From: Alkalicella caledoniensis
Lineage (GTDB): Bacteria > Bacillota > Proteinivoracia > Proteinivoracales > Proteinivoracaceae
DNA: 64,000 nt
NCBI RefSeq assembly: GCF_014467015.1
Contig: NZ_CP058559.1
Location: forward strand, 2,852,001 to 2,916,000
Direction: 5' to 3'
Positions 1-64,000 of the stretch are shown one piece after another. The notes beneath the pieces were generated by a model that worked only from the letters and a program-made list of their open reading frames with translations, made no database searches and was not told the DNA's origin. Position 1 is the stretch's first letter, and each line of letters begins with the position of its first letter. Both the position numbers and the translations under genes were made by a program.

Positions 1-2
1 TT

Positions 3-230
3 CTAAAGATTAAAGCAGCAAGAGGGCTAAATCAAGAAAGCATAGATCAAGTCAAACTGAAGATAGGAGAAGGAATAGCAGGAAAGGCCTTTGAGCAAAG
101 TCGCTCAATGGTAGCAGAAAACGGTGATGAGGATCTGCAGTTTCAAAAGATACCGGGACAAAAAGAAAGGTTTAAGAGTATGTATTCCATACCCTTGTTA
201 ACAAAAAAAGGATGTATAGGAGTATCAATA
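3..230 (+). pseudogene. GAF-domain fragment, out of frame with the GGDEF domain that follows
   Basis: Reading from base 3, an open frame with no start inside the window gives the C-terminal half of a GAF-type sensor domain, including the segments KIGEGIAGKAFEQS, YSIPLLTKKGCIGV and a short tail. In GAF-GGDEF proteins this strand normally runs straight into a helix such as LIETVTSQLAKALENA. That helix is present, but one frame over, starting near base 224. The change of frame falls at about 219-230, so one base is missing (or two are extra) relative to an intact gene. The 5' end lies outside the window. This may be a true mutation or a base-call error. I infer one original gene. Confidence 0.6.
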
Positions 231-967
231 TCTCCACAAAGGAACCTTTGCTTGCTCAGAAATACAAGCTCATAGAGACTGTAACTAGTCAGTTGGCTAA
301 AGCCCTAGAAAATGCTATAATTCATCACTCAGTGGAGGTCTTAGCAACAACAGACAATCTAACAGGGTTTTATAATAATCGCTACTTTTATGAGGCTTTG
401 GAAAGGGAGATAATCAAAAGCCAAAAAAACAAAACTGAGCTAACACTGGTGACTTTAGATATAGATGACTTCAAAATATTCAATGACAGGTATGGGCACT
501 TAATTGGCGATTATGTACTAAAAGAAATTAGTAATATAATTCATAAAGGTACTAGGGAAAGTGACATACTATGCCGTTACGGTGGTGATGAGCTCTTTAT
601 AATTCTTCCTGAAACTGACTCAAAAAGTGCAGCAATTTTGATGAAGAGGATAGTTGAAAATATTGAAAAACACTCTGTAGAAATCGACCGGGAAATTGGA
701 CTGGAGTATGAAAAAAACAACGAAAAAAATCAAAAGTCATCCCTTGGGCTTGGACATATCAAAAGCTGGCTAAGTAAGTTTAATACTAAGAAAAAGTTAA
801 CAGGGAACATCCAAGTAACAGTTAGTGTGGGAATATGTAGCATAGAAAATATAGACTCAAAATACAGAAATAATAACGACTGTATTAAAACACAATTAAT
901 AAAAAAAGCCGACAAAGCTATGCTTGGTGCTAAGCATAAAGGAAAAAACCAAGTGGTAAATGCATAA
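212..967 (+). CDS. GGDEF-domain diguanylate cyclase (5' part frameshifted)
   Basis: The protein is expected to make cyclic di-GMP from two GTP. The GGDEF core is clear: TTDNLTGFYNNRYF at about residues 46-59, the metal site LDIDDFKIFND, and a GGDEL active-site loop at 124-128. RESD at 115-118 matches the RxxD inhibitory I-site five residues upstream, so product inhibition is likely. An unusual lysine/asparagine-rich insert of about 45 residues (roughly 145-200) interrupts the domain before the conserved VTVSVGI strand. The ATG used here has no convincing ribosome binding site and is probably internal, because the upstream bases encode a GAF sensor in another frame. The enzyme is therefore probably a broken GAF-GGDEF protein, unless the frameshift is a sequencing error. 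Confidence 0.75.
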   Translation: MYRSINISTKEPLLAQKYKLIETVTSQLAKALENAIIHHSVEVLATTDNLTGFYNNRYFYEALEREIIKSQKNKTELTLVTLDIDDFKIFNDRYGHLIGDYVLKEISNIIHKGTRESDILCRYGGDELFIILPETDSKSAAILMKRIVENIEKHSVEIDREIGLEYEKNNEKNQKSSLGLGHIKSWLSKFNTKKKLTGNIQVTVSVGICSIENIDSKYRNNNDCIKTQLIKKADKAMLGAKHKGKNQVVNA

Positions 968-980
968 ACATAAGACATAA

Positions 981-1020
981 AAAAGTAGCAGCCTAGTTAG
1001 CTAGGCTACTACTTTTTTTA
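981..1020. terminator. Bidirectional intrinsic terminator
   Basis: Twelve-base arms (agtagcagccta / taggctactact, one mismatch) are flanked by A- and T-tracts, so the hairpin can stop both the GGDEF gene and the convergent peptidase gene. The peptidase stop codon lies inside it. Confidence 0.8.
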
Positions 1021-2538
1021 TTCGATCATGTAACTTAAAGAAAAATCCTTACCACTAATACCTTTGAACAACTCTCCGTATTTATACAAACCAGAAGGTT
1101 TGATTACTTCATCTATTATGAACTTACCGAATTCCTCAGGCTTATCAAATATATCTGCCTCATATTTTTCTTTAAACACCTTAGCCAACATTTCACAGGT
1201 TACATCGCCCATGAAGTAGTTATGATAATAAATTGGGTGTGTAGTATGGTGAATCAAAAATGCCCAAGGTGGCTCGCCGCCGAAAGGCTCTTCCCCTAGA
1301 AGCTCCTTACGGGTGTTCCAGTATAGTTCATAAATATCTTCTAAGCTTTCAACATCGTGCTTATATAGATTGTGATCAAAGAAGATAGTATTTATAGTCC
1401 TAAGGGAGTTAAGCCCCTTATACTCCTTAAGCATGGTAAACTCCTTTTCAACCTTTTCTTTATCATCAAAGAACTTACCATAGAAATTAGGGTCATATAA
1501 AAATCCTCCAAACAAGTTGGCGATCCCCTCAGTAACAATACCACTTATACCACGGTTTAAAATCAACTCTTCAGGATCCTTTAAAAAGGAATGCACAGCA
1601 TGCCCAGTCTCATGTAAAAGCACACCATACTCAAAAAACTTGTTCTTTACATTGGCTAGGATCCTTGAATCCACACCAGTTTCGATGGTGAAGTTATAGC
1701 CCCACTCAGATTTATTTGCCCTCGGAAATAAATCATAAGTAATATTGTACTTTGATATATCTATACCAAAAACATCAAATAGCTCTTTAATATTCCCATG
1801 ATAGTTTGACATATCCACTGCACTATTTAGAGAAGGAGCAATTTTTGAGCTTATATACTGCTCATCCCAAGGCATTATAACATCATCATTTAAGAACTCT
1901 TTAGCATACTTTTGTCTCACTTCATTCATCTTAGGAAGAAGTTCATGAAGTTGTGATTTCCAACTATCAAAAATATCCTTATCTAGCTCATTTCGCTCAA
2001 GCATATACTCAACAAAATTCTCTGAACCATACTTTTTTGCATACTCTTTTCTCAGCTTAACAAGCTCAATAAATCCACCATCCACCATTGGTTTATTAAT
2101 TTGGGCTCTAGCAAAAAAAGCAGCCTTACGTCTTTCCCTATCATCATCACTACTTAGTGCCTGTGCAAGCTCCACAGAAGAAACCTGCCTACCTTCGAAA
2201 CTATACCTAAAAGTATTTAAAGTTTTTGACAGTTCATTGGTTTTAAGCTTAATCTTCATATCCAACTCATTAAGCTCATCAGAAAGATGATAAGAACTAA
2301 AAGCACTGTGCATAATTTCCACACGTCGTTTATCAACGGGATCTAAATCTTCATTCATGGCCTCACAAATAATACTATAACTTTCCTTGTCCTTAAAAGC
2401 CTCAACCACTTTTTTGTACATATCCTCTATACCGAAATCATACCCCACAGTATAAAGAGTCCAACCTAACTTACTTTGTTCAACCTGAAGCTTATGTAGT
2501 TTCTCAGCAATCTCATTAACTTTATTCATAATACTCAA
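1018..2538 (-). CDS. M3/M2-like zinc oligopeptidase
   Basis: A soluble gluzincin metallopeptidase of about 506 residues, expected to trim oligopeptides in the cytoplasm. The zinc motif HETGH is at about residues 309-313. The third ligand is probably the Glu in GIVTEGIAN, 28 residues later, which resembles the M2/M3/M32 arrangement. The C-terminal region with IHHTTHPIYYHNYFMGD matches the substrate-closing part of M3-type enzymes. There is no signal peptide. The longest frame starts at a GTG that overlaps the ribosome binding site. AGGAGGT lies 8 bases before the TTG at 2538, so I take that as the start. An ATG at 2529 is less well spaced. The gene stands alone and ends in a shared terminator. 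Family placement is good, but the substrate cannot be told from sequence. Confidence 0.85.
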   Translation of the reverse strand: MSIMNKVNEIAEKLHKLQVEQSKLGWTLYTVGYDFGIEDMYKKVVEAFKDKESYSIICEAMNEDLDPVDKRRVEIMHSAFSSYHLSDELNELDMKIKLKTNELSKTLNTFRYSFEGRQVSSVELAQALSSDDDRERRKAAFFARAQINKPMVDGGFIELVKLRKEYAKKYGSENFVEYMLERNELDKDIFDSWKSQLHELLPKMNEVRQKYAKEFLNDDVIMPWDEQYISSKIAPSLNSAVDMSNYHGNIKELFDVFGIDISKYNITYDLFPRANKSEWGYNFTIETGVDSRILANVKNKFFEYGVLLHETGHAVHSFLKDPEELILNRGISGIVTEGIANLFGGFLYDPNFYGKFFDDKEKVEKEFTMLKEYKGLNSLRTINTIFFDHNLYKHDVESLEDIYELYWNTRKELLGEEPFGGEPPWAFLIHHTTHPIYYHNYFMGDVTCEMLAKVFKEKYEADIFDKPEEFGKFIIDEVIKPSGLYKYGELFKGISGKDFSLSYMIE

Positions 2539-2651
2539 CAAAACCACCTCCTAGCTAAATTATACCGTACCCGAAATAAAAATCAATACTGTTTCTACTG
2601 TATAAGTAATAAATATAATGACATTTTTTAAAACTTATAAGAATACATTTG

Positions 2652-3101
2652 CTATTTTGCATATAATTCTACATTATAATTTGTGTTGTTTAAAACAACT
2701 AAAGTTATTGAGTGTTTTTTTGCAAAGTTGGTGAATTCTTGATTAGGGAAGTCTGTTATATCTGTTATAATAATTGCTACTTCTCCCTTAGACTCTCTTA
2801 CAAAATCAAAAAAGCTATTTGTGTAGTGTACAACATATTTACCCCTAGGAAGCCTTTCAGGATAATTAAAGTTATGCTTACAACATTGGATATATATTCG
2901 TGGGAAAAAACGTTTCAGCTCACTTATGGATTTTAACACTTTAAGACCTAACTCATTAGACAAATCAACATAAAAATAATCACAGCCATGATTAAGGAAT
3001 CTCGACAAATGCAATTTTAAGAGTATTATAAGAATTTTTTCATCTGGAAAAGATGATACGTCATTAATTAAGAAACTAGTTATTAAACACTTTTTAAACA
3101 T
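2652..3101 (-). CDS. Unknown small alpha/beta protein next to an XRE regulator
   Basis: A protein of about 149 residues that I do not recognise firmly. It alternates short hydrophobic strands (YFYVDLSN, IYIQCCKH, EVAIIITDITDF, ITLVVLNN) with helices, which suggests a small Rossmann-like or SLOG-like fold, but no nucleotide motif is evident. The ATG at 3101 is preferred over the upstream GTG because GGGGTGAT lies six bases before it. It is transcribed divergently from an XRE-type repressor, and the 124-bp gap carries A/T-rich repeats that could be the repressor's operator. Such pairs often mean that the regulator controls its neighbour. The function is not known. Confidence 0.65.
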   Translation of the reverse strand: MFKKCLITSFLINDVSSFPDEKILIILLKLHLSRFLNHGCDYFYVDLSNELGLKVLKSISELKRFFPRIYIQCCKHNFNYPERLPRGKYVVHYTNSFFDFVRESKGEVAIIITDITDFPNQEFTNFAKKHSITLVVLNNTNYNVELYAK

Positions 3102-3193
3102 TATTATCACCCCATCAAAATAACTCACAGTAATCTAATTATAACAAAGAGGAATAATAAACACAACATTTAGGAATATTTTAAATACCTACT

Positions 3194-3210
3194 GGGAATA
3201 TAATATTTCC
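3194..3210. promoter_or_regulatory. Candidate XRE operator
   Basis: The gap between two divergent genes contains gggaatataatatttcc, an imperfect palindrome just upstream of the XRE gene's ribosome binding site. A related half, taggaatattt, is at 3171-3181. The position suits autoregulation, which is inference only. Confidence 0.35.
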
Positions 3211-3225
3211 ATAGGGGTGATTAAT

Positions 3226-3552
3226 ATGATTAGGATTAAAGAATTAAGAAAAGATAAAAAAATTAATCAACTGAAGTTAGCAATGGATTTAAATATAACT
3301 CAAGCATCTATAAGCAAATATGAAATAGGTGCAAGGGAACCTAGTCTAGAGATACTAGAAAAAATGTCTGACTACTTTGATGTATCAACGGACTATATTA
3401 TTGGTAGAAGCGATATAAAAAAACCAATTTTAAACAAAGAATTAAAAAAAGAAGAAGTAGAATTACTCTACAAGTTTAGGAAACTTACTAGTAGACAAAA
3501 GGAACGATTATATGGTTATTTGGATAGTCTAGAAGATGACAATAAAAAGTAA
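3226..3552 (+). CDS. XRE-family helix-turn-helix regulator
   Basis: A DNA-binding repressor of about 108 residues. The N-terminal Cro/C1-type domain is complete: IRIKELRKDKKINQLKLAMDL, then the recognition helix region ITQASISKYEIGAREPS, then LEILEKMSDYFDVSTDYIIGRSD, which ends the five-helix fold. A charged C-terminal tail (KELKKEEVELLYKFRKLTSRQKERL) is typical of the short SinR/ImmR-like proteins of Firmicutes and may mediate dimerisation. The ATG at 3226 follows AGGGGTGAT with good spacing and is preferred over the GTG at 3217. It faces the unknown gene at 2652-3101 and probably regulates the shared promoter region. No phage or conjugative genes are nearby, so a mobile-element role is not supported. 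Confidence 0.85.
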   Translation: MIRIKELRKDKKINQLKLAMDLNITQASISKYEIGAREPSLEILEKMSDYFDVSTDYIIGRSDIKKPILNKELKKEEVELLYKFRKLTSRQKERLYGYLDSLEDDNKK

Positions 3553-3645
3553 TAGCAGAAGAATAATACCAGGGTTAAAAATAGTAATGAAAAAATTAAT
3601 TCATAGTACAAAAAATAAATATGCAGTTAACAAAGGAGAATGATA

Positions 3646-4440
3646 ATGATAAAAAAAGTAGTATTTTTCGATGTGGATGGCACACTTTTAGAATACATTA
3701 AAGGTATGACTAGTCCACTACAATCCACAATTGATGCTATTAAGAAACTAAAAGATAACGGACATGTTGTAGTAATTGCAACAGGAAGGCCTAGACCGTT
3801 TCTACCTAAGGAAATACTAAGCATGGATTTCCATGGATACATAACAGCCAATGGAGCGGTGGTAGAAAGAGATAAAGCGCTTATTTATAGTAAGAAAATA
3901 GAAAAAGGTATCTTGAAAAAAGCAGTCGAGCTTTTTAAGAAGGAGAAGATAGTATATTTCCTTGAAGGATATCAAAAAGCGTATTTCTCTAGTCTTGAAT
4001 CTCAAGAAGCTCGGGACTTTTACGAAGTGTTTGGGGTGCCAAGGGAGAATATAACCGATGAGTGGAAACTAGAGGATATAGAAGCTAACAAAATGGTAGT
4101 GACAATTAGAGATAAAGATACACTGCAAAGGTGTGTCGAGATCCTAGGAAATGATTTTATCTTTATGAAACACCCAGGGGCATACTCTTATGATGTCTAC
4201 TTTAAAGACTGCTCTAAGGCAGATGGTATAAGAGAATTTCTCAACTATACTGGCCTAGATATGAAAGACACATATGCATTTGGTGATGGACAAAACGATA
4301 TAGAAATGATACAAACAGTGGGAACAGGTGTAGCAATGGGTAATGCAAAAGAAGAATTGAAAAGCCATGCAGATTACGTAACTGACGACGTTTTCTCCCA
4401 CGGAATTGCAAATGCCTTAAAGCATTTTAAGTTAATTTAG
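3646..4440 (+). CDS. Cof-type HAD-superfamily phosphatase
   Basis: A HAD-IIB phosphatase of about 264 residues that probably removes phosphate from sugar phosphates or FMN-like substrates in the cytoplasm. Motif I is FFDVDGTLL with the nucleophile Asp. Motif II is IATGRP. Motif III/IV is AFGDGQNDIEMI, where GDxxND holds the magnesium ligands. The insert between motifs II and III is the C2 cap of the Cof family (CxxG-type GVAMGNAKEELKSHADYVT at the end). The start at 3646 gives AAAGGAG a spacing of 7 bases. The in-frame ATG at 3640 lies too close to the ribosome binding site. It appears monocistronic and no terminator is evident. Exact substrate specificity in this family cannot be predicted from motifs. 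Confidence 0.9.
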   Translation: MIKKVVFFDVDGTLLEYIKGMTSPLQSTIDAIKKLKDNGHVVVIATGRPRPFLPKEILSMDFHGYITANGAVVERDKALIYSKKIEKGILKKAVELFKKEKIVYFLEGYQKAYFSSLESQEARDFYEVFGVPRENITDEWKLEDIEANKMVVTIRDKDTLQRCVEILGNDFIFMKHPGAYSYDVYFKDCSKADGIREFLNYTGLDMKDTYAFGDGQNDIEMIQTVGTGVAMGNAKEELKSHADYVTDDVFSHGIANALKHFKLI

Positions 4441-4462
4441 TTCTTTGACCCACCAACCAGTA

Positions 4463-4503
4463 ATAGACGGACAGTGCTCCGTACCTGCCCGGACCTTCAA
4501 AAC
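4463..4503 (+). repeat. Dispersed hairpin repeat, copy 1
   Basis: A copy of a short intergenic family: a GC-rich hairpin around 'gctccgtacctgcccggacc' followed by a pyrimidine/CAAAAC tail. It is degenerate at its 5' side. Other copies lie near 4721, 9491, 14239, 54593 and 58908. Confidence 0.6.
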
Positions 4504-4518
4504 TAACCGTATAAACCC

Positions 4519-4609
4519 TAGCCACAGATCTATATGATTTACATGATCTTAAAGCAAGGGAAATGAAAAGGGCTTAGCCACGGATTTACACTGATTTTCA
4601 CGGATATCA
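4519..4609 (+). repeat. Pair of related 'agccac(a/g)gat' repeats
   Basis: Two similar segments start at 4519 and 4576. Each opens with agccac(a/g)gat and continues with gattt-aca-(t/c)gat-type spacing, then a second cacggat/catgatct half. They lie inside a 449-bp stretch without a gene (4441-4889). The stretch also holds three hairpin repeats and no convincing ORF. Confidence 0.4.
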
Positions 4610-4675
4610 AAATAAGGGTTGGAGATAAATGCTTAATAGATGGGCTAACTAAGAATGGCTCTCCCAACAGACAGT

Positions 4676-4710
4676 TGTAGCCAAGGCTTCAGCCTTGGGA
4701 CCCACGAAAA
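4676..4710 (+). repeat. Dispersed hairpin repeat with CCAAGGCT arms
   Basis: A perfect short stem, ccaaggct-tc-agccttgg, is preceded by tgtag and followed by gacccacgaaaa. The same arrangement recurs at 41920-41956. The flanking tgtag and ccacnaaaa match the other hairpin family, although the stem sequence differs. Confidence 0.6.
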
Positions 4711-4720
4711 TGTCAATATA

Positions 4721-4763
4721 CTGTAGGGCGCAGGGCTCCGTACATGCCCGGACCCACAAAACC
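4721..4763 (+). repeat. Dispersed hairpin repeat, copy 2
   Basis: The sequence begins ctgtagggcgcagggctccg and ends gcccggacccacaaaacc. It closely matches the copies between cooF and cooS (9491) and after the DUF4126 gene (14239). Confidence 0.65.
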
Positions 4764-4889
4764 AGTCTTAAAAGGTTTTAGAACATTGTTTAAACCTCAG
4801 ATTAAAATAAACACCACCCTGTGACATACATATGTTACAGGCAAAGGGTATAATTTATCTCAAAGATCAAACTCAAGGGGTGAATTCTA

Positions 4890-5414
4890 ATGAAAAGTAA
4901 AATTATATTACCAATTCTAATAATAGGTCTAACAGCAATTATTGTCCTTCTTGCACTTGGGGGTCAAAGCAAAGAAACCGGTCCTGATTTTACAAGAGAC
5001 GATGAACTTCGTGCAGCGATCATTGGCTATATAGAATTACAATATAGTGGAAACTGGCATGAGTTTGCAGAACTAGTTACATCAATACATACAATTCTCA
5101 ACGATACATTGGGCTGGCAAGGGATACCAAATATTACAGTATTAAATAAGGTATCAAAACTTATAGATGACCTCGAACCTCTGATAGATAACATTGGCTA
5201 CGAACCACTAGCAGAAGACCTAAATGAATTAGTAGCAATTGTTAGAAGGCTACCTGCAAAGGAAAGAACACAAAGTTGGTTAGATGCCCATAGGATAATT
5301 CACGACCTAGATTACTTTGTCATAAACCCAGATAGACCAGCTCAAGTAAGAGACTACTGGGGGGTAACAAAAACCATACCAGCCCTACGGGAATCCAGTG
5401 GCGGACAACATTAA
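4890..5414 (+). CDS. Membrane-anchored protein of unknown function
   Basis: A 174-residue protein with an N-terminal transmembrane segment or uncleaved signal anchor (KIILPILIIGLTAIIVLLAL, residues about 4-23). The remaining 150 residues are mostly helical and would lie outside the membrane. No lipobox cysteine is present. Helical segments such as LRAAIIGYIELQYSGNWHEF and LNKVSKLIDDLEPLIDNI suggest a helical bundle, but I recognise no family. The start is well supported by AAGGGGTG before the ATG. A strong terminator follows directly, so the gene is a single transcription unit. The upstream region is repeat-rich. Function unknown. Confidence 0.7.
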   Translation: MKSKIILPILIIGLTAIIVLLALGGQSKETGPDFTRDDELRAAIIGYIELQYSGNWHEFAELVTSIHTILNDTLGWQGIPNITVLNKVSKLIDDLEPLIDNIGYEPLAEDLNELVAIVRRLPAKERTQSWLDAHRIIHDLDYFVINPDRPAQVRDYWGVTKTIPALRESSGGQH

Positions 5415-5441
5415 AAACCCGACTTAGCAGCGGGTTTTTTC
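5413..5441 (+). terminator. Intrinsic terminator
   Basis: The hairpin aaacccg / cgggttt is followed by a run of T, directly after the stop codon of the membrane-anchored protein. Confidence 0.75.
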
Positions 5442-5525
5442 TTAACCTCTTAATAGAAAAGTTTCTGTGTTGGCTAGGAAATTGCTTTAAAACTAATGAT
5501 AAAACAGTAAAATAGGAGGTATAAC

Positions 5526-6671
5526 ATGCAAAATGCAAAGTTCACCTTGGTAACAGAAGTTTTATCATATGGCGAAGTGGGATATGCCATAATTTGTGAA
5601 TATCAAAATGTGATTAACACGGAGCTACTTTCAAAATCAACATTTACAGTGGAAACAAAGGTAGATGGAGAACTGAAACCTAGAACTATTACTAATATCT
5701 ATACAAACAACCAACCTAGACTCACATATGAACCAACTAAAGGTAGTTACATAATCATTGAATTAGACCCTACTGATCCTCACGCCAGCACCCTTGACTT
5801 CGACTCTCAAAAATTCCTCACAGTAAAAAAAGATATAGAATACTACATAACACAAACAAGTGACATAAAAACAGACGATGGTGAAATAATTGTAGCAAAT
5901 CATCAAAAGTTCAAGCACCAGGATATAATGACACTTATAGTAGATGATTTTGAGCACCTAACACATAGTGATAAGTCAGGAAATGAGCTACCATACTCTA
6001 TTTATAAACCTGTAATAAAACAACAAGAAAAATACCCACTTGTCATTTTCCTACACGGAACAGGGGAGAGGGGTTATGGGGATAAGTTGCAGCTCCTAGG
6101 AAACGAAGGGGCTATAGTATGGGCAAAACCTGATGTGCAAAAACGCAATCCCTGCTTTGTGCTAGCTCCCCAAGCTCCATATGCGCAAGTTCTCAATGCA
6201 TACTGGACAAAAGAACCAATCTTTAGTCTAGTAAAAGATCTTATTACTAAGACAATTGAGGAGCAACCAATTGATCCCAATAGGGTATATATAACAGGGA
6301 TATCAAATGGTGGTGTAGGTACATGGTATCATCTGAGAGAAAATCCTGACCTATTTGCAGCTGCAGTCCCCATATGTGGTTTTACTAAATATGATGATGA
6401 ATTCTTCATCAAAAGGTCACCTGTTATTGATGATAAAACAGTTGTAGTTTTGAAGGATAAACCAATCTGGGTTTTCCATGCTGAAGATGACCCATTAGTT
6501 GACGTGAAAAACGGAAGAAAAATAGTTGAAGCAATTAAAAATGCTGGTAACACAAAAATTCATTACACAGAGTATCCAAAGGGGCAAGTTCAGCCAAACG
6601 GACACCTCTCATGGGTTTTAGCATACAAAACCCAAGAAATGATAGACTGGTTATTTAATCAAAAAAGATAA
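5526..6671 (+). CDS. PHB-depolymerase/feruloyl-esterase-like alpha/beta hydrolase
   Basis: A 381-residue serine hydrolase. Residues 1 to about 155 form a beta-rich N-terminal domain, and the alpha/beta-hydrolase fold follows. The oxyanion region is LVIFLHGTGERGYGD. The nucleophile elbow GISNGGVGTW has the GxSxG serine. The acid is in VFHAEDDPLVD and the histidine in NGHLSWV, the usual Ser-Asp-His order. This resembles the LpqC/PHB-depolymerase and xylan-esterase group, which cleaves esters in polymers or plant material. There is no signal peptide, so it is probably cytoplasmic unless exported in another way. AGGAGGT precedes the ATG by five bases, and a strong terminator follows. The natural substrate is unknown. 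Confidence 0.85.
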   Translation: MQNAKFTLVTEVLSYGEVGYAIICEYQNVINTELLSKSTFTVETKVDGELKPRTITNIYTNNQPRLTYEPTKGSYIIIELDPTDPHASTLDFDSQKFLTVKKDIEYYITQTSDIKTDDGEIIVANHQKFKHQDIMTLIVDDFEHLTHSDKSGNELPYSIYKPVIKQQEKYPLVIFLHGTGERGYGDKLQLLGNEGAIVWAKPDVQKRNPCFVLAPQAPYAQVLNAYWTKEPIFSLVKDLITKTIEEQPIDPNRVYITGISNGGVGTWYHLRENPDLFAAAVPICGFTKYDDEFFIKRSPVIDDKTVVVLKDKPIWVFHAEDDPLVDVKNGRKIVEAIKNAGNTKIHYTEYPKGQVQPNGHLSWVLAYKTQEMIDWLFNQKR

Positions 6672-6712
6672 AAAATAACACCTAAGACAAAAAGTCTTAG
6701 GTGTTATTTTGA
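6672..6712 (+). terminator. Intrinsic terminator
   Basis: A long perfect stem (aaataacacctaagac / gtcttaggtgttatttt) with an AAAAA loop directly follows the esterase gene. The symmetric A/T tracts could serve either strand. Confidence 0.85.
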
Positions 6713-6850
6713 TGAAGATGCACAACTTGTCAAGTCATTAATCACTAAATAAACCATTCCCCACCTTAAAAATATTTGTTATAATATAGATAGGCATTTA
6801 TTTAAACTGTACGATAACAGTGAATTTAATCACAAAAGGGAGGGGTACAA

Positions 6851-8752
6851 GTGATCAATATAGAAAAACTAAAATCCATAACCACCACCCTTGGAACTAG
6901 GAACAATAGCAAAGTCCTAGAAGAAGAAATATATTACAATACCGCTAAAAATTTTGGAACAAGACTTAATATAACAAGTTTTGATATGCTAACTGAAAAA
7001 ATGTCTGAGTTAGGCATAGGACAGGTACGCATAACACTAATATCAGATAGTAAAATAATAGTCCAACTTCATGAATGTTTTACCTGCGGTGAAATGGAAT
7101 ACAGGGGAGAATCTATATGCTACTTTGAAGGTGGGATTCTAGCAGGGGCAATCAGTAGTATACTTGGTCGAAACATGGATGCAGTGGAAACTAACTGCCA
7201 TGCCCTAGGGGACAATTATTGTGAATTTAAAGTAACTCCTGAAAAAATACAAGAAACTGATTTAGACATAAACAAAAAAGATGACAACATGGTAAATTTA
7301 GCTCTTCATTCTTTAAGGCTTGCTAAAAACTACAGCAGAGTAGAGCACAAAACTAAGGAATTTCACTATAAAAATCAAAGGTTAAACCAAGCACTAAAAA
7401 GAGCATTGGAAATAAACAACTCCAACAAAACTATTTTGGATAATATGCCAAATTTCTTAGCAATGATAGATAACAATGGAGTTGTAATAAAAATTAACAA
7501 GCAATACAGTGAATTTCTTAAAACCTCATCAAGTGAGATTGAAAATAAGAATGTGAATACCCTTGGATGGAAATCAAAGTACAAGGATGTATTAAACAAT
7601 GGAAATTCAGAAATTTGGCAGGAACAAATCGGAAAAGAAGAGTTCATAATCTTTGAAAGTCCTGTGACAGAAGGAAATGGTGTTCTAAGACAACTCATAC
7701 CAACTGACTCTGAGTTTGTAAAACTAATGTTTGACAAAATCTCCTTCCTAGAGAGGGAGATGAAATACTATAAAAACAAAGCAGTTGCAAAGAGTAGTGA
7801 AACAACGAGTATAGATGATTTATCTGTATCTTCACAAAGTATGAAAGAAGTAATCCCCTACATGAAAAAGGTTTCTAAAACAGATGCCACTGTTCTGCTG
7901 AGGGGAGAGAGTGGTACTGGAAAAACAATGTTCGCTAAAGCTATCCATAAAGAAAGCCACAGAAAAAATAGCCCATTTATTTGTATAGATTGTACTACAA
8001 TCCCTGAAAACTTCTTTGAGGCAGAGCTTTTTGGATACGAGCCAGGTGCTTTTACAGGAGCCAACAAAAATGGGAAAATTGGAAAGTTAGAGCTGGCCCA
8101 TGGAGGAACAGTATTCCTCGATGAGATAGGAGAGATACCATTAGAAACACAAGCAAAGCTTTTGCGTTTCCTTCAAGAAAAAGAATTCGAGAGAATAGGT
8201 GCCATATCAACAAAAAAGGTAGATGTCAGAATTATTGCTGCCACAAATCAAGACCTAGAAGTAATGATTAGTAACGGCAAATTTAGAAAAGACCTATACT
8301 ATAGGCTCAATGTAATCAACATAAACCTTCCTCCTTTAAGGGAGAGGTTAGAGGAGATTCCTGCATTAGTAGATAAAATACTCCTAGACTTCTGTAAAGA
8401 AGTGGGACTAAACATAAAAGAATTCCAAGAACAGGGGCTGAAAGAACTTATACACTACCATTGGCCAGGCAACATCAGGGAACTTGAAAACCTTGTAAAA
8501 AGGCTGGCGATAAATAGTGAACATAGTACAATAACAAAGGAAGAAGTTGTAAAAGAAATTCAAAAAACCAAAAAAAATGTAAATCTGGGGATAAACAATC
8601 CCGTTACAGATTTAAAAGAGCTAACAGAAAAAGACCAGATTCTAAAAGTTTTAGAGGAACACAACTTCAACAAGACTTCAGCAGCAGACGAGTTAGGTAT
8701 AACAAGACAGACTCTGTATAATAAAATAAAAAGATATGAAATTGAATGTTAA
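6851..8752 (+). CDS. Sigma-54-dependent activator with V4R and PAS sensor domains
   Basis: A 633-residue enhancer-binding protein. Residues about 40-128 form a V4R domain like that of XylR/DmpR/MopR. C90, E113, C116 and C124 match the spacing of the MopR structural zinc site (C155, E178, C181, C189), and an additional C76-x-x-C79 pair is present. A PAS domain follows at about 200-290. The AAA+ domain has Walker A GESGTGKT, GAFTGA (sigma-54 contact), Walker B GGTVFLDEIGE and the arginine-finger region PPLRERLEEIP. A Fis-type HTH ends the protein (ILKVLEEHNFNKTSAADELGITR). The GTG start follows GGGAGG. It lies directly upstream of cooF, which has a consensus sigma-54 promoter, so it very probably activates the CO dehydrogenase operon. 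The ligand is unknown. CO, redox state or a small aromatic are all possible. Confidence 0.92.
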   Translation: MINIEKLKSITTTLGTRNNSKVLEEEIYYNTAKNFGTRLNITSFDMLTEKMSELGIGQVRITLISDSKIIVQLHECFTCGEMEYRGESICYFEGGILAGAISSILGRNMDAVETNCHALGDNYCEFKVTPEKIQETDLDINKKDDNMVNLALHSLRLAKNYSRVEHKTKEFHYKNQRLNQALKRALEINNSNKTILDNMPNFLAMIDNNGVVIKINKQYSEFLKTSSSEIENKNVNTLGWKSKYKDVLNNGNSEIWQEQIGKEEFIIFESPVTEGNGVLRQLIPTDSEFVKLMFDKISFLEREMKYYKNKAVAKSSETTSIDDLSVSSQSMKEVIPYMKKVSKTDATVLLRGESGTGKTMFAKAIHKESHRKNSPFICIDCTTIPENFFEAELFGYEPGAFTGANKNGKIGKLELAHGGTVFLDEIGEIPLETQAKLLRFLQEKEFERIGAISTKKVDVRIIAATNQDLEVMISNGKFRKDLYYRLNVININLPPLRERLEEIPALVDKILLDFCKEVGLNIKEFQEQGLKELIHYHWPGNIRELENLVKRLAINSEHSTITKEEVVKEIQKTKKNVNLGINNPVTDLKELTEKDQILKVLEEHNFNKTSAADELGITRQTLYNKIKRYEIEC

Positions 8753-8762
8753 CTGAAAGTGT

Positions 8763-8810
8763 AAAAGTGTCAAATAAATTTTACAATTGTAAAATTTATT
8801 TGACACTTTT
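8763..8810. promoter_or_regulatory. Perfect 48-bp palindrome: terminator and/or activator site
   Basis: Each half is 24 bases, starting aaaagtgtcaaataaatttt, and the two halves are exact reverse complements. It is 11 bp after the activator's stop codon and is followed by TTATT, so it could be the terminator. It also lies 48-95 bp upstream of the -24/-12 promoter, a distance typical of enhancer sites. Confidence 0.7.
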
Positions 8811-8855
8811 TTATTCTACATTACATTTTTTGTAGCTATTGCAGTACTTTTTACC

Positions 8856-8873
8856 TTGGCATAAAAATTGCGT
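8856..8873 (+). promoter_or_regulatory. Sigma-54 (-24/-12) promoter of the CO dehydrogenase operon
   Basis: TTGGCATAAAAATTGCG has GG and GC with exactly 10 bases between them, matching TGGCAC-N5-TTGC. It is about 57 bp before the cooF start, and the adjacent upstream gene encodes an activator with GAFTGA. Confidence 0.85.
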
Positions 8874-8928
8874 TTATATATTGGTAATTACAATTTTCTA
8901 ATATGACCTTCAAAAAAGGAGTGGTTCT

Positions 8929-9411
8929 ATGAAAGTATCAATTGAGTCAAAGGTTAAGTTTCTAGCTACAAATCCAGACCTCTGTCTAGGATGCAGAAGC
9001 TGCGAACTAGCCTGCGGTGCAGGTAAAGCGGCAAAATACACCCCTGAAGAAAGAAACTCTAAACGACCCATAGTACCTAGCATAATAGTTACTCAAGCCC
9101 AAGGCCTAAACAAAAAAATCCCAGCATACTGCAGGCACTGTGAAAACTCCTTTTGCTTGCAGCTATGTCCAGCCAAAGCTATCACCCGCGAACATGGTGC
9201 AGTGAAAATAAATGACGACAAATGTACAGGCTGTGGCATCTGTGAACAAGGCTGCCCCTACGGAGTAATAACAATGACTTCATATAAAGTAAATGAAAGA
9301 ACTAAAACCCTAGCAAACAAATGCGACCTATGTTTAGACAGACAGATAAATGACAGAACACCACTATGCTACACAGCATGCCCAACAAAGGCAATAACCC
9401 TACACTCCTAA
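8929..9411 (+). CDS. cooF: CooF-like 4Fe-4S ferredoxin
   Basis: A 160-residue iron-sulfur protein that passes electrons between CO dehydrogenase and its partner. Sixteen cysteines fall in four clusters of the DmsB/HycB/CooF type: CLGCRSCELAC at the start, CRHCENSFCLQLCPAKAI, CTGCGICEQGCPYG in the middle and CDLCLDRQ...CYTACPTKAI at the end. Together these can bind four [4Fe-4S] clusters. The ATG follows AAAAAAGGAG with a spacing of about 9 bases. It is first in the operon behind the sigma-54 promoter, and cooS follows after 185 bp. The final acceptor is not in this window: no hydrogenase or acetyl-CoA synthase subunit is adjacent. Electrons may therefore go to a general ferredoxin or NAD(P)+ oxidoreductase. 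Confidence 0.92.
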   Translation: MKVSIESKVKFLATNPDLCLGCRSCELACGAGKAAKYTPEERNSKRPIVPSIIVTQAQGLNKKIPAYCRHCENSFCLQLCPAKAITREHGAVKINDDKCTGCGICEQGCPYGVITMTSYKVNERTKTLANKCDLCLDRQINDRTPLCYTACPTKAITLHS

Positions 9412-9448
9412 ACAGTTGCAACCAACCCCCTAATCACACCATTGTAGC

Positions 9449-9480
9449 CCATCCCTTTAGGGTGGGCTGACCACCACTGG
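9449..9480 (+). repeat. Hairpin repeat between cooF and cooS, variant stem
   Basis: tgtag is followed by the stem cccatccc-tttag-ggtgggctg and then accac. The layout is that of the dispersed hairpin family, with a different stem. Confidence 0.45.
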
Positions 9481-9490
9481 CAACAATATT

Positions 9491-9533
9491 ACAGTAGGGG
9501 CAGGGCTCCGAACCTGCCCGGACCCACAAAAAT
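9491..9533 (+). repeat. Dispersed hairpin repeat, copy 3 (cooF-cooS gap)
   Basis: It starts acagtaggggcagggctccg and ends gcccggacccacaaaaa. The copy lies inside a probable transcription unit, so its RNA form would be a hairpin between cooF and cooS. It could affect mRNA processing or the relative expression of the two genes. That effect is inference. Confidence 0.65.
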
Positions 9534-9596
9534 AACCCAAGCTTCACTTCAATTCTTGGAAAGTCAATGTTTAATAAAAAAAGGGAGGATTCAAAA

Positions 9597-11519
9597 ATGA
9601 GCAAATGCCATAACCTTTCAAACCAATGCCTAATAGATAAGGCACAAAACGAAAAAATCGATCTAGTTTGGGATCGTTACGAAAAAATGCTACCCCTTTG
9701 CGGATTCGGAGAAAAAGGAATCTGCTGTAGAATATGTATGAAAGGACCATGCCGTATAGATCCATTTGGCAACGGTCCACAAGAAGGAATATGTGGTGCC
9801 AATGCAGACACCATAGTTGCTAGAAACCTAGTGAGAATGATGGCAGCAGGAGCTGCATCCCATGCATCCCATGGTAAAGAAATAGCTAAGACCCTACTAA
9901 ATGTAGGTAGACAAACAGCTAAAAACTACTCCATTAAAGACCCAGAAAAACTAAAAGCCATAGCAAAAAATATAAACATTGATATTGAAGGCAAAGATAT
10001 CCACCAAATAGCTCGGGAAGTAGCATATGAAAGTCTAATGGACTACTCCCGTTTCGAAGAAGATACATGCACATGGTTAACTAACACAATAACCAAGTCA
10101 AGACTAGAAAAACTAGAAGGATTAGGTGTAGCGCTAAACAATATCGAATCATCTGTAGCAGACATCATGTCAAGGACACACCTAGGTACAGACGCAGACC
10201 CAATAAACCTACTACTAGCAGGTATGAAAACATCCCTAGGTGACTATACAGGCATGCAGATTTCAACACATCTATCAGATGTTCTATTCGGAACACCAGA
10301 ACCTGTAATAAGTACTGCAAATCTAGGTGTTATCAAAAAAGACGCTGTAAACATAGCAGTACACGGCCATAACCCATTATTAAGTGAAATTATTGTAGAT
10401 GTTGTTGACGAACTAAACCATGAAGCTATAGCTGCAGGAGCCACTGCAGGTATCAACATAGTTGGTGTATGTTGTACAGGTAATGAAGTACTTCTAAGAA
10501 GGGGTATTCCCATGGCATCAAACTACCTGTCCCAAGAACTTACAATCCTAACAGGTGCCTTAGAAGCAATGGTTGTTGACGTACAATGTATCATGCCATC
10601 ATTATCTAAAATTGCTTCATGTTATCATACAAAAATGTTTACAACCATGCCAGAAGCTAAAATCCCAGGAGCTACCCACCTAGAACTACACGACGAGCAT
10701 GCCCTAGAAAATGCAAGAGATATTGTTCGTCAATCCATCGAAGCATTCAAAAGAAGGGATGAAAGTAAGATACTAATACCAGAAGAGAAAAGCAATATTA
10801 TAGCAGGTTTTAGTACTGAATCCATCGTAAACCTACTGAGCAAAATAGACAGTGAAAAACCACTACGTCCAATAATAGACAATATAGTCAACGGAAACAT
10901 CCGTGGAGTAGTGCTATTTGCAGGATGTAACAACGTAAAAGTCACCCAAGACTATAACTTTGTGCACATGGCAAAGAAATTACTTGAAAACAATATCCTA
11001 ATCCTTGCAACAGGCTGTGGAGCTGGCGCATTTGCTAAAAACTCACTAATGAACTCCGAAGCCACCAAAGAGTATGCAGGAGAAAGCCTAAAAGCTGTAC
11101 TGACACTTCTAGGAAAAGAAGCAGGACTAGATGTTCCCCTTCCACCAATCCTTCACATGGGATCCTGTGTAGACAACAGTAGAGGTGTAGATCTTGCAGT
11201 AGCCCTTGCAAATGAACTGGGTGTTGATCTAAACCAACTACCACTAGTTGCATCAGCTCCTGAAGTAATGAGTGAAAAAGCCATAGCCATCGGTACATGG
11301 GTAACAGGACTAGGAGTTCCAGTTCACATCGGACTTATGCCTCCAGTTGAAGGAAGTCCCCTTGTGGCAAATGTACTAACTGAAGGGTTAAAAGATGTTG
11401 TTGATGGGTACTTTATAGTAGAAGGAGACCCACTTACAGCTGCGGATAAACTAACCCAAGTAATTGAAGAAAAGAGAGCGGCACTAAACATTCCTTCTGC
11501 AGTGAAGGAGGAAAAATAA
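9597..11519 (+). CDS. cooS: Anaerobic Ni-Fe carbon monoxide dehydrogenase catalytic subunit
   Basis: A 640-residue enzyme that oxidises CO with water to CO2, protons and two electrons. The N-terminal cysteine block CGFGEKGICCRICMKGPC plus ICGA supplies the D and B clusters. C-cluster ligands are all visible: the histidine motif VHGHNP (about 255-260), C293 (CCTGNE), C331 (DVQC), C444 (FAGCNN), C474 (TGCGAG) and C524 (GSCVDN). SEKAIAIG carries the catalytic lysine. Spacing agrees with CooS-II of Carboxydothermus to within a few residues. GGGAGG precedes the ATG at 9597, so I reject the longer frame from 9567. The next gene starts one base after the stop codon. No acetyl-CoA synthase genes are adjacent, so this looks like a monofunctional CooS. 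Confidence 0.97.
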   Translation: MSKCHNLSNQCLIDKAQNEKIDLVWDRYEKMLPLCGFGEKGICCRICMKGPCRIDPFGNGPQEGICGANADTIVARNLVRMMAAGAASHASHGKEIAKTLLNVGRQTAKNYSIKDPEKLKAIAKNINIDIEGKDIHQIAREVAYESLMDYSRFEEDTCTWLTNTITKSRLEKLEGLGVALNNIESSVADIMSRTHLGTDADPINLLLAGMKTSLGDYTGMQISTHLSDVLFGTPEPVISTANLGVIKKDAVNIAVHGHNPLLSEIIVDVVDELNHEAIAAGATAGINIVGVCCTGNEVLLRRGIPMASNYLSQELTILTGALEAMVVDVQCIMPSLSKIASCYHTKMFTTMPEAKIPGATHLELHDEHALENARDIVRQSIEAFKRRDESKILIPEEKSNIIAGFSTESIVNLLSKIDSEKPLRPIIDNIVNGNIRGVVLFAGCNNVKVTQDYNFVHMAKKLLENNILILATGCGAGAFAKNSLMNSEATKEYAGESLKAVLTLLGKEAGLDVPLPPILHMGSCVDNSRGVDLAVALANELGVDLNQLPLVASAPEVMSEKAIAIGTWVTGLGVPVHIGLMPPVEGSPLVANVLTEGLKDVVDGYFIVEGDPLTAADKLTQVIEEKRAALNIPSAVKEEK

Positions 11520-11696
11520 ATGAACTTTGATCTAACACAGTACGACAACATCAAGAACTGTCCTAAGTGCAAAGAGCCGATCAAGTCAATAAAGCTTAGC
11601 TATATACAGAAGAAAATAGAAAATATAACGGAAGATCAACTAGAAAATCTAAAACTCTGCAGCAGGTGTAAAAGAATGAACTACACTCAAGACTAA
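11520..11696 (+). CDS. 58-residue two-CxxC zinc-ribbon-like protein between cooS and cooC
   Basis: A short frame with strong gene signals: GGAGG inside the end of cooS lies eight bases before its ATG. It is flush with cooS, and cooC follows after 11 bases. The protein has CPKC at residues 14-17 and CSRC at 47-50, separated by a lysine-rich, probably helical linker (SYIQKKIENITEDQLENLKL). Two CxxC knuckles suggest a treble-clef or zinc-ribbon site. Rubredoxin-like iron binding is less likely because the CPxCG context is missing. It does not resemble CooT or the His-rich CooJ as I know them. A role in CO dehydrogenase maturation or metal handling follows only from its place between cooS and cooC. 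Confidence 0.75.
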   Translation: MNFDLTQYDNIKNCPKCKEPIKSIKLSYIQKKIENITEDQLENLKLCSRCKRMNYTQD

Positions 11697-11707
11697 GGAG
11701 GAATTCC

Positions 11708-12469
11708 ATGAAAATAGCCGTTACAGGAAAAGGTGGTGTGGGTAAAACCACAATATCAGCCATGATGGCGAGAAGACTGGCGGAAAAAGGATACAAAGTC
11801 CTAGCAATAGATGCCGATGCCGATGCAAACTTTGCAGCAGCCCTGGGCATAGAAATCAAAGAAGAGAACATTAGACCCATATCGGAAATGAAAGAACTAG
11901 TGGAAGAAAAAATGGGCTCAGGAGAAGGAGCACAAGGCCTATACACACTGAACCCCTTTGTGGGCGATATCCCAGAACGTTTCTCACTGCATCACAAAGG
12001 TGTGGACTTCCTAGCCGTAGGAACAGTAAAAACAGGTGGATCAGGCTGCTACTGCGCTGATAATAAACTCCTAAAAAGACTGCTAAACCATATAGTCCTA
12101 AAAAGAGAAGAAACAGTAATCATAGACATGGAAGCAGGGCTAGAACATCTATCTAGAGGAACAGCCCAAGGTATAGACGCATTTATAGTGGTGGTAGAAC
12201 CAGGACAAAGAAGTCTAGAGACAGCAGTAAACGTACAAAAGATGGCTAAAGAAATAGGTGTAAACAAAGTTTACGCCATAGCAAACAAAGTCAGAGGAGA
12301 AGAAGAGCTGGACCTAATCAAGACCTACCTCAAAGACATAGAACTACTATCCCACATCCCATACAACACAAACATCTCCCTGGCAGATCTACAAGGAAAA
12401 TCCCCTGCAGACCTAGCAGACCAACAAACTATCAACACAATAGATACAATCATAGAAAAATTGAAGTAA
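11708..12469 (+). CDS. cooC: CooC-type CO dehydrogenase maturation ATPase
   Basis: A 253-residue MinD/SIMIBI-class P-loop ATPase that helps insert nickel into the C-cluster. The deviant Walker A is GKGGVGKTT near the N-terminus, and LAIDADADANFAAALG follows as switch I. C114-x-C116 (GSGCYCADNK) is the metal-binding CxC of CooC, which binds Ni or Zn at the dimer interface. IIDMEAGLEHLSRGT is the Walker B/switch II region. AAGGAGGAATTCC precedes the ATG. It is the last gene of the sigma-54 operon, and a strong terminator follows. The family assignment is secure because both the CxC and the cooS linkage are present. Confidence 0.95.
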   Translation: MKIAVTGKGGVGKTTISAMMARRLAEKGYKVLAIDADADANFAAALGIEIKEENIRPISEMKELVEEKMGSGEGAQGLYTLNPFVGDIPERFSLHHKGVDFLAVGTVKTGGSGCYCADNKLLKRLLNHIVLKREETVIIDMEAGLEHLSRGTAQGIDAFIVVVEPGQRSLETAVNVQKMAKEIGVNKVYAIANKVRGEEELDLIKTYLKDIELLSHIPYNTNISLADLQGKSPADLADQQTINTIDTIIEKLK

Positions 12470-12470
12470 C

Positions 12471-12503
12471 AAAAAGGGCACTCCGTCAAAGAGTGCCCTT
12501 TTA
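12471..12503 (+). terminator. Intrinsic terminator of the CO dehydrogenase operon
   Basis: Stem aaaagggcactc / gagtgccctttt with loop cgtcaaa directly follows cooC. Confidence 0.9.
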
Positions 12504-12634
12504 ATATTACTTAAGCAAAGGTTAAACTTCCAAGACTTTAGCTAGGAGCTAACCTTCAACAATTGTACAGTAGAAATTCACCATGGGCTGCTGCACAGGC
12601 CATATATACTTAACTAAACTGTCATACTGATTTA

Positions 12635-13381
12635 CTACTGCTGGGTCAAAATCAACGGACCATCCTTAGTAATAGCTATGGTATGCTCATACTGAGCAGA
12701 CAACTTCCCATCTAGAGTCCTAGCTGTCCAGCCATTACCATCCATCTTTGACTTCCAAGTTCCTACATTGACCATAGGCTCTATGGTAATTACCATACCC
12801 TCTTGTAATCGAATCCCCCTACCAGGTTTGCCATAATGCAAAATGGTTGGTTCTTCGTGTATGGTTTTACCAATACCATGACCAGTAAACTCTCGAACCA
12901 CACTAAAATTATTGGCCTCCACATAACTTTGGATAGCATGACCAATATCCTGAGCCCTATTTCCAATCTTAGCCTGCTCAATTCCCTTATAAAGTGAAGC
13001 CTCAGTAACCTCAAGTAACCTCTTTGTATCCTCAGTGATTGAACCCACAACATGGGTCCATGCAGAATCCGCCAAAGCGCCGTTCAGATTAACAACACAG
13101 TCAATAGTCACGATATCACCTGATTTAAGTGGGGTTTCTCGGGGAAAGCCATGACAGATTTCATCATTTATAGAAGCACAAGTAGCAAATTCATAACCCC
13201 TATACCCCTTCTGCTCAGGGGTAGCACCATGTGCTTTAAGATAATCCTCCACAAACCTATCTATATCCATAGTAGACATGCCAGGCTTAATGGCCTTAGC
13301 AATCTCCCTATGGCAAGCTGCAAGTATCTGACCTGCTTTATACATATTGCTAATCTCCCGTTCGCTCTTTAATATAATCAT
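12635..13381 (-). CDS. map: Type I methionine aminopeptidase
   Basis: A 248-residue enzyme that removes the initiator methionine from new proteins. The pita-bread fold residues are visible: TIDCVV and LADSAW supply the two aspartates, FTGHGIG supplies the histidine, and TIEPM and QYEHTIAIT supply the two glutamates, giving the dinuclear metal site. The substrate histidine is in EICHGFPRE. There is no N-terminal zinc-finger extension. AAGGAG precedes the ATG. It is not in the usual ribosomal-protein cluster (adk-map-infA), so it is probably a second, stand-alone copy, which many Clostridia carry. That inference cannot be tested from this window. The upstream 13382-13676 gap holds no gene that I can see. 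Confidence 0.93.
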   Translation of the reverse strand: MIILKSEREISNMYKAGQILAACHREIAKAIKPGMSTMDIDRFVEDYLKAHGATPEQKGYRGYEFATCASINDEICHGFPRETPLKSGDIVTIDCVVNLNGALADSAWTHVVGSITEDTKRLLEVTEASLYKGIEQAKIGNRAQDIGHAIQSYVEANNFSVVREFTGHGIGKTIHEEPTILHYGKPGRGIRLQEGMVITIEPMVNVGTWKSKMDGNGWTARTLDGKLSAQYEHTIAITKDGPLILTQQ

Positions 13382-13676
13382 AAAGATCTCACTCCTTACC
13401 TCGAATATCCAATAATTACTATTATATCATAATGTACTAAACCACGAAAAGCATCAGGCATACATAAACCCAACCATAAATCCCTTGTAGGGTCGTCGTA
13501 TACCTCCCTGACTACATAAATAGCATTCATGAATACCCTTACAAACTTAGAGTCTAAGTAAATGTATAACAACCACCCCCAATGACAAAATAAATAAGAC
13601 TCAAAATTTCCAATTCACCCTTACTGCCCTTCGCACCAGAGATGAGATCTGCGACCAATAAGAAAGGAGTTTCCAC
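13382..13676. other. Intergenic stretch without a recognised gene
   Basis: Between divergent map and the DUF4126 gene. It contains tgtagggtcgtcgtatacc near 13490, which may be a decayed hairpin repeat, and nothing else that I can support. Confidence 0.4.
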
Positions 13677-14240
13677 ATGCTACTAAACCTATTAACAGGC
13701 ATAGGCCTAAGCACAGCTACTGGTTTTCGGGTATTTATCCCCTTACTAACAATGAATCTAGCCACATATTTTGGTTACATACAACCACCACAAAACCTAG
13801 AGTGGATAACATCACCTCAGGCTCTTATAATTCTAATAATAGCTACAATAGTAGAATTTATTGCCTATGAGATTCCATGGTTTAACAACATAGTAAACAT
13901 GCTAAGTATCCCCTTTGCCACAATAGCTGGGGTTATTCTAACAGCATCGTTTTTAACTGACATAAACCCAGTCCAGCAATGGGCCCTTGCCATAATAGCT
14001 GGTGGTGGCACTGCACTGGCAACAGACATATTTAGTAACACAGCACATGTGGCACTGACAACAACCACAGCAGGGACTGCAAACCCAGCCCTTGCCCTAA
14101 TAGAAACAATTATAACAATAATCATATCCATAGTAGTTATAATAGCCATCACAATACCCATAGCCCTAATCATAATCCCAATTGTAATCAAAATCTTTAG
14201 GTCTACAGTAAAGAAAAAGAAGAAAGTTACAGTAAGATGA
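13677..14240 (+). CDS. DUF4126-like membrane protein
   Basis: A 187-residue integral membrane protein with about five hydrophobic segments. The N-terminal LTGIGLSTATGFRVFIPLL matches the start typical of DUF4126 proteins. Later segments are isoleucine- and alanine-rich, and the protein ends in a strongly basic KKKKKVTVR tail, which should remain cytoplasmic. AGAAAGGAG precedes the ATG. It appears to be a single gene, and a dispersed hairpin repeat overlaps the stop codon. The biochemical role of the family is unknown. The sequence shows no enzyme motif. Confidence 0.8.
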   Translation: MLLNLLTGIGLSTATGFRVFIPLLTMNLATYFGYIQPPQNLEWITSPQALIILIIATIVEFIAYEIPWFNNIVNMLSIPFATIAGVILTASFLTDINPVQQWALAIIAGGGTALATDIFSNTAHVALTTTTAGTANPALALIETIITIIISIVVIIAITIPIALIIIPIVIKIFRSTVKKKKKVTVR

Positions 14241-14275
14241 GGCAGGGCTCCGAACCTGCCGGGACATACAAAACT
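14239..14275 (+). repeat. Dispersed hairpin repeat, copy 4
   Basis: gaggcagggctccgaacctgccgggaca is followed by tacaaaac. It nearly matches copy 3 and begins at the stop codon of the DUF4126 gene. Confidence 0.6.
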
Positions 14276-14329
14276 TAACCCAAATCCAAAAAGTATAACA
14301 ATTGTACAAAAATGTACCCTTTCCTTTTA

Positions 14330-14358
14330 TTGACAGTAAATTGGGAGCATGATAACAT
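14330..14358 (+). promoter_or_regulatory. Sigma-A-type promoter of the kinase gene
   Basis: TTGACA at 14330-14335 and TAACAT at 14353-14358 have a 17-bp spacer, about 30 bp before the start codon. Confidence 0.65.
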
Positions 14359-14388
14359 TTACCCAACAAGTGGGAGTGGGTGATAAAA

Positions 14389-15627
14389 ATGATGATCATT
14401 ACACCAGACAATATTGTTGAATATATCCTGAAAAATACGGACTTATTTAGTTCAGAGCCATTGCTAGTAGAAGATATAAGTGATTATAATCCTGAAGAAG
14501 AACTAGAAGGCTTTGTAAACTACATATACAGGGTTTATAACCAGGAAAGATCAGTTATCGTTAAACAGGCAAGACCTTATTTAAAATGTTTTGGAGAAAG
14601 CTATGCCCTAACACCTCTGCGTAACCTTTTAGAACATGAAACCCTTAGACTAAGGGGTGAAATAATTCCTCAATTTACACCCAAGACCTTCTACATAGAT
14701 AAAGAAAATAATATTTTCATCATGGAAGACCTCTCTTACCTTAAGGTAATGCGTTTTCAGTTAAATAAAATGCTTTACTTCCCTAAGTTTGCCAAACAAA
14801 TGGGAGAATACCTAGCAAAATCAAATTTCTACACATCTGAGCTGTATCTAGAACCTGAAACCCACAGACTACTACAAGCATCATTTATAAATGTTAACAT
14901 GCGATCTATTATGGAAAATGTCGCCTTTATTAGAGGAGCTTTTGGAGATATTGATTACAATACACCCAATAAAAAGCTACTAAATGTATCTGAGCTAGTA
15001 TGGTCAAAGGATGAAATTATTTTAGAGTGTCACAAAATGAGAGACATCTTTATGAAAAGAGGCGAATGCCTCATCCATGGAGACTTACATACTTCAAATA
15101 TCTTTATAAATAGTGATCAGATAAAAATAATTGATATGGAATATACCTTCATGGGCCCCTACTCCTTCGACATGGGTTACCTATTGGCAAACTTCATCTC
15201 ACAGTTCTCAGCGTTTACCTTTAAGTCAAACATAGACCAAGAAAAAAGAGAGAGCTACTGTCTTTACTTATTAAGTACAATCAAAGAAATATACACCAAC
15301 TACGTATACTACTTCAACCAATGTTGGGAAAAGGATGTTAAAGATACCTATAGACACGTAAAGGGTTATAAAGAATCGATTTTAGATAACTTTCTATCTG
15401 AAGTTATTGGCTTTACTGCTTGCGCAAACTTGAACAGACTCATATCCCTTACAGGCTATCCTGACTATGATGTCATAGAAGACGAAACAGACAAATCCAA
15501 TGCCCAAGGGTTATCCATTGCAATCGACCAATTTATACTTCTTAACAGAAATAAAATTAAAACCATAGACGAATTGATCCAAACCATTGTAGAAATAAGA
15601 AAAAAATTTATGGAAAATAGAAGTTAA
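14389..15627 (+). CDS. mtnK: Methylthioribose-kinase-like (MtnK) phosphotransferase
   Basis: A protein of about 412 residues with the aminoglycoside-phosphotransferase/kinase fold. The catalytic loop is LIHGDLHTSNIF, the metal-binding segment is IKIIDMEYTFMGPYSFDMGY, and the ATP-side strand holds SVIVKQARPYLK. MEDLSYLK fits the MtnK 'EDL' motif, and the family length of about 400 residues fits too. MtnK phosphorylates 5-methylthioribose in methionine salvage. No other mtn gene is nearby, so a different small substrate is possible. The ATG at 14389 follows GGGTGAT and is preferred over the GTG at 14380. A consensus promoter lies upstream and a strong shared terminator downstream. Assignment is probable, not certain. 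Confidence 0.75.
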   Translation: MMIITPDNIVEYILKNTDLFSSEPLLVEDISDYNPEEELEGFVNYIYRVYNQERSVIVKQARPYLKCFGESYALTPLRNLLEHETLRLRGEIIPQFTPKTFYIDKENNIFIMEDLSYLKVMRFQLNKMLYFPKFAKQMGEYLAKSNFYTSELYLEPETHRLLQASFINVNMRSIMENVAFIRGAFGDIDYNTPNKKLLNVSELVWSKDEIILECHKMRDIFMKRGECLIHGDLHTSNIFINSDQIKIIDMEYTFMGPYSFDMGYLLANFISQFSAFTFKSNIDQEKRESYCLYLLSTIKEIYTNYVYYFNQCWEKDVKDTYRHVKGYKESILDNFLSEVIGFTACANLNRLISLTGYPDYDVIEDETDKSNAQGLSIAIDQFILLNRNKIKTIDELIQTIVEIRKKFMENRS

Positions 15628-15669
15628 AAAAACTCCCCTAGCTGCCCAAAGACAGCAGGGGAGTTTCTA
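15628..15669. terminator. Bidirectional intrinsic terminator
   Basis: Stem aactcccctagctg / cagcaggggagtt, one mismatch, lies between convergent genes with A- and T-tracts on either side. Confidence 0.8.
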
Positions 15670-15680
15670 TATCTAAAATC

Positions 15681-16754
15681 TTACTCAACAACAATCAAGT
15701 CCTTAGTAAATTTATTTAGCACCTCACAGCCATCCTCAGTAACCATTACTAAGTCTTCAATCCTCACACCAAAATCACCAGTAAGATAAATCCCAGGCTC
15801 GATGGAGAAAATCATACCAGGTGCCACACAATCCGTATTAACAGAGGATACATCGCCGAAATCATGTACTTCGATGCCAATGGAGTGTCCAGTTCTATGG
15901 GTAAAATACTTACCATATCCCTTTTCCTCTATATAGTCACGGGCTGCAGCATCGATATCACAAAATCTCACCCCAGGCTTTATAACTGAGATGGCCCGTG
16001 CATTGGCTTCCCTTACGATATTGTAAACCTCCCTAGCCTTAGGGGAAACAGACCTATAAAAAACTGTACGGGTCATATCAGAGCAATAACTGTTATACTT
16101 CGTACCAATATCTATAATAATGCTATCTCCTTCTTTTAGAACAGAGTTGTCAGGACCATGATGGGGATCCGCCCCATTGGCTCCATAGGCAATAATAGGA
16201 CTGAAGGAGGGACCCTCTGTACCCAATTCCTCATATATACTAAGTAGCTCTTGGACCACTTTTTTTTCTGTATATTCACTTGAAATTAACTCTACAACCT
16301 TACCCATGGCAGCATCATTTAAGGTTGATGATTTACGCATCAAATCCTTTTCTGTATCATCTTTCATTGTTCGGATGCCATCTATAATAGGAGAACCATT
16401 TACATAAGTACAATCAGACTTTACAGCCATTAGCTCAAGCAAAAACCTAGCAGGCCAGTTTTTATCAATACCTACAGTGCCAGTATCAACATGTTTTGCC
16501 ACTAACTCCACAGACTTATCAGTATCCTTAAACCATACTTTCACCACACCTAAATCCTCATATACAGGGAAGAGCTCATTGATAAATAACCTATGTTCCC
16601 CTTGATCATTTAAATAAAGAACCAACATACGCTCACCTGGGTGAATCCACTTGCCCAGTAGATAGAATATGGATGGGGGATCTGAAACAAGCATCTGAGG
16701 GATATTTTGCTCCTTCATTGCCTTCAAAACTTTTCCTATACGTTCTTTATGCAC
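15681..16754 (-). CDS. M24-family Xaa-Pro peptidase/creatinase-like protein
   Basis: A protein of about 357 residues with the two-domain aminopeptidase P layout: a creatinase-like N-terminal domain (to about 125) and a pita-bread catalytic domain. The metal ligands are present: IIDIGT and CSDMTRT aspartates, HRTGHSIGIEVHD histidine, SIEPGIYL glutamate and GVRIEDLVMV glutamate. It should cleave X-Pro bonds in short peptides in the cytoplasm. The GTG at 16763 overlaps AAAGGAG. The in-frame GTG at 16754 is eight bases beyond it and is chosen. It is a single gene sharing a terminator with the kinase. Distinguishing Xaa-Pro aminopeptidase from prolidase needs biochemical data. Confidence 0.88.
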   Translation of the reverse strand: MHKERIGKVLKAMKEQNIPQMLVSDPPSIFYLLGKWIHPGERMLVLYLNDQGEHRLFINELFPVYEDLGVVKVWFKDTDKSVELVAKHVDTGTVGIDKNWPARFLLELMAVKSDCTYVNGSPIIDGIRTMKDDTEKDLMRKSSTLNDAAMGKVVELISSEYTEKKVVQELLSIYEELGTEGPSFSPIIAYGANGADPHHGPDNSVLKEGDSIIIDIGTKYNSYCSDMTRTVFYRSVSPKAREVYNIVREANARAISVIKPGVRFCDIDAAARDYIEEKGYGKYFTHRTGHSIGIEVHDFGDVSSVNTDCVAPGMIFSIEPGIYLTGDFGVRIEDLVMVTEDGCEVLNKFTKDLIVVE

Positions 16755-17008
16755 ATACCTCACTCCTTTGATTAGTGATGCGAAATTTCTCTACTTATAC
16801 AATTTCGAGATTGAGAACTATATTCCCTCTATATAATACTGTACAATTACACAAATAATTCAACCAGTTTGATACACAACAAACATTTGCCCAAAACCCT
16901 AGTTAGTGATAAAATTTCTACAGGCAAATCCTATTACTGATGGCCTCAAGTCCTATATAACTACATTGAAATCTAACACAATATATAAATACTTTTAGGG
17001 GGAGAACC

Positions 17009-18319
17009 ATGTACATACTTTCAGTGGATTTTGGAACATCATCAGTCAAAGCTGCAATACTCAATGAAAAGCTAGAAACCCTTGTATGGGCAAAGTCAGA
17101 GTACCAGTTTAACGTATATGACAATGACAAAGTAGAGCTAGATCCAGAATTAGTTTTTACTGGTTTTATAGATTGCACAAGGAAAATGAAGGAATACATC
17201 CACAAGGTGGAACTTGTTAGTTTTGACACATTTTCGCCATCAGTGGTACTGATGGATAGAGAAGGGAACGCCCTTTACCCTGTGATTACACATCTAGATA
17301 GAAGAAGTATGAAGCAAAGTCAAGAGATTTGTGAAGTCATGGGAGAAGAAGAGTATCAAAAAATCACAGGAATTCTTCCCTTCATAGGCGGTGCCTCAAT
17401 TACATCAATGATGTGGATGAAAGAAAACGAGCCAGAAATCTTTAACAACGCATATATGCTAGGTCACTATAATACCTACATTTATAAAAAACTCACGGGC
17501 ATATGGGCCACAGAATATGTAAACGCTTCTATGATGGGCTTATATGAAACAGTAAAAGAAACAGGATGGTCAAAGGAAATCTGTGAAACCTTCGGTATTC
17601 CCATGAAGAAACTTCCTGAAGTTTATCAAGCAGGTTCTATACTGGGTCATTTGCGTAAAGAAATAGCAGAAATTACAGGACTTAAAGAAGGAATACCAGT
17701 TGCCCTTGGGGGCAATGATGCGGCAACTGCTCAAGTGGGAGCTGGGAATACTAAAGTAGGTGATGTACTGCATATCTCAGGAAGTAGTGAAATGGTATCC
17801 ATACTCACTGACAAACCCATAGTAAACAAAAAATACTATCTGAGAAAAGCTGCAACCCCAGGCATGTGGCAAATATTTGCCATAACAGTGGGTGGTTTTG
17901 CAATCGATTGGTTTAGAAAAGAATTCTATAGCGAGATGGATATAAACCAATTTTACAACACCTATCTAGTAGATATTATAAAAAACAGGTTAGACAATAA
18001 GACCGTAGAATTTATGCCCTACCTTGCTGGAGATAGGCAGAGTCTAGAAAAGAAAAGAGGAGCCTTCACTGGGCTTACCCTTGATACAACCAGAGAGGAT
18101 ATGCTTGTATCCATACTAATTGGTATGCATAATCCCGTTATTGAAACTATTAAACTTGCCCAAGAATTTATGGAGCTAAACAAAAGGATTAAAATAACCG
18201 GTGGACTCACAGGAGAAGAGTACATTTCCCTCAAAAAGAAAATATTTAAAGGATTCCAGTATGAAATAGTTGACGACTGCCCAATAATAGGGAACGTAAA
18301 ACTCGCCCTTATGTGTTAA
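17009..18319 (+). CDS. FGGY-family carbohydrate kinase
   Basis: A 436-residue sugar kinase of the xylulokinase/glycerokinase superfamily, somewhat shorter than the usual 480-500. The N-terminal phosphate loop is VDFGTSSVKAAIL, the sugar-binding segment is VITHLDRRS, and the C-terminal ATP-binding part contains IPVALGGNDAATAQVGAG, ISGSSEMVS and KITGGLTGEE. GGGGGAG precedes the ATG. It is alone between an M24 peptidase and an LCP gene with its own strong terminator. Sugar specificity is not readable. No transporter or isomerase is adjacent, although sugar PTS genes occur elsewhere in the window. Confidence 0.85.
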   Translation: MYILSVDFGTSSVKAAILNEKLETLVWAKSEYQFNVYDNDKVELDPELVFTGFIDCTRKMKEYIHKVELVSFDTFSPSVVLMDREGNALYPVITHLDRRSMKQSQEICEVMGEEEYQKITGILPFIGGASITSMMWMKENEPEIFNNAYMLGHYNTYIYKKLTGIWATEYVNASMMGLYETVKETGWSKEICETFGIPMKKLPEVYQAGSILGHLRKEIAEITGLKEGIPVALGGNDAATAQVGAGNTKVGDVLHISGSSEMVSILTDKPIVNKKYYLRKAATPGMWQIFAITVGGFAIDWFRKEFYSEMDINQFYNTYLVDIIKNRLDNKTVEFMPYLAGDRQSLEKKRGAFTGLTLDTTREDMLVSILIGMHNPVIETIKLAQEFMELNKRIKITGGLTGEEYISLKKKIFKGFQYEIVDDCPIIGNVKLALMC

Positions 18320-18329
18320 TGATACTATA

Positions 18330-18367
18330 ACAAACCCTTTGCTGTTGGGTTACAGCAAAGGGTTTGT
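18330..18367 (+). terminator. Intrinsic terminator
   Basis: Perfect 16-base arms (acaaaccctttgctgt / acagcaaagggtttgt) with loop tgggtt follow the kinase gene. The T-run is weak. Confidence 0.75.
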
Positions 18368-18542
18368 GTCGTTCACGGAGCCATAAAGATCTTCTTGATT
18401 AAATAAGTTTATAAAAATTTTACTAAGTTGTATTGATACTATTTTCACACTGTGATAAATTAGGAGCAGAGCCAATAATCTTAGACCTCTTAACGAAAGG
18501 TAGAAACAAAGTAGCTATAAAATTGTAATGTGAGGGAAAATA

Positions 18543-20312
18543 ATGAAAAACAACATGAAGAATCTTATAATTCTAATAATGATTTTAACAATGGTCATGG
18601 GTTTGTCTTCAAACATGACATACGCGCAGCAAAACAATGGCGATACAGAAGAAACTGTTCAAACTGTGGAGGAAGAAAATGAGCCTGATACTGATGAAAA
18701 CGAAGAAGAGGAAGTAGAGCCTGCAAAAGGGTTTGTTTCAGTACGCTATGTAGATGAAAGTGGTTCTAACATTAGTGAGATCACTGTGAAGGAGCTTGGT
18801 TTAGGGAAGCATTACATCGAATCAAAAACCATAGCTGGCTATGAACTTATCAGCCCAATAACTCAATCTGTTACCCTAGAAGAAGCTGGGCAACAAAAAG
18901 AAATTGTTTTCCAGTATAAAAAGCAGCAGCCAGAACCTCAACCAGCGCCTGCTCCGGACCCAGTTGATGAAACAGACACCGAAGAGAACCAGCCAGAGCC
19001 AGAACCAGAACCTGAAGCAGCGGTAGAAGGTATCACCATGGTTGCCCAACCATATAAAACAACGTATCGTATAGGTGAAGAAATAAACTTAGATGGACTA
19101 GTGATCTACAGAGAACTGAGTAACGGTGAAGAAGAAGAGGTACCCCTAGAAGAGTTAACTGTCACAGGCTTTAACAGTGAAGAAGCCCAAGAAGATCAAC
19201 TAGTTACAATCTCGTATAACGGATACACTGCTGAGTTTACTGTAACCATAGAGGAAGGAGAATCAAGAGGTTTTTTTGCCCGTGTTCTTCCTATGGTGCT
19301 AGCTATAATTGTAATTGCTCTTTTAGCAGTGGGAACAGTAGTACTAGTAAAAAGAAATAAAAACAAAAAAACAGAAAAACAAGATAAACCCAAGGATAAA
19401 ATCACTAAAGCACAAAAGAGGAAAAGGATAATTATCATTACAGCAATAGTACTTGCTCTCTTATTAGTAGTAGGCTATGTAACTGCACTATACCTACTAG
19501 GGCGTATGGAAAGGGAGAAAATTCCCCAAGACGATGACTCCCTAGGAATAGAAAAGGGAACAGGAGTTAAAGGCATTACCAACATAGCCATTTTTGGAAT
19601 CGATTCTGAAGATGGCATGAAGGGTCGAAGTGACTCTATCATGATTCTAACCCTCGATGAAAAGAATGATAAAATAAAAATAACCTCAATAGCCAGAGAT
19701 TCCTATGTTGACATACCAGGACGTAAAATGGATAAAATCAACCATGCCTATGCCTTTGGTGGCCCAGAGCTTGCGATAAAAACAATAAATCAAAACTTTG
19801 GGCTAGACATCCGACACTTTGTATCAGTTAACTTTACGTCAATGCCAGCAATCATCGATGCTGTAGGTGGCGTAGAAGTAAAAATCACAGATAGAGAAGC
19901 CAGGGAAGTTCCAGGAATCAATAGTGGCGGAACCCATTTATTAAATGGACAACAAGCCCTTCGATTCTCAAGAATCCGTAAAATAGACTCTGACTTTGAA
20001 AGAAGTAGAAGACAAAGGGATGTAATGGAGTCTGTCATAAAAGCAGCTTTTAAAACACCAGTAACTTCCTACCCCGGGATGCTCAATAAAGTCCTTCCAC
20101 ACCTTACCACAAACCTAACATCAAACCAAATCCTAAGCATGGGTGGAAGAGCTGTCATGAACAATATCAGCACAATAGAACAAGTACAGTTTCCTCCAGC
20201 TTCCATAGCAAAAGGACAAATAGTAAATGGTGTATGGTATTACGTATTTGATTTAAATGAAGGATCGAAAAAACTAAGCGAATACATCTTTCAGGACATA
20301 CCTATAAATTAA
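18543..20312 (+). CDS. LytR-CpsA-Psr (LCP) protein with N-terminal MucBP and Ig-like domains
   Basis: A 589-residue envelope protein with unusual order. Residues 1-29 are a signal peptide (cleavage near TYA/QQ). Then come an acidic stretch, a MucBP-like domain (about 64-126), a proline/glutamate linker, an Ig-like domain (about 161-237), a transmembrane segment (248-269), a very basic cytoplasmic linker (270-295), a second transmembrane segment (296-318) and an LCP domain (344 to about 500). The LCP motifs GRSDSIMIL, SIARDSYVDI and ALRFSRIRK hold the arginines and aspartates that bind polyprenyl pyrophosphate. LCP enzymes attach wall teichoic acid or polysaccharide to peptidoglycan. The layout suggests fusion of a secreted adhesin-like protein to a standard LCP enzyme. 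An IS element has landed in its terminator. Confidence 0.85.
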   Translation: MKNNMKNLIILIMILTMVMGLSSNMTYAQQNNGDTEETVQTVEEENEPDTDENEEEEVEPAKGFVSVRYVDESGSNISEITVKELGLGKHYIESKTIAGYELISPITQSVTLEEAGQQKEIVFQYKKQQPEPQPAPAPDPVDETDTEENQPEPEPEPEAAVEGITMVAQPYKTTYRIGEEINLDGLVIYRELSNGEEEEVPLEELTVTGFNSEEAQEDQLVTISYNGYTAEFTVTIEEGESRGFFARVLPMVLAIIVIALLAVGTVVLVKRNKNKKTEKQDKPKDKITKAQKRKRIIIITAIVLALLLVVGYVTALYLLGRMEREKIPQDDDSLGIEKGTGVKGITNIAIFGIDSEDGMKGRSDSIMILTLDEKNDKIKITSIARDSYVDIPGRKMDKINHAYAFGGPELAIKTINQNFGLDIRHFVSVNFTSMPAIIDAVGGVEVKITDREAREVPGINSGGTHLLNGQQALRFSRIRKIDSDFERSRRQRDVMESVIKAAFKTPVTSYPGMLNKVLPHLTTNLTSNQILSMGGRAVMNNISTIEQVQFPPASIAKGQIVNGVWYYVFDLNEGSKKLSEYIFQDIPIN

Positions 20313-20369
20313 AAGCTATAGCGTTATCTTCTGCTTTGGTATAAACACCAAGTAGTACTAACACAAAGT

Positions 20370-20382
20370 AAACAAGAGATCC
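20370..20382 (+). terminator. Left arm of the LCP terminator, split by an IS element
   Basis: aaacaagagatcc here and ggctctcttgttt at 22095-22107 are complementary except at one position, and a T-run follows the right arm. They re-form one intrinsic terminator when the IS and one target copy are removed. Confidence 0.75.
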
Positions 20383-20383
20383 T

Positions 20384-20391
20384 ACATAGGC
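20384..20391. repeat. 8-bp target-site duplication, left copy
   Basis: ACATAGGC abuts the left tip of the IS element. The identical copy is at 22090-22097. Confidence 0.8.
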
Positions 20392-20441
20392 GAGGGCACT
20401 GAAAATCTTATGTATTTCATTTAAACAGAATAACTTGTACT

Positions 20442-20490
20442 AAAAAAAAACGACTCTCTATTCAAAATTTGAATCTAGAGTCGTTTTTTA
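20442..20490. terminator. Terminator inside the IS element
   Basis: Stem aaaaacgactct...agagtcgttttt contains an inner ttcaaa/tttgaa pairing. It stops the transposase message and may block read-through into the element from the left. Confidence 0.75.
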
Positions 20491-20521
20491 ATGATTATGC
20501 CATTTTTTATTTCGCTTATTC

Positions 20522-21973
20522 TTAATCCATTATTTTTAAAATTCTTTTTAGGTTTACCGTAAATATTGACATAGCTCCCTGCATCTCCATGCCAATTAGA
20601 CCCGAGGATTTTGAAACATCATACCCGTGTCTATGTTTTAATTCACTATTTTTTGCTTCTATTTTATAGCGCTCTTTAGATTTTTCTTTAAAGTAATCAC
20701 TTTCTTGGAATTTCGCCTGCTCGGTATGTTCGTCAGATTTGATGCTTACGGAATAGGTCTTACTTTTAGCTCCAGATTTATAGCACCCTTCTTTTAAATG
20801 GCATACCTTACACTTTTCTATATCAAAATAGTATGTGTCTGTTTGATTAGTGGAAAATTTTTTCTTCCCTTGGCGAGCTTTACGTATAGCCATATGGCCA
20901 GCCTTACATATATACATTCCAGCATCTTTATTAAAATCGAATTCATCTTCTTTTTTTCGGAAACCTTGTGTTACAGATGGGTTTAATTTGGCGACTAATT
21001 TTATTTTTTTCTCTTTTGTATATTCAATGTTGCCTTTTTCAGAATATGCAGCATCACCGATAACAGTTTCAACTTTCATCCCAGCTTTTACACTTTTTTC
21101 TATCAGTGTTTCTAATTGTTTCCCATCATTTTTTTCTCCGGTTGTAACTGTTGCAGCTGTAATAATTCTTTCTTCGCTTATGGCAATATGGGTTTTGTAA
21201 CCAAAAAATGATGTATCGGCACTTTTATGACCTATTCTTGCATCTTGATCCTGAGATATTTGTAAGTGTTCAATATCATCAGCAACTGATTCTTTTAAAA
21301 GGTTCAATTGTTCCTTTACTTTTGGATATTGAGCAAAAGCATCTTCCTTTTCAACCACCTCAATAAGCTTGTGGCAATAGTCTATTTCAGCTTCTAAGGC
21401 ATCTGTTGTGTTTTTGGTAGGAAATTTATCCTTCATAGTTTCATCTATCTGATAAATAACTTTTCTCAGCTTTTTAGACCGATCCATCAGAATTTCTCTG
21501 GGGGATTTTTGATTGTAGCGCGCTCTTGTGTGGGTGGCATCCACGATAATGGATTTACTTTTGATGATTTCCTTTTCAATGGCTATTTCAACAGTTTTAT
21601 TGATAAGCATATCCAATAAGTTTATATTTTCTAAGCGTAGTTTTCGAAATTTCGTAAGAGAACTTGGCTCTATCACCGACTCTTCAGGAGCCATATTTAG
21701 AAAATACTTAAAGGACATGTCATATTTTGAGCGTTCCACCACATCTACATCCGACAAGTCATAAATCGTTTTTAGTAATAAATACTTAAACATGCGAATG
21801 GGATCGATAGCATTTCTACCGTTATTATGGCAATATTTATCTTTAAGCTCACCATAAACAAAAGAGAAGTCGACCAGATCATTAATTCTACGGAGTAAAT
21901 TTTCCTTTGGAACGACCAAATTATATATCTCCATATATGGACTTAAAATCATTGACTGTTGATTTTGTATCAT
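20522..21973 (-). CDS. IS1182-family transposase
   Basis: A 483-residue DDE transposase. The N-terminal domain (LVDFSFVYGELKDKYCHNNGR, DPIRMFKYLLL) and the catalytic strands SIIVDATHTRARYN (first Asp) and VIGDAAYSEKGN (second Asp), with a C-terminal Glu-bearing helix (ERYKIEAKNSELKHRHG), follow the IS1182 pattern. Between them are an IS4-like GYKTHIAISEE strand and a cysteine block (CKVCHLKEGCYKSG). The frame is uninterrupted, so the element may be active. The ATG at 21973 follows GGGTGG. The GTG at 21982 is the alternative. Confidence 0.9.
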   Translation of the reverse strand: MIQNQQSMILSPYMEIYNLVVPKENLLRRINDLVDFSFVYGELKDKYCHNNGRNAIDPIRMFKYLLLKTIYDLSDVDVVERSKYDMSFKYFLNMAPEESVIEPSSLTKFRKLRLENINLLDMLINKTVEIAIEKEIIKSKSIIVDATHTRARYNQKSPREILMDRSKKLRKVIYQIDETMKDKFPTKNTTDALEAEIDYCHKLIEVVEKEDAFAQYPKVKEQLNLLKESVADDIEHLQISQDQDARIGHKSADTSFFGYKTHIAISEERIITAATVTTGEKNDGKQLETLIEKSVKAGMKVETVIGDAAYSEKGNIEYTKEKKIKLVAKLNPSVTQGFRKKEDEFDFNKDAGMYICKAGHMAIRKARQGKKKFSTNQTDTYYFDIEKCKVCHLKEGCYKSGAKSKTYSVSIKSDEHTEQAKFQESDYFKEKSKERYKIEAKNSELKHRHGYDVSKSSGLIGMEMQGAMSIFTVNLKRILKIMD

Positions 21974-22089
21974 AGCACCCACCCAATTCTTAATTGATAC
22001 TTCAATTATACAGCAAAAAAAGCATAATTACCTTAGTGTTTAAGGAATTATGCCTTTTTTCGCTTTGAAGGGACTTTTTCAGTGCCCTC

Positions 22090-22097
22090 ACATAGGC
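22090..22097. repeat. 8-bp target-site duplication, right copy
   Basis: ACATAGGC follows the right IS tip directly and is identical to 20384-20391. Confidence 0.8.
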
Positions 22098-22168
22098 TCT
22101 CTTGTTTTTTATATATACCTTTTATAACAATAAAACTACTAAATCATTTCCTTTTTAAAAGAAATAGA

Positions 22169-22204
22169 TTCCTAATTGTAGGAAATGTTTACTGGCAATA
22201 TAAT
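22169..22204 (+). promoter_or_regulatory. Promoter and candidate operator of the malX-like gene
   Basis: TTGTAG at 22176-22181 and TATAAT at 22199-22204 have a 17-bp spacer. The palindrome TTCCTA-attg-TAGGAA at 22169-22184 overlaps the -35 box, as expected for a repressor or activator site. Confidence 0.55.
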
Positions 22205-22236
22205 GAGACTATAAAATAAAAAGGGGGTATTTATAA

Positions 22237-23772
22237 ATGAGTGTAAAAAAAATGAGTGCTTGGGAGTTCTTTCAAACCCTTGGGAAAACTTTTATGTTAC
22301 CAGTTGCCCTATTGGCAGCTATGGGTATCTTGTTAGGAATTGGTTCTGCTTTCACAGGTGGAACAACTATTGAAATGTTTCCTTTTTTAGGGGCACCTTT
22401 CTTACAACAATTATTTAATTTTATGATTAGTATAAGTTTAGTTGCTTTTTCATATTTACCGTTGTTATTCGCGGTGGCGATACCACTTGGCATGGCAAGG
22501 GAAAATAAGCAAATAGCTGCTTTTGCAGGGCTTGTAGGTTTTATAGCAATGCATCTAGGTACGAATTTCCTTTTATCTGCAAGGGGTATACTTGATTCTG
22601 TAGATACTAAAATGATATTAGGTATACAAAGCATTGATACAGGAGTACTTGGAGGGTTATTCTGTGGTATTATAGTATTTTTTATTCACGAGAGATTTCA
22701 ACACATTGAACTTTCAGATGCATTTACTTTCTTTAGCGGGACTAGGTTTGTAGCAATTGCCACAACCTTAATAATGGCGATTATCGGTTTGATGGTACCA
22801 TTTGTATGGCCAATTATGGCAAGGGGTATAGCACAAGTGGGAAATATGATTCAAAAAGCTGGACCTTTTGGGCCATTTTTGTTTGGAGCTGGTGAACGCT
22901 TACTATTGCCATTTGGTCTTCATCATATACTAGTTGCTACAATAAGATTTACTGAAGCAGGAGGTACATATATAACAGAATCAGGAGAGTCTATCCACGG
23001 TGCTTTGAATATATTCTATAACCAGTTCTCACAGGGAGCAGAATACGTATCTCCAGAATTCACAAGATTTTTATCTCAAGGGAAAATGCCAACATTTTTA
23101 TTTGGTTTATCTGGTGCCGCTTTTGCTATGTATAAAACTGCATACTTAGAAAACAAAAACAAAATAAAAGGACTTCTAATTTCAGCAGTTATTGCTGCCG
23201 CAGTGGGAGGTATAACTGAACCAATAGAATTTATCTTTTTATTTATTGCACCAGCATTGTATCTATTCCATGCCTTCATGACAGGTTTAGGTTTTATGGT
23301 TATGGGATTGCTAAATGTAGCCATAGGTAACACAGACGGTAATATTATTGACTTCTTTGTATTTGGTGTGCTTCAGGGTACATGGACAAAATGGTATATG
23401 GTAATACTGGTAGGTATAGTATGGTTTGCAGTATATTACTTTGTATTCAAATGGTATATTGAGAAGAAAAATATACCTACCCCTGGTAGGGAAAATTCAG
23501 AAGTTAGTAATAATGTTGTTGAAAGTGGCGATATTGCAGGCTATTCAGCTAAAGTTATGCTCGAAGCCTTAGGTGGTAAAGGCAACATAGATGTTCTAGA
23601 TAATTGCATTACAAGACTTAGACTGGTTGTTAAAGATTCAAATATTATTGATGTTGAGGCAGTAAAAAGAGCAGGGGCTATAAATGTAGTTAAGTTAGAT
23701 GAGACGAACGTACAAGTGATAATTGGACCAAAAGTACAAGTGTTGAAGAGACAACTAGATAAACTGATATAA
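22237..23772 (+). CDS. malX: PTS glucose/maltose-type EIICB (MalX-like)
   Basis: A 511-residue sugar permease and phosphotransferase. The N-terminal EIIC domain (about 1-415) has roughly ten membrane spans with the family signature GERLLLPFGLHHI and VGGITEPIEFIFLF, which holds the sugar-site glutamate. The C-terminal EIIB domain (about 430-511) has the phosphocysteine in DNCITRLRL. No EIIA domain or gene is adjacent, so a general EIIA-Glc would be needed. The malY-like aminotransferase follows, the same gene order as Escherichia coli malXY, which supports the MalX assignment. A terminator hairpin separates the two genes, so malY may be reached by read-through. Sugar substrate unproven. Confidence 0.85.
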   Translation: MSVKKMSAWEFFQTLGKTFMLPVALLAAMGILLGIGSAFTGGTTIEMFPFLGAPFLQQLFNFMISISLVAFSYLPLLFAVAIPLGMARENKQIAAFAGLVGFIAMHLGTNFLLSARGILDSVDTKMILGIQSIDTGVLGGLFCGIIVFFIHERFQHIELSDAFTFFSGTRFVAIATTLIMAIIGLMVPFVWPIMARGIAQVGNMIQKAGPFGPFLFGAGERLLLPFGLHHILVATIRFTEAGGTYITESGESIHGALNIFYNQFSQGAEYVSPEFTRFLSQGKMPTFLFGLSGAAFAMYKTAYLENKNKIKGLLISAVIAAAVGGITEPIEFIFLFIAPALYLFHAFMTGLGFMVMGLLNVAIGNTDGNIIDFFVFGVLQGTWTKWYMVILVGIVWFAVYYFVFKWYIEKKNIPTPGRENSEVSNNVVESGDIAGYSAKVMLEALGGKGNIDVLDNCITRLRLVVKDSNIIDVEAVKRAGAINVVKLDETNVQVIIGPKVQVLKRQLDKLI

Positions 23773-23775
23773 TGG

Positions 23776-23803
23776 AAAAAGGAGGATTTTTCCTCCTTTT
23801 TTT
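23776..23803 (+). terminator. Hairpin between malX and malY genes
   Basis: Stem aaaaaggagga / tcctccttttt with a TTTT loop and T-run fits an intrinsic terminator that would lower malY expression relative to malX. Confidence 0.8.
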
Positions 23804-23823
23804 CTACTTTAGGGGGTATAGAA

Positions 23824-24981
23824 ATGAATTTTGACAAGGTCATAAATAGAAAGGGAACTTATTGTACTCAATGGGACTACATAGAAGATAGATTTGGAAA
23901 AGGGAACAGTGTTCTTGTACCCTACTCTATATCTGATACAGACTTTCAAGCCCCAGTAGAAATAATAAATGAAATAAAAAAAAGAGCAGACCATGGAATT
24001 TTTGGGTATTCACGATGGGATCATGATGACTACAAAAATTCAATTGTTAACTGGTACCAAGAAAGGTACAATACCCGTATAAAGAAAGACTGGGTTGTTT
24101 ACTCACCTTCAGTTTTATATACTATTTCAACTTTGATGGAGCTACTAGCTGGTGAAAACAAAAAAATCATGTCACATACACCTAGGTATGATGGGTTTAG
24201 TAAGATATTTGCCCACTACGAAGTAATAAATATTCCTCTTGAAGAAACCCAAAAAGGTATTTTCAAAACAGATTTAAGTACCATAGAGCAAGGTTTTAAA
24301 AGTGGAATTAAGGTACTAGTCCTATGCAATCCAGATAATCCTACAGGTAAGGTATGGAAAAAAGACGAATTAGAGGAGTTAATCAGCCTAGCAAAAAAGT
24401 ATAAAGGTTATATAATATCCGATGAGGTTCATATGGATATCACAAGAAGAGAGCCCACATCGGTACTAAAAATTGATGCCCAGTGTTGTATTAGTGTTAA
24501 TTCACCAACAAAGACATTTAATACACCTTCGTTAGGCGGGTCTTACGCTGTAATACCTGATACACATATTCGAGGAAAATACCTTAAGCAAATGAAAGAA
24601 GTTCATTCAGTAGGATCACCACCGATTTTTGGTGTTCTATCAACGATAACAGGGTACAACGAATGTGCTTATTGGGTAGATGATTTAAATAATTACGTAA
24701 GGGAAAATTGCGAATTAGTAGTTAATGAACTAGATGGCTACAAAGGTTTAGAGGTTTATGTTCCTGAGGCGACTTTTCTGATGTGGATAAACTTTAAAAA
24801 AACTAACATTAAGCTATCTGCCTTAAAAGAATCCTTAATTAAAAATGGTAACGTTGCCATAATGTCTGGAGATATATACGGAGATAGCTATAGGCTTAGA
24901 CTAAATGTTGGATGCCCTAGGTCAAAACTTGAGTATGGTATTAAAGGAATAAAAAAAGCAGTTGACAGCATCAAAGTTTAG
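23824..24981 (+). CDS. malY: MalY/PatB-family PLP aminotransferase (C-S lyase)
   Basis: A 385-residue fold-type I PLP enzyme. The PLP lysine is in NSPTKTFNTP, YIISDEVHMDI holds the aspartate that pairs with the pyridine nitrogen, LCNPDNPTGKVW is the conserved NPxNPTG region, and SYRLRLNVGCPR holds the C-terminal arginine. MalY/PatB proteins cleave cystathionine or cysteine conjugates, and E. coli MalY also represses maltose genes. GGGGG precedes the ATG. It follows a malX-like PTS gene and is followed by a PRD regulator, so a joint role in sugar uptake control is plausible. Enzymatic C-S lyase activity is the safer call. Confidence 0.87.
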   Translation: MNFDKVINRKGTYCTQWDYIEDRFGKGNSVLVPYSISDTDFQAPVEIINEIKKRADHGIFGYSRWDHDDYKNSIVNWYQERYNTRIKKDWVVYSPSVLYTISTLMELLAGENKKIMSHTPRYDGFSKIFAHYEVINIPLEETQKGIFKTDLSTIEQGFKSGIKVLVLCNPDNPTGKVWKKDELEELISLAKKYKGYIISDEVHMDITRREPTSVLKIDAQCCISVNSPTKTFNTPSLGGSYAVIPDTHIRGKYLKQMKEVHSVGSPPIFGVLSTITGYNECAYWVDDLNNYVRENCELVVNELDGYKGLEVYVPEATFLMWINFKKTNIKLSALKESLIKNGNVAIMSGDIYGDSYRLRLNVGCPRSKLEYGIKGIKKAVDSIKV

Positions 24982-25013
24982 TATTAAATTAATATCATTG
25001 TGTGGTGATAACA

Positions 25014-26315
25014 ATGGCTATGAAAAAAAAGGAAATAGAGATACTGAGTGTATTATGTTCTAGAGCGTTATCTATAAAAGACTTATCAACTAATTATTCA
25101 ACAACTCCTAGGAATATAAGGTACATAATTAACAACTTAGATTATTACTTAAAAAAGGTATTAGGTATCAATATTTCAAGGGAAAATAGAAAACTATCCC
25201 TTAATCTAAGAGAGAGTGAATTGAAAGTCTTTTTAAATTATATATACTCAAATCTTTATGTGTTTGATTCTGATGAACGTATAGAGTTTATTTTGCTAAA
25301 CTATCTATTCGTTAAGGGAACTACGCTGCGAGAGTTAGAAGAGAGACTCAATGTTACTCGAGCTACAATAAAAAAAGATATGCTATTATTTCAAGAAGTG
25401 ATCAAGAAACATGATCTAACTCTAGAATATAAGAACATGAGATACTATGTAGGTGGTAACGAGAAAAAACTTAGGCATCTAAAGATGGAGAAAATTAGAC
25501 AGTATTTTTTTCTAGCTAATAACAGAATAGCAATAAAGGATGACTACAAAAACTACTACTACTATAACAATGAATTTATTTTATCAACGATGAATCAAAA
25601 CCAAGTGCAACTTATTAGCAGTAAAGTGAACGAAATAGAAGCAAGATTTAACTGTGTATTTAATGAGGAAATAAAAGAATTACTTGTAATTTACCTAATG
25701 GTCACCCTAGAAAGAATAAATGAAGGTAAGTATATTTGGAAAAAGAATAATTTTCATATACTAAAAAAAACCAGAGAGTTTTCAATTGTAGGTAACGTAT
25801 TGAAGGGCATAATACCAAGTGATATGAAATATGAGATAGCTCATTTAACAGAATACTTTATTAGTGGTCAGGAAAATTTAGATGATGATATATCTAAAAG
25901 AAATATAGAGGATTTCACAAATAAGTTACTTCAAAATATAGAGAAGGAAGAAAAAGTGGAGTTATCGAAAAATAATGAGCTGCGTGATTCAATTGTTTCA
26001 TACTTAATACCTGCTGTTTATAGACTGAAGAACAATTTTAGTCTGAACACTATAAAAGTATACAATCAGATATTCTTTATTGTGGAAAGCTTTTGTGTCA
26101 GCAAAGCAGATCTATTAAATGAAAGGCTAACTGACAATGAGGTAGCCTATATCTCAAATCTCATTGATGATGTGATTCAAAGAGAAAAATCCAAAAAAAT
26201 TAGTTTGTCTAGATTATTACAAATCGTAGAATCAAATTGTTATGTGAAAAATAGGGATAAGCTAGTAAGTGATCTTTTGAAAGAGTACGAGGAAGCAATA
26301 AAAAATGATATTTGA
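25014..26315 (+). CDS. PRD-containing transcriptional regulator/antiterminator
   Basis: A protein of about 433 residues with two N-terminal winged-helix segments (IEILSVLCSRALSIKDLS..., then GTTLRELEERLNVTRATIKKDM) and two helical PRD-like domains (about 180-270 and 285-390). It lacks the EIIB and EIIA modules found in MtlR/LicR-type regulators, and the phosphorylated PRD histidines are not obvious, so control by PTS phosphorylation is uncertain. GGTGAT precedes the ATG at 25014. Two upstream GTG codons are alternatives. It is 30 bp behind malY and probably in the same operon. The palindrome at 22169-22184 is a candidate binding site. A clear terminator follows. Confidence 0.75.
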   Translation: MAMKKKEIEILSVLCSRALSIKDLSTNYSTTPRNIRYIINNLDYYLKKVLGINISRENRKLSLNLRESELKVFLNYIYSNLYVFDSDERIEFILLNYLFVKGTTLRELEERLNVTRATIKKDMLLFQEVIKKHDLTLEYKNMRYYVGGNEKKLRHLKMEKIRQYFFLANNRIAIKDDYKNYYYYNNEFILSTMNQNQVQLISSKVNEIEARFNCVFNEEIKELLVIYLMVTLERINEGKYIWKKNNFHILKKTREFSIVGNVLKGIIPSDMKYEIAHLTEYFISGQENLDDDISKRNIEDFTNKLLQNIEKEEKVELSKNNELRDSIVSYLIPAVYRLKNNFSLNTIKVYNQIFFIVESFCVSKADLLNERLTDNEVAYISNLIDDVIQREKSKKISLSRLLQIVESNCYVKNRDKLVSDLLKEYEEAIKNDI

Positions 26316-26339
26316 TGTTAATACCATAAATTATAAAGG

Positions 26340-26375
26340 AAATAGTACATTGCTTAAGTCAATGTGCTATTTTTT
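26340..26375 (+). terminator. Intrinsic terminator
   Basis: aaatagtacattg / caatgtgctatttttt with a seven-base loop ends the malXY-regulator unit. Confidence 0.8.
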
Positions 26376-26395
26376 GTATATTTAAAATAGTTAAG

Positions 26396-26439
26396 TCTTG
26401 TTATAAGCCTTCTTTCGGATAGTCAGACTCATAACAAGA
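26396..26439 (+). promoter_or_regulatory. Possible structured leader element
   Basis: Nine-base arms TCTTGTTAT and ATAACAAGA enclose 26 bases in the gap before the ECF S-component gene. S-component genes are often riboswitch-controlled, but I recognise no known class here. Confidence 0.35.
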
Positions 26440-26475
26440 TTAATAAAAGCAAGAACTAAACAAGGATGGAGGATA

Positions 26476-26493
26476 AACTGTATGCATACAGTT
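26476..26493. promoter_or_regulatory. Perfect 18-bp palindrome, candidate operator
   Basis: AACTGTATGCATACAGTT is perfectly symmetric, 81 bp before the ECF S-component start. The form TGTATGCATACA resembles GntR/FadR-type operators. The regulator is unknown. Confidence 0.45.
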
Positions 26494-26573
26494 AAGATTT
26501 TGTACTTTAGCTAGTTTTAAGTAAGATAATAAACAATTATTATATAAGATATAATAGAATTAGGAGGATGAAT

Positions 26574-27077
26574 ATGAAAAAAAATAAACAGCAACTATTA
26601 GTAATTTATTCTTTATTTATAGCCCTTGTAGCAATAGTTACTACCTATATTGGATTTCCCATGGCTTTTGGCTACATAAATCTAGGAGACGCTGTTATTT
26701 TCTCTATTGCTTTAGTTTTTGGTCCTGTGGCAGGGCTTACAAGTGGTGCCATTGGCTCTGCTTTAGCAGATATTACCTTGGGATATGCAGTTTGGGCGCC
26801 CTTTACTTTCTTAATAAAAGGATTAGAAGGGTATTTAGTGGGCCTTGCTTCTATAGCTTTCTTAAAATACGGTTTTAAAAGCTATAAGGTTTTCCTTATG
26901 CTAGGGCTAGCAATACTAGTCCTTAACGTGGGGTACTTTTTTACCGCTGCATTTTTGTATGACTTTCCTGCGGCCATAGCGGACGCACCACTTAACATAG
27001 TTCAGGGAATTGTAGCCATAGCCTTAACCTTTCCCCTAGCACCAATCATTAAACGAGTATCATCTAATTTTAGATAA
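26574..27077 (+). CDS. ECF transporter S component
   Basis: A 167-residue substrate-binding membrane subunit with about six membrane spans. The motif MAFGYINLGDAVIFSIALVFGPVAGLTSGAIGSALAD is typical of the ECF_trnsprt/HmpT-like S-component family: the Gly-Asp pair between spans 1 and 2 and the GAIGSALADI segment in span 3. It needs the shared EcfAA'T energising module, which is not in this window. AGGAGG lies six bases before the ATG at 26574. The ATG at 26568 is too close. The upstream leader holds a hairpin and a palindrome. The vitamin or pyrimidine substrate cannot be told from sequence. A very stable hairpin terminator follows. Confidence 0.8.
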   Translation: MKKNKQQLLVIYSLFIALVAIVTTYIGFPMAFGYINLGDAVIFSIALVFGPVAGLTSGAIGSALADITLGYAVWAPFTFLIKGLEGYLVGLASIAFLKYGFKSYKVFLMLGLAILVLNVGYFFTAAFLYDFPAAIADAPLNIVQGIVAIALTFPLAPIIKRVSSNFR

Positions 27078-27087
27078 TGATAAAAAC

Positions 27088-27142
27088 AAAAAGCTCCCTA
27101 AAGAGTAGCAGATTTGGATCTGATACTCTTTAGGGAGCTTTT
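27088..27142. terminator. Bidirectional intrinsic terminator
   Basis: Arms of about 19 bases (aaagctccctaaagagta / tactctttagggagcttt) with an inner cagat/atctg pairing lie between convergent genes. Confidence 0.85.
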
Positions 27143-27154
27143 ATTCATAAGACT

Positions 27155-28141
27155 TTACCCTAATGCTTTGTATAGTTCATCAACATCTGGTGGGTCTAAG
27201 GGCTTTCTTTCATCGCCCTTCAAAATGACCCTGCCTTCAGAAACTATCTTTCCAACCACAGTTACATCTATTCCACTATCTTTAAGGGTTGCTAACAACG
27301 TACTAAGCTTATCTTCTGAAATGGTCATTACCATGACACCACTGGAAATTAACCTATATGGATCCAAGGACAAAAACTCAGATATTTTTAATGTTTCAGC
27401 TTTAACTGGTATACTATCTAAATATACTTCCACACCTAAACCTGAAGCTTCTGCTAGTTCCCAGATAGCACCTAATATACCACCTTCAGTAACATCATGC
27501 ATACTACTCACACCAATTTTCCAAGCTAAGACTCCTTCAGTTACAACACTTATATCATGGGAAAAGGACTGAGCGTTAAAAATCTCCTCAGAAGTGAGTA
27601 TTGTTGTAAGTTTTTCTTCAAGCTCCTTTGCTATTATAGAGGCACCTTCTAAGCCAGCATGCTTAGTCATAATAACCACATCCCCCAACTGAGCACCTTT
27701 AGAAACAACCACTTGACCCTTTAACTGTCTACCTATTGCTGTTCCACTTATTATCATTTGATTGACCGCAGATGAGATTTCCGTATGCCCACCAATGATT
27801 TCAACATTAATAGACGCCGCTGCTTTATTCGCGTCTGCCATAACCTGTGCCAATTCCTCTTCAGTTGTTGATGGAGGTGCTAGAATTGTAAGCATTATCC
27901 CCAAAGGGTCAACTCCATTTGAAGCAATATCATTACACGAAATATGTACAGCTAAGCTACCTATATCCTTCGTTGTACCTGTTATTGGATCAGTGCTCAG
28001 CACACATACATACTCTCCAAAATCAATTACAGAACAATCCTCACCTATATTAGGTCTAACCAAAACTTCTGGCCTATGGTGGGTAATATTTGAATAAACT
28101 ATTCTACGTAGTACATCACTGGGTATTTTGCCGATTTTCAT
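27155..28141 (-). CDS. AIR synthase-related (HypE/PurM-fold) protein
   Basis: A protein of about 328 residues with the PurM/HypE/SelD ATP-binding fold. GEDCSVIDFGEYVCVLSTDPIT carries the N-terminal metal/ATP aspartates, LAVHISCNDIASNGVDPLGIMLTI is the core helix, IGGHTEISSAV is the glycine-rich strand, and MHDVTEGGILGAIWELAE is the C-terminal PurM motif. The C-terminal cysteine of true HypE (PRIC) is absent and no hyp genes are nearby, so hydrogenase maturation is unlikely. It may phosphorylate a small cofactor or thiamine-like substrate. The ATG at 28141 follows GAGGTG and is chosen over the longer frame. The cellular role is unknown. Confidence 0.78.
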   Translation of the reverse strand: MKIGKIPSDVLRRIVYSNITHHRPEVLVRPNIGEDCSVIDFGEYVCVLSTDPITGTTKDIGSLAVHISCNDIASNGVDPLGIMLTILAPPSTTEEELAQVMADANKAAASINVEIIGGHTEISSAVNQMIISGTAIGRQLKGQVVVSKGAQLGDVVIMTKHAGLEGASIIAKELEEKLTTILTSEEIFNAQSFSHDISVVTEGVLAWKIGVSSMHDVTEGGILGAIWELAEASGLGVEVYLDSIPVKAETLKISEFLSLDPYRLISSGVMVMTISEDKLSTLLATLKDSGIDVTVVGKIVSEGRVILKGDERKPLDPPDVDELYKALG

Positions 28142-28348
28142 GTGGACACCTCGCTTTTTTACATATGATAACATTATAACACAACCATATCTAAAAATTA
28201 GCATTTAGCATAACAAGCTTAAATAGACTTTTGACACTTAAATATTGCCTCTTGCTAAACATAAGACACAAAAGAACCTAAAAAAGAAAGGATTTCCATC
28301 AAAACTGTCGAATTATACATTATATTGCAGTTTTGAAGGAGGGAGAGT

Positions 28349-28993
28349 ATGGAAAAGGGAAAACTAACCATTGCATTATTATTAATGCTTTTTATAACCT
28401 TAGTAACCATAGCATTTGGAAACCAAAGGTGGGTAGAAAACTCAAGAAAGTTAGCACAGGCAGAAGGATATACTGGAGCTATAGAAAATAGATTGCCAGA
28501 GACATCAGATATGGATGAAGATAAAGACTCTGAAGAAGAAGCCAATGAAGAACCTGGGGAAGAGGATGAATCAGAAGAACCCATTGACCAAGTAGATGTG
28601 GAAGACGAAACAAAAACTGTTGCGGAAAAATCAGGCATAAACCCCACATCTAAAACAATGTATACAACCCATGGGTTAAACGTAAGAAGTGATGCAACAA
28701 CGGAAAGTGAAAGAATCGGATACTACAATGCTGACGAAAAAGTAACAGTAACTGGAGAAGTAAACAATGGATGGGTACAAATAGACTATAATGGACAAAC
28801 AGGGTACGTCCTTGGAAGTTATTTAACTTCAACAGTACCAACTCAACCAACTCAACCAACTCAACCAACTCAACCAACTCAGCCAAGACAACCTACTCAA
28901 CCTACTCAGCCAAGTGAACCAAGTGAACCCGACGAAACAACTGAGCCTGATGATGAAAATGGAGAAGGCTCAGATGATGAAAGCAATAACTAA
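28349..28993 (+). CDS. Membrane-anchored SH3b protein with a proline-rich tail
   Basis: A 214-residue surface protein. Residues about 6-24 form a signal anchor. A strongly acidic linker follows (about 50-88), then a bacterial SH3 domain (about 103-160: YTTHGLNVRSDATTESERIGYY, GWVQIDYNGQTGYVLGSYL), then a tail of repeated PTQ triplets and an acidic C-terminus. SH3b domains usually bind peptidoglycan, so the protein may tether to the cell wall. GAAGGAGGGAG precedes the ATG. The PTQ part is a low-complexity repeat (about 28840-28905) that can vary by slippage. There is no catalytic domain. Confidence 0.8.
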   Translation: MEKGKLTIALLLMLFITLVTIAFGNQRWVENSRKLAQAEGYTGAIENRLPETSDMDEDKDSEEEANEEPGEEDESEEPIDQVDVEDETKTVAEKSGINPTSKTMYTTHGLNVRSDATTESERIGYYNADEKVTVTGEVNNGWVQIDYNGQTGYVLGSYLTSTVPTQPTQPTQPTQPTQPRQPTQPTQPSEPSEPDETTEPDDENGEGSDDESNN

Positions 28994-29047
28994 CAAACTC
29001 TTCTAATCAAGTCAAGCCTTTGAAAAACATAAAATTTTTGTTACATC

Positions 29048-29098
29048 AACAGCCCAGAACCCTCACGTATTAAATATACGTTGCGGGTCTGGGCTGTT
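29048..29098. terminator. Intrinsic terminator
   Basis: Stem acagcccaga-ccc...ggg-tctgggctgt with an inner cgtat/atacg pairing lies between convergent genes. Confidence 0.75.
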
Positions 29099-29119
29099 GT
29101 GTCTTGAATCTGAAAGATT

Positions 29120-29938
29120 TTATTCTAGATTTAATTTTTTATGTAGCAAAGTTGTGGTAACAGTAAAGTATGCCGCCGCCGAAATCAATAAATATATGGC
29201 AATGGCCAAGAAAATGGTCGAAAAAGTTGAGGGAGGTGGCTCTGTCATGTTACCTAAGTTTTGGCGGAAAAATAAAGTACCAAAAGTAAAAATAGTAAAA
29301 CCAGTCACAAATTGATTAAACATATATACTAAAGCATACATTGCAAATGATGCAATAAGTTTATTTTTTTGAAACAAGTGCCCCAAACTAATAGCAGTGT
29401 ATATCATCAATATATTAACAATAATACCTATAATACTCATAACTGGAACCATAGAAACCCCAAAAGAACCAAACACTCCAGTTATCTCTTTAAGAGCAGC
29501 TAAAAATGATTCATTTCCCGCTGGCGCTCTGAAGATATCTCCTAGTTTTACTCCGGAAATTATAATAATTGAGGTGAAGGTTGTAACTATACTTACTACT
29601 GTCCAGAGAGTAGCAACTAACAGTTTACTAAAAACATGTTTCCATGTCTGGGTTGGTAATGTGAACATCAGATAACCTTCATCTCCAAGTAGGCTTTTGT
29701 AAAACCTTTGAATCATTATAATCAAAGTCATTGCCACAACACCAACTATAAGAGCGAAGTAAGCAAAAATTGTGATATAGCTTATTAGTAGCTGCAAACT
29801 AAAGGAACTAGAGGATTCAATAAGATAAAATGGTTTTAATAACCTGTTTATCACTGCAAACAAAATAAGTGTAACATATAGGGGAACAAAAAGCCTTGCT
29901 GTAGCCTTGATTTCCCACTTAAGAAGTCTTTTTAACAT
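29120..29938 (-). CDS. ABC transporter permease
   Basis: A 272-residue integral membrane protein with six or seven hydrophobic segments, for example LYVTLILFAVINRLL near the start, LVGVVAMTLIIMI, TVVSIVTTFTSIIIISG and SFAMYALVYMFNQFV. The short EGYLMFTLPT...WKHVFSKLL segment resembles the coupling region of the ABC-2 permeases that pair with GntR-linked ATPases. Its start overlaps the end of the ATPase gene by seven bases, and GGGAGG sits inside that gene. It is the third gene of a GntR-ATPase-permease operon. Such modules (YtrABC-like) respond to cell-envelope stress or antibiotics. Substrate unknown. Confidence 0.8.
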   Translation of the reverse strand: MLKRLLKWEIKATARLFVPLYVTLILFAVINRLLKPFYLIESSSSFSLQLLISYITIFAYFALIVGVVAMTLIIMIQRFYKSLLGDEGYLMFTLPTQTWKHVFSKLLVATLWTVVSIVTTFTSIIIISGVKLGDIFRAPAGNESFLAALKEITGVFGSFGVSMVPVMSIIGIIVNILMIYTAISLGHLFQKNKLIASFAMYALVYMFNQFVTGFTIFTFGTLFFRQNLGNMTEPPPSTFSTIFLAIAIYLLISAAAYFTVTTTLLHKKLNLE

Positions 29939-30630
29939 TTAAATACCTCCCTAAACAATAAATCTACAGATTTACCTGATTCTTCACGAATCTCATCTAC
30001 CCCTTTTGAAAGGAATACCTGGCCATCCTTAAGAAAAACAATGTGATCTAAGATTTTCTCAATATCTGAAATCAAATGGGTGGATATAATAATAGTAGCA
30101 TTTTCATTGTAGTTATTGATTATAGTATCTAAAATATAGTCCCTAGCAGCAGGGTCTACTCCTCCGATGGGCTCATCTAACAGATAAAGCTCAGCCTTGC
30201 GACTCATGACAAGAATTAATTGAACCTTTTCTTTAGTACCCTTAGACATTGTTTTTAATCTATCCTGAGGATTTATACTTAATCGCTGTAACATATCATA
30301 GGCTATATCTGCATCAAAATCCTCATAGAAATCTGTGAAGAAACTAACCAGTTCAGAAACCTTCATCCAATCATTTAGATAAGTTCTCTCGGGAAGGTAT
30401 GAAACTATTTTTTTTGTACCAATACCTGGTTTCTGGCCGGAGATTAATATTTCACCCTCCGAAGGTGTTAGAAGTTCATTGCAAATCTTTATTAAAGTAC
30501 TCTTTCCACTTCCGTTTGGCCCTAAAAGACCAACAATCTTACCCCTAGGTATTGCTAGACTTACATTTTTCAAGGCTTTTTTAGAGCCAAAACTCTTACT
30601 TAAGTTATTACATTCAAGGATATTACTCAT
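29932..30630 (-). CDS. ABC transporter ATP-binding protein
   Basis: A 232-residue ATPase that energises the adjacent permease. Walker A is GLLGPNGSGKST. The Q-loop region is VSYLPERTYL. The signature helix is LKTMSKGTKEKVQLILVMS, a degenerate form of LSGGQ with MSKGTKEK, as is common in YtrB-like ATPases. Walker B is AELYLLDEPIGGVDPAARD, and the H-loop is IISTHLISD. It lies five bases behind the GntR gene and overlaps the permease gene, so the three genes are translationally linked. The degenerate signature does not imply loss of function. Confidence 0.9.
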   Translation of the reverse strand: MSNILECNNLSKSFGSKKALKNVSLAIPRGKIVGLLGPNGSGKSTLIKICNELLTPSEGEILISGQKPGIGTKKIVSYLPERTYLNDWMKVSELVSFFTDFYEDFDADIAYDMLQRLSINPQDRLKTMSKGTKEKVQLILVMSRKAELYLLDEPIGGVDPAARDYILDTIINNYNENATIIISTHLISDIEKILDHIVFLKDGQVFLSKGVDEIREESGKSVDLLFREVFKC

Positions 30631-30634
30631 AACA

Positions 30635-31003
30635 TTATTCCCCCTCTTTTGACATGGTAGATAGAATCTCTAAAACCTCTTCGTGTTCAAAACCCAATTC
30701 CGACATTTTACTTAGAAAATGTTGAATGTGATCCTGGGCCATTTTGGTTTTAATTTTTTTCACCATACTCTTATCCTCCGTAACAAATCTACCGCTGGTG
30801 CGGTTGGAATATAACAGACCGTCCTCTTCAAGCTTTGCAAGTGCTCTTTGCATAGTATTGGGATTAACCGATGCTTCTTTTGCTAAATCTCTAACAGAAG
30901 GTAACTTTGACCCAAGGGGATAGCCCCCTGAGCAGATTTTTAGCTCAATTTGTTCAATCAGTTGAGTATATATAGGACGATCAGATTGAAGATCCCAAGT
31001 CAT
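30635..31003 (-). CDS. GntR-family (YtrA type) transcriptional regulator
   Basis: A 122-residue regulator with the winged helix of GntR proteins (PIYTQLIEQIELKICSGGYPLGSKLPSVRDLAKEASVNPNTMQRALAKLEEDGLL) and only a short helical tail, as in the YtrA subfamily. AAAGGAGTGATAAG precedes its ATG. A near-perfect 36-bp palindrome lies between 31017 and 31052, just upstream, and very probably is its own operator, so it represses this operon until an envelope-related signal is present. It is the first gene of a GntR-ATPase-permease unit. Confidence 0.9.
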   Translation of the reverse strand: MTWDLQSDRPIYTQLIEQIELKICSGGYPLGSKLPSVRDLAKEASVNPNTMQRALAKLEEDGLLYSNRTSGRFVTEDKSMVKKIKTKMAQDHIQHFLSKMSELGFEHEEVLEILSTMSKEGE

Positions 31004-31016
31004 CTTATCACTCCTT

Positions 31017-31052
31017 TGTATTATTGTACTAAGCGCTTAATACAATAATACA
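31017..31052. promoter_or_regulatory. Near-perfect 36-bp GntR operator
   Basis: The sequence is symmetric about AAGC|GCTT, with arms tgtattattgta and taatacaataataca and one mismatched pair. It lies 14 bp before the GntR start codon. Confidence 0.75.
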
Positions 31053-31212
31053 CAATCATTTCTAATTTGTCAAACTTTTATTGAGAAAATTTTAACATAA
31101 TAAGAAAGAGCCATTTACAAAAAAAAAGCTTAATGTTGAAACTACCCCTAAGAGTTGTGCATAGAAATAAAGGAATACAATTCAAAATTAGACTAAAAGG
31201 GGAGAACAATAT

Positions 31213-31252
31213 AAAAAAATCAACTAGGACTAACACTCCCAGCTGATTTTTA
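31213..31252 (-). terminator. Terminator of the AI-2E permease gene
   Basis: aaaaatcaactag / cagctgattttt form a stem with two weak pairs, downstream of 31285 on the minus strand. Confidence 0.5.
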
Positions 31253-31284
31253 TTTATAGTTTCATATTTTGTTTGTAAAGTCAC

Positions 31285-32367
31285 TTAAATTTCTGTACTT
31301 TTCCTTTTCATAATCCTATATATCTCCAAGGCATTTCTTATAAGAACCTTTAATACTGCATAGGTTGGTATGGCAAGAAGAATACCCGCAAATCCAAATA
31401 GTGAGGCTGAAATAAGTATGACCATAATAATCGTTACAGGATGTGTTTGTATTCTTTTACCCATTATTTGGGGAGTGATAAGGTTTCCTTCTAGCTGTTG
31501 AACTATAATCATAACTATTAGGATTTTTATCATCATAACATAATTATATGATAAGCCTACTAAGATAGCAGGGATAATCCCAAGAATAGGACCTAAAAAA
31601 GGAATTATAGCAGTGATCATTGAAAAAAGAGCAAGAACCAAAGCATATTTCAGCCCAATTACCGTATATCCGAAATACATAAAGACACCTATGATAAGGC
31701 AAACAATTGCTTGCCCTGTAATATACGATGACAATGTATTATCAATATCCACTAGAATATCCCTAGCTTCATCCTTGTAATCTTTGGGGAAAAAGTTAAT
31801 AATTTTTCTTGCAAAAATCTTATCATCCTTTAAGAAATAAAATAAGATAAAAGGAACTATAAGCAAAGCCGTCACTGTACTTGCCACTGTGCTTATTCCG
31901 GAGAAGACGCTTTCGCCTATGACAGGTAAACTTTTTTCAAAGAAATTGCTGGCCCTTTGTATAGCATCATCAGTTGCTAAGAAATCTAGATTGCCCGATT
32001 TAATAAGGTCTGTTATAGCCATTTCTGAAACATTTACAACCCTTGGTAGTTCCTCAATTAGAAATTGATTAAATTCATTAATTATAGTATTTCCTGCAAG
32101 AATCCCTATTAAAACAAGGAGCGCAATTGTTGTAAGAAAGCTTGCGAAAATAGCTACAAGTTTGGGGACACGCTTTTTCATTAGAAAATGAACCAGGGGA
32201 CGAAGAAGATAATAAAACAACATTGTTATTATTAATGGAAGTGCCACAACCATAAGGGCATTAATCATAGGAGTAAAAATGAAATCCACTTGCCCTAATA
32301 GAAATATTATTAAGAGCACCAAAATAAAACCCGTTGAATATTTAAAAAAGCCACCTTTATACCACAC
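31285..32367 (-). CDS. AI-2E family (PerM/YdiK-like) transporter
   Basis: A protein of about 360 residues with seven or eight membrane spans. The family pattern is clear: an N-terminal pair of spans (FILVLLIIFLL, ALMVVALPLIITMLFYYLLRPLV), a soluble middle region (NEFNQFLIEELPRVVNVSE), and the C-terminal block LKYALVLALFSMITAIIPFLGPILGIIPAILVGL followed by QQLEGNLITPQIMGKRI. Members export small molecules or act as Na+/H+ antiporters. Few are proven. The GTG at 32367 has GGAGGG seven bases before it and is chosen. An ATG at 32373 and a GTG at 32382 are alternatives. The CNNM gene ends 40 bp upstream, so the two may be co-transcribed. Confidence 0.85.
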   Translation of the reverse strand: MWYKGGFFKYSTGFILVLLIIFLLGQVDFIFTPMINALMVVALPLIITMLFYYLLRPLVHFLMKKRVPKLVAIFASFLTTIALLVLIGILAGNTIINEFNQFLIEELPRVVNVSEMAITDLIKSGNLDFLATDDAIQRASNFFEKSLPVIGESVFSGISTVASTVTALLIVPFILFYFLKDDKIFARKIINFFPKDYKDEARDILVDIDNTLSSYITGQAIVCLIIGVFMYFGYTVIGLKYALVLALFSMITAIIPFLGPILGIIPAILVGLSYNYVMMIKILIVMIIVQQLEGNLITPQIMGKRIQTHPVTIIMVILISASLFGFAGILLAIPTYAVLKVLIRNALEIYRIMKRKSTEI

Positions 32368-32407
32368 ACTCATACCCTCCACTTTATACCCTTTAAGAGG
32401 TATTTTA

Positions 32408-33691
32408 TTAAACTGCCTCTTCGTTTCTTTCCCAACTTTTATTATTGCCTAACAAACTTAGTTTCAGTTTTTCAATTCTATTCTTTTTCAATTGGAGTAT
32501 TTCGAATTGCAACTCACCCAATTCTAAAATATATCCTACATGGGGTAAGTAACCTAATTCACCAACAATAAATCCTCCCACTGTGTCAAATTTATCAGTA
32601 TCAATTGAGATACCAATAAATTCATTGATCATATCAATCCTTACAGTTCCGTATACAATATATTCGTTTTCTTTCACTGCTAAAATTTCTTCATTGTCAT
32701 CGTCATATTCATCTTCAATATCTCCAAAAACTTCTTCAACTAAGTCTTCAATAGTTACAATACCTGAAGTTCCACCATATTCATCTAAAACTATGGCCAT
32801 TCTACTTTTCTTACTTCTCATTTCTTCAAAAAGATCCCTAGCTAATTTAAACTCATAGGTAAAATGAGGAGTTTTCATAGAGTCACTTACTAAAAAACTT
32901 GATGGGTCATCTACATATAATAAATCTTTTATATTTAAAATCCCAATAATATTATCAGAATTTCCTTCATATACAGGCAATCTTGAAAATTGCTCACGTT
33001 TAAAAAGCTCTAAAACTTCATTATAAGTTGAACTGTGACTAATAAAACAAACTTCAGTCCTTGGAATCATGACATCTTTAATATGAACATCTGAAAAATC
33101 AAAAACATTCTGTATCATTTGATGTTCTTCTACTTCTAAAATGCCCTCTTCATGGCTGACATTTATCATTGTTTTTAATTCTTTTTCAGTAATCAATGTT
33201 CTATTTTCGTCAGGATTTGCCCCCAAAAGGCGAATCAAAAAATCTGTAAGAAAATTGATAGATTTTGTAATAGGGCTTAATAGATACATAGATATATTGA
33301 TAGTCTTAGAAACCCTTAAAGCTACTTTTTCAGAGTTTTGTGAAGCAAAAGTTTTAGGGGTAATTTCGCCAAATATTAAAACTAAAATAGTCATAACTAC
33401 TGTGGATATAGTAACACCCTTATCACCATAATAATGAATCGCTAACGAAGTAGCTATTGAAGATGCTGCTATATTAACAATATTATTACCAACTAATATG
33501 GTCCCAAGGAGCTTATTAGGGTTTTCTGTTATTTTTTGTAACAACTTAGCTCCTTTAACTTTTTCCTCTACTAAGTTTATAATTCTGATTTTACTCAACG
33601 CCATTAATGACGTCTCAGATGAAGAATATAGAGCAGAAAGCATCAACAAAGCCATTAGCAATACAAATTGCCATATACTATCAGGGTCCAA
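32408..33691 (-). CDS. CNNM/CorC-type membrane protein with CBS pair
   Basis: A protein of about 427 residues. Residues 1-180 form a DUF21/CNNM membrane domain (WQFVLLMALLMLSALYSSSETSLMAL, then NNIVNIAASSIATSLAI). A CBS-domain pair follows at about 200-320 (VKDVMIPRTEV-type start at HIKDVMIPRTEVCFI, then DEYGGTSGIVTIEDLVEEVFGDI), and the CorC_HlyC domain ends the protein (about 340-415). Family members take part in magnesium or cobalt efflux, or in Mg2+ homeostasis. The longer frame has no ribosome site. TTG at 33691 lies ten bases after AAAGGAG and gives a sensible N-terminus (MDPDSIWQF). Confidence 0.88.
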   Translation of the reverse strand: MDPDSIWQFVLLMALLMLSALYSSSETSLMALSKIRIINLVEEKVKGAKLLQKITENPNKLLGTILVGNNIVNIAASSIATSLAIHYYGDKGVTISTVVMTILVLIFGEITPKTFASQNSEKVALRVSKTINISMYLLSPITKSINFLTDFLIRLLGANPDENRTLITEKELKTMINVSHEEGILEVEEHQMIQNVFDFSDVHIKDVMIPRTEVCFISHSSTYNEVLELFKREQFSRLPVYEGNSDNIIGILNIKDLLYVDDPSSFLVSDSMKTPHFTYEFKLARDLFEEMRSKKSRMAIVLDEYGGTSGIVTIEDLVEEVFGDIEDEYDDDNEEILAVKENEYIVYGTVRIDMINEFIGISIDTDKFDTVGGFIVGELGYLPHVGYILELGELQFEILQLKKNRIEKLKLSLLGNNKSWERNEEAV

Positions 33692-33916
33692 TAATCTCAC
33701 TCTCCTTTTTATGAATATTTTATCACACTTTACCAAAATAGTGGAGATTTATTTAACCACGTGGTCCCGGGTCAGGCAGAGTAATTCACTTTCTGCCCAC
33801 TGTGAAGAATTAGCATCATTTGGGATGCAAAGTGAATAAGGTCATATATCTCAAATGTATCTTTACCAATATCGCCATAAAGAGTTTGGGTAGATGTAAA
33901 ACCACTTTTAACAATG

Positions 33917-33958
33917 CAAAAAAATCTCCCTTGACTAATCGTCAAGGGAGATTTTTTT
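33917..33958. terminator. Intrinsic terminator
   Basis: Seventeen-base arms (aaaaaatctcccttgac / gtcaagggagatttttt), loop taatc, sit downstream of the transaldolase gene and can act in both directions. Confidence 0.85.
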
Positions 33959-33971
33959 AATAGCAGAAACT

Positions 33972-34646
33972 CTAAAAGTCATAAGTAAGCTTTTTCCCAT
34001 ACACACTTTCCCACTCAATGCTAAATTTTTCTACACTTGCCCCTGTAAGAGGATGGTTTACTAGAGTCTCAACTAAATCAAGGGGAGCGGTAATTGTGTG
34101 GGCGCCTGCTAAGCATGCTTTGTGGATTTGCTCAGTGTTTTTAAAACTTGCCCCAAGCACCTTTATATCTAGATTATGAGTTGAAATAATTCTAGATATA
34201 TCTTCAACTACCTTGACTCCATCACCTATTATGTTATCAATTCTGTTGATATATGGTGCTGCATAACTAGCACCAGCCCTAGCTGCCATCACTACCTGTT
34301 GTGGTGTAAAAATAGCTGTAGCAGTTGTAGCAACACCCATGCTTTTGAGTACCTTCATTGCCTTGATTCCCTCTGGAATTACAGGTATTTTCACATAAAA
34401 ATTATCACCCATCAGCTGATTCAAATATACTCCCTCTCTAACAATATCGTCAGCCTTCAACCCCACTGTCTGGACATGAAGCATCCTGCCGGAACCAATA
34501 GTATCTTTTATATCACATATTCGACTTAGAAAATTGGTGTTCTCCCTAGCAATAATAGAAGGATTTGTTGTTACTCCCTCTATAGGGTACAAATCTATCC
34601 CTTTCTTAATATCTTCTAGATTTGCTGTATCTAGTAATAAAAGCAT
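33972..34646 (-). CDS. Transaldolase / fructose-6-phosphate aldolase-like
   Basis: A 224-residue enzyme of the short transaldolase (TalC/FSA/MipB) group. LLDTANLEDIKKG and GVTTNPSI are the first strands, NFYVKIPV holds the Schiff-base lysine, TATAIFTPQQ and SYAAPYINRID complete the barrel, and the C-terminal LAGAHTITAPLDLV is conserved. It could act as transaldolase (sedoheptulose-7-P plus glyceraldehyde-3-P) or cleave fructose-6-P. It diverges from a PTS regulator that precedes PTS and transketolase genes, so it is probably part of the same sugar pathway. TATACCTCC-type ribosome binding precedes the ATG (AGGAGG on the minus strand). Confidence 0.88.
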   Translation of the reverse strand: MLLLLDTANLEDIKKGIDLYPIEGVTTNPSIIARENTNFLSRICDIKDTIGSGRMLHVQTVGLKADDIVREGVYLNQLMGDNFYVKIPVIPEGIKAMKVLKSMGVATTATAIFTPQQVVMAARAGASYAAPYINRIDNIIGDGVKVVEDISRIISTHNLDIKVLGASFKNTEQIHKACLAGAHTITAPLDLVETLVNHPLTGASVEKFSIEWESVYGKKLTYDF

Positions 34647-34685
34647 AATATACCTCCTTCAACTGAGCTATTTATTAATTTTATA

Positions 34686-34719
34686 TTGACCAAGTCTGGA
34701 TTTATTCCCATTTGGTCAA
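34686..34719. promoter_or_regulatory. Inverted repeat in the divergent sugar-operon promoter region
   Basis: TTGACCAA and TTGGTCAA are perfect 8-bp arms 18 bases apart, in the 237-bp gap between the transaldolase and activator genes. It could be a binding site for the activator. Confidence 0.4.
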
Positions 34720-34883
34720 ATAAATTATAACCATTAGTTCAAAATTTCCCCGTTGAATAGGAAGCTAAATGTAAACTGAGATGGAATAATCCTTTTAGTT
34801 CCCAATATAATTTAGTAAAACACAAATGTAATATAGATTAATAGTTCAATTTTTCAATTAAAGAAGCAGAAAAGGGTGAAAAA

Positions 34884-36995
34884 ATGGAACTAAATGAAAG
34901 GTGTTTAGGGATACTCCAATATCTGAAGAAAAATAGAGACTACACCAAAGTATCTGATCTGGCACAGGCATTTAATGTTACCGCTAGGTCTATTAGGAAT
35001 GATATTGATAAGCTTGAAACCTTTATGAGACAAAATGGATATGGACCATTTGAAAAACAGCACAACAAGGGGATAAGGCTTAAAGAAAATGATGGGATAA
35101 AAAAATTCATTGATCAGGTTATATGTAATGACACTCCATTCAAATACTTTTATTCAAAAGAAGAAAGACCTAAGTTCATGATAACTAAACTCATACAAGC
35201 TACAGAACCTATAAACATCAGTTACTTTGAACAAAAGCTAAGTATTTCAAGAAATACTGTGTTAAAAGAGCTAAATAGTATTGAAAAATGGCTTGAAAAT
35301 AGAAGTTTGAAATTGATAAGAAAGCCTAAGGTTGGACTATACGTAGAAGGTGCTGAAATAGATAAACGGAAGGTCATAATAGAAGTTACCTCCGAAACAA
35401 TATCCACCGAAGAGATATTTAGCTATGTTAACAACAAGGTAGCGCAAAGTAAACTCAATAATTTACAGTTTGATATCCTCTTTTCAGAAGTTGACATAGA
35501 TTTCTTAAATAACTTACTTATCTTTGCAGAAAAAGAACTACTAAGAGAATTCAGTGATGAAGCATACAGTAACTTGCTCACACATCTATCAATCATGATT
35601 AAAAGGATACAGCTAAATAAAAAATTGTACCTACCTGATAACATATTTAGAACAGATGAAAACAGCAAAGATTTTGAAGTCGCGAAAAAAATGGTAAAAG
35701 AGATAGAAAAGAAATTTTCCATAAAAGTACCTAAGGAAGAAATTCAATACATAGCCCTTCACCTTCTAGGTGCTAAAACATTTAAATCTTCAGAAGTGAG
35801 ACAAGAAGATGGATTAAGCGATGTTGCGTATAAGATGACTGAAGAAATCGAGAAGATCTATGGTATTACCTTTAAAGAAAAAAGGACTGTTCTAGAAGGA
35901 TTACTTGTCCATCTAAGACCCGCTATTTACAGGGTGAAATTTGGACTTAAACTATACAACCCTCTCTTTGAGCAAATAGTGACTAAGTACAAAGACCTAT
36001 TTTTAAATACAAAATTAGTTTGTAAACACCTTGAAGAGTACATCAACTCCGAAATAAGTGAACATGAAATATCGTATATAACCCTTCATTTTGGTGCCGC
36101 CCTTGAAAATCATAAGGAACGCAAAGCAAACCCTGCTAGAATTATTTTAGTATGTGGTACAGGGATAGGTACTGCTAAAATTCTAGGAACACAACTAAAA
36201 AGGGAATTTGAGGTTGAAATTGTAGGCTATGTCTCAAGCCGGGCAGCAAAAACATTAGCAAAAAGAGATTACGACCTTATTGTAAGCACCATTGATATAC
36301 CTGATTTATCTGAAAATGAGTATATAAAGATAAGTACATTGCTCACCAGAAGGGATATAGAAAAACTTAGTCAACACATCAGAGCGAGATATACGAGAAA
36401 AGACGAAGAAATAACCCTTGAAAAGCTACTGCATGTCATCGAAAGAAACTGCGCTATCTTAGATAGACAACAATTAGAAGTAGAACTTTTATACACCATA
36501 AAAGGCAATGGATTCAAAACCTATGAAGAAAGGAAGAGTAAAATGCTTGGAGACCTATTGACTAAAGATACCATCAAACTAAATAAAGAATTTACAGATT
36601 GGAAAGAGGCTATCTTAGCTGCAGCTCAGTTACTCCTAGACAAAGATATGATAAAAGAAAGTTATGTAAAGGCCATCTTTGATAACTTTCAACAGCTAGG
36701 GCCATATATGGTTGTTGCCCCTGGCATAGTTTTAGCCCATGCAAGACCTGAAGATGGTGTCAGTAAAGTATGCATGAGTCTTTTGACTTTGAAAGAGCCC
36801 ATCAAATTCGGAAGTGAAACCAATGATCCAGTAAAGCTTGTGATAGTCTTTGGAGCAGAGGATGACAAAGGGCATCTAAAAGCTTTATCACAACTTATGG
36901 ATTTGTTATTAAACCATAAAGACCTTTCAGATGTAATCAACGCCAAAAAAACTGAAGATGTTATATCAATAGTGCAAAGCTACTCTCAAAAGTAA
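34884..36995 (+). CDS. PRD-type activator with EIIB and EIIA domains (LicR/MtlR-like)
   Basis: A 703-residue PTS-controlled activator. Two N-terminal HTH segments (LGILQYLKKNRDYTKVSDLAQAF and ISYFEQKLSISRNTVLKEL), two PRDs (about 190-300 and 305-410), an EIIB-like domain (ARIILVCGTGIGTAKIL, with phosphocysteine) and a C-terminal EIIA type-2 domain (IVLAHARPEDGVSKV, with active histidine) follow in order. PRD histidines and the EIIA/EIIB sites let the general PTS and the cognate permease control activity. It precedes ascorbate-type EIIB and EIIC genes and no separate EIIA gene is present, so its EIIA domain may serve transport as well. The ATG follows AAAGGGTG. Confidence 0.9.
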   Translation: MELNERCLGILQYLKKNRDYTKVSDLAQAFNVTARSIRNDIDKLETFMRQNGYGPFEKQHNKGIRLKENDGIKKFIDQVICNDTPFKYFYSKEERPKFMITKLIQATEPINISYFEQKLSISRNTVLKELNSIEKWLENRSLKLIRKPKVGLYVEGAEIDKRKVIIEVTSETISTEEIFSYVNNKVAQSKLNNLQFDILFSEVDIDFLNNLLIFAEKELLREFSDEAYSNLLTHLSIMIKRIQLNKKLYLPDNIFRTDENSKDFEVAKKMVKEIEKKFSIKVPKEEIQYIALHLLGAKTFKSSEVRQEDGLSDVAYKMTEEIEKIYGITFKEKRTVLEGLLVHLRPAIYRVKFGLKLYNPLFEQIVTKYKDLFLNTKLVCKHLEEYINSEISEHEISYITLHFGAALENHKERKANPARIILVCGTGIGTAKILGTQLKREFEVEIVGYVSSRAAKTLAKRDYDLIVSTIDIPDLSENEYIKISTLLTRRDIEKLSQHIRARYTRKDEEITLEKLLHVIERNCAILDRQQLEVELLYTIKGNGFKTYEERKSKMLGDLLTKDTIKLNKEFTDWKEAILAAAQLLLDKDMIKESYVKAIFDNFQQLGPYMVVAPGIVLAHARPEDGVSKVCMSLLTLKEPIKFGSETNDPVKLVIVFGAEDDKGHLKALSQLMDLLLNHKDLSDVINAKKTEDVISIVQSYSQK

Positions 36996-37015
36996 AAAAA
37001 AGAGGAGGTGGAAAA

Positions 37016-37297
37016 ATGAAGATTTTGGTGGCGTGTGGTAGTGGGTTAGGAAGCAGCTTCATGATGGAAATGAATGTAGTTAAAGTTTTAAAAGAGTTAG
37101 GGGTAGAAAACTTTGAGGTGGATCACTGTGATCTTTCTTCAGCAGCTACAATCAAAGCAGATATTTATATAGGAACAAGGGATATAGCAAGTAATTTAAC
37201 TTCATTAGGTGATACCATTTCCCTGAACAGTATGATCGACTTAAATGAACTACGGGAGAAATTAGAAGGGATGCTGAAACAAAAAGGATTACTATAA
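37016..37297 (+). CDS. PTS EIIB, ascorbate/galactitol type
   Basis: A 93-residue phosphocarrier subunit (UlaB/SgaB-like). The active cysteine is in the P-loop-like ILVACGSGLGSSFM close to the N-terminus. The fold continues with strand VDHCDLSSAATIKADIYIGTRDIA. It takes phosphate from an EIIA and passes it to the incoming sugar bound to EIIC, which is the next gene. AGAGGAGGTGG precedes the ATG 15 bp after the regulator, so the genes are co-transcribed. Confidence 0.88.
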   Translation: MKILVACGSGLGSSFMMEMNVVKVLKELGVENFEVDHCDLSSAATIKADIYIGTRDIASNLTSLGDTISLNSMIDLNELREKLEGMLKQKGLL

Positions 37298-37312
37298 AAG
37301 GAGGAATGAAAA

Positions 37313-38572
37313 ATGTTAAAGCTGATTCTCGACATCCTTAGTGTACCTGCAATATTAGTTGGTCTTATAGCTTTATTAGGACTTGTAATGCAGAAAAAAT
37401 CTACATCAGATATTTTGAAAGGAACCATCAAGACCATTCTTGGTTTCTTAGTACTTGGTGGAGGGGCTGGAATAGCAGTAGGAGCCCTAGAAAACTTCGG
37501 ACTTATGTTCCAACAGGCATTCAATGTTCAAGGAGTCGTTCCACATAATGAGGCAGTTGTTGCATTAGCCCTTGAAACATACGGTACAACAACGGCATAT
37601 ATAATGGCATTTGGTATGCTTGCAAACATACTAATTGCAAAATTTACTAGGCTTAAATATATCTTCCTAACAGGGCACCATACCCTTTATATGGCATGTC
37701 TAATAGCAGTTATTTTAATGGTATCAGGATTAGAAGGCTTTGTACTTATCTTAATAGGTGCATTAGTACTAGGTTTGACAATGGCATTTTTCCCAGCTAT
37801 AGCCCAACCTACCATGAGAAGAATAACTGGAACTGATGATGTGGCATTTGGTCACTTCGGTACAGCAGGTTATGTGCTTTCTGCTTGGGTTGGAAAATTA
37901 GTAGGTAAGGGCTCTAGATCTACAGAAGAAATGAATTTCCCTAAAGGTCTTGGCTTCCTAAGGGACAGCACAGTGGCAGTTGCAATAGTTATGGGTATAT
38001 TTTACATCATAGTAGCAGTAGGTAGTGGGGCTGCATTTGTTAGTGATTTAAGTGGGGGACAAAATCATATTATTTTTGCCATAATCCAAGCAATCACTTT
38101 TGCTGGTGGAGTTTATGTAATACTACAAGGTGTACGCTTAATCCTAGCCGAAATAGTCCCAGCATTTAAAGGAATATCTGAGAGATTAGTTCCAGATGCA
38201 AAACCTGCCCTTGACTGCCCAGTAGTATTTCCATATGCTCCAAATGCAGTACTAATAGGATTTTTATCTAGTTTCGTAGCAGGTATCGTTGGTATGTTCA
38301 TATTGATTAGCCTAGATGCCACAGTTATCCTCCCAGGGGTAGTGCCACATTTTTTCTGTGGGGCAACTGCCGGGGTATTCGGTAACGCAACAGGTGGTAG
38401 ACGTGGTGCGGTTATAGGAGCATTTGCTCAAGGCCTCTTAATAACATTCCTACCAGTATTACTAATGCCAGTACTTGGTGATTTAGGATTTGCCAACACA
38501 ACTTTTAGTGACGCTGACTTCGGTATAGTGGGAATTTTACTTGGTAACCTAGCAAAACTGTTTATGAACTAA
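37313..38572 (+). CDS. PTS EIIC, ascorbate-type (UlaA/SgaT-like)
   Basis: A 419-residue membrane permease with about eleven spans. It matches UlaA in overall layout and in segments such as GFLVLGGGAGIAVGALENF, FLTGHHTLYMACL, GTDDVAFGHFGTAGYVLSAWVG, and the GVVPHFFCGATAGVFGNATGGRRGAVIGAF substrate-loop motif. L-ascorbate PTS transport is the usual assignment, but the downstream genes are transketolase, not the UlaDEF pathway, so a different sugar (for example a pentose or a ketose) may be imported. GGAGG precedes the ATG. A terminator hairpin follows before the transketolase genes. Confidence 0.9.
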   Translation: MLKLILDILSVPAILVGLIALLGLVMQKKSTSDILKGTIKTILGFLVLGGGAGIAVGALENFGLMFQQAFNVQGVVPHNEAVVALALETYGTTTAYIMAFGMLANILIAKFTRLKYIFLTGHHTLYMACLIAVILMVSGLEGFVLILIGALVLGLTMAFFPAIAQPTMRRITGTDDVAFGHFGTAGYVLSAWVGKLVGKGSRSTEEMNFPKGLGFLRDSTVAVAIVMGIFYIIVAVGSGAAFVSDLSGGQNHIIFAIIQAITFAGGVYVILQGVRLILAEIVPAFKGISERLVPDAKPALDCPVVFPYAPNAVLIGFLSSFVAGIVGMFILISLDATVILPGVVPHFFCGATAGVFGNATGGRRGAVIGAFAQGLLITFLPVLLMPVLGDLGFANTTFSDADFGIVGILLGNLAKLFMN

Positions 38573-38580
38573 TTATACAA

Positions 38581-38630
38581 AGGACCGTATGAGGGGTAAA
38601 AAAAAATACAGCCCCTTATACGGTCTCTTT
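38581..38630 (+). terminator. Terminator between EIIC and transketolase genes
   Basis: gaccgtat-gagggg / cccct-tatacggtc arms with an A-rich loop and T-rich tail. Partial read-through would explain the coupled gene order. Confidence 0.7.
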
Positions 38631-38683
38631 ATTCTCTATAAACAATATCATTGATCAAATGACTTATCAAATGAGGTGGTTAC

Positions 38684-39520
38684 ATGAGAAAAAGTAAGCT
38701 AATAACCTTAAAAAAACTAGCTATACAAGCTAGAAAAGACTGTATGGAAACACAAATAACAGTGGGCTCAGGACACCTAGGTGGGTCTTTCTCAGCATTA
38801 GAGATGATGATATATCTATACTTCGAGGAAATGAATATAGACCCCAAAAAACCTTGGAAGAATGATAGAGATATATTCATACTAAGTAAAGGCCATGCAT
38901 CCTTAGGTTATTACTGTGTTTTAGCGCAAAGGGGGTACATTCCAAAGGAAGAACTAAAGACATATAGAAAAGTAAACTCAAGACTTCAAGGTCATACCCA
39001 CGCTGATGTATTACCTGGGGTAGAATGTAGCACAGGTTCATTAGGGCAAGGACTGTCCTTTGCACTGGGAATGGCCCTAGGATATAAAAGAAAGGACATG
39101 AGCAATAGAGTATTCGTCATAGTCGGAGATGGAGAGATGCAAGAAGGACAAAACTGGGAAGCTTTAATGATGCAAGGGCGGTTAAAATTAGACAATTTGA
39201 TACCTATAATTGACTACAACAGGTTACAACTAGATGACTGCATAGATGAGGTGCTGGGCGCATTTAAATTAAAACAGAAACTAGAAGCCTTTGATCAAAA
39301 TGTTATAGAAATAGACGGTCATGACTTTGAAGATATAAAAAGGGCTTTTGATAATATAAAAGTAGGTAGAGCAAATATAATCCTTGCTAATACTGTGAAG
39401 GGGAAAGGGATATCATTTATGGAAAATAGTGTTCCCTGGCATGCACAAAAATTGACCCAAGAAGAATACAAAGGGGCATTAGAAGAGCTTGAAAAAATGG
39501 AGGTGACCCTAAATGACTAA
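38684..39520 (+). CDS. Transketolase, N-terminal subunit
   Basis: A 278-residue subunit that holds the diphosphate-binding half of a split transketolase. The thiamine diphosphate motif is GDGEMQEGQNWEALMMQGRLKLDNL with NRLQLD. Other conserved parts are GSGHLGGSFSALEMM and FILSKGHASLGYY. It pairs with the downstream C-terminal subunit, the next gene, which overlaps it by eight bases. Transketolase moves a two-carbon unit between sugar phosphates in the pentose phosphate pathway. GAGGTGG precedes the ATG. It is in line with PTS genes for sugar uptake. Confidence 0.93.
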   Translation: MRKSKLITLKKLAIQARKDCMETQITVGSGHLGGSFSALEMMIYLYFEEMNIDPKKPWKNDRDIFILSKGHASLGYYCVLAQRGYIPKEELKTYRKVNSRLQGHTHADVLPGVECSTGSLGQGLSFALGMALGYKRKDMSNRVFVIVGDGEMQEGQNWEALMMQGRLKLDNLIPIIDYNRLQLDDCIDEVLGAFKLKQKLEAFDQNVIEIDGHDFEDIKRAFDNIKVGRANIILANTVKGKGISFMENSVPWHAQKLTQEEYKGALEELEKMEVTLND

Positions 39521-40445
39521 AATAATTGCACCTAGGGATGCCTATGGGGAAATACTAGCTGACCTAGGACAAAACAAAGATATCTTTGTCCTTAATGGGG
39601 ATGTGGCTACAGCTACAAAAACCATCCATTTTTCTAAGAAATATCCTGAAAGATATTTAAATACAGGTATAGCTGAGCAAAACATGATTGGAATGGCAGC
39701 TGGCTTAGCACGAAGTGGCTTTGTACCAGTAGTTAGTACATTTGCATGTTTTGCACCAGGGAGGGTTTATGACCAGATTAGGCAGGTAGTAGCTTACTCA
39801 AACTCAAATGTCAAAATAATGTCTACACACCCAGGATTAGCTATAGGGGCAGATGGGGCAATACATCAGTGTTTAGATGATATATCACTAATGAGAGAGC
39901 TGCCAAATATGGTGGTGCTAGCCCCATCGGATCAAGTGGAAACAAAAAAGGCAGTGGCTATAGCATTAGAACACAAAGGGCCTGTGTATGTCAGAATAGG
40001 AAGAAAGGAATGCCCATTGCTTTTTGATGAAAACATTGAGTTTAGGATTGGTAAAGGCTATACAATAAAAGATGGTCATGATATCACACTTATGGCCCAC
40101 GGGTCCATGGTTGGAGTGGTATACGAAGGGGCAAAAGCACTACAAAAAGAAGGTATAGAAGCTAGGGTCATAAATATGTCATCAATTAAACCCATAGATG
40201 TGGAACTGATTATAAAGGCAGCAAAAGAAACTGCAGGGATAGTAACAGCTGAAGACCATTTCTTATACGGAGGTTTGTATAGTGCAGTTTGTGAAATTAC
40301 TAGCCAGCAATCCCCTTGCAAAGTAAAAGGAATAGCAGTTAACGACACATTTGGAGAATCAGGTTCACCCCAAGACCTCTATGAAAAATACGGATTAACC
40401 AAGGAGAATGTGATGAACAAGGCAAAGGAAATACTGGAATACTAG
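39513..40445 (+). CDS. Transketolase, C-terminal subunit
   Basis: A 310-residue subunit that completes the split transketolase. The catalytic glutamate is in NTGIAEQNMIGMAAGLA, and VVSTFACFAPGRVYDQIRQVVAY supplies the pyrimidine-binding side. HPGLAIGADGAIHQ and VYVRIGRKECP are typical of this half. The start overlaps the N-terminal gene by eight bases, which suggests translational coupling and a one-to-one complex. The terminator at 40553-40584 follows after about 110 bp. The pair lies at the end of the EIIB-EIIC operon. Confidence 0.93.
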   Translation: MTKIIAPRDAYGEILADLGQNKDIFVLNGDVATATKTIHFSKKYPERYLNTGIAEQNMIGMAAGLARSGFVPVVSTFACFAPGRVYDQIRQVVAYSNSNVKIMSTHPGLAIGADGAIHQCLDDISLMRELPNMVVLAPSDQVETKKAVAIALEHKGPVYVRIGRKECPLLFDENIEFRIGKGYTIKDGHDITLMAHGSMVGVVYEGAKALQKEGIEARVINMSSIKPIDVELIIKAAKETAGIVTAEDHFLYGGLYSAVCEITSQQSPCKVKGIAVNDTFGESGSPQDLYEKYGLTKENVMNKAKEILEY

Positions 40446-40552
40446 CATAGGATCCTGGTCAGGCTGCGAGAAGAGCCTTGTTGACAAAACAACAATCCTT
40501 GATCAACCAGATGCCAAAGCCAAATATTAGAAAAATATCATAATTAAAACAT

Positions 40553-40584
40553 AAAAAAACTAGCACTGTTGTGCTAGTTTTTTT
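40553..40584. terminator. Bidirectional intrinsic terminator
   Basis: aaaaaaactagcac / gtgctagttttttt with loop tgtt lies between the transketolase gene and the convergent zinc-ribbon gene. Confidence 0.85.
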
Positions 40585-40609
40585 ACGAACAAGAGGAAGG
40601 CTAAATCCA

Positions 40610-40882
40610 TCAAGCCTTACCGGGTCTCCAACGCTTAAGTGTTGGAAGTTGTTCTTCCAACATTTTTCTGGCCTTTTCAGCAGAAATTCCTTCCTTAACC
40701 ATGAAAGGGATGCAGGTCTCAATCATCTCTTCCATTGTTTCGTCCACCTTATTAAATCTGCCGTTCACGTAGCAGTACTTACAATAATCTTCACTTTTAC
40801 TGCCATCTGCATTTAGCCCATACATTTCATCTGTTTGCCCCATTGGCATTCCACAACTTTGACAAAATTTCATACTTTCCAT
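40610..40882 (-). CDS. Small zinc-ribbon protein (Zn_ribbon_2-like)
   Basis: A protein of about 90 residues. The first half has CQSCGMPMG and, after a short loop, DYCKYCYVNGRF: a four-cysteine zinc ribbon of the putative 'Zn_ribbon_2' family. The second half is an amphipathic helix (ETMEEMIETCIPFMVKEG...AEKARKMLEEQLPTLKRW), typical of this family. The ATG at 40882 follows GGAGGGTGG. It is downstream of a WYL/HTH regulator gene on the same strand, with two perfect inverted repeats between them, so it is a likely target of that regulator. Function is unknown. Confidence 0.8.
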   Translation of the reverse strand: MESMKFCQSCGMPMGQTDEMYGLNADGSKSEDYCKYCYVNGRFNKVDETMEEMIETCIPFMVKEGISAEKARKMLEEQLPTLKRWRPGKA

Positions 40883-40897
40883 TTTTCCACCCTCCAA

Positions 40898-40935
40898 AAT
40901 AAGATCATATTTAGCACAATTGCTATGATCTTATT
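40898..40935 (-). promoter_or_regulatory. Inverted repeat upstream of the zinc-ribbon gene, copy A
   Basis: Perfect 12-base arms aataagatcata and tatgatcttatt have a 14-base loop, ending 16 bp before the zinc-ribbon start codon. Confidence 0.6.
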
Positions 40936-40940
40936 CTACT

Positions 40941-40976
40941 ATTCCTAATATGACAACTGTTTGTCATATTAGGAAT
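40941..40976 (-). promoter_or_regulatory. Inverted repeat upstream of the zinc-ribbon gene, copy B
   Basis: Perfect 16-base arms attcctaatatgacaa and ttgtcatattaggaat with loop ctgt overlap the stop codon of the WYL regulator. There is no T-run on the minus strand, so it is an operator or an mRNA stem more than a terminator. Confidence 0.6.
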
Positions 40977-41862
40977 AATTTTCTAAGCTTTTTTTCATTC
41001 GATCTACAAGTATATCTTTGATATGTGGTGGCTCTAAAACCTTGGCATAATTTCCAAACGATAGAAGATAGCCGTAAACCCATTCGTCTTCTACAAAGTT
41101 CATAGTTACAGTGTATGTATCATCATCATTTTTAACAATATCCTTTTCATCAAACTCATCATAAACTCGGTAGGATTGGGAGCTATCTACTTTAATAACT
41201 ATTTTCGTTGACTGAATAGTAACTTCTTTAGAAGCAGAGATATTGGGAAAATCCTTTTTTTCAAAATGTTCATTAGTTCCCTCTATGTTCTGGATTCTAT
41301 TCAATTTAAATACACGGAAATCATCCTTGTTGAGACAGAATGCTTTAAGGTACCATGTCTTGTCTTTGAACCATAAAGTAATGGGTTCAACTGTTCGCCT
41401 GCTTGAATCTCCATTTTTGTTATAATAGTTAAAATGTAGTAATGTTCTATTTACAGTAGCTTGTTTGATGGTTTCAAACACTGTTTTCTTAGTGTCACTC
41501 CAATCAGAATAATCAACTTCAATCCAGTTCAATGAGTCGATACCAAAAACGGTACTAAGTTTTGACAAAGTGTTGTTTGTAGATGAAGCATTTACTGCAT
41601 TTAGACTTTGAAGTGCTGACAAAATATCATTTTTCTCACTGTCCGATAGAATTGTTTTATTTAGGACAAACTCAGGCAATAGACTAATACCTCCACCATT
41701 GCCACGAGACATGTAAATAGGTAAACCCGTAGCTGATAACGTCTCCACATCTCTATAGATAGTCCTAATGGATACCTCGAATTTTTCAGAAAGCTCTTTA
41801 GCAGTCACGTTTTTCCGGTTTAGCAGTATGTAAATGGTTTCAAACAAACGATTAAGTTGCAT
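40969..41862 (-). CDS. HTH/WYL-domain transcriptional regulator (YafY type)
   Basis: A protein of about 297 residues. The N-terminal HTH_11 winged helix is MQLNRLFETIYILLNRKNVTAKELSEKFEVSIRTIYRDVETLSATGLPIYMSRGNGGGISLL, and a WYL domain follows (about 130-270: TLHFNYYNKNGDSSRRTVEPITLWFKDKTWYLKAFCLNKDDFRVFKLNRI). WYL domains are thought to bind small ligands or nucleic acid. The longer frame has an unrelated N-terminus. ATG at 41862 follows GGGGTGAT. Two inverted repeats lie between it and the downstream zinc-ribbon gene. Confidence 0.9.
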   Translation of the reverse strand: MQLNRLFETIYILLNRKNVTAKELSEKFEVSIRTIYRDVETLSATGLPIYMSRGNGGGISLLPEFVLNKTILSDSEKNDILSALQSLNAVNASSTNNTLSKLSTVFGIDSLNWIEVDYSDWSDTKKTVFETIKQATVNRTLLHFNYYNKNGDSSRRTVEPITLWFKDKTWYLKAFCLNKDDFRVFKLNRIQNIEGTNEHFEKKDFPNISASKEVTIQSTKIVIKVDSSQSYRVYDEFDEKDIVKNDDDTYTVTMNFVEDEWVYGYLLSFGNYAKVLEPPHIKDILVDRMKKSLENYS

Positions 41863-41919
41863 ATAATCACCCCACTTTATTATATCTGAATTATCAATCC
41901 ATGATAAGAGCCCAAATAA

Positions 41920-41956
41920 CTGTAGACAAGGCTTTAGCCTTGGGAACCACAAAACC
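41920..41956 (+). repeat. Dispersed hairpin repeat, CAAGGCT stem
   Basis: ctgtag is followed by acaaggctttagccttgg and gaaccacaaaacc. It corresponds to the copy at 4676-4710. Confidence 0.6.
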
Positions 41957-42075
41957 ATCCCACAACCCTCTCAAAAAATTCCGTGAAAGGGTCAATGCAT
42001 TAACTAATAATTGTACTAACTTACGTAAAAAATAAGGTGACTTTTCAAACCATATCAAATGATAGGAGAACTAAT

Positions 42076-43057
42076 ATGACTAAACTTAACAAAATAAATA
42101 ATCCCATACTTTTCCAGGGAAATATAAATAACAATCACTATTTCGAAGGTTGGTATTATAAACAAGTAAGCGCTAATACCAACAAAATAATCTCCTTCAT
42201 TCCTGGAATTAGCTTAAACCCGTCAGACTCCCATAGCTTTATCCAGGTCATCGTATCGCCACCAGTTAAAACCTATTACTTCAGATACCCAATTGAAGCA
42301 TTTAATGCATCTGACCAACCCTTTGAAATAAATTGGGAGAAGTTCATTTACTGAAAGAGAAGCGAAAATTAACCTTGTAAACGAAAATATATTAATTGAG
42401 GGACATCTTACATACGGCAATTTTTCTAAAATAAACACTTCTATTATAAATCCAAATATAATGGGGTGTTTTGCGTACATTCCTAAGATGGAGTGCAACC
42501 ATGGTGTAATAAGCATGGATCATTCAGTAAATGGTCGCTTAAAATATGGAAATACTCACTTAGAGTTCTTAAACGATCGCGGCTATATAGAAAAAGACTG
42601 GGGATCCTCATTCCCAGAACAATACATCTGGATTCAAGCAAATAACTTTGAAAAACAAGGTGATAGCTTTATGTGTAGCATCGCAAAAATCCCCATGTTA
42701 GGGGTGAAATTTAACGGTCTAATAGCTAACCTTCATCATAATGGAAAAGAATACCGCTTTGCCACATACAATAACTCAAAAATATTAGAAATATCCCATA
42801 ACAAAGATGGTGTATCACTAAAATTAAGCAAAAAGGATATAAAACTCTTCATCCATGCAATTTTTGACACAAAAGGAAGCCTTAAAGCACCTACTAAAGG
42901 GACAATGTCTAACACTATAAAAGAAGGCCTAGGTGGTAAAATAAGTCTTACACTTACCCAAAAGGGAAAAACAATGGCCGAAATCACTAGTCCATATGCA
43001 GGCATAGAAATAGTAGGCTACGGTACAGAAGTTACAGATAGAAAACTTAAAATATAA
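42076..43057 (+). pseudogene. Tocopherol-cyclase-like protein gene split by a frameshift
   Basis: Two frames join into one protein of about 326 residues. The first (from ATG 42076, preceded by TAGGAG) begins TKLNKINNPILFQGN with HYFEGWYYKQV, the typical start of the tocopherol-cyclase-like lipocalin-fold family. It stops at a TGA near 42352. The next frame, from about base 42343, continues without a gap: SFTEREAKINLVNENILIEGH, then FAYIPKMECNHGVISMDHSV, DRGYIEKDWGSSFPEQYIWIQAN (with the family Trp-Gly-Ser pattern), and ends with AGIEIVGYG. One extra base (probably a T at about 42342) shifts the frame. No stop or gap separates the halves otherwise, so it is either a recent mutation or a base-call error. 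Confidence 0.75.
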
Positions 43058-43126
43058 AGCAGGAAATATATATTATAAAAGTGAATAACTATAATAACAA
43101 CTAATTAAGATAAGAGGTGATACCCA

Positions 43127-44101
43127 TTGTCTAATTTAAAAGTAGCTTCATCAGCCAAGGTCATAGGACAAGCCCTCTTTGGAAAAGGTGTCTATATAGC
43201 CCAAGGGGCAGTTGTGAGATCAGAAAATAATAGTGTTCAATTAGGCAACCATAGCTGGGTGCTAGAAAATAGCACTATAATCGGGACACAAGACAACCCT
43301 GTGATAGTAGGTAGTAAAACAGTGTTCGGCCACAAATGCGTAGCTATAGGTGCTCAAATCGGTGACTTGTGTGAAATAGGAAACGGAACAATTTTTATGC
43401 CTGGCTGCAAAGTAGGAGATATGTGTATAACAGGTGAAAGCACCATCATACCCTCGGATATGATAATCCCCGATGAATCGGTGGTAGTGGGGAGGCCTGC
43501 CCGGATTATTCGAAAACTAACTGAACAGGACAAAGAAAGAATAAAAACCTTAAGGGGCAACAATATCACAATAATGCCTTTTGAAGAGGGAATTCTTGAT
43601 ATAAAGAGACAGGACGGTGACAAAATGAGTAAACTCCATGAAGTAAATGGGAAATTCCCAAATATAAGCAGCAGTACAAAAGTTCACCACTCAGCAGAGA
43701 TTAACGGCGATGTTATAATAGGAGATGATTGCGTTATAGGTCCTGGAGTAAAAATTATAGGAGATACCCATGGACCAGTAAGGATAGGAAACAATGTACA
43801 GATATTAGAAAACTGTGTACTGCACCTCTTGCCAGATAACGAACTGATAATAGAAGACAACGTAATCATAGGTCCAAGCTCAATAATTCATGGCACAGTA
43901 ATAGGACATGGGACCATTATAGAATCAGGAGTAAATATCAGTGACTATAGTAAGATAGGCATAAATTGTATGGTAAAAGCTGGGAGTTTAGTAAAACAAA
44001 GAAGTGAATTCCCAGACAATAGTATTATCGAAGGATTTCCAGCAAAAAAGCTAGGAACACTCGAAACCAAGCAAACTACTCCCCCTTGGGTTTATAAATG
44101 A
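43127..44101 (+). CDS. Tandem gamma-carbonic-anhydrase-like hexapeptide protein
   Basis: A 324-residue protein with two left-handed beta-helix domains (about 1-150 and 175-315). Each has hexapeptide repeats and the N/V-Q-x-L-E-N region of gamma carbonic anhydrases. In the second half H233 and H255 match Cam His81 and His122, but position 250 (His117) is Pro. In the first half H69 matches His117, while residues 52 and 74 (His81, His122 equivalents) are Ile. The two halves therefore carry complementary ligands. In Cam trimers the zinc is held by two ligands from one subunit and one from its neighbour, so a fused dimer could rebuild a full site. The TTG start follows GAGGTGAT. Confidence 0.8.
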   Translation: MSNLKVASSAKVIGQALFGKGVYIAQGAVVRSENNSVQLGNHSWVLENSTIIGTQDNPVIVGSKTVFGHKCVAIGAQIGDLCEIGNGTIFMPGCKVGDMCITGESTIIPSDMIIPDESVVVGRPARIIRKLTEQDKERIKTLRGNNITIMPFEEGILDIKRQDGDKMSKLHEVNGKFPNISSSTKVHHSAEINGDVIIGDDCVIGPGVKIIGDTHGPVRIGNNVQILENCVLHLLPDNELIIEDNVIIGPSSIIHGTVIGHGTIIESGVNISDYSKIGINCMVKAGSLVKQRSEFPDNSIIEGFPAKKLGTLETKQTTPPWVYK

Positions 44102-44214
44102 AATGATTATATTTTTGCACGGGATATTTAAATTTTAAGAGGGCGGTGGGCTATGAGAAAAAGCTTTAATCACCTAGATGCCACGATAGCAGTTAATTAA
44201 AAGTAAAGCATAAT

Positions 44215-44248
44215 AAAAAACTAGCATTTTCAAAAGATGCTAGTTTTT
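44215..44248. terminator. Intrinsic terminator
   Basis: aaaaactagcat / atgctagttttt with a nine-base loop follows the hexapeptide gene by about 110 bp. Confidence 0.75.
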
Positions 44249-44271
44249 CTGCTAGAAACTAAATTCCTCAA

Positions 44272-44305
44272 GCCTGACCCGGGTCTTTCCGGGCTTTCAA
44301 AACAC
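44272..44305 (+). repeat. Decayed member of the hairpin repeat family
   Basis: gcctgacccgggtctttccgggctttcaaaac keeps the ccgg-stem and caaaac tail but differs at its 5' side. Membership is tentative. Confidence 0.35.
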
Positions 44306-44383
44306 ATGACATTAATCACTACTAGACAAAATAGCTAAAGCTTATAATAAACATAACAACAGATCAATTATGGAGGTGCTCTT

Positions 44384-45325
44384 ATGATAGCAAATTTAGA
44401 AAATGTGATTAAGCGTTATAAAAATAAAGTAGTACTAGACAATGTGTCATTTGAAATTCACAAAGGGGAAATTATAGGTTTACTAGGGCCAAATGGAGCA
44501 GGGAAAACAACAGCAATCAGGGCTTTAGCTGGGTTAATTGACATTGAATCAGGGGACATAAAGCTTATGGGTAAAAAACAAAGCATTAACAACCTCAAGC
44601 TTAAAGCCAATATAGGGTTAGTAACCCAAGAAGTTACTGTTTTTGAGGAACTTACAGCTGCAGAAAACCTAAGATTCTTTGGAGGACTGTATGGCTTAAA
44701 GGGTGCAGAGTTAAACAAAAGGGTAGAAGAAGCATTGGAGTTTGTGGGTTTGACTGAACGTGCAAAGCAATACCCCAAAACATTTTCAGGTGGAATGTCC
44801 AGAAGACTAAACATAGCTTGTGCATTAGTCCATCAACCTGAATTCATTATCATGGACGAGCCAACTGTGGGTATTGACCCACAATCCCGTAACTATATAC
44901 TAGAATCTGTAAAACGTCTGGCAGCTAAGGGTACCACAGTACTTTACACATCCCACTACATGGAAGAAGTACAAGCAATATCCACAAGAATACTCATCAT
45001 GGACCAGGGGCATATAATCGCACAAGGGACCCTAGAGGAGCTAATCAAAAGAATACAACATGAAGAAAAGATAAAAATTACAGTGGAATTTGCATCTGAA
45101 GAATTAACGGATGAACTAAAAGCCATCCAAGGGGTAAAAAATATCGTTCAGACTGGCTCTGAATATGTGATAATTTCTAGCGCAGGATCAGGCAATCTAA
45201 ATAGGGTACTATCAGTTGCTCAAAAACACGGGGGAGTATCTAATGTTTCTGCAGATAAACCAACCCTTGAAGATGTATTCCTGACGCTCACAGGGAAAAA
45301 ACTACGTGACGGTGAGGAGGTATAG
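44384..45325 (+). CDS. ABC-2 exporter ATP-binding protein (NatA/CcmA type)
   Basis: A 313-residue ATPase. Walker A is GLLGPNGAGKTT, the Q-loop VTQEVTVFEEL, the signature FSGGMSRRL (after QYPKT), Walker B EFIIMDEPTVGIDPQSR and the H-loop VLYTSHYMEE. The C-terminal extension (about 220-310) is the usual NatA/DrrA tail. It pairs with two ABC-2 permeases directly downstream (2 bp gap, then a 1-bp overlap). A kinase and response regulator close the operon, which is the layout of antimicrobial-responsive exporters. GGAGG precedes the ATG. Substrate is not known. Confidence 0.92.
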   Translation: MIANLENVIKRYKNKVVLDNVSFEIHKGEIIGLLGPNGAGKTTAIRALAGLIDIESGDIKLMGKKQSINNLKLKANIGLVTQEVTVFEELTAAENLRFFGGLYGLKGAELNKRVEEALEFVGLTERAKQYPKTFSGGMSRRLNIACALVHQPEFIIMDEPTVGIDPQSRNYILESVKRLAAKGTTVLYTSHYMEEVQAISTRILIMDQGHIIAQGTLEELIKRIQHEEKIKITVEFASEELTDELKAIQGVKNIVQTGSEYVIISSAGSGNLNRVLSVAQKHGGVSNVSADKPTLEDVFLTLTGKKLRDGEEV

Positions 45326-45327
45326 CA

Positions 45328-46089
45328 ATGAACCTATCTATGTTTACCATAGCTTTTAGGCACTACTTTAAACGTATAACAAGGGACAAACTAGGAATTT
45401 TGATTTTCACTGTTATACCAATTGTCATAACAGCAATACTGAGCTATATTTACTCAAACAATACCGATGAAGCAATTATTGTCAACGGTTACAACATGGT
45501 TACAACACATATAAGCATAGGCATGCTACTTTTATTTCAATTAAATGGTGGGCTGTATGTGCTTCATTATCTGAACAACGACTTCGTAAAAGACATGAAA
45601 TGGAGACTGAAATCAACACCTGTACCCACACATATCCTAGCATTCGCAGCATTAGCCAGTTGTGCAGTTTTCATGATTATTCAGGGTATACTGGTAGTTG
45701 GGTTTACCTCTCTATTCATGGAGGCTTATTGGGGTAACTATATAGTAACACTGGCTGTTATAATACTTGTGGCAATATTTTCTGTGTTACTAAATGTAAT
45801 GTTCTTCTTTTTAGTTAAAAAAGTAAGCTTAACAGAGACCCTATCATGGGTAAGTGCATGGCTCATGGCTGCACTGGGTGGCCTTATGTTTGACCTTCCT
45901 CAAAATGCTTTCTTTATATTTATGAGGGAATACGGCTCACCATTTGCACTAGGACAGACGGCCATTAAAGCATCTGGATTTCTTGCACCTTCAATATCGG
46001 ATATTATCATAGGTCTTGTGGGGATAGCAGTGATAATCGTAATTTTAGGACTTATTGTAATAAGGTTAGGAAGGAGGAAACTGGCATAA
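45328..46089 (+). CDS. ABC-2 type permease, first subunit
   Basis: A 253-residue membrane protein with six spans. FRHYFKRITRDKLGILIFTVIPIVITAI starts the ABC-2 fold, and the last two spans are IIIGLVGIAVIIVILGLIVI. TTHISIGMLLLFQLNGGLYVL is the second span. The ATPase ends two bases upstream and the next permease starts on its last base, so all three are translationally linked. GTGAGGAGGTATAGC precedes the ATG. Confidence 0.88.
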   Translation: MNLSMFTIAFRHYFKRITRDKLGILIFTVIPIVITAILSYIYSNNTDEAIIVNGYNMVTTHISIGMLLLFQLNGGLYVLHYLNNDFVKDMKWRLKSTPVPTHILAFAALASCAVFMIIQGILVVGFTSLFMEAYWGNYIVTLAVIILVAIFSVLLNVMFFFLVKKVSLTETLSWVSAWLMAALGGLMFDLPQNAFFIFMREYGSPFALGQTAIKASGFLAPSISDIIIGLVGIAVIIVILGLIVIRLGRRKLA

Positions 46090-46775
46090 TGACAATATTT
46101 TTCTTCGCCATAAAAAGAGCTCTCAGGGATAAATTCACCTTAGCTATCTTAACCTTATTTCCTATTCTACTATTGTTAGCACCTCCTTTTTGGGGAGAAG
46201 AAACGACCATGGGATTCAGCATGTTTGGTATGGTAATCATGTTCGTGGCTTTCATACTAGTACGTACAATAATGACAGATCGGGTAAGCGGGACAGTGAC
46301 AAGAATATTCGCAGCCCCAGTATCCACACTAAAGTATTTGTCTCAAAACCTGCTAGCTTATCTAGTGATAATAATGGCACAGATATTATTAGTATTAACC
46401 ATAGGTTCACAGATATATGGTTGGGGATTAGAGTTATATTTAATGCTCGTTGTATGTTATACTGTTTTTGCAGGGGCCTCCATCGGGTTTTCCCTAGCAT
46501 GGAATTCAGTTTTCAAATCCAAGGAACTATCCGATGCCATCTTTAGTATCGTCATATCACTGATGGGAATCTTAGGTGGAGTATTTGTGCCACTGGAGTT
46601 GCTTCCAGACCTCATAAGGAAAATGGGTATGATATTCCCCATCTATTGGTTTTCAAATGCAATATCAATAATAACCTACCATGGAGACTTTCGATCCTTT
46701 TGGTTATCAATTGGTATAATGTTAATGTTTATAATAGCTTTCCTTCTATACGGAAGTAAAAGAAGAATAGAGTAA
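46089..46775 (+). CDS. ABC-2 type permease, second subunit
   Basis: A 228-residue membrane protein with six spans (for example LAILTLFPILLLLAPPFW, MFGMVIMFVAFILVRTIM, LMGILGGVFVPLELLPDLIRKMGMIFPIYWFSNA). The RVSGTVTRIFAAPVSTLKYL loop is the conserved ABC-2 membrane-inserted segment. It overlaps the previous gene by one base (ATGA-type junction). GGAAGGAGG precedes it. With the other permease it forms a heterodimeric exporter. Confidence 0.88.
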   Translation: MTIFFFAIKRALRDKFTLAILTLFPILLLLAPPFWGEETTMGFSMFGMVIMFVAFILVRTIMTDRVSGTVTRIFAAPVSTLKYLSQNLLAYLVIIMAQILLVLTIGSQIYGWGLELYLMLVVCYTVFAGASIGFSLAWNSVFKSKELSDAIFSIVISLMGILGGVFVPLELLPDLIRKMGMIFPIYWFSNAISIITYHGDFRSFWLSIGIMLMFIIAFLLYGSKRRIE

Positions 46776-46789
46776 CTGAAGGTGTAACG

Positions 46790-47872
46790 ATGGTTGAAAA
46801 GAAAAATAGCTACTCACTAGAACTAGTAGGAATTCTATATAAAAACTTAGGTATAATCTTACTCTACTTGCTATGGTTTTTTACTGACGGCAGTGGGGTA
46901 GGATTCTTTTTCATATTATTTTTGACTATAATGATGCTGCTTAGATGGCGCTTTGAAAAACTTAAATGGACTTTGCTAATAGACCAAGCTGCATGTATAG
47001 CCATATCATTTTTTTGGTATGAGGGTATCTACGGGCTAGGTCTGATTGCTTTTGACACAATCCTACTAAAATTCCCAGTAGCAATTCTCCCAGCACTTAT
47101 CTATGCCCTATATAACTTCAATGACTACTTTTTGCTAATTGTAATAGCCCAAAGCCTTTTTGTTGGAACCGCACTATTAGGCTGGAAGTTAGAAACAGAA
47201 AAAGCAGTATATCAAAGGGATGAAGATAGCAAAAAGAGGTATGAATTAGAAAGCATGAAAGATGATCTTCTAGTTGCCAACGTACAAGTGGTAAGGATGG
47301 CTGAGATATCAGAAAGGGCTAGGATTGCCAGGGAAATACACGACAACGCAGGACATGAGATAATCGCTGCCTACATGTCACTTCAAGTTGTAGAGGGAAT
47401 GCTAGATGATCCAAAACAATGTAAAGAAATGTTCAGTGAATCCATGAAAAGGCTAGAAAGTGGGATAGAAAAGATAAGGGAATCTGTTCATAATCTAGCT
47501 CCACTGACCACAGTAGGTGTACAATACCTTCAGAAATTATGTGATGAGTTCACCCTTTGCCCTATCAACATTGAAGTCCACGGTGATACATCCAAAGTGC
47601 CAATCTACCTATGGAGTATCCTAGAGCCATGTCTAAAGGAAGCACTAACAAACATAGTGCGTCACTCTGATGCCAAAAATGTTCATGTTGCATTAGATGT
47701 AACCCCGTACATAGTTAGACTGTCCGTTGAAAATGACGGGGTGAAAGGAGACATAAAAGCACCAGGGATCGGTTTGAGGAACCTAAAACAAAGGGCTGCA
47801 GCTGTTGGAGGTAATATTTCAGCAGACACCAGCAAGGGATTTCGCCTAATATGTGTGCTACCCATTGAATAG
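46790..47872 (+). CDS. Histidine kinase, LiaS/DesK type
   Basis: A 360-residue sensor kinase. Residues about 10-130 form four or five membrane spans without a large external loop, so it probably senses the membrane or the partner ABC exporter. The HisKA_3 motif ARIAREIHDNAGHEI holds the phosphorylated His. The HATPase domain has KEALTNIVRHSDAKNV (N box) and APGIGLRNLKQR (G box). It sits 14 bp behind the second permease and 14 bp before its response regulator, so it belongs to the export operon. Confidence 0.9.
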   Translation: MVEKKNSYSLELVGILYKNLGIILLYLLWFFTDGSGVGFFFILFLTIMMLLRWRFEKLKWTLLIDQAACIAISFFWYEGIYGLGLIAFDTILLKFPVAILPALIYALYNFNDYFLLIVIAQSLFVGTALLGWKLETEKAVYQRDEDSKKRYELESMKDDLLVANVQVVRMAEISERARIAREIHDNAGHEIIAAYMSLQVVEGMLDDPKQCKEMFSESMKRLESGIEKIRESVHNLAPLTTVGVQYLQKLCDEFTLCPINIEVHGDTSKVPIYLWSILEPCLKEALTNIVRHSDAKNVHVALDVTPYIVRLSVENDGVKGDIKAPGIGLRNLKQRAAAVGGNISADTSKGFRLICVLPIE

Positions 47873-47886
47873 AAGGGAGATAAATT

Positions 47887-48486
47887 ATGAAAATAATTAT
47901 AGTTGATGATGATAGCCTGATTCTTAAAAGCTTAGAGTTAATGCTATCTAAAGAAGATGATATAGAAGTTATCGGCACTGCTCAAAATGGACAACAAGCA
48001 TTTGACCTATGTGAAAACAAACAACCCCATGTTGTACTGATGGATATCCGTATGCCAGAAGTTGATGGCATCCAAGCAACAAGACTAATTAAAAAGAAGT
48101 ATCCCCACATAAAGATTATGATGCTGACAACCTTCCAAGACAAACAAAATATCCAACTAGCCTTACAGGCAGGGGCGGAAGGGTACCTACTAAAAACAGA
48201 TAAGATATCAAGTATAGCAGAAAAGCTTCGCATCATATCCAGTGGAGTAGCAGTCCTAGATACAGAAGTATTAAACAAGCTAACAAGCACCGAGATCCCA
48301 AATATAGAAAAGCTCACACCAAGGGAAAAAGAAATCTTTGAACTAGTGTCCCAAGGCCTTACAAATAGAGAAATAAGCCAGCAGCTCTTCTTATCAGAAG
48401 GAACAGTAAGAAACGTAGTCTCAGTAATCATAGAAAAAATGGAAGTAAAAAACCGAACCCAACTAAGCCTGATGGCTAGGAGCTAA
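47887..48486 (+). CDS. NarL/LiaR-type response regulator
   Basis: A 199-residue regulator. The receiver (about 1-120) has the acidic pocket DDD near the N-terminus, the phosphoacceptor Asp in VVLMDIRMPE and the conserved Lys in EGYLLKTDK. A LuxR-type HTH follows (LTPREKEIFELVSQGLTNREISQQLFLSEGTVRNVVSVII). It is the last gene of the ABC-kinase-regulator unit and probably drives that operon. GAAGGGAG precedes the ATG. Confidence 0.93.
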   Translation: MKIIIVDDDSLILKSLELMLSKEDDIEVIGTAQNGQQAFDLCENKQPHVVLMDIRMPEVDGIQATRLIKKKYPHIKIMMLTTFQDKQNIQLALQAGAEGYLLKTDKISSIAEKLRIISSGVAVLDTEVLNKLTSTEIPNIEKLTPREKEIFELVSQGLTNREISQQLFLSEGTVRNVVSVIIEKMEVKNRTQLSLMARS

Positions 48487-48498
48487 AAGAAAAACACA

Positions 48499-48536
48499 AA
48501 AGAGTCCAGGGAGAAAATAAATCCTTGAACTCTCTT
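48499..48536 (+). terminator. Intrinsic terminator
   Basis: agagtccaggga / tccttgaactct, two mismatches, follows the response regulator. Confidence 0.6.
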
Positions 48537-48584
48537 AATATTGTTTTAGCAGTTTCTTAGCTGCAAATCACAAATGGTCAGACT

Positions 48585-48914
48585 CTACTTTTTACAAGTC
48601 ATAAAAAGCTCACGGAGATAATCTCTTCTACCGTGTAAAACCCTGTGGATTATTATATCTTGGTTGATAACCCTATAAAAAACTAAATATAGATGTACCA
48701 CGATAAAGCGATAGCCACTATTAACTAAACTATAATCATCTTCGGAAAGCATGGAACCCATGTATGGGAATTCTAAAAGCTTTCGAATACTATCATCGAT
48801 ATTGTCCAATAGCTTTAATGCACTATCGATACTATCTTCTGAAATATACGAGAAAAGTTCCTCAATATCATTTGTTGCAGTAGGGGTATATAGTAGTTTA
48901 CTTCTTTTCTGCAT
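48585..48914 (-). CDS. ParE/RelE-family toxin
   Basis: A 109-residue toxin of the RelE/ParE superfamily. LLYTPTATNDIEELFSYIS is the N-terminal helix hairpin with the typical 'A-x-x-D-I' spacing. SGYRFIVVHLYLVFYRVINQDIIIHRVLHGRRDY contains the C-terminal strands and the YRxxxH-type ending of ParE proteins. It starts inside the antitoxin gene (17-bp overlap), as toxin-antitoxin operons often do. ParE toxins act on gyrase and RelE toxins on ribosomes. Sequence alone cannot decide, but the HGRRDY ending favours ParE. Confidence 0.87.
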   Translation of the reverse strand: MQKRSKLLYTPTATNDIEELFSYISEDSIDSALKLLDNIDDSIRKLLEFPYMGSMLSEDDYSLVNSGYRFIVVHLYLVFYRVINQDIIIHRVLHGRRDYLRELFMTCKK

Positions 48915-49170
48915 TTATTTTTTTCCTCATTCTTGCCATTAACTCATGGTGCTCCAAAAGCTCCTTACCTTCGGAAATTTCTTTTTCTGCCACTAAAAGT
49001 TTTGACTGGAGCTTAAATCTGGCTTCCATACGCTTGTATGTTTCATGACTCATAACTACTAAATCAGCCTCACCGTTACGTGTAATATATACTGGCTCAT
49101 CAATTTCATGACAATACTTTGAAAAGTTATTATAATCTTGCCTAATAGATGTAGAAGGTTTAATAATCAT
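48898..49170 (-). CDS. Phd/YefM-family antitoxin
   Basis: A protein of about 90 residues that should bind the ParE toxin and the operon promoter. The Phd fold is seen in IKPSTSIRQDYNNFSKYCHEIDEPVYITRNGEADLVVMSHETYKRME, and a charged C-terminal helix (AEKEISEGKELLEHHELMARMRKKINAEKK) wraps the toxin. The ATG at 49170 follows GGCGGTGAT and is preferred over the GTG at 49179. Autorepression of the pair is known in this family. The AT-rich promoter upstream contains TATAAT-like sequence but I assign no operator. Confidence 0.88.
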   Translation of the reverse strand: MIIKPSTSIRQDYNNFSKYCHEIDEPVYITRNGEADLVVMSHETYKRMEARFKLQSKLLVAEKEISEGKELLEHHELMARMRKKINAEKK

Positions 49171-49299
49171 ATAAATCACCGCCTTATACTATAATTATAC
49201 ACTTATTATAACATAATTATGGTATATGCAATATGCAAATCGGATCAAAAAGCTTAAGAAGACAGAAAAATATGTTAGTGAATATATAAATAGAGCAAA

Positions 49300-49341
49300 A
49301 AATAAATTCCTTAATGTTATCAACATCAAGGAATTTATTAT
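49300..49341. repeat. Terminator-like hairpin with no clear upstream gene
   Basis: aaataaattcctt...aaggaatttatt with inner atgtt/aacat resembles the hairpins at 51830 and 56154. There is no plus-strand gene before it, so it may be a remnant or a dispersed element. Confidence 0.45.
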
Positions 49342-49474
49342 ATTACGTTTATAGTAGGAAGGGTTAATTTAATAAATTGTTAATACTTCCATATAGGATT
49401 TTGCTCATTAAAATTGAATATAATGCAATGAGAATTTATTTTAATACCTCTAATCTAAAAAGGAGTGAAATACA

Positions 49475-50311
49475 ATGAATGACCTAAAACAAAGGCTTTT
49501 AAACATTCAGGCAAATGACTGGGAAATACCACAAGAAATAGATACATATCAACTGGCCTTAGAAGCCATGGAAAATATCGGTTCATTAGACCCTGTACTC
49601 AGGGATGACCTGATCTTAACAATATTATGGAAGATGATCACTGACAACATGCTCAGTAAAGAACAGCTAAGAAATTTGCTAGAACTATCATTAAGCAAAA
49701 AGCACCTATTTTGTGAGGTAAATGCCGACTCTGTATTTAACCGTGCTTTTACAGTACTTATTGTAAGGATCATTATATCCTACCACAACAATATAGAAGA
49801 CTTCCTTACAGAGGAAGAAATAGTTAAAGTATATACTGATGTTATAAAATATATAAGATCAGAAGAGGATACTCGTGGATATGTAGCTGAAAAAGGCTGG
49901 GCACACGCCATAGCCCATGGCGCAGATGCATTAAGGGCACTAGCTTTATGTAATAGCATGGAGGCAGACCACCTTCAAGAAATACTAGAGGTAATAAAAG
50001 AGAAAGTATGTATTTCTTCAAGTGTTTATACCCATATGGAGAGCGAGAGGTTAGTAACAGCTGCCACAAACGTTATAGGAAGAAATATTTTAAGTGAACA
50101 AGGAATTATAAATTGGGTTAGAAGTTTTGAAGATATTGAAAAACCTTCGTCCCTCCCCCAAAGTCAATACTTCCTAGAAAATACACTAAGATTTATAAGA
50201 GCATTATACTTTAGGTTAAAATACAAAAAAATGCCGGCTAATATAATTAACCAACTAGAGAATACATCACACAACTTAAATAGTTATTTCAACAACGTGA
50301 ATCCTGCCTAG
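49475..50311 (+). CDS. DUF2785-domain protein
   Basis: A 278-residue mostly helical protein. The conserved segment is GYVAEKGWAHAIAHGADALRALA, with its Trp-Ala-His-x-x-Ala-His-Gly-Ala-Asp motif, which defines DUF2785. VFNRAFTVLIVRIIISYHN is the other conserved helix. The His/Asp block could bind metal. No signal peptide or membrane segment is present. AAGGAG precedes the ATG. It lies alone before a CrtI-like oxidoreductase gene. Function unknown. Confidence 0.82.
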   Translation: MNDLKQRLLNIQANDWEIPQEIDTYQLALEAMENIGSLDPVLRDDLILTILWKMITDNMLSKEQLRNLLELSLSKKHLFCEVNADSVFNRAFTVLIVRIIISYHNNIEDFLTEEEIVKVYTDVIKYIRSEEDTRGYVAEKGWAHAIAHGADALRALALCNSMEADHLQEILEVIKEKVCISSSVYTHMESERLVTAATNVIGRNILSEQGIINWVRSFEDIEKPSSLPQSQYFLENTLRFIRALYFRLKYKKMPANIINQLENTSHNLNSYFNNVNPA

Positions 50312-50367
50312 TATTAGAAACAATGGGTACTTAACATGTATCAATAAGATTATTCGGAGGGAATAAA

Positions 50368-51825
50368 GTGAAAAAAATTATAATTATCGGTGGGGGAATA
50401 GCAGGGCTTTCTGCTGGAATATATGCTCAAAAAGCAGGATTACAAAGTGTCGTCTACGAAAAACATATAATTTCAGGTGGTGAGTGCACAGGCTGGGATC
50501 GAAAAGGTTTCCATATAGATGGATGTATACACTGGCTTACGGGAACAAAACCGGGGACCAAACTATATAAACTTTGGGAAGAAGTAGGGGCACTAGAAAA
50601 TATAGATATTTATCAACCTGAGAGTTTTGGTACAATAGAATATCAAGGTAAAACAGTTACCTTGTGGACAGATCTAGACAAGCTAAAAAAACATCTAACG
50701 GAAATATCCCCTGAAGACCAAGAAGAAATAGAAAAACTAATTAAATACACAAAAGCATACCTAAATTTTGAAATGCCGTCTGATAAACCAATGGATCAGA
50801 TGAGCCTGATGGAAAAAATAAAACTAGGGATGTCCATGAAGGATGTTGCCTTTGTAATGAACAAGCTACAAAAAGTTACCATAGCAGAATATGTGACAAG
50901 ATTTAAAAGTCCGATTATTAGGGAAGCCCTAAAAGTGGGGTTGATGGAAAACTATTGTGCATACACCTTGCCGTTCACATATGCTACCCTAGCAAGTGGT
51001 AATGGTGGTATACCAAGGGGAGGTTCCAAGGCCTTTGCCCTACGCATGGAAGAGAAGTATAAAAGCCTAGGTGGTGAGGTAAACCTAGGCCAGGAAGTAA
51101 AAGAAATAATTATTGATAATGATACTGCCACAGGTATTATACTTGGAGATGGTGCTAAGGTATACGGAGACTATATTCTACCAGCATGTGACACTAACAT
51201 AACCTTTGAAAAGTTATTAAAGGGTAAATATCAAGATGAAAGTTTTTCCCATAAATACACAAACGAGGAGACATATCCTCTCTTTTCAGGTGTTTATATA
51301 GCACTGGGAATTGACGGGGACTTATCAAGTTATACTAAGGATTTAGTATTTGAAACTGCACAGTTTCCCTTTGAAGATAAGGATATAAATCAGATATCCA
51401 TGAAGAACTATAGCTACGAACCATCCTTTGCCCCAAAGGGTAAATCCCTTGTAATCTCATATATAAATGCTAACTACAAGTGGTGGAAAGAAAAACGCGA
51501 AAACTTAAAAGAATATAACTCAGAGAAAAGCTCCCTTGGAAATAACATAATTGAAGGCATAGAAACACGTTTTCCAGAACTAAAGGGTAAGATTACCCTA
51601 CTAGATGTGGCAACACCCTTAACATTTGAAAGATACTGTGGAGCATATAAAGGATCTTACATGTCTTTTGGATCAACACCTAAAGGTGATCAAAAAATAC
51701 ATGATGGTAAAATAAAAGGCCTTAAAAACCTCTACATGGCTGGACAATGGCTAATGCCCCCAGGAGGATTACCCACAGCATTAGTAACAGGAAAATGGGC
51801 TATACAAAGAATATGTGGTAAATAG
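50368..51825 (+). CDS. Phytoene-desaturase-like (CrtI/FixC-type) FAD oxidoreductase
   Basis: A 485-residue flavoprotein. The dinucleotide motif is IIIGGGIAGLSAGIYAQKAG, a few residues from the start, with the conserved E of the second strand in VVYEKHIISGGECTGW. The C-terminal FAD motif is NLYMAGQWLMPPGGLPTALVTGKWAIQRI. VPRGGSKAFALRMEEKYKSLGG-type middle segments (here IPRGGSKAFALRMEE) are typical of the CrtI/retinol-saturase group. Without other carotenoid genes the substrate is unlikely to be phytoene and may be a lipid or hopanoid-like molecule. The GTG start follows GGAGGG. A terminator follows. Confidence 0.87.
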   Translation: MKKIIIIGGGIAGLSAGIYAQKAGLQSVVYEKHIISGGECTGWDRKGFHIDGCIHWLTGTKPGTKLYKLWEEVGALENIDIYQPESFGTIEYQGKTVTLWTDLDKLKKHLTEISPEDQEEIEKLIKYTKAYLNFEMPSDKPMDQMSLMEKIKLGMSMKDVAFVMNKLQKVTIAEYVTRFKSPIIREALKVGLMENYCAYTLPFTYATLASGNGGIPRGGSKAFALRMEEKYKSLGGEVNLGQEVKEIIIDNDTATGIILGDGAKVYGDYILPACDTNITFEKLLKGKYQDESFSHKYTNEETYPLFSGVYIALGIDGDLSSYTKDLVFETAQFPFEDKDINQISMKNYSYEPSFAPKGKSLVISYINANYKWWKEKRENLKEYNSEKSSLGNNIIEGIETRFPELKGKITLLDVATPLTFERYCGAYKGSYMSFGSTPKGDQKIHDGKIKGLKNLYMAGQWLMPPGGLPTALVTGKWAIQRICGK

Positions 51826-51829
51826 GAAT

Positions 51830-51872
51830 GAAAAAGTCCCTGGATGTAATATTACTTCAGGGATTTCTTCAT
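51830..51872 (+). terminator. Terminator-like hairpin
   Basis: aaagtccctg...tcagggatttctt stem follows the oxidoreductase gene and resembles 49300-49341 and 56154-56194. Confidence 0.65.
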
Positions 51873-51932
51873 CAAAGTTCACACAAGCAGCGAACAAATA
51901 TTTAGCAGTATTTCTAATAGGGAGATGAGTAA

Positions 51933-52901
51933 ATGAATAATTCCAAAGAACAGTCTATCAAGATTTTAGTCATGGGAGGAACGGAGTTTGTAAGCAGTTC
52001 CATGGCAAAATACTTAATATCCAAGGGGTATACAGTTGATGTATTTACTAGAGGGATAAAACCTTTAAACTATGAAGGGTTAAGAAAACATCTAAAGGGT
52101 GATAGGAAATCCACCCTAGATTTAAAGGCGAACATTGGTAATGAGAAATACCATTATGTTTTTGATATCTCAGCCTATACCAAAGAAGATGTAGAAAAAC
52201 TTACAAACGTCCTAGACAGGGAAAGTCTAAAAAGATATGTATTTTGCAGCTCAGGAGCAGTTTATATACCTTCAGATGAAATGGTATCTGAAGACTTTGC
52301 AAAAGGAGAAAATGCAAACTGGGGAGCTTATGGATTAGGCAAAAAAGAAGCTGAGGATTATCTTTTTAAGTTATGGGGAGATGATAAGTTCCCAATGACA
52401 ATCTTTAGACCTACTTACATATATGGCGAAGATAACAACTTGCTCAGAGAGAAATATCTATTCAACAGGATATCTAAAAGTCTAGACGTGCCGATCCCCG
52501 ATGGAGATAAAAAGAACCAATTCATATACATAAGTGACTTAGTAAGGATACTTGAAAGTGCTATTCATACTGAAAAATCAGCAGGACAGGCATATAACGC
52601 CACTCACCCCCAGTTAGTAACATGGGAGAAACTGGTACAAGCAGCCATAAAAGCAGTAAACATAGAAGTGAAAATCAAGAAAATAGACAGTAAAAGGGAA
52701 GACGTAAAACTTGGCGAATACTTCATATTTAGAAATATAAACTACATCCTAAGCCTGGAAAAAGCTCAAAAAGACGGCTTATATGTACCAAAAATAGATA
52801 TTCAAGAAGGTATGAAATTAGCATACAAATGGTACTGTGAAGCTAAACCAGAAGTCAATAATCCAAGGATGACTAAAGTAGACTATGTATTAGAGAGTTA
52901 A
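51933..52901 (+). CDS. NAD-dependent epimerase/dehydratase
   Basis: A 322-residue short-chain dehydrogenase. The Rossmann motif ILVMGGTEFVSSSMAKYLISKGYTVDVFTRG starts at about residue 11 and differs from GxxGxxG (GGTEFVSS). The active-site region is CSSGAVYIPS (Ser), and YGLGKKEAEDY holds the catalytic Tyr and Lys. IFRPTYIYGEDN is the conserved R-P-x-x-x-Y-G strand. It probably modifies a nucleotide sugar or acts on a related cofactor. GGGAGATGAG precedes the ATG. The neighbours (CrtI-like oxidoreductase, membrane protein) do not reveal the substrate. Confidence 0.87.
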   Translation: MNNSKEQSIKILVMGGTEFVSSSMAKYLISKGYTVDVFTRGIKPLNYEGLRKHLKGDRKSTLDLKANIGNEKYHYVFDISAYTKEDVEKLTNVLDRESLKRYVFCSSGAVYIPSDEMVSEDFAKGENANWGAYGLGKKEAEDYLFKLWGDDKFPMTIFRPTYIYGEDNNLLREKYLFNRISKSLDVPIPDGDKKNQFIYISDLVRILESAIHTEKSAGQAYNATHPQLVTWEKLVQAAIKAVNIEVKIKKIDSKREDVKLGEYFIFRNINYILSLEKAQKDGLYVPKIDIQEGMKLAYKWYCEAKPEVNNPRMTKVDYVLES

Positions 52902-53024
52902 ACTTATTTCTAACTCAAGGCATCGCAATCTCAACTTCTCTGGCTCATTATGGTTAATATATATATGACATTAAGAATTATAATAAGTATGTTTATTATA
53001 TTTTTAAACTAAGGGGTTTTATTG

Positions 53025-53468
53025 ATGCGGAAACCATCTTCAATTTTTTCAATATTTGTCGGTATCTCTATGCTAGGTTTGTGGGTAATGCTATTAACCA
53101 CGGGTCAAGTACCAGAACTAGAAACAATCCCGAAAGAAATTACTACACACATTATAATCGAAAGCATAACAGCAATACTATTGATTATCTCTGGGATCGG
53201 TTTACTAAAAAAGACACATTGGTCATCTAATTTTTATCTTTTCACAAGTGGAATGCTATGCTATACATTGGTGAATAGTGCAGGTTATTATTTACAAACA
53301 AATGACTATATTTTTGTGGCCATGTTTGGAATTATGTTAGTACTTCAATTGGTATTTTTATCCATAAGACGGAGTTCAATACCCCTTCCTCTTAGGTGGG
53401 GGATGAATACGACACATGTACAACGAAAATTCACAAAATTTAGCAAACATATGTTCCTCTTCTCCTGA
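53025..53468 (+). CDS. Small membrane protein with a C-terminus rewritten by an IS relic
   Basis: A protein of about 147 residues with four hydrophobic spans (IFSIFVGISMLGLWVMLLTTG, HIIIESITAILLIISGIGLL, FYLFTSGMLCYTLVNSAGYYL, FVAMFGIMLVLQLVFLSI). No family is recognised. ATG at 53025 follows AAGGGG. The last 30 residues, after RRSS, are polar and hydrophobically unlike the rest, and the DNA from about 53395 looks like the left end of an IS605-type relic (see 53395-53825). The natural end may have been lost. A degenerate second copy of the first 26 residues is at 54436-54514. Confidence 0.65.
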   Translation: MRKPSSIFSIFVGISMLGLWVMLLTTGQVPELETIPKEITTHIIIESITAILLIISGIGLLKKTHWSSNFYLFTSGMLCYTLVNSAGYYLQTNDYIFVAMFGIMLVLQLVFLSIRRSSIPLPLRWGMNTTHVQRKFTKFSKHMFLFS

Positions 53469-53825
53469 TTCTATGATAAAATATACATAGAAGGGAGGTG
53501 AGCTAAAAAATGAAATTATCGCTAAAGGTATATCCTAGGTGGAAAGAATGCCAAGTAGCAATAATTCAGGAACTATCCTTCCACACTACAAAGTTATATA
53601 ATATTGCTAACTATATATGCACAGAAAAATACCTCCCATATATAAAACTAGATAAAGAACTAAAAACTAACTGGATGTGTGGACCACCCTAAACGAATAA
53701 GGGTTGCCTAGGAACAATCTTAGGTGGAAACTTAAATACCAAACTTCGTTTCAATAAATTCTTAGTTAAATTTTACTAAGAAGCCCCCACTTCAAGGCTC
53801 AAAGCCTAAGTGGTGGGTAGTTCAC
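53395..53825 (+). mobile_element. Internally deleted IS605/IS1341-type element
   Basis: It contains a truncated TnpB start (53510-53692) and a right end with the stem accc-accactta...aagtggtgggtag ending TTCAC at 53825, a form typical of TnpB-element right ends that encode the guide RNA scaffold. About 300 codons of tnpB are missing. The left border is uncertain: the sequence from about 53395 (ggtgggggatgaatacgaca) is an estimate. Confidence 0.6.
53510..53692 (+). pseudogene. Truncated TnpB N-terminus
   Basis: Sixty residues begin KLSLKVYPRWKECQVAIIQE with LSFHTTKLYNIANYICTEKYLPYIKLDKELKTN, the typical start of IS1341-type TnpB (strand KVYP, then helix with LYNxxNY). AGGGAGGTGAGC precedes the ATG. 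All RuvC and zinc-finger parts are absent. The frame ends soon after NWMCGPP, followed by the right-end hairpin. Non-functional as a nuclease. Confidence 0.7.
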
Positions 53826-53861
53826 ATTCATTGTATATAAAAACTGTGGGAGATGATTTAG

Positions 53862-54416
53862 ATGATAAATAAATGTTTTGATCCATTTCCAGAATTAGAA
53901 ACAGATAGGTTGATTCTCCGGCAAGTTGAGGAAGGAGATTTAGAACAATTATTTGAGATGCTCAGTGATGCTGAAGTGGCTAAGTTCGACTATTTCTATC
54001 CAATAAACTCAAAAGAAGAGGCAATGAACTTCATAGGAAGGTATAGAAAAGAGTTGGAGAAAAATGAAGAAATCACTTGGGGAGTTATATTAAAAGAAAC
54101 AAATGAACTAATAGGAACTTGCTGCTTTGGTGATTTTAATGATGGTGCTAGACGGACTGAAATAGGTTATGATATAACCCAAAAACAATGGAATAAAGGA
54201 TATGCAACAGAAGCCCTAAAAGCAATAATTGATTATGGGTTTAATGTTATGAACCTAAATAGGATTGAAGCAACCATAACTCCTGGCAATAATGCATCTA
54301 TTAAAGTACTGGAAAAACTAAATTTTGTCCAAGAAGGAATAGTCAGAGAAAGGGATCTTATAAAGGGGAAGCTAGAGGATGGAATAATTATGTCAATTCT
54401 CAAAAGAGAGTACTAA
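53862..54416 (+). CDS. GNAT-family N-acetyltransferase (RimJ/RimL type)
   Basis: A 184-residue acetyltransferase. LETDRLILRQVEEGDLEQLFEMLSD is the RimJ/RimL-type N-terminus. RTEIGYDITQKQWNKGYATEALKAIIDYGFNVMNLNRIEATITPGNNASIKVLEKLNF contains motif A (acetyl-CoA site, QxxGxxxEA-like) and the conserved N-x-x-S at the end. Substrates in this group are ribosomal proteins or small amines. AGATGATTTAG precedes the ATG weakly, but the N-terminus matches the family. Single gene next to the IS relic. Confidence 0.88.
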   Translation: MINKCFDPFPELETDRLILRQVEEGDLEQLFEMLSDAEVAKFDYFYPINSKEEAMNFIGRYRKELEKNEEITWGVILKETNELIGTCCFGDFNDGARRTEIGYDITQKQWNKGYATEALKAIIDYGFNVMNLNRIEATITPGNNASIKVLEKLNFVQEGIVRERDLIKGKLEDGIIMSILKREY

Positions 54417-54435
54417 ACTAAAGAGTTGTTCATTG

Positions 54436-54514
54436 ATGAGAAAACCTGCTTCGATCTTTATTAATTTTTGTTGGTATCTCCATGATAGGAATGTGGCTAA
54501 TGCCAAATAATTAA
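54436..54514 (+). pseudogene. Degenerate fragment of the 53025 membrane-protein gene
   Basis: MRKPASIF here matches MRKPSSIF, and in the next frame FVGISMIGMWLM matches FVGISMLGLWVM. A one-base frameshift near 54462 separates the parts, and a stop ends the fragment at 54514. It probably arose by duplication and decay. Confidence 0.7.
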
Positions 54515-54592
54515 GTTTATTCCTCTATAGGCCAAAGACCAAAATAGGATAGCTCAATCTATGCTTTAAACTACCCATAACAGATAATTAAC

Positions 54593-54635
54593 TACCGTAG
54601 GGTGTCGGTTCCATACCGAATGGACCTCAAAAACT
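54593..54635 (+). repeat. Dispersed hairpin repeat, TCGGTTCCATACCGA stem
   Basis: accgtagggtgtcggttcca is followed by taccgaatggacctcaaaaac. It is close to the copy at 58908-58950 and shares the 5' gtaggg and 3' caaaa flanks with the 9491 copy. Confidence 0.6.
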
Positions 54636-54690
54636 AGCAATTATATCGAATTATCCAACGATCAAACACGAAATTCATAATAATGGCGTA

Positions 54691-54727
54691 AAAAGAGGTA
54701 TATTGACATCAGTCAATATACCTCTTT
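54691..54727. terminator. Intrinsic terminator
   Basis: aaagaggtatattgac / gtcaatatacctcttt with loop atca is directly downstream of the small minus-strand gene. Confidence 0.85.
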
Positions 54728-54729
54728 CC

Positions 54730-54951
54730 CTATAAATCAACTACAACCCCACGATTCTTCAATTGCTCAACGGCAAATCCTATTGCACTTTGTAAATTAT
54801 CGGTCAACGAGAGACCTTCAGTCACCTGTAACCAAGTATCCCACTCGTCATCCCAAACAAAAACATAGACTTGATATAACCCATCTTTCCGCTTGACAAC
54901 CTCAGCCATATAGTCTTTATTAAGGGAGTAAATTTCTTTAATCACTTCCAT
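54730..54951 (-). CDS. Small hypothetical protein
   Basis: A 73-residue acidic protein (MEVIKEIYSLNKDYMAEVV...QVYVFVWDDEWDTWLQVTEGLSLTDNLQSAIGF) with tryptophan- and aspartate-rich middle segments and predicted alternating strands and a C-terminal helix. No family is recognised. The frame is closed, has a strong terminator directly after its stop, and shows protein-like composition, so it is probably real, although no strong ribosome site is evident. Function unknown. Confidence 0.6.
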   Translation of the reverse strand: MEVIKEIYSLNKDYMAEVVKRKDGLYQVYVFVWDDEWDTWLQVTEGLSLTDNLQSAIGFAVEQLKNRGVVVDL

Positions 54952-55206
54952 AGCATCATCTCCATTTTTAGAAAAAATATTATCTATCTATACCCGTAGA
55001 ATTTGACCATATTCTAAATAAGCCTTTAATAAATCACAACAACCATATAAGGCATTTTTTTTTGCTAAATAAAAGTATATCAAAGCAGGGAATATATGTA
55101 TAAAGAAGAATAATAAAACTAGCAAGTAACTATGCAGTGGATTATATTTAAACAGGAACTTGCATGGAATTTCAATTAGTCTACATCAAGGAGGGAAGTT
55201 GGTCAA

Positions 55207-56055
55207 ATGAAAATTTCTGTACTAATTGAAAACTACTATAAAAAACATGATAGGAAGTTAAAATGTGAGCATGGTTTATCCCTCTACATAGAAATAGATG
55301 GGAAAAATATACTATTTGACACTGGGGACTCAGATGCCTTTATGGAAAATGCGCGACAAATGAATATAGACCTAGAAAAAGTTGATATAGTCGTAATATC
55401 CCATGCCCACTCAGACCACACAGGTGGGCTAGAGTCATTTTTGAAACTCAACAAAAAAGCTAAGGTATATATGAGTGAGTATGCTTCCAACGAGTATTAC
55501 TTTAAAAAAGCATTCATAAGAAAATATATTGGTATTCCTAAAGAAATATTTGAAAACCATATGGAAAGAATCACCCTTATAAACGCCGTTTCTGAAATAG
55601 CTCCCAACATATACTTAGCACCAAATTCATTGGAACGCCCATTTTCACTAGGGGAATCTGGCAAAGACCTATATGTACAAAAAGAAGATAAGATGGAAAA
55701 AGACGAATTTCAGCATGAAATGTCTTTGGTTATTGTGGCAAAAGGTAAGCTGGATATAATAACAGGCTGTAGCCACAACGGAATAACAAACATGGTTGAA
55801 AATGTTACAAAATACTTCCCAAATACTAAAATTAAAACTGTAATAGGAGGCTTCCACCTCATGGGAGTGCCATTCAAAGACAGGCTAGGGGAAACCCCAG
55901 AGTACATTGAAAATTTAGGAGAAAAGATGGCCACATATAACATAGAACAAGTCTATACAGTACATTGCACAGGGAAAAAAGCATATAAGATTTTAAAGGA
56001 TAGCCTGGGCGAAAATATCAGTTACATACATACAGGTGATAAAATTGAGGTGTAA
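55207..56055 (+). CDS. Metallo-beta-lactamase-fold hydrolase
   Basis: A 282-residue MBL-fold enzyme. The metal motif SHAHSDHTGGL (HxHxDH) is at about 62-67, and later ligands are ITGCSHNG (His), IGGFHLMG (His) and VHCTG. NILFDTGDSDAF precedes the first motif. This arrangement (GxSxxG and C-terminal HCTG) resembles the group that contains the Methanocaldococcus dihydropteroate/ribofuranosylaminobenzene-phosphate synthase-related proteins. No pathway is evident from neighbours. AGGAGGGAAG precedes the ATG. Substrate uncertain. Confidence 0.82.
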   Translation: MKISVLIENYYKKHDRKLKCEHGLSLYIEIDGKNILFDTGDSDAFMENARQMNIDLEKVDIVVISHAHSDHTGGLESFLKLNKKAKVYMSEYASNEYYFKKAFIRKYIGIPKEIFENHMERITLINAVSEIAPNIYLAPNSLERPFSLGESGKDLYVQKEDKMEKDEFQHEMSLVIVAKGKLDIITGCSHNGITNMVENVTKYFPNTKIKTVIGGFHLMGVPFKDRLGETPEYIENLGEKMATYNIEQVYTVHCTGKKAYKILKDSLGENISYIHTGDKIEV

Positions 56056-56153
56056 AAATGGGTATAAACACAGCACTAGTAAGCTGAGGAAAAAATATAT
56101 GCAATAAAATAATAGAGGCAGGGCTTACCTAGACTCAATATATGTAAGCTGTA

Positions 56154-56194
56154 TAAAAAATCCCTTGATGTAAGCAACATCAGGGGATTTCTTC
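56154..56194 (+). terminator. Terminator-like hairpin
   Basis: aaaaatccctt-gatgt / aacatc-aggggattt stem resembles 49300-49341 and 51830-51872. Confidence 0.6.
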
Positions 56195-56233
56195 GTTTAG
56201 AAAAAGATTAGGGCTGGTACCACAAAAGCCACC

Positions 56234-57052
56234 CTACGAACCCGCATCCTGCATTATCTCTTCTTTCAGCTTATTATAAAACCTTTCATTAAACTTAGTC
56301 TTTGTTCTTGTTTTTTCAGACAATATTATTGCTTCACTAGGACAATGGTGCACACATTTAAAGCAAAACTCACACCTAGTTCTATCGTATTGAGGATATT
56401 CACCAATACTATTCCAACATTTTCGTATGCAATCATTAATACACTTGTTACAGCCTATACATCTATCTTTTAATAATTTGAGTTTATGTTTGTATGTCTT
56501 GCCCAATATTTTATTAGGAAAATTTAATATTGTATATAACTTAAATGAGGGAATTTTTACTTCATTTGTGCTGCCATTGAAAATATGTTCTATTTTTTTA
56601 ATATCTGATTTTATCTTCTTAGCAATGTTCTCTTCATAGTCATACATAAAAGAAAATGGTGGAAACAATAACACACCGTCAGTGGCAGGTCCTTTATATA
56701 CCGAATAATCGTATACATGAATATTTTTAGTTAAACACTTTTTTGTGAACTCCCTTAAAGCATTCCCTGAATATAGGCCACAAGTAGTAAAAACAAAAGC
56801 CTTCTTTGGTTTTTGATGTGGTGGCATCCTTTCAATAAATTCCATCATAGAAGTAGAAGGAGCACAATGATATGTAGGAAAAGCAAGAATAAAAAACTCG
56901 TAGTTATTTAGCAACTCATAATCATATCCCAAATCAATTGAACTCATATCTATAGAGTATAAGTCCAACATTTTGTGATATATCTCCGCGATAACTTTGG
57001 TGCTTCCTGCTCCTGAATGATATAAAATTAATATTTTATCACTTTCCACCAT
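56234..57052 (-). CDS. Flavodoxin-ferredoxin fusion (EFR1-like)
   Basis: A 272-residue protein. Residues about 6-160 form a flavodoxin-like domain: ILILYHSGAGSTKVIAEIY is the FMN phosphate loop, and FILAFPTYHCAPSTSMMEFI is the second FMN segment. A C-terminal ferredoxin pair (about 195-245) has CIGCNKCINDCIRKC and CEFCFKCVHHCPSEAI, so two [4Fe-4S] clusters can bind. The layout is that of the EFR1 ferredoxin family. It could accept low-potential electrons in the cytoplasm. GGGGGTAGAAC precedes the ATG. It is a single gene. Its partner is unknown. Confidence 0.87.
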   Translation of the reverse strand: MVESDKILILYHSGAGSTKVIAEIYHKMLDLYSIDMSSIDLGYDYELLNNYEFFILAFPTYHCAPSTSMMEFIERMPPHQKPKKAFVFTTCGLYSGNALREFTKKCLTKNIHVYDYSVYKGPATDGVLLFPPFSFMYDYEENIAKKIKSDIKKIEHIFNGSTNEVKIPSFKLYTILNFPNKILGKTYKHKLKLLKDRCIGCNKCINDCIRKCWNSIGEYPQYDRTRCEFCFKCVHHCPSEAIILSEKTRTKTKFNERFYNKLKEEIMQDAGS

Positions 57053-57252
57053 GTTCTACCCCCATATTCAATGTTTACAGTTGAGAAATACCTTTGCAAG
57101 AATTATATCATTTCCAACAATCTTCTGAAACAGAACATAGAAATAATATGTAAGGAGGAATAGATGATTTATAAAAGCATTAGCTAACATATTGCACTAA
57201 CACCCAAAATATGGTAAGATGAACTTACAATTTCACAAACCTTATAAAGAAT

Positions 57253-57392
57253 TAGGGTAGAGACTTAGCTCAGTAACCCTATACCAACCTGCCAGAGGGT
57301 AAGGTGGTTCAACTAAGATTTGATAAGGGGGTGCACATATGCATATAAGAAATCCAACCCCTACTTAGTAAAAAAGTAGGGGTTTCGTTATT
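57253..57392 (+). ncRNA. Orphan structured leader RNA with intrinsic terminator
   Basis: Pairing arms ACTTAG/CTAAG (57263 and 57311 regions) enclose a second stem around accaacct/aggtggt, and a strong terminator hairpin follows (aacccctactt / aagtaggggtt at about 57356-57384). A GGGGG run at 57327 could pair with the terminator's left arm to form an antiterminator. The layout resembles a riboswitch-type leader upstream of the 104-residue gene at 57432. I recognise no known class. SAM-I-like, T-box and tRNA patterns do not fit. Confidence 0.4.
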
Positions 57393-57431
57393 TTTATTAC
57401 AAATCATAAATTAAGGGAAGGTGTTATATAA

Positions 57432-57746
57432 ATGAATACACAAGGTTGGATGAGGGGCCTGATGGCTAAAAACAGTAGAGTAGATGAATTTCTAAAACTG
57501 GTTACAAATACAATATCAATGGAATTTGAGATGGAGTACAATATTGAGGAAACTGAGACTAACTTTATAATTACTTTTAACAACAAATACAAAATTACCA
57601 TAACACCCTACGAGGCTAAATGGATGCAAAATAAAAGTCCATATTCCTTAGATAAGCACATACTAGAAAACCTAAGGAACCAAGGACTAGAGTATGATAA
57701 CAATCGAAGTCAATACGTGAAATACTGTAATGATATATTTAACTAA
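57432..57746 (+). CDS. Small hypothetical protein behind a structured leader
   Basis: A 104-residue soluble protein: MNTQGWMRGLMAKNSR start, then strands NFIITFNNKYKITITPYEAKWM and a helix (SPYSLDKHILENLRNQGL). It reads as an alpha/beta protein with no recognised family. AAGGGAAGG precedes the ATG. It follows a leader RNA with a terminator, so it may be conditionally expressed. Function unknown. Confidence 0.6.
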   Translation: MNTQGWMRGLMAKNSRVDEFLKLVTNTISMEFEMEYNIEETETNFIITFNNKYKITITPYEAKWMQNKSPYSLDKHILENLRNQGLEYDNNRSQYVKYCNDIFN

Positions 57747-57906
57747 ACTAACCACCTAGTCTAGCTGCTCAACTATAAAGCTTCTACATATTCTGCTACA
57801 AGCAGCAGGAGAATAGACAGGGTGAAGAGAAATATACTTAGGATAAATAGTTGATTATTTCGCTATGGCGTTATAATAAGAAACTAAACTGGAAGGGTGA
57901 TATCAT

Positions 57907-57966
57907 ATGAAGAGAACAGTAGAAAACTTAAACGGTGATAACAAAAGGAGGGTGACTATACTTTAG
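57907..57966 (+). CDS. Possible 19-codon leader peptide of the methyltransferase gene
   Basis: AAGGGTGAT precedes an ATG and 19 codons (MKRTVENLNGDNKRRVTIL), ending 25 bp before the methyltransferase start. The strong ribosome site and proximity suggest a translated leader. AAAAGGAGGGTGA inside it and GGAGG after it are further ribosome-like sites. Confidence 0.4.
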   Translation: MKRTVENLNGDNKRRVTIL

Positions 57967-57991
57967 CCCTCTATAAATTGGAGGTTAATAA

Positions 57992-58798
57992 ATGTCTTAT
58001 AATTGGATTAAACCAGAAGAATTTTCATTTAACTCTTTTTTGCTAATGGATAGATGGATAATCAAGATGATGTGCAACCATCACCTTGGAAACAATGAAT
58101 ATGACAAAAATCTTGGTATAGCGTTAGAGTACAATCCCGCAGTGAAATGGTATTTATTTCACAAATGTCCTGAATGTAAACCCATTCTAGAAAAATTGAC
58201 CGAAGGTGTCCCTAAAAATCTATCCTCAGACGAAGTACGTAAGGCAGAAATAGATGCAATACGTGAAATGGAAACATCAATTGTTCTTGTTCATCCAGAA
58301 ATAATGGAAAAAAACTGTGACTATATCTACGATTGGGACAAGAAGTTTCTCCTTGAACTGGCTGATTTTACAGATAAGCTAGTACTGGATATAGGAAGCG
58401 GTACTGGCAGACTTGCATTTGCCGCAGCCCAAAAAGCAAAAAGAGTCTATGCAAGTGAGCCCACAGATGCATTGAGAGAATACTTACTGGATAAGATAAA
58501 ACACGAAAATATTGATAATGTCACAGTTTTAGACGGCACTGTAGAACAAATTCCCTATGAAGACAACACCTTTGACATAGTAATGTCAGGTCATGTGGTT
58601 GGCGATGATTATGAACGTGAGATTGCAGAACTAACAAGGGTTGTTAAAAATGGTGGATATATTATTGACTGTATAGGTGAAGACAACAGGAAAAGAAAAC
58701 CAAATGAAGAACTACTAAAGCGAGGATTTGAAGCCTTCTACCATGTTAGTAAAACAGGTGGAGATATCTATAGATACCGTAAACAAGTAGTTAAATAA
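57992..58798 (+). CDS. Class I SAM-dependent methyltransferase
   Basis: A 268-residue methyltransferase. Motif I is VLDIGSGTGRLAFAAA at about 131-146, motif II VYASEP, motif III NVTVLDGTVEQIPYEDNTFDIVMSGHVV (acidic-loop region), and the post-motif is ELTRVVKNGGYIIDCIGED. The N-terminal 120 residues (helical, with HKCPECKPILEKL, a CxxC pair) are not part of the fold and may bind substrate or zinc. TTGGAGG precedes the ATG. The target is unknown. A 19-codon ORF directly upstream may regulate it. Terminator follows. Confidence 0.87.
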   Translation: MSYNWIKPEEFSFNSFLLMDRWIIKMMCNHHLGNNEYDKNLGIALEYNPAVKWYLFHKCPECKPILEKLTEGVPKNLSSDEVRKAEIDAIREMETSIVLVHPEIMEKNCDYIYDWDKKFLLELADFTDKLVLDIGSGTGRLAFAAAQKAKRVYASEPTDALREYLLDKIKHENIDNVTVLDGTVEQIPYEDNTFDIVMSGHVVGDDYEREIAELTRVVKNGGYIIDCIGEDNRKRKPNEELLKRGFEAFYHVSKTGGDIYRYRKQVVK

Positions 58799-58808
58799 AG
58801 CAAATGCC

Positions 58809-58836
58809 TAGGACCTCATTTTTGAGGTCCTTAAAA
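58809..58836 (+). terminator. Intrinsic terminator
   Basis: aggacctca / tgaggtcct with a TTTT loop follows the methyltransferase gene. Confidence 0.75.
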
Positions 58837-58907
58837 TTTGATTTTTATCACCACACACAACCAATGATATATGCCCTATCCTGTCTCTACCATCACAAAG
58901 ACTTATT

Positions 58908-58950
58908 ACGGTAGGGGTCGGGTTCCATACCGACCCGGACTCTCAAAATT
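58908..58950 (+). repeat. Dispersed hairpin repeat, TCGGGTTCCATACCGA stem
   Basis: acggtaggggtcgggttcca continues taccgacccggactctcaaaatt. It is close to the 54593 copy and carries the ggac...caaaa 3' end of the family. Confidence 0.65.
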
Positions 58951-59081
58951 TACATCACCGCCTATACCAAACAATTACTTCTATTGACACGAACATCTGT
59001 TTGTGTTATGATAAGGAAAAATCCGGACTTAATATGTATAGACATATTGATATATATTAGATGTAACGAGGAGGTGTGTAA

Positions 59082-59519
59082 ATGGAAGCGGTTTTAAACA
59101 AGATTCTTGAGGAATTGCAGGGATTAAAAGAAGGTCAGACTAGATTAGAAGGCAATCTATCTAGAGTTGAGGACCGTCTATCCACAGTAGAAGGCAATCT
59201 ATCTAGAGTTGAGGACCGTCTATCCACAGTAGAAGGCAATCTATCTAGAGTTGAGGACCGTCTATCCACAGTAGAGGGCAATCTATGTAGAGTTGAGGAC
59301 CGTCTATCCACAGTAGAGGACAATCTAGCCGTGGTTGACAACCGTCTGTATAATGTTGAAGTGAGCCAGGCTAAGGTGGAACAGAAATTAGAGGTTATTT
59401 ACAATCAAACTGGTGAACTATCGGAATTTCGAACCAAAGTAAAAAACGACTTCGAGTATCTACTGTTGGAGAATGCTATGATAAAAAAAGACATTTACCA
59501 ACTAAAGCAAGCTAAATAA
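59082..59519 (+). CDS. Coiled-coil protein with 14-residue tandem repeats
   Basis: A 145-residue, entirely helical protein. Four near-identical 14-residue units (LEGNLSRVEDRLSTV type) occupy residues about 22-79, with hydrophobic residues at heptad positions, followed by decaying units and a final helix (FRTKVKNDFEYLLLENAMIKKDIYQLKQAK). It should form a parallel or trimeric coiled coil, like the small 'DUF' trimeric proteins beside phage genes, though no phage genes are here. GAGGAGGTG precedes the ATG. The repeat unit is exactly 42 bp and may vary in number. Function unknown. Confidence 0.75.
   Translation: MEAVLNKILEELQGLKEGQTRLEGNLSRVEDRLSTVEGNLSRVEDRLSTVEGNLSRVEDRLSTVEGNLCRVEDRLSTVEDNLAVVDNRLYNVEVSQAKVEQKLEVIYNQTGELSEFRTKVKNDFEYLLLENAMIKKDIYQLKQAK
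59151..59318 (+). repeat. Four 42-bp tandem repeats
   Basis: Units of 42 bases start at 59151, 59193, 59235 and 59277 and are identical except for one to three changes. A fifth degenerate unit follows to 59360. All are in frame (14 codons each). Confidence 0.9.
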
Positions 59520-59565
59520 CACGAAGTAACAAAGAGGTATCTATGGGGACCCTATAAACAAGTTA

Positions 59566-59607
59566 CTAAAAATAGCAGCTGTGTCCTTACACAGTTGCTA
59601 TTTTTAG
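59566..59607 (+). terminator. Intrinsic terminator
   Basis: ctaaaaatagcagctgtgt / acacagttgctatttttag, one mismatch, follows the coiled-coil gene by about 50 bp. The rest of 59520-59967 holds no gene; it contains decayed sequence and the left end of the TnpA/TnpB element. Confidence 0.8.
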
Positions 59608-59967
59608 TTCCCTATACAATAAAGCTTAAAGTAAATATGCTTCCTTGTTCGGTCTATACTAAGGTAGACCCATTTTTTAAACAACTGAATACAAGGGCCA
59701 ATGCTAATACCATAGATTCCAAATCCCACCACTAAACACAACGAATTGTACCCTACCTACATCATCTCTACCATAGTGGACACTCAAAGCTAACAATAAT
59801 CACCAATACCGAACAATAACGCCAAACTTGAATGAGTTGCCACGCATTCTCGTGTCTTCAGTCATGAGTTAGTGGCAACATATGTTGCTTAAAATAGATC
59901 TTATATTATTACAAATACTAGAATTATACATATACATATGTTCACATATAATTAAAGGATGTGACGT

Positions 59968-60369
59968 ATGGGAAAAGTTATTTATGGAAGAGGGTATGTT
60001 TATACTATCCAGTATCACATAGTTTGGTGTACTAAATATAGACACAAAATACTACAAGGAAAAGTAGAAAAGACTCTAAAAGAGATAATTAAACAGATTG
60101 CACAAGACAATCAGTTCAGGATAGAAGAAATAGAAACTGATTTAGACCATATTCATCTACTTATAGATTGTAGCCCTCAACATTATATTCCCAATATAAT
60201 CAAAGCATTAAAGGGAGTAAGTGCAAGGTTACTATTTAAAGCTCATCCAGAAATAAAGAAACAGCTCTGGGGTGGGCATTTGTGGAATCCTAGCTACTTT
60301 GTAGCCACTGTATCAGAAAATACACAGGAGCAAATAAGGGAATATATAAGAGGCCAAAAGACTAAATAG
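59968..60369 (+). CDS. tnpA: IS200-type Y1 transposase TnpA
   Basis: A 133-residue HUH single-strand transposase. The HUH motif is HIHLLID (after ETDLD). The catalytic tyrosine is probably in the LWNPSYFVATVSENTQEQIREYI helix. The N-terminal start YTIQYHIVWCTKYRHKIL matches the family. It should recognise the left- and right-end hairpins and move the element as a circular single-stranded intermediate. AAAGGATGTG precedes the ATG. It is complete for the family. Confidence 0.93.
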   Translation: MGKVIYGRGYVYTIQYHIVWCTKYRHKILQGKVEKTLKEIIKQIAQDNQFRIEEIETDLDHIHLLIDCSPQHYIPNIIKALKGVSARLLFKAHPEIKKQLWGGHLWNPSYFVATVSENTQEQIREYIRGQKTK

Positions 60370-60384
60370 AAAGGGAGGCGAACC

Positions 60385-61515
60385 ATGGTGTTAAAGGCAT
60401 ACAAGTATAGAATATATCCAAATAAAGAGCAAAAAGAGCAACTAGCTAAAACCTTTGGGTGTGCTAGATTTGTGTATAACTACTACTTAGCCGAAAAAAT
60501 AAAGCTGTATGAAGACAAACAAGAATCTCTGTCTAAAATAGATTGTAACAACCATCTAAACAGAGAACTAAAAAAAGAACTGATATGGCTTAAAGAAGTA
60601 GATAAGTTCGCCTTAACCAATTCTATTTACAACCTGGATACTGCTTATCAGCATTTCTTTAGAAGAGTTAAACAAGGAAAAGATAAGACAGGATTTCCTA
60701 GATTTAAAAGTAGACATAGCAATAGATTAAGCTACACAACTAATTTTACAAATAACAACATAAAAATTGATTTCTCAGATAATAAAATTAAGTTACCTAA
60801 ACTTAAATGGATAGAAGCCAAAGTTCACAGAGAATTTGATGGAAAAATCAAGTCTGCAAACATAGTTCAAAACTCAAGCGGAAGATATTATGTGAGTATT
60901 CTTGTGGATACAGAAGCAAAAGATCTACCACTACCGAAAGTAGATAAGACTATAGGGTTAGACTTAGGAATCAGTAATTTTCTGATAGACAGTGATGGAA
61001 ATACAATTTCTAATCCAAAAAACCTACATAAACATGAAAGAAAACTGGCTAAACTACAAAGGCAATTAGCCAAGAAACAAAAAACTAGTAACAATAGAAA
61101 CAAGATGAGAATCAAGGTGGCCAGGCTTCACGAAAAGATATCAGATACCAGGAGGGATTTCTTACATAAACTGTCTAAGCAAATTATCAACGAAAACCAA
61201 GTTATAGTTAGTGAAGACTTAAATGTAAGAGGAATGGTAAGGAATCATAAACTAGCTAAAGCAATATCAGATGTGTCATGGTCAGAATTCACTAGACAAC
61301 TAGAATATAAAGCTAACTGGTATTGCAGAACTTACGTCAAGATAGACAGGTTATTCCCATCTAGTCAGCTATGCTCTCATTGTGGATTTAAGAACACAAA
61401 AACCAAGAGTCTATCAGTTAGAGAATGGACTTGTGATAATTGCGGAAATGAACATGATAGAGATATAAATGCCAGTAGGAATATACTGCAAGAAGGCTTG
61501 CGAGTGTTAGCATAA
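60385..61515 (+). CDS. tnpB: TnpB RNA-guided nuclease (IS605 type)
   Basis: A 376-residue TnpB. RuvC residues are all present: GLDLGISNF (Asp), VSEDLNVRGM (Glu) and CGNEHDRDINASRN (Asp). The zinc finger is CSHCGFKN...CDNCGNE. The N-terminal helices (AYKYRIYPNKEQKEQLAKTFG, RFVYNYYLAEKIKL) match the family's start. GGGAGGCG precedes the ATG, 15 bp after tnpA. It should use the right-end transcript as guide RNA and cut DNA at the donor site. Intact frame and motifs suggest activity. Confidence 0.95.
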   Translation: MVLKAYKYRIYPNKEQKEQLAKTFGCARFVYNYYLAEKIKLYEDKQESLSKIDCNNHLNRELKKELIWLKEVDKFALTNSIYNLDTAYQHFFRRVKQGKDKTGFPRFKSRHSNRLSYTTNFTNNNIKIDFSDNKIKLPKLKWIEAKVHREFDGKIKSANIVQNSSGRYYVSILVDTEAKDLPLPKVDKTIGLDLGISNFLIDSDGNTISNPKNLHKHERKLAKLQRQLAKKQKTSNNRNKMRIKVARLHEKISDTRRDFLHKLSKQIINENQVIVSEDLNVRGMVRNHKLAKAISDVSWSEFTRQLEYKANWYCRTYVKIDRLFPSSQLCSHCGFKNTKTKSLSVREWTCDNCGNEHDRDINASRNILQEGLRVLA

Positions 61516-61651
61516 CAAAAAACAAAACATGTAGGGTAGGAACTATCCGAATTAACGCCTGTGGAGAATGCGATGCAGTAAGGTCGGTCTGAGAAACAGG
61601 AAATTCTAGTAGTGATACTGGAAGCCCGCAATTCATTCGTGGGAGGTTCAC
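61516..61651 (+). ncRNA. TnpB guide-RNA (reRNA/omega RNA) region
   Basis: The stretch behind tnpB contains several stems and ends in gaagcccgcaattcattcgtggg then GGTTCAC, as omega-RNA scaffolds do at the right end of TnpB elements. The following bases (61652 onward) would be the guide part. Region inferred by analogy. No transcript is shown. Confidence 0.6.
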
Positions 61652-61975
61652 GGCGAGGAGATAAAGATTACTTGGGAATCCAATGGCTCAACGGCTACTG
61701 GTGTTTCAGATAAATCAGGGGTAGTGATATTTGATATTGAGGAAAAGGGTGGTAAATTCACAGTAGAAGCCACTGGTTCTAACTACAAAATAACAGAAAG
61801 CGCAACATCAAAGCTACCAAGTTTAGAAGGATTTGGAGTTAAAACTATGGCTGACTACACAGTAAGCGGATATACCCTAAAAATAGAGCTAGGAGAACCA
61901 GCTTTTCCTGTAACAGATACTGAGTTAGGTTACTGGGGCTTTCTATCCTATATAATAGTTTTGGAAAGTAACTAA
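61652..61975 (+). pseudogene. Gene remnant lacking its 5' end, beside TnpB element
   Basis: From the end of the element an open frame continues GEEIKITWESNGSTATGVSDKSG and runs to a stop at 61975 (about 107 residues). It is beta-rich with a regular VYDIEEKGGKFTVEATGSNYKI pattern, but no family is recognised. An internal ATG at 61724 gives only the tail. No matching 5' part is visible left of the element, so the insertion was probably accompanied by loss of the start, or the missing part lies elsewhere. Confidence 0.6.
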
Positions 61976-62064
61976 GATATATGATTTTAACAACATAAAA
62001 AAACTAACCAAGTAGATCGGCGAGCAACTAGCTCATACGTATGGCTTAAGGCATAAATATATGT

Positions 62065-62097
62065 AAATCCCCACTTCTTGACAGGAAGTGGGGATTA
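62065..62097 (+). terminator. Intrinsic terminator
   Basis: aaatccccacttc / gaagtggggatt with loop ttgacag lies between the gene remnant and the lipoprotein gene. Confidence 0.7.
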
Positions 62098-62230
62098 AAA
62101 TGTATTATCCAGAATTAGTTCCTCTGACAAGAAGGGAATTTATGAGTAAAATAGAATAAAGTATCAATAAAGGGATGTATTTACGTGTAAATATGTGTTT
62201 GGAATATTTCTTTTGTGAGGGGGAGAAGAA

Positions 62231-63811
62231 ATGGCTTTTGTAAAAAATAAGGCAAGGGTATTACTAGTACTTATATTGATTATCTCACTCAATATGATGG
62301 GATGCTCAAATCAACCTATCAATGATACTGAAAGCAAAGGTAGTGTAGAAAAAGAAGAAAATAACGAAACATATATTATAAACAGTCATGAAATTGAGCA
62401 GACACAAAACTTCAAAGGAGTGGATCATCAAGTAGGTCGAGGTCCTGGGACAGATAAATACGAGGGATATTACCTTGTTAAGAGAGGATTTGGTTATGGA
62501 ATTACAGGAACAAGGACCCAAGAAGATATGTGGGTTAAATACCCCGACAGAACATATGGCTGTGTAACCCAAGAAGAATACGACAAGGTATTTGCAAAGA
62601 TTGAAGCAGCCGTAGAAGATTTTAGTATTGATGATGAGTTTCTCTGGGCAATTGGCCAAACTTTAAAGAGAGTTCCCTTTACTTACTATGATAGAAATAG
62701 CCCGCTGGAAGCCGGAAGACATGAAACCTTAGGGGGATTCCAAAAAACAGAACCTACTATCCTTTATAGCATAGGTAAAGAAGACTACATTACATACAGG
62801 GCGGGTCTTGGTTTATCTGTTAAACTAGGAAGTTCAGCCAAAGATCCAAGGGATGCTTCGCCAGCCTCAGCTTATGATGTGCTTTTTAGAAAACGTAAAG
62901 ACTGTGATGCATCTGCTCAGGTAAAGTTAGCTATTTTCGATATACTAGGATACGATACACAAATGATAGCCACTGCAAACCATGCTGAAGCCTATTATAA
63001 AATAGGGGGACAATGGTGGTGGGGGAGTCGATCTTATGATCTGAGTACTATTAAAGAAGGTAACAGAGTTGCAGTAAAGCATAGAGGTATAGATGAGGAA
63101 AATGTAAAAGTCAGCAATAGACCGCCTATGGAAGATTATGATATTAGCCAACAAGTTGGACAGGGCCCTGGTACTGGGAAATATGAAGGATATTATCTTA
63201 TAAACAAGGGTTTTTCTTACACTATAGATGGAACTACTACAAAAGAAGATATGCTTGTAAAATACCCAGGAAGAACTTACGGTTGTGTAACTCAAGAAGA
63301 GTATGACAAAGTTTTAGAAAAGGTAGAAAGAACCCTTAACGAAACAACTTTGCCTAAGAGCATGTTATGGAGTATAGATCAGACACTAGATAGAATTCCC
63401 TATGATACCTACGACAGATACGGTGAATTGGAATCAGACAAGTGGTATACGTTGTATCAATTTCAGCAACAGTGGGGATTTATGCTGTGGGAAACAGGGC
63501 GTGATGATTTTATTAAAGTTGCAAACGGTTTAACTATGAGTGCTAAGTTGAATCTAGAAGCCAAAGACTCAGAAAATGCAACACCTACATCGGCATATGA
63601 TGTTTTATTTAATAGAAGGACAGATGGTTATGGCCTAGCTTGGCTAGATTTAGCAGTGTTAGATGTACTAGGTTATGATGCTCAGATGAGAACTAGAGGG
63701 GAACACCCATTTATATATGTCAAAGCTGGTACTAGGTGGTGGAGTATGTGGGGTCATACAACAAACCTCTTGACTGGAAGAGTAATTGTTCCCTCAAGAG
63801 GTCAATATTAG
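62231..63811 (+). CDS. Lipoprotein with two transglutaminase-like repeats
   Basis: A 526-residue secreted lipoprotein. The signal ends in the lipobox NMMGC (C25), so it is anchored to the membrane outside. Two related repeats (about 66-285 and 306-520) share VGxGPGT-KYEGYY, the DRTYGCVTQEEYDKV segment and SAYDVLF. The first has transglutaminase-like residues: C225 (KDCDASA), H251 (ANHAEAYY, before GGQWWW) and D270. The second keeps only the His (H492). C225 and D270 positions are Gly/Thr, so it is likely inactive. The pair may act as a protease-like or cross-linking enzyme at the surface with the second as a binding module. GAGGGGGAG precedes the ATG. Confidence 0.8.
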   Translation: MAFVKNKARVLLVLILIISLNMMGCSNQPINDTESKGSVEKEENNETYIINSHEIEQTQNFKGVDHQVGRGPGTDKYEGYYLVKRGFGYGITGTRTQEDMWVKYPDRTYGCVTQEEYDKVFAKIEAAVEDFSIDDEFLWAIGQTLKRVPFTYYDRNSPLEAGRHETLGGFQKTEPTILYSIGKEDYITYRAGLGLSVKLGSSAKDPRDASPASAYDVLFRKRKDCDASAQVKLAIFDILGYDTQMIATANHAEAYYKIGGQWWWGSRSYDLSTIKEGNRVAVKHRGIDEENVKVSNRPPMEDYDISQQVGQGPGTGKYEGYYLINKGFSYTIDGTTTKEDMLVKYPGRTYGCVTQEEYDKVLEKVERTLNETTLPKSMLWSIDQTLDRIPYDTYDRYGELESDKWYTLYQFQQQWGFMLWETGRDDFIKVANGLTMSAKLNLEAKDSENATPTSAYDVLFNRRTDGYGLAWLDLAVLDVLGYDAQMRTRGEHPFIYVKAGTRWWSMWGHTTNLLTGRVIVPSRGQY

Positions 63812-63818
63812 CATATAT

Positions 63819-63850
63819 AGAACAAGGCAGGTGAATCTGCCTTGTTCTTT
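63819..63850 (+). terminator. Intrinsic terminator
   Basis: agaacaaggcag / ctgccttgttct with loop gtgaat follows the lipoprotein. From 63851 to the window end I see no gene. Confidence 0.8.
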
Positions 63851-64000
63851 TGCAATATGTTGCCAACCAATCTCTTAGATGGGTACTGAGCCGCTAAGAT
63901 ATATAATATTATGTAGGTGTTTACTTCAGATTATTAAGAATTATTCAAGGATTATATTGCCAGAGGCTAAAACATGTGAGATAATTCAAGTGTTAATGCA

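Follow-up and report, generated by a model that had tools for sequence, protein, structure and literature searches.

A single two-domain gene in the window (the whole stretch of 64,000 nucleotides that was analysed) probably encodes both of the unlike subunit types of a heterotrimeric metalloprotein of the gamma-carbonic anhydrase (gamma-CA) type, with the composition D1.D2.D2 and one metal site. Here D1 and D2 are the N- and C-terminal domains of the encoded protein, and the case for this reading is drawn from sequence comparison. We give about even chances to the fuller statement of a self-contained bacterial system, in which one gene, by using an internal start, would produce the two kinds of subunit and also fix their ratio in a gamma-CA-type metalloenzyme that must be heterotrimeric and has exactly one metal site, lying between domains. 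The coordinates of the gene, its putative products and the residues discussed below are collected in Table 1.

Table 1. Layout of the two-domain gene in the window, with residues placed by their equivalents in Cam.
Feature	Position in window	Strand	Basis or remark
Two-domain gamma-CA-like gene	43127..44101	+	TTG start, 324 aa; homology, 37 homologues
Shine-Dalgarno AGAGGTGA of full-length product	43113..43120	+	Sequence; anti-SD energy -7.1 kcal/mol
Domain D1, residues 1-142: left-handed beta helix and C-terminal helix	43127..43552	+	AlphaFold2; helix 133-142
R31 (Cam Arg59 position)	43217..43219	+	Kept in D1 only, 36/37
I52 (Cam His81 position), D1	43280..43282	+	Ile/Val/Leu in 36/38; never His
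H69 (Cam His117 position), D1	43331..43333	+	Invariant, 38/38
I74 (Cam His122 position), D1	43346..43348	+	Ile/Leu/Val/Met in 37/38; never His
Hypervariable linker	43553..43624	+	Median pairwise identity 25% vs 61% for whole protein
Internal Shine-Dalgarno GGTGA, 4 nt 5' of internal ATG	43616..43620	+	Anti-SD column strength
Domain D2, residues 167-324; proposed separate product from ATG 43625 (M167)	43625..44101	+	
H215, His of D2 "HGP" loop, adjoining Asp61 position	43769..43771	+	Invariant, 37/37
E228 (Cam Asp76 position), D2	43808..43810	+	Invariant Glu; candidate partner of R31
H233 (Cam His81 position), D2	43823..43825	+	Invariant, 37/37
P250 (Cam His117 position), D2	43874..43876	+	Invariant Pro, 37/37
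H255 (Cam His122 position), D2	43889..43891	+	Invariant, 37/37

The sequence-only reading had described the open reading frame as two gamma-CA-like halves, and this description stands. Both halves match gamma-CAs of the PDB by sequence (E down to 2e-26), and the protein matches the PaaY model at 140 bits and the NF050158 "gamma carbonic anhydrase" model at 157.1 bits, against a curated cut-off of 250 for the latter. AlphaFold2 models the window protein as two beta-helical domains (mean pLDDT 92.1, pTM 0.90) joined by a linker in which residues 161-166 fall below a pLDDT of 50. The model has the beta-helix fold of the gamma-CAs, whose chains Foldseek superposes with an rmsd of 0.6-0.8 A across some 145 residues; each Foldseek match spans one half only, and no solved structure of a tandem chain is among them. 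A second homologue was modelled with a pTM of 0.92, and these two values together indicate that D1 packs against D2 in cis in a defined way, as far as predicted models go. In a tree, the D1 sequences group in one clade and the D2 sequences in another, each with support of 100/100, which is consistent with a single, old pairing event. Within D1, C82 and C100 (43370-43426) are kept as Cys in at least 97% of family members.

In gamma-CAs the metal sites are directional: one subunit gives His81 and His122, and the next subunit gives His117. We placed these positions by alignment with five canonical gamma-CAs, including one from the same genome (G000:C1:2777834-2778313), and compared the window gene with 37 homologues, whose pairwise identity lies mostly near 60% with a minimum of 34%. 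The alignment returns the same six residues that had been assigned from the letters alone, and neither subunit type carries all three His ligands, which are complete when D1 and D2 are taken together. The idea that the two halves complement each other into one ligand set is borne out across distant homologues, in which the complementary losses are strictly kept, even in the most divergent family members. Variation among the ligand positions is confined to the two of D1 that lack His, with Glu and Lys at position 52 in two divergent homologues and Arg at position 74 in one.

A second feature, R31 of D1, had escaped the earlier reading. In gamma-CAs, Arg59 pairs with Asp76 across the subunit interface, and Asp76 touches the His81 equivalent (PMC8000050); from this we infer that Arg59 and His117 come from the same subunit. 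The Arg59 position is Ile or Val in D2, and the Asp76 position is an invariant Glu in both domains. D1 would thus present an Arg59/His117 face and D2 a His81/His122 face, so that two independent features point to the same directed interface. As far as sequence can carry it, an interface at which D2 gives His81 and His122 while D1 gives His117 and Arg59 is strongly supported, and with it the earlier proposal of one site at one kind of interface. What the family displays is the pattern of a one-site heterotrimer, with unlike subunits and ligands that are complete at one directed interface only.

The same evidence bears on the view that these are two decayed, non-catalytic scaffold halves, comparable to the gamma-CAL part of CcmM, that lost their ligands by chance. 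The loss of the catalytic Gln75 from both halves speaks in its favor. The remaining ligands, however, are invariant in 37-38 sequences though much of the protein has diverged, and the losses are the same in all of them. Given this invariance and the matching Arg asymmetry, we reject chance decay, and we consider the scaffold view hardly credible.

With respect to catalysis, a more careful wording is needed. In D1 the Gln75 position is always Leu (37/37); in D2 it is Leu in 35/37, the rest having Met or Gly. The position of Asp61 is variable in D1 and Asp or Asn in D2. The label "gamma-CA" can therefore be retained for the fold, as seen by AlphaFold2 and Foldseek, and not for the catalytic residues, Gln75 and the Asp61 of D1 being lost. 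Given these losses, we limit our claim to a putative metal site, with CO2 hydration unproven; with Gln75 gone, rapid hydration of CO2 may be beyond this protein.

The loop around H215 in D2 follows the pattern G-[DN]-x-H-G-P, and this His might serve as a proton shuttle or an alternative ligand. It is also the basis of a different arrangement, in which D2, free or fused, would form a metal site of its own at D2-D2 interfaces, H215 of one D2 standing in for His117 beside H233 and H255 of the next and leaving D1 a regulatory or structural role. H215 is indeed invariant, and it lies two residues past the Asp61 position, near that of Cam Glu62. Such an arrangement nevertheless leaves two things unexplained, namely the invariant H69 of D1 at the exact His117 position and the retention of R31 in D1 only, and we regard it as distinctly improbable.

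If the metal site lies where D2 faces D1, one must still ask how a chain of two domains fills a trimer of three places. Here the start of D2, which the sequence-only reading overlooked, becomes important. The codon of M167 is a start codon in 36/37 fused genes, as ATG in 35 and as GTG in the single start-bearing gene that departs from Met; a divergent homologue (L064) has no internal start. The predicted pairing with the anti-Shine-Dalgarno sequence 5' of this codon is the strongest of 348 columns across 24 aligned genes (mean -8.65 kcal/mol, against -2.8 +/- 1.7 kcal/mol for all columns). The internal Shine-Dalgarno is as strong as that of the primary starts, with a mean of -9.06 for 36 genes vs -8.01. 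When codons were shuffled synonymously with the protein held fixed, the mean was -6.65 +/- 0.33 and 0/1000 shuffles were as strong as the internal site, a significance that is overstated because the homologues are kin. In the first such test, with 23 genes, z was -5.4 for the internal site and went no further than -3.1 among control columns that do not overlap it, values that are descriptive for the same reason. The window's own GGTGA is moderate at -7.8 kcal/mol and is equalled by 9% of its synonymous shuffles. The family thus has the conserved internal start codon with Shine-Dalgarno that characterizes a gene within a gene.

A relative from the Sporomusa order (G107) has D1 and D2 as separate ORFs in different frames (L046:1501-2019 and L046:1997-2506), which overlap by 23 nt, and its D2 ORF begins at the same Met as the internal start; this split may also be an assembly frameshift. 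Two lines of evidence suggest that D2 is also made as a free polypeptide: an internal start codon that is conserved along with its Shine-Dalgarno, and the occurrence of two separate genes in G107. By the same evidence the earlier claim that the heteromeric protein consists of one chain is probably wrong. Descent from an ancestral gene pair might account for part of the conservation of the internal start.

We therefore propose the following scheme, in which metal binding, the translation of free D2 and the trimer stoichiometry are all things that we infer. Initiation at 43127 would give the D1-D2 chain, and initiation at the internal Shine-Dalgarno and ATG would give free D2; one chain of each kind would together occupy all three positions of a gamma-CA trimer, in the composition D1.D2.D2. 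Free D2 would explain how a three-fold trimer is built from a two-domain chain. Since gamma-CA sites are directional, metal would be held only where D2 faces D1, by H233, H255 and H69 and flanked by the pair R31-E228. The D2-to-D2 interface would lack the third ligand, having P250 in its place, and the D1-to-D2 interface would lack all ligands, so that a single metal site per trimer is predicted.

The fused chain could in principle suffice, if three D1-D2 chains made two trimers (D1.D1.D2 plus D1.D2.D2, or a stack). Every three chains would then have at most two D2-to-D1 metal sites, and the internal start would be a relic of two ancestral genes. Neither the complementary ligands nor the confident in-cis packing predicted by AlphaFold2 require a free D2. 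A relic start, however, is unlikely to retain a Shine-Dalgarno above the synonymous expectation, and equally unlikely to persist in 36/37 genes inside a linker of 25% identity. We consider assembly from the fused chain unlikely, and prefer the D1.D2.D2 trimer that uses both products.

Fused homologues were found by contig scan in Sporomusa malonica, Anaerospora hongkongensis and Clostridia/Tissierellia assemblies, at 53-63% identity. By profile search, the family is present in 20/249 genomes of the order of L021, 14/198 of the order of L022, 3/28 of the Sporomusa order and one further genome of a phylum-wide sample; about 7-8% of the sampled genomes from the two Clostridia-like orders carry the gene. 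Within the window's own phylum (a sample of 299 genomes) the window's genome is the sole carrier, and it may thus have acquired the gene horizontally. No intact unpaired D1 or D2 was found by the family profile in about 1,200 genomes. Lutispora saccharofermentans (L026 4369-6306) has a D2 remnant without D1, which starts from residue 222 and is fused to unrelated sequence. Genes for a YafY-like regulator and a zinc-ribbon protein lie beside this remnant and also near the window gene (window 40610-41958). At window 42037-43057 there is a tocopherol-cyclase-like gene that is apparently broken: its N-part ORF covers 42037-42354, and its C-part ORF, which has a PF14249 match, covers 42461-43057.

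No conserved operon partner was seen in 25 neighbourhoods; the commonest neighbour class besides the gene itself is that of generic ABC ATPases, at 9/25 loci and in scattered positions. Could the third place instead be taken by the cell's canonical stand-alone gamma-CA, as D1.D2.CA? Such a protein is encoded elsewhere in 29/38 carrier genomes, including that of the window. The two genes are unlinked in the window's genome, however, and 9/38 carriers show no separate canonical gamma-CA at E <= 1e-18, some of these assemblies perhaps being incomplete. We give this composition a very small probability and, as an obligatory third subunit, reject the stand-alone protein on the strength of those nine carriers. 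Given the lack of conserved neighbours at the 25 loci and of another gamma-CA in the nine carriers, the two-domain gene system appears self-sufficient.

Some comparisons with known systems are helpful here. The protein shares its fold and its ligand positions with Cam, CamH, PaaY and YrdA (9qev, 3vnp), and R31 and E228 would form a putative counterpart of their Arg59/Asp76-type interface pair. The canonical gamma-CA is a homotrimer with three full sites, whereas here the ligands are split between domains, Gln75 is lost and Asp76 is Glu. A close parallel is the CA/CAL heterotrimer of plant mitochondrial complex I, which has one working site and is encoded by separate genes (PMC7567890, PMC7447434). 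There, likewise, subunits have lost different ligands and Zn is possible at one interface; the plant proteins are part of complex I, whereas here the subunit types are fused in one bacterial gene and no complex I partner is seen. CcmM of beta-carboxysomes also comes in a long and a short form, M58 and M35 (PMC8580825), the short product being without the gamma-CA domain; the short product proposed here is itself gamma-CA-like and could join the trimer. Cas11d from cas10d and RpnS (PMC10327210) are examples of genes within genes in which the short product associates with the long form, the same principle in proteins unrelated to D1-D2. In the literature searched, which covered few subscription journals, we found nothing relevant on fused or tandem bacterial gamma-CAs, nor the combination of fused complementary halves with an internal start.

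Should the proposed scheme be true, it would matter for annotation: as the reading frame runs through as a single long protein, a gene caller would report the full-length product only and miss the second. Gamma-CA heterotrimers with one surviving site are described, in the literature searched, only for plant mitochondrial complex I, and a stand-alone bacterial version encoded by one gene would offer a simple system in which to ask why such trimers keep one site. Internal translation would then be this family's answer to the symmetry problem of fitting two domains into three places.
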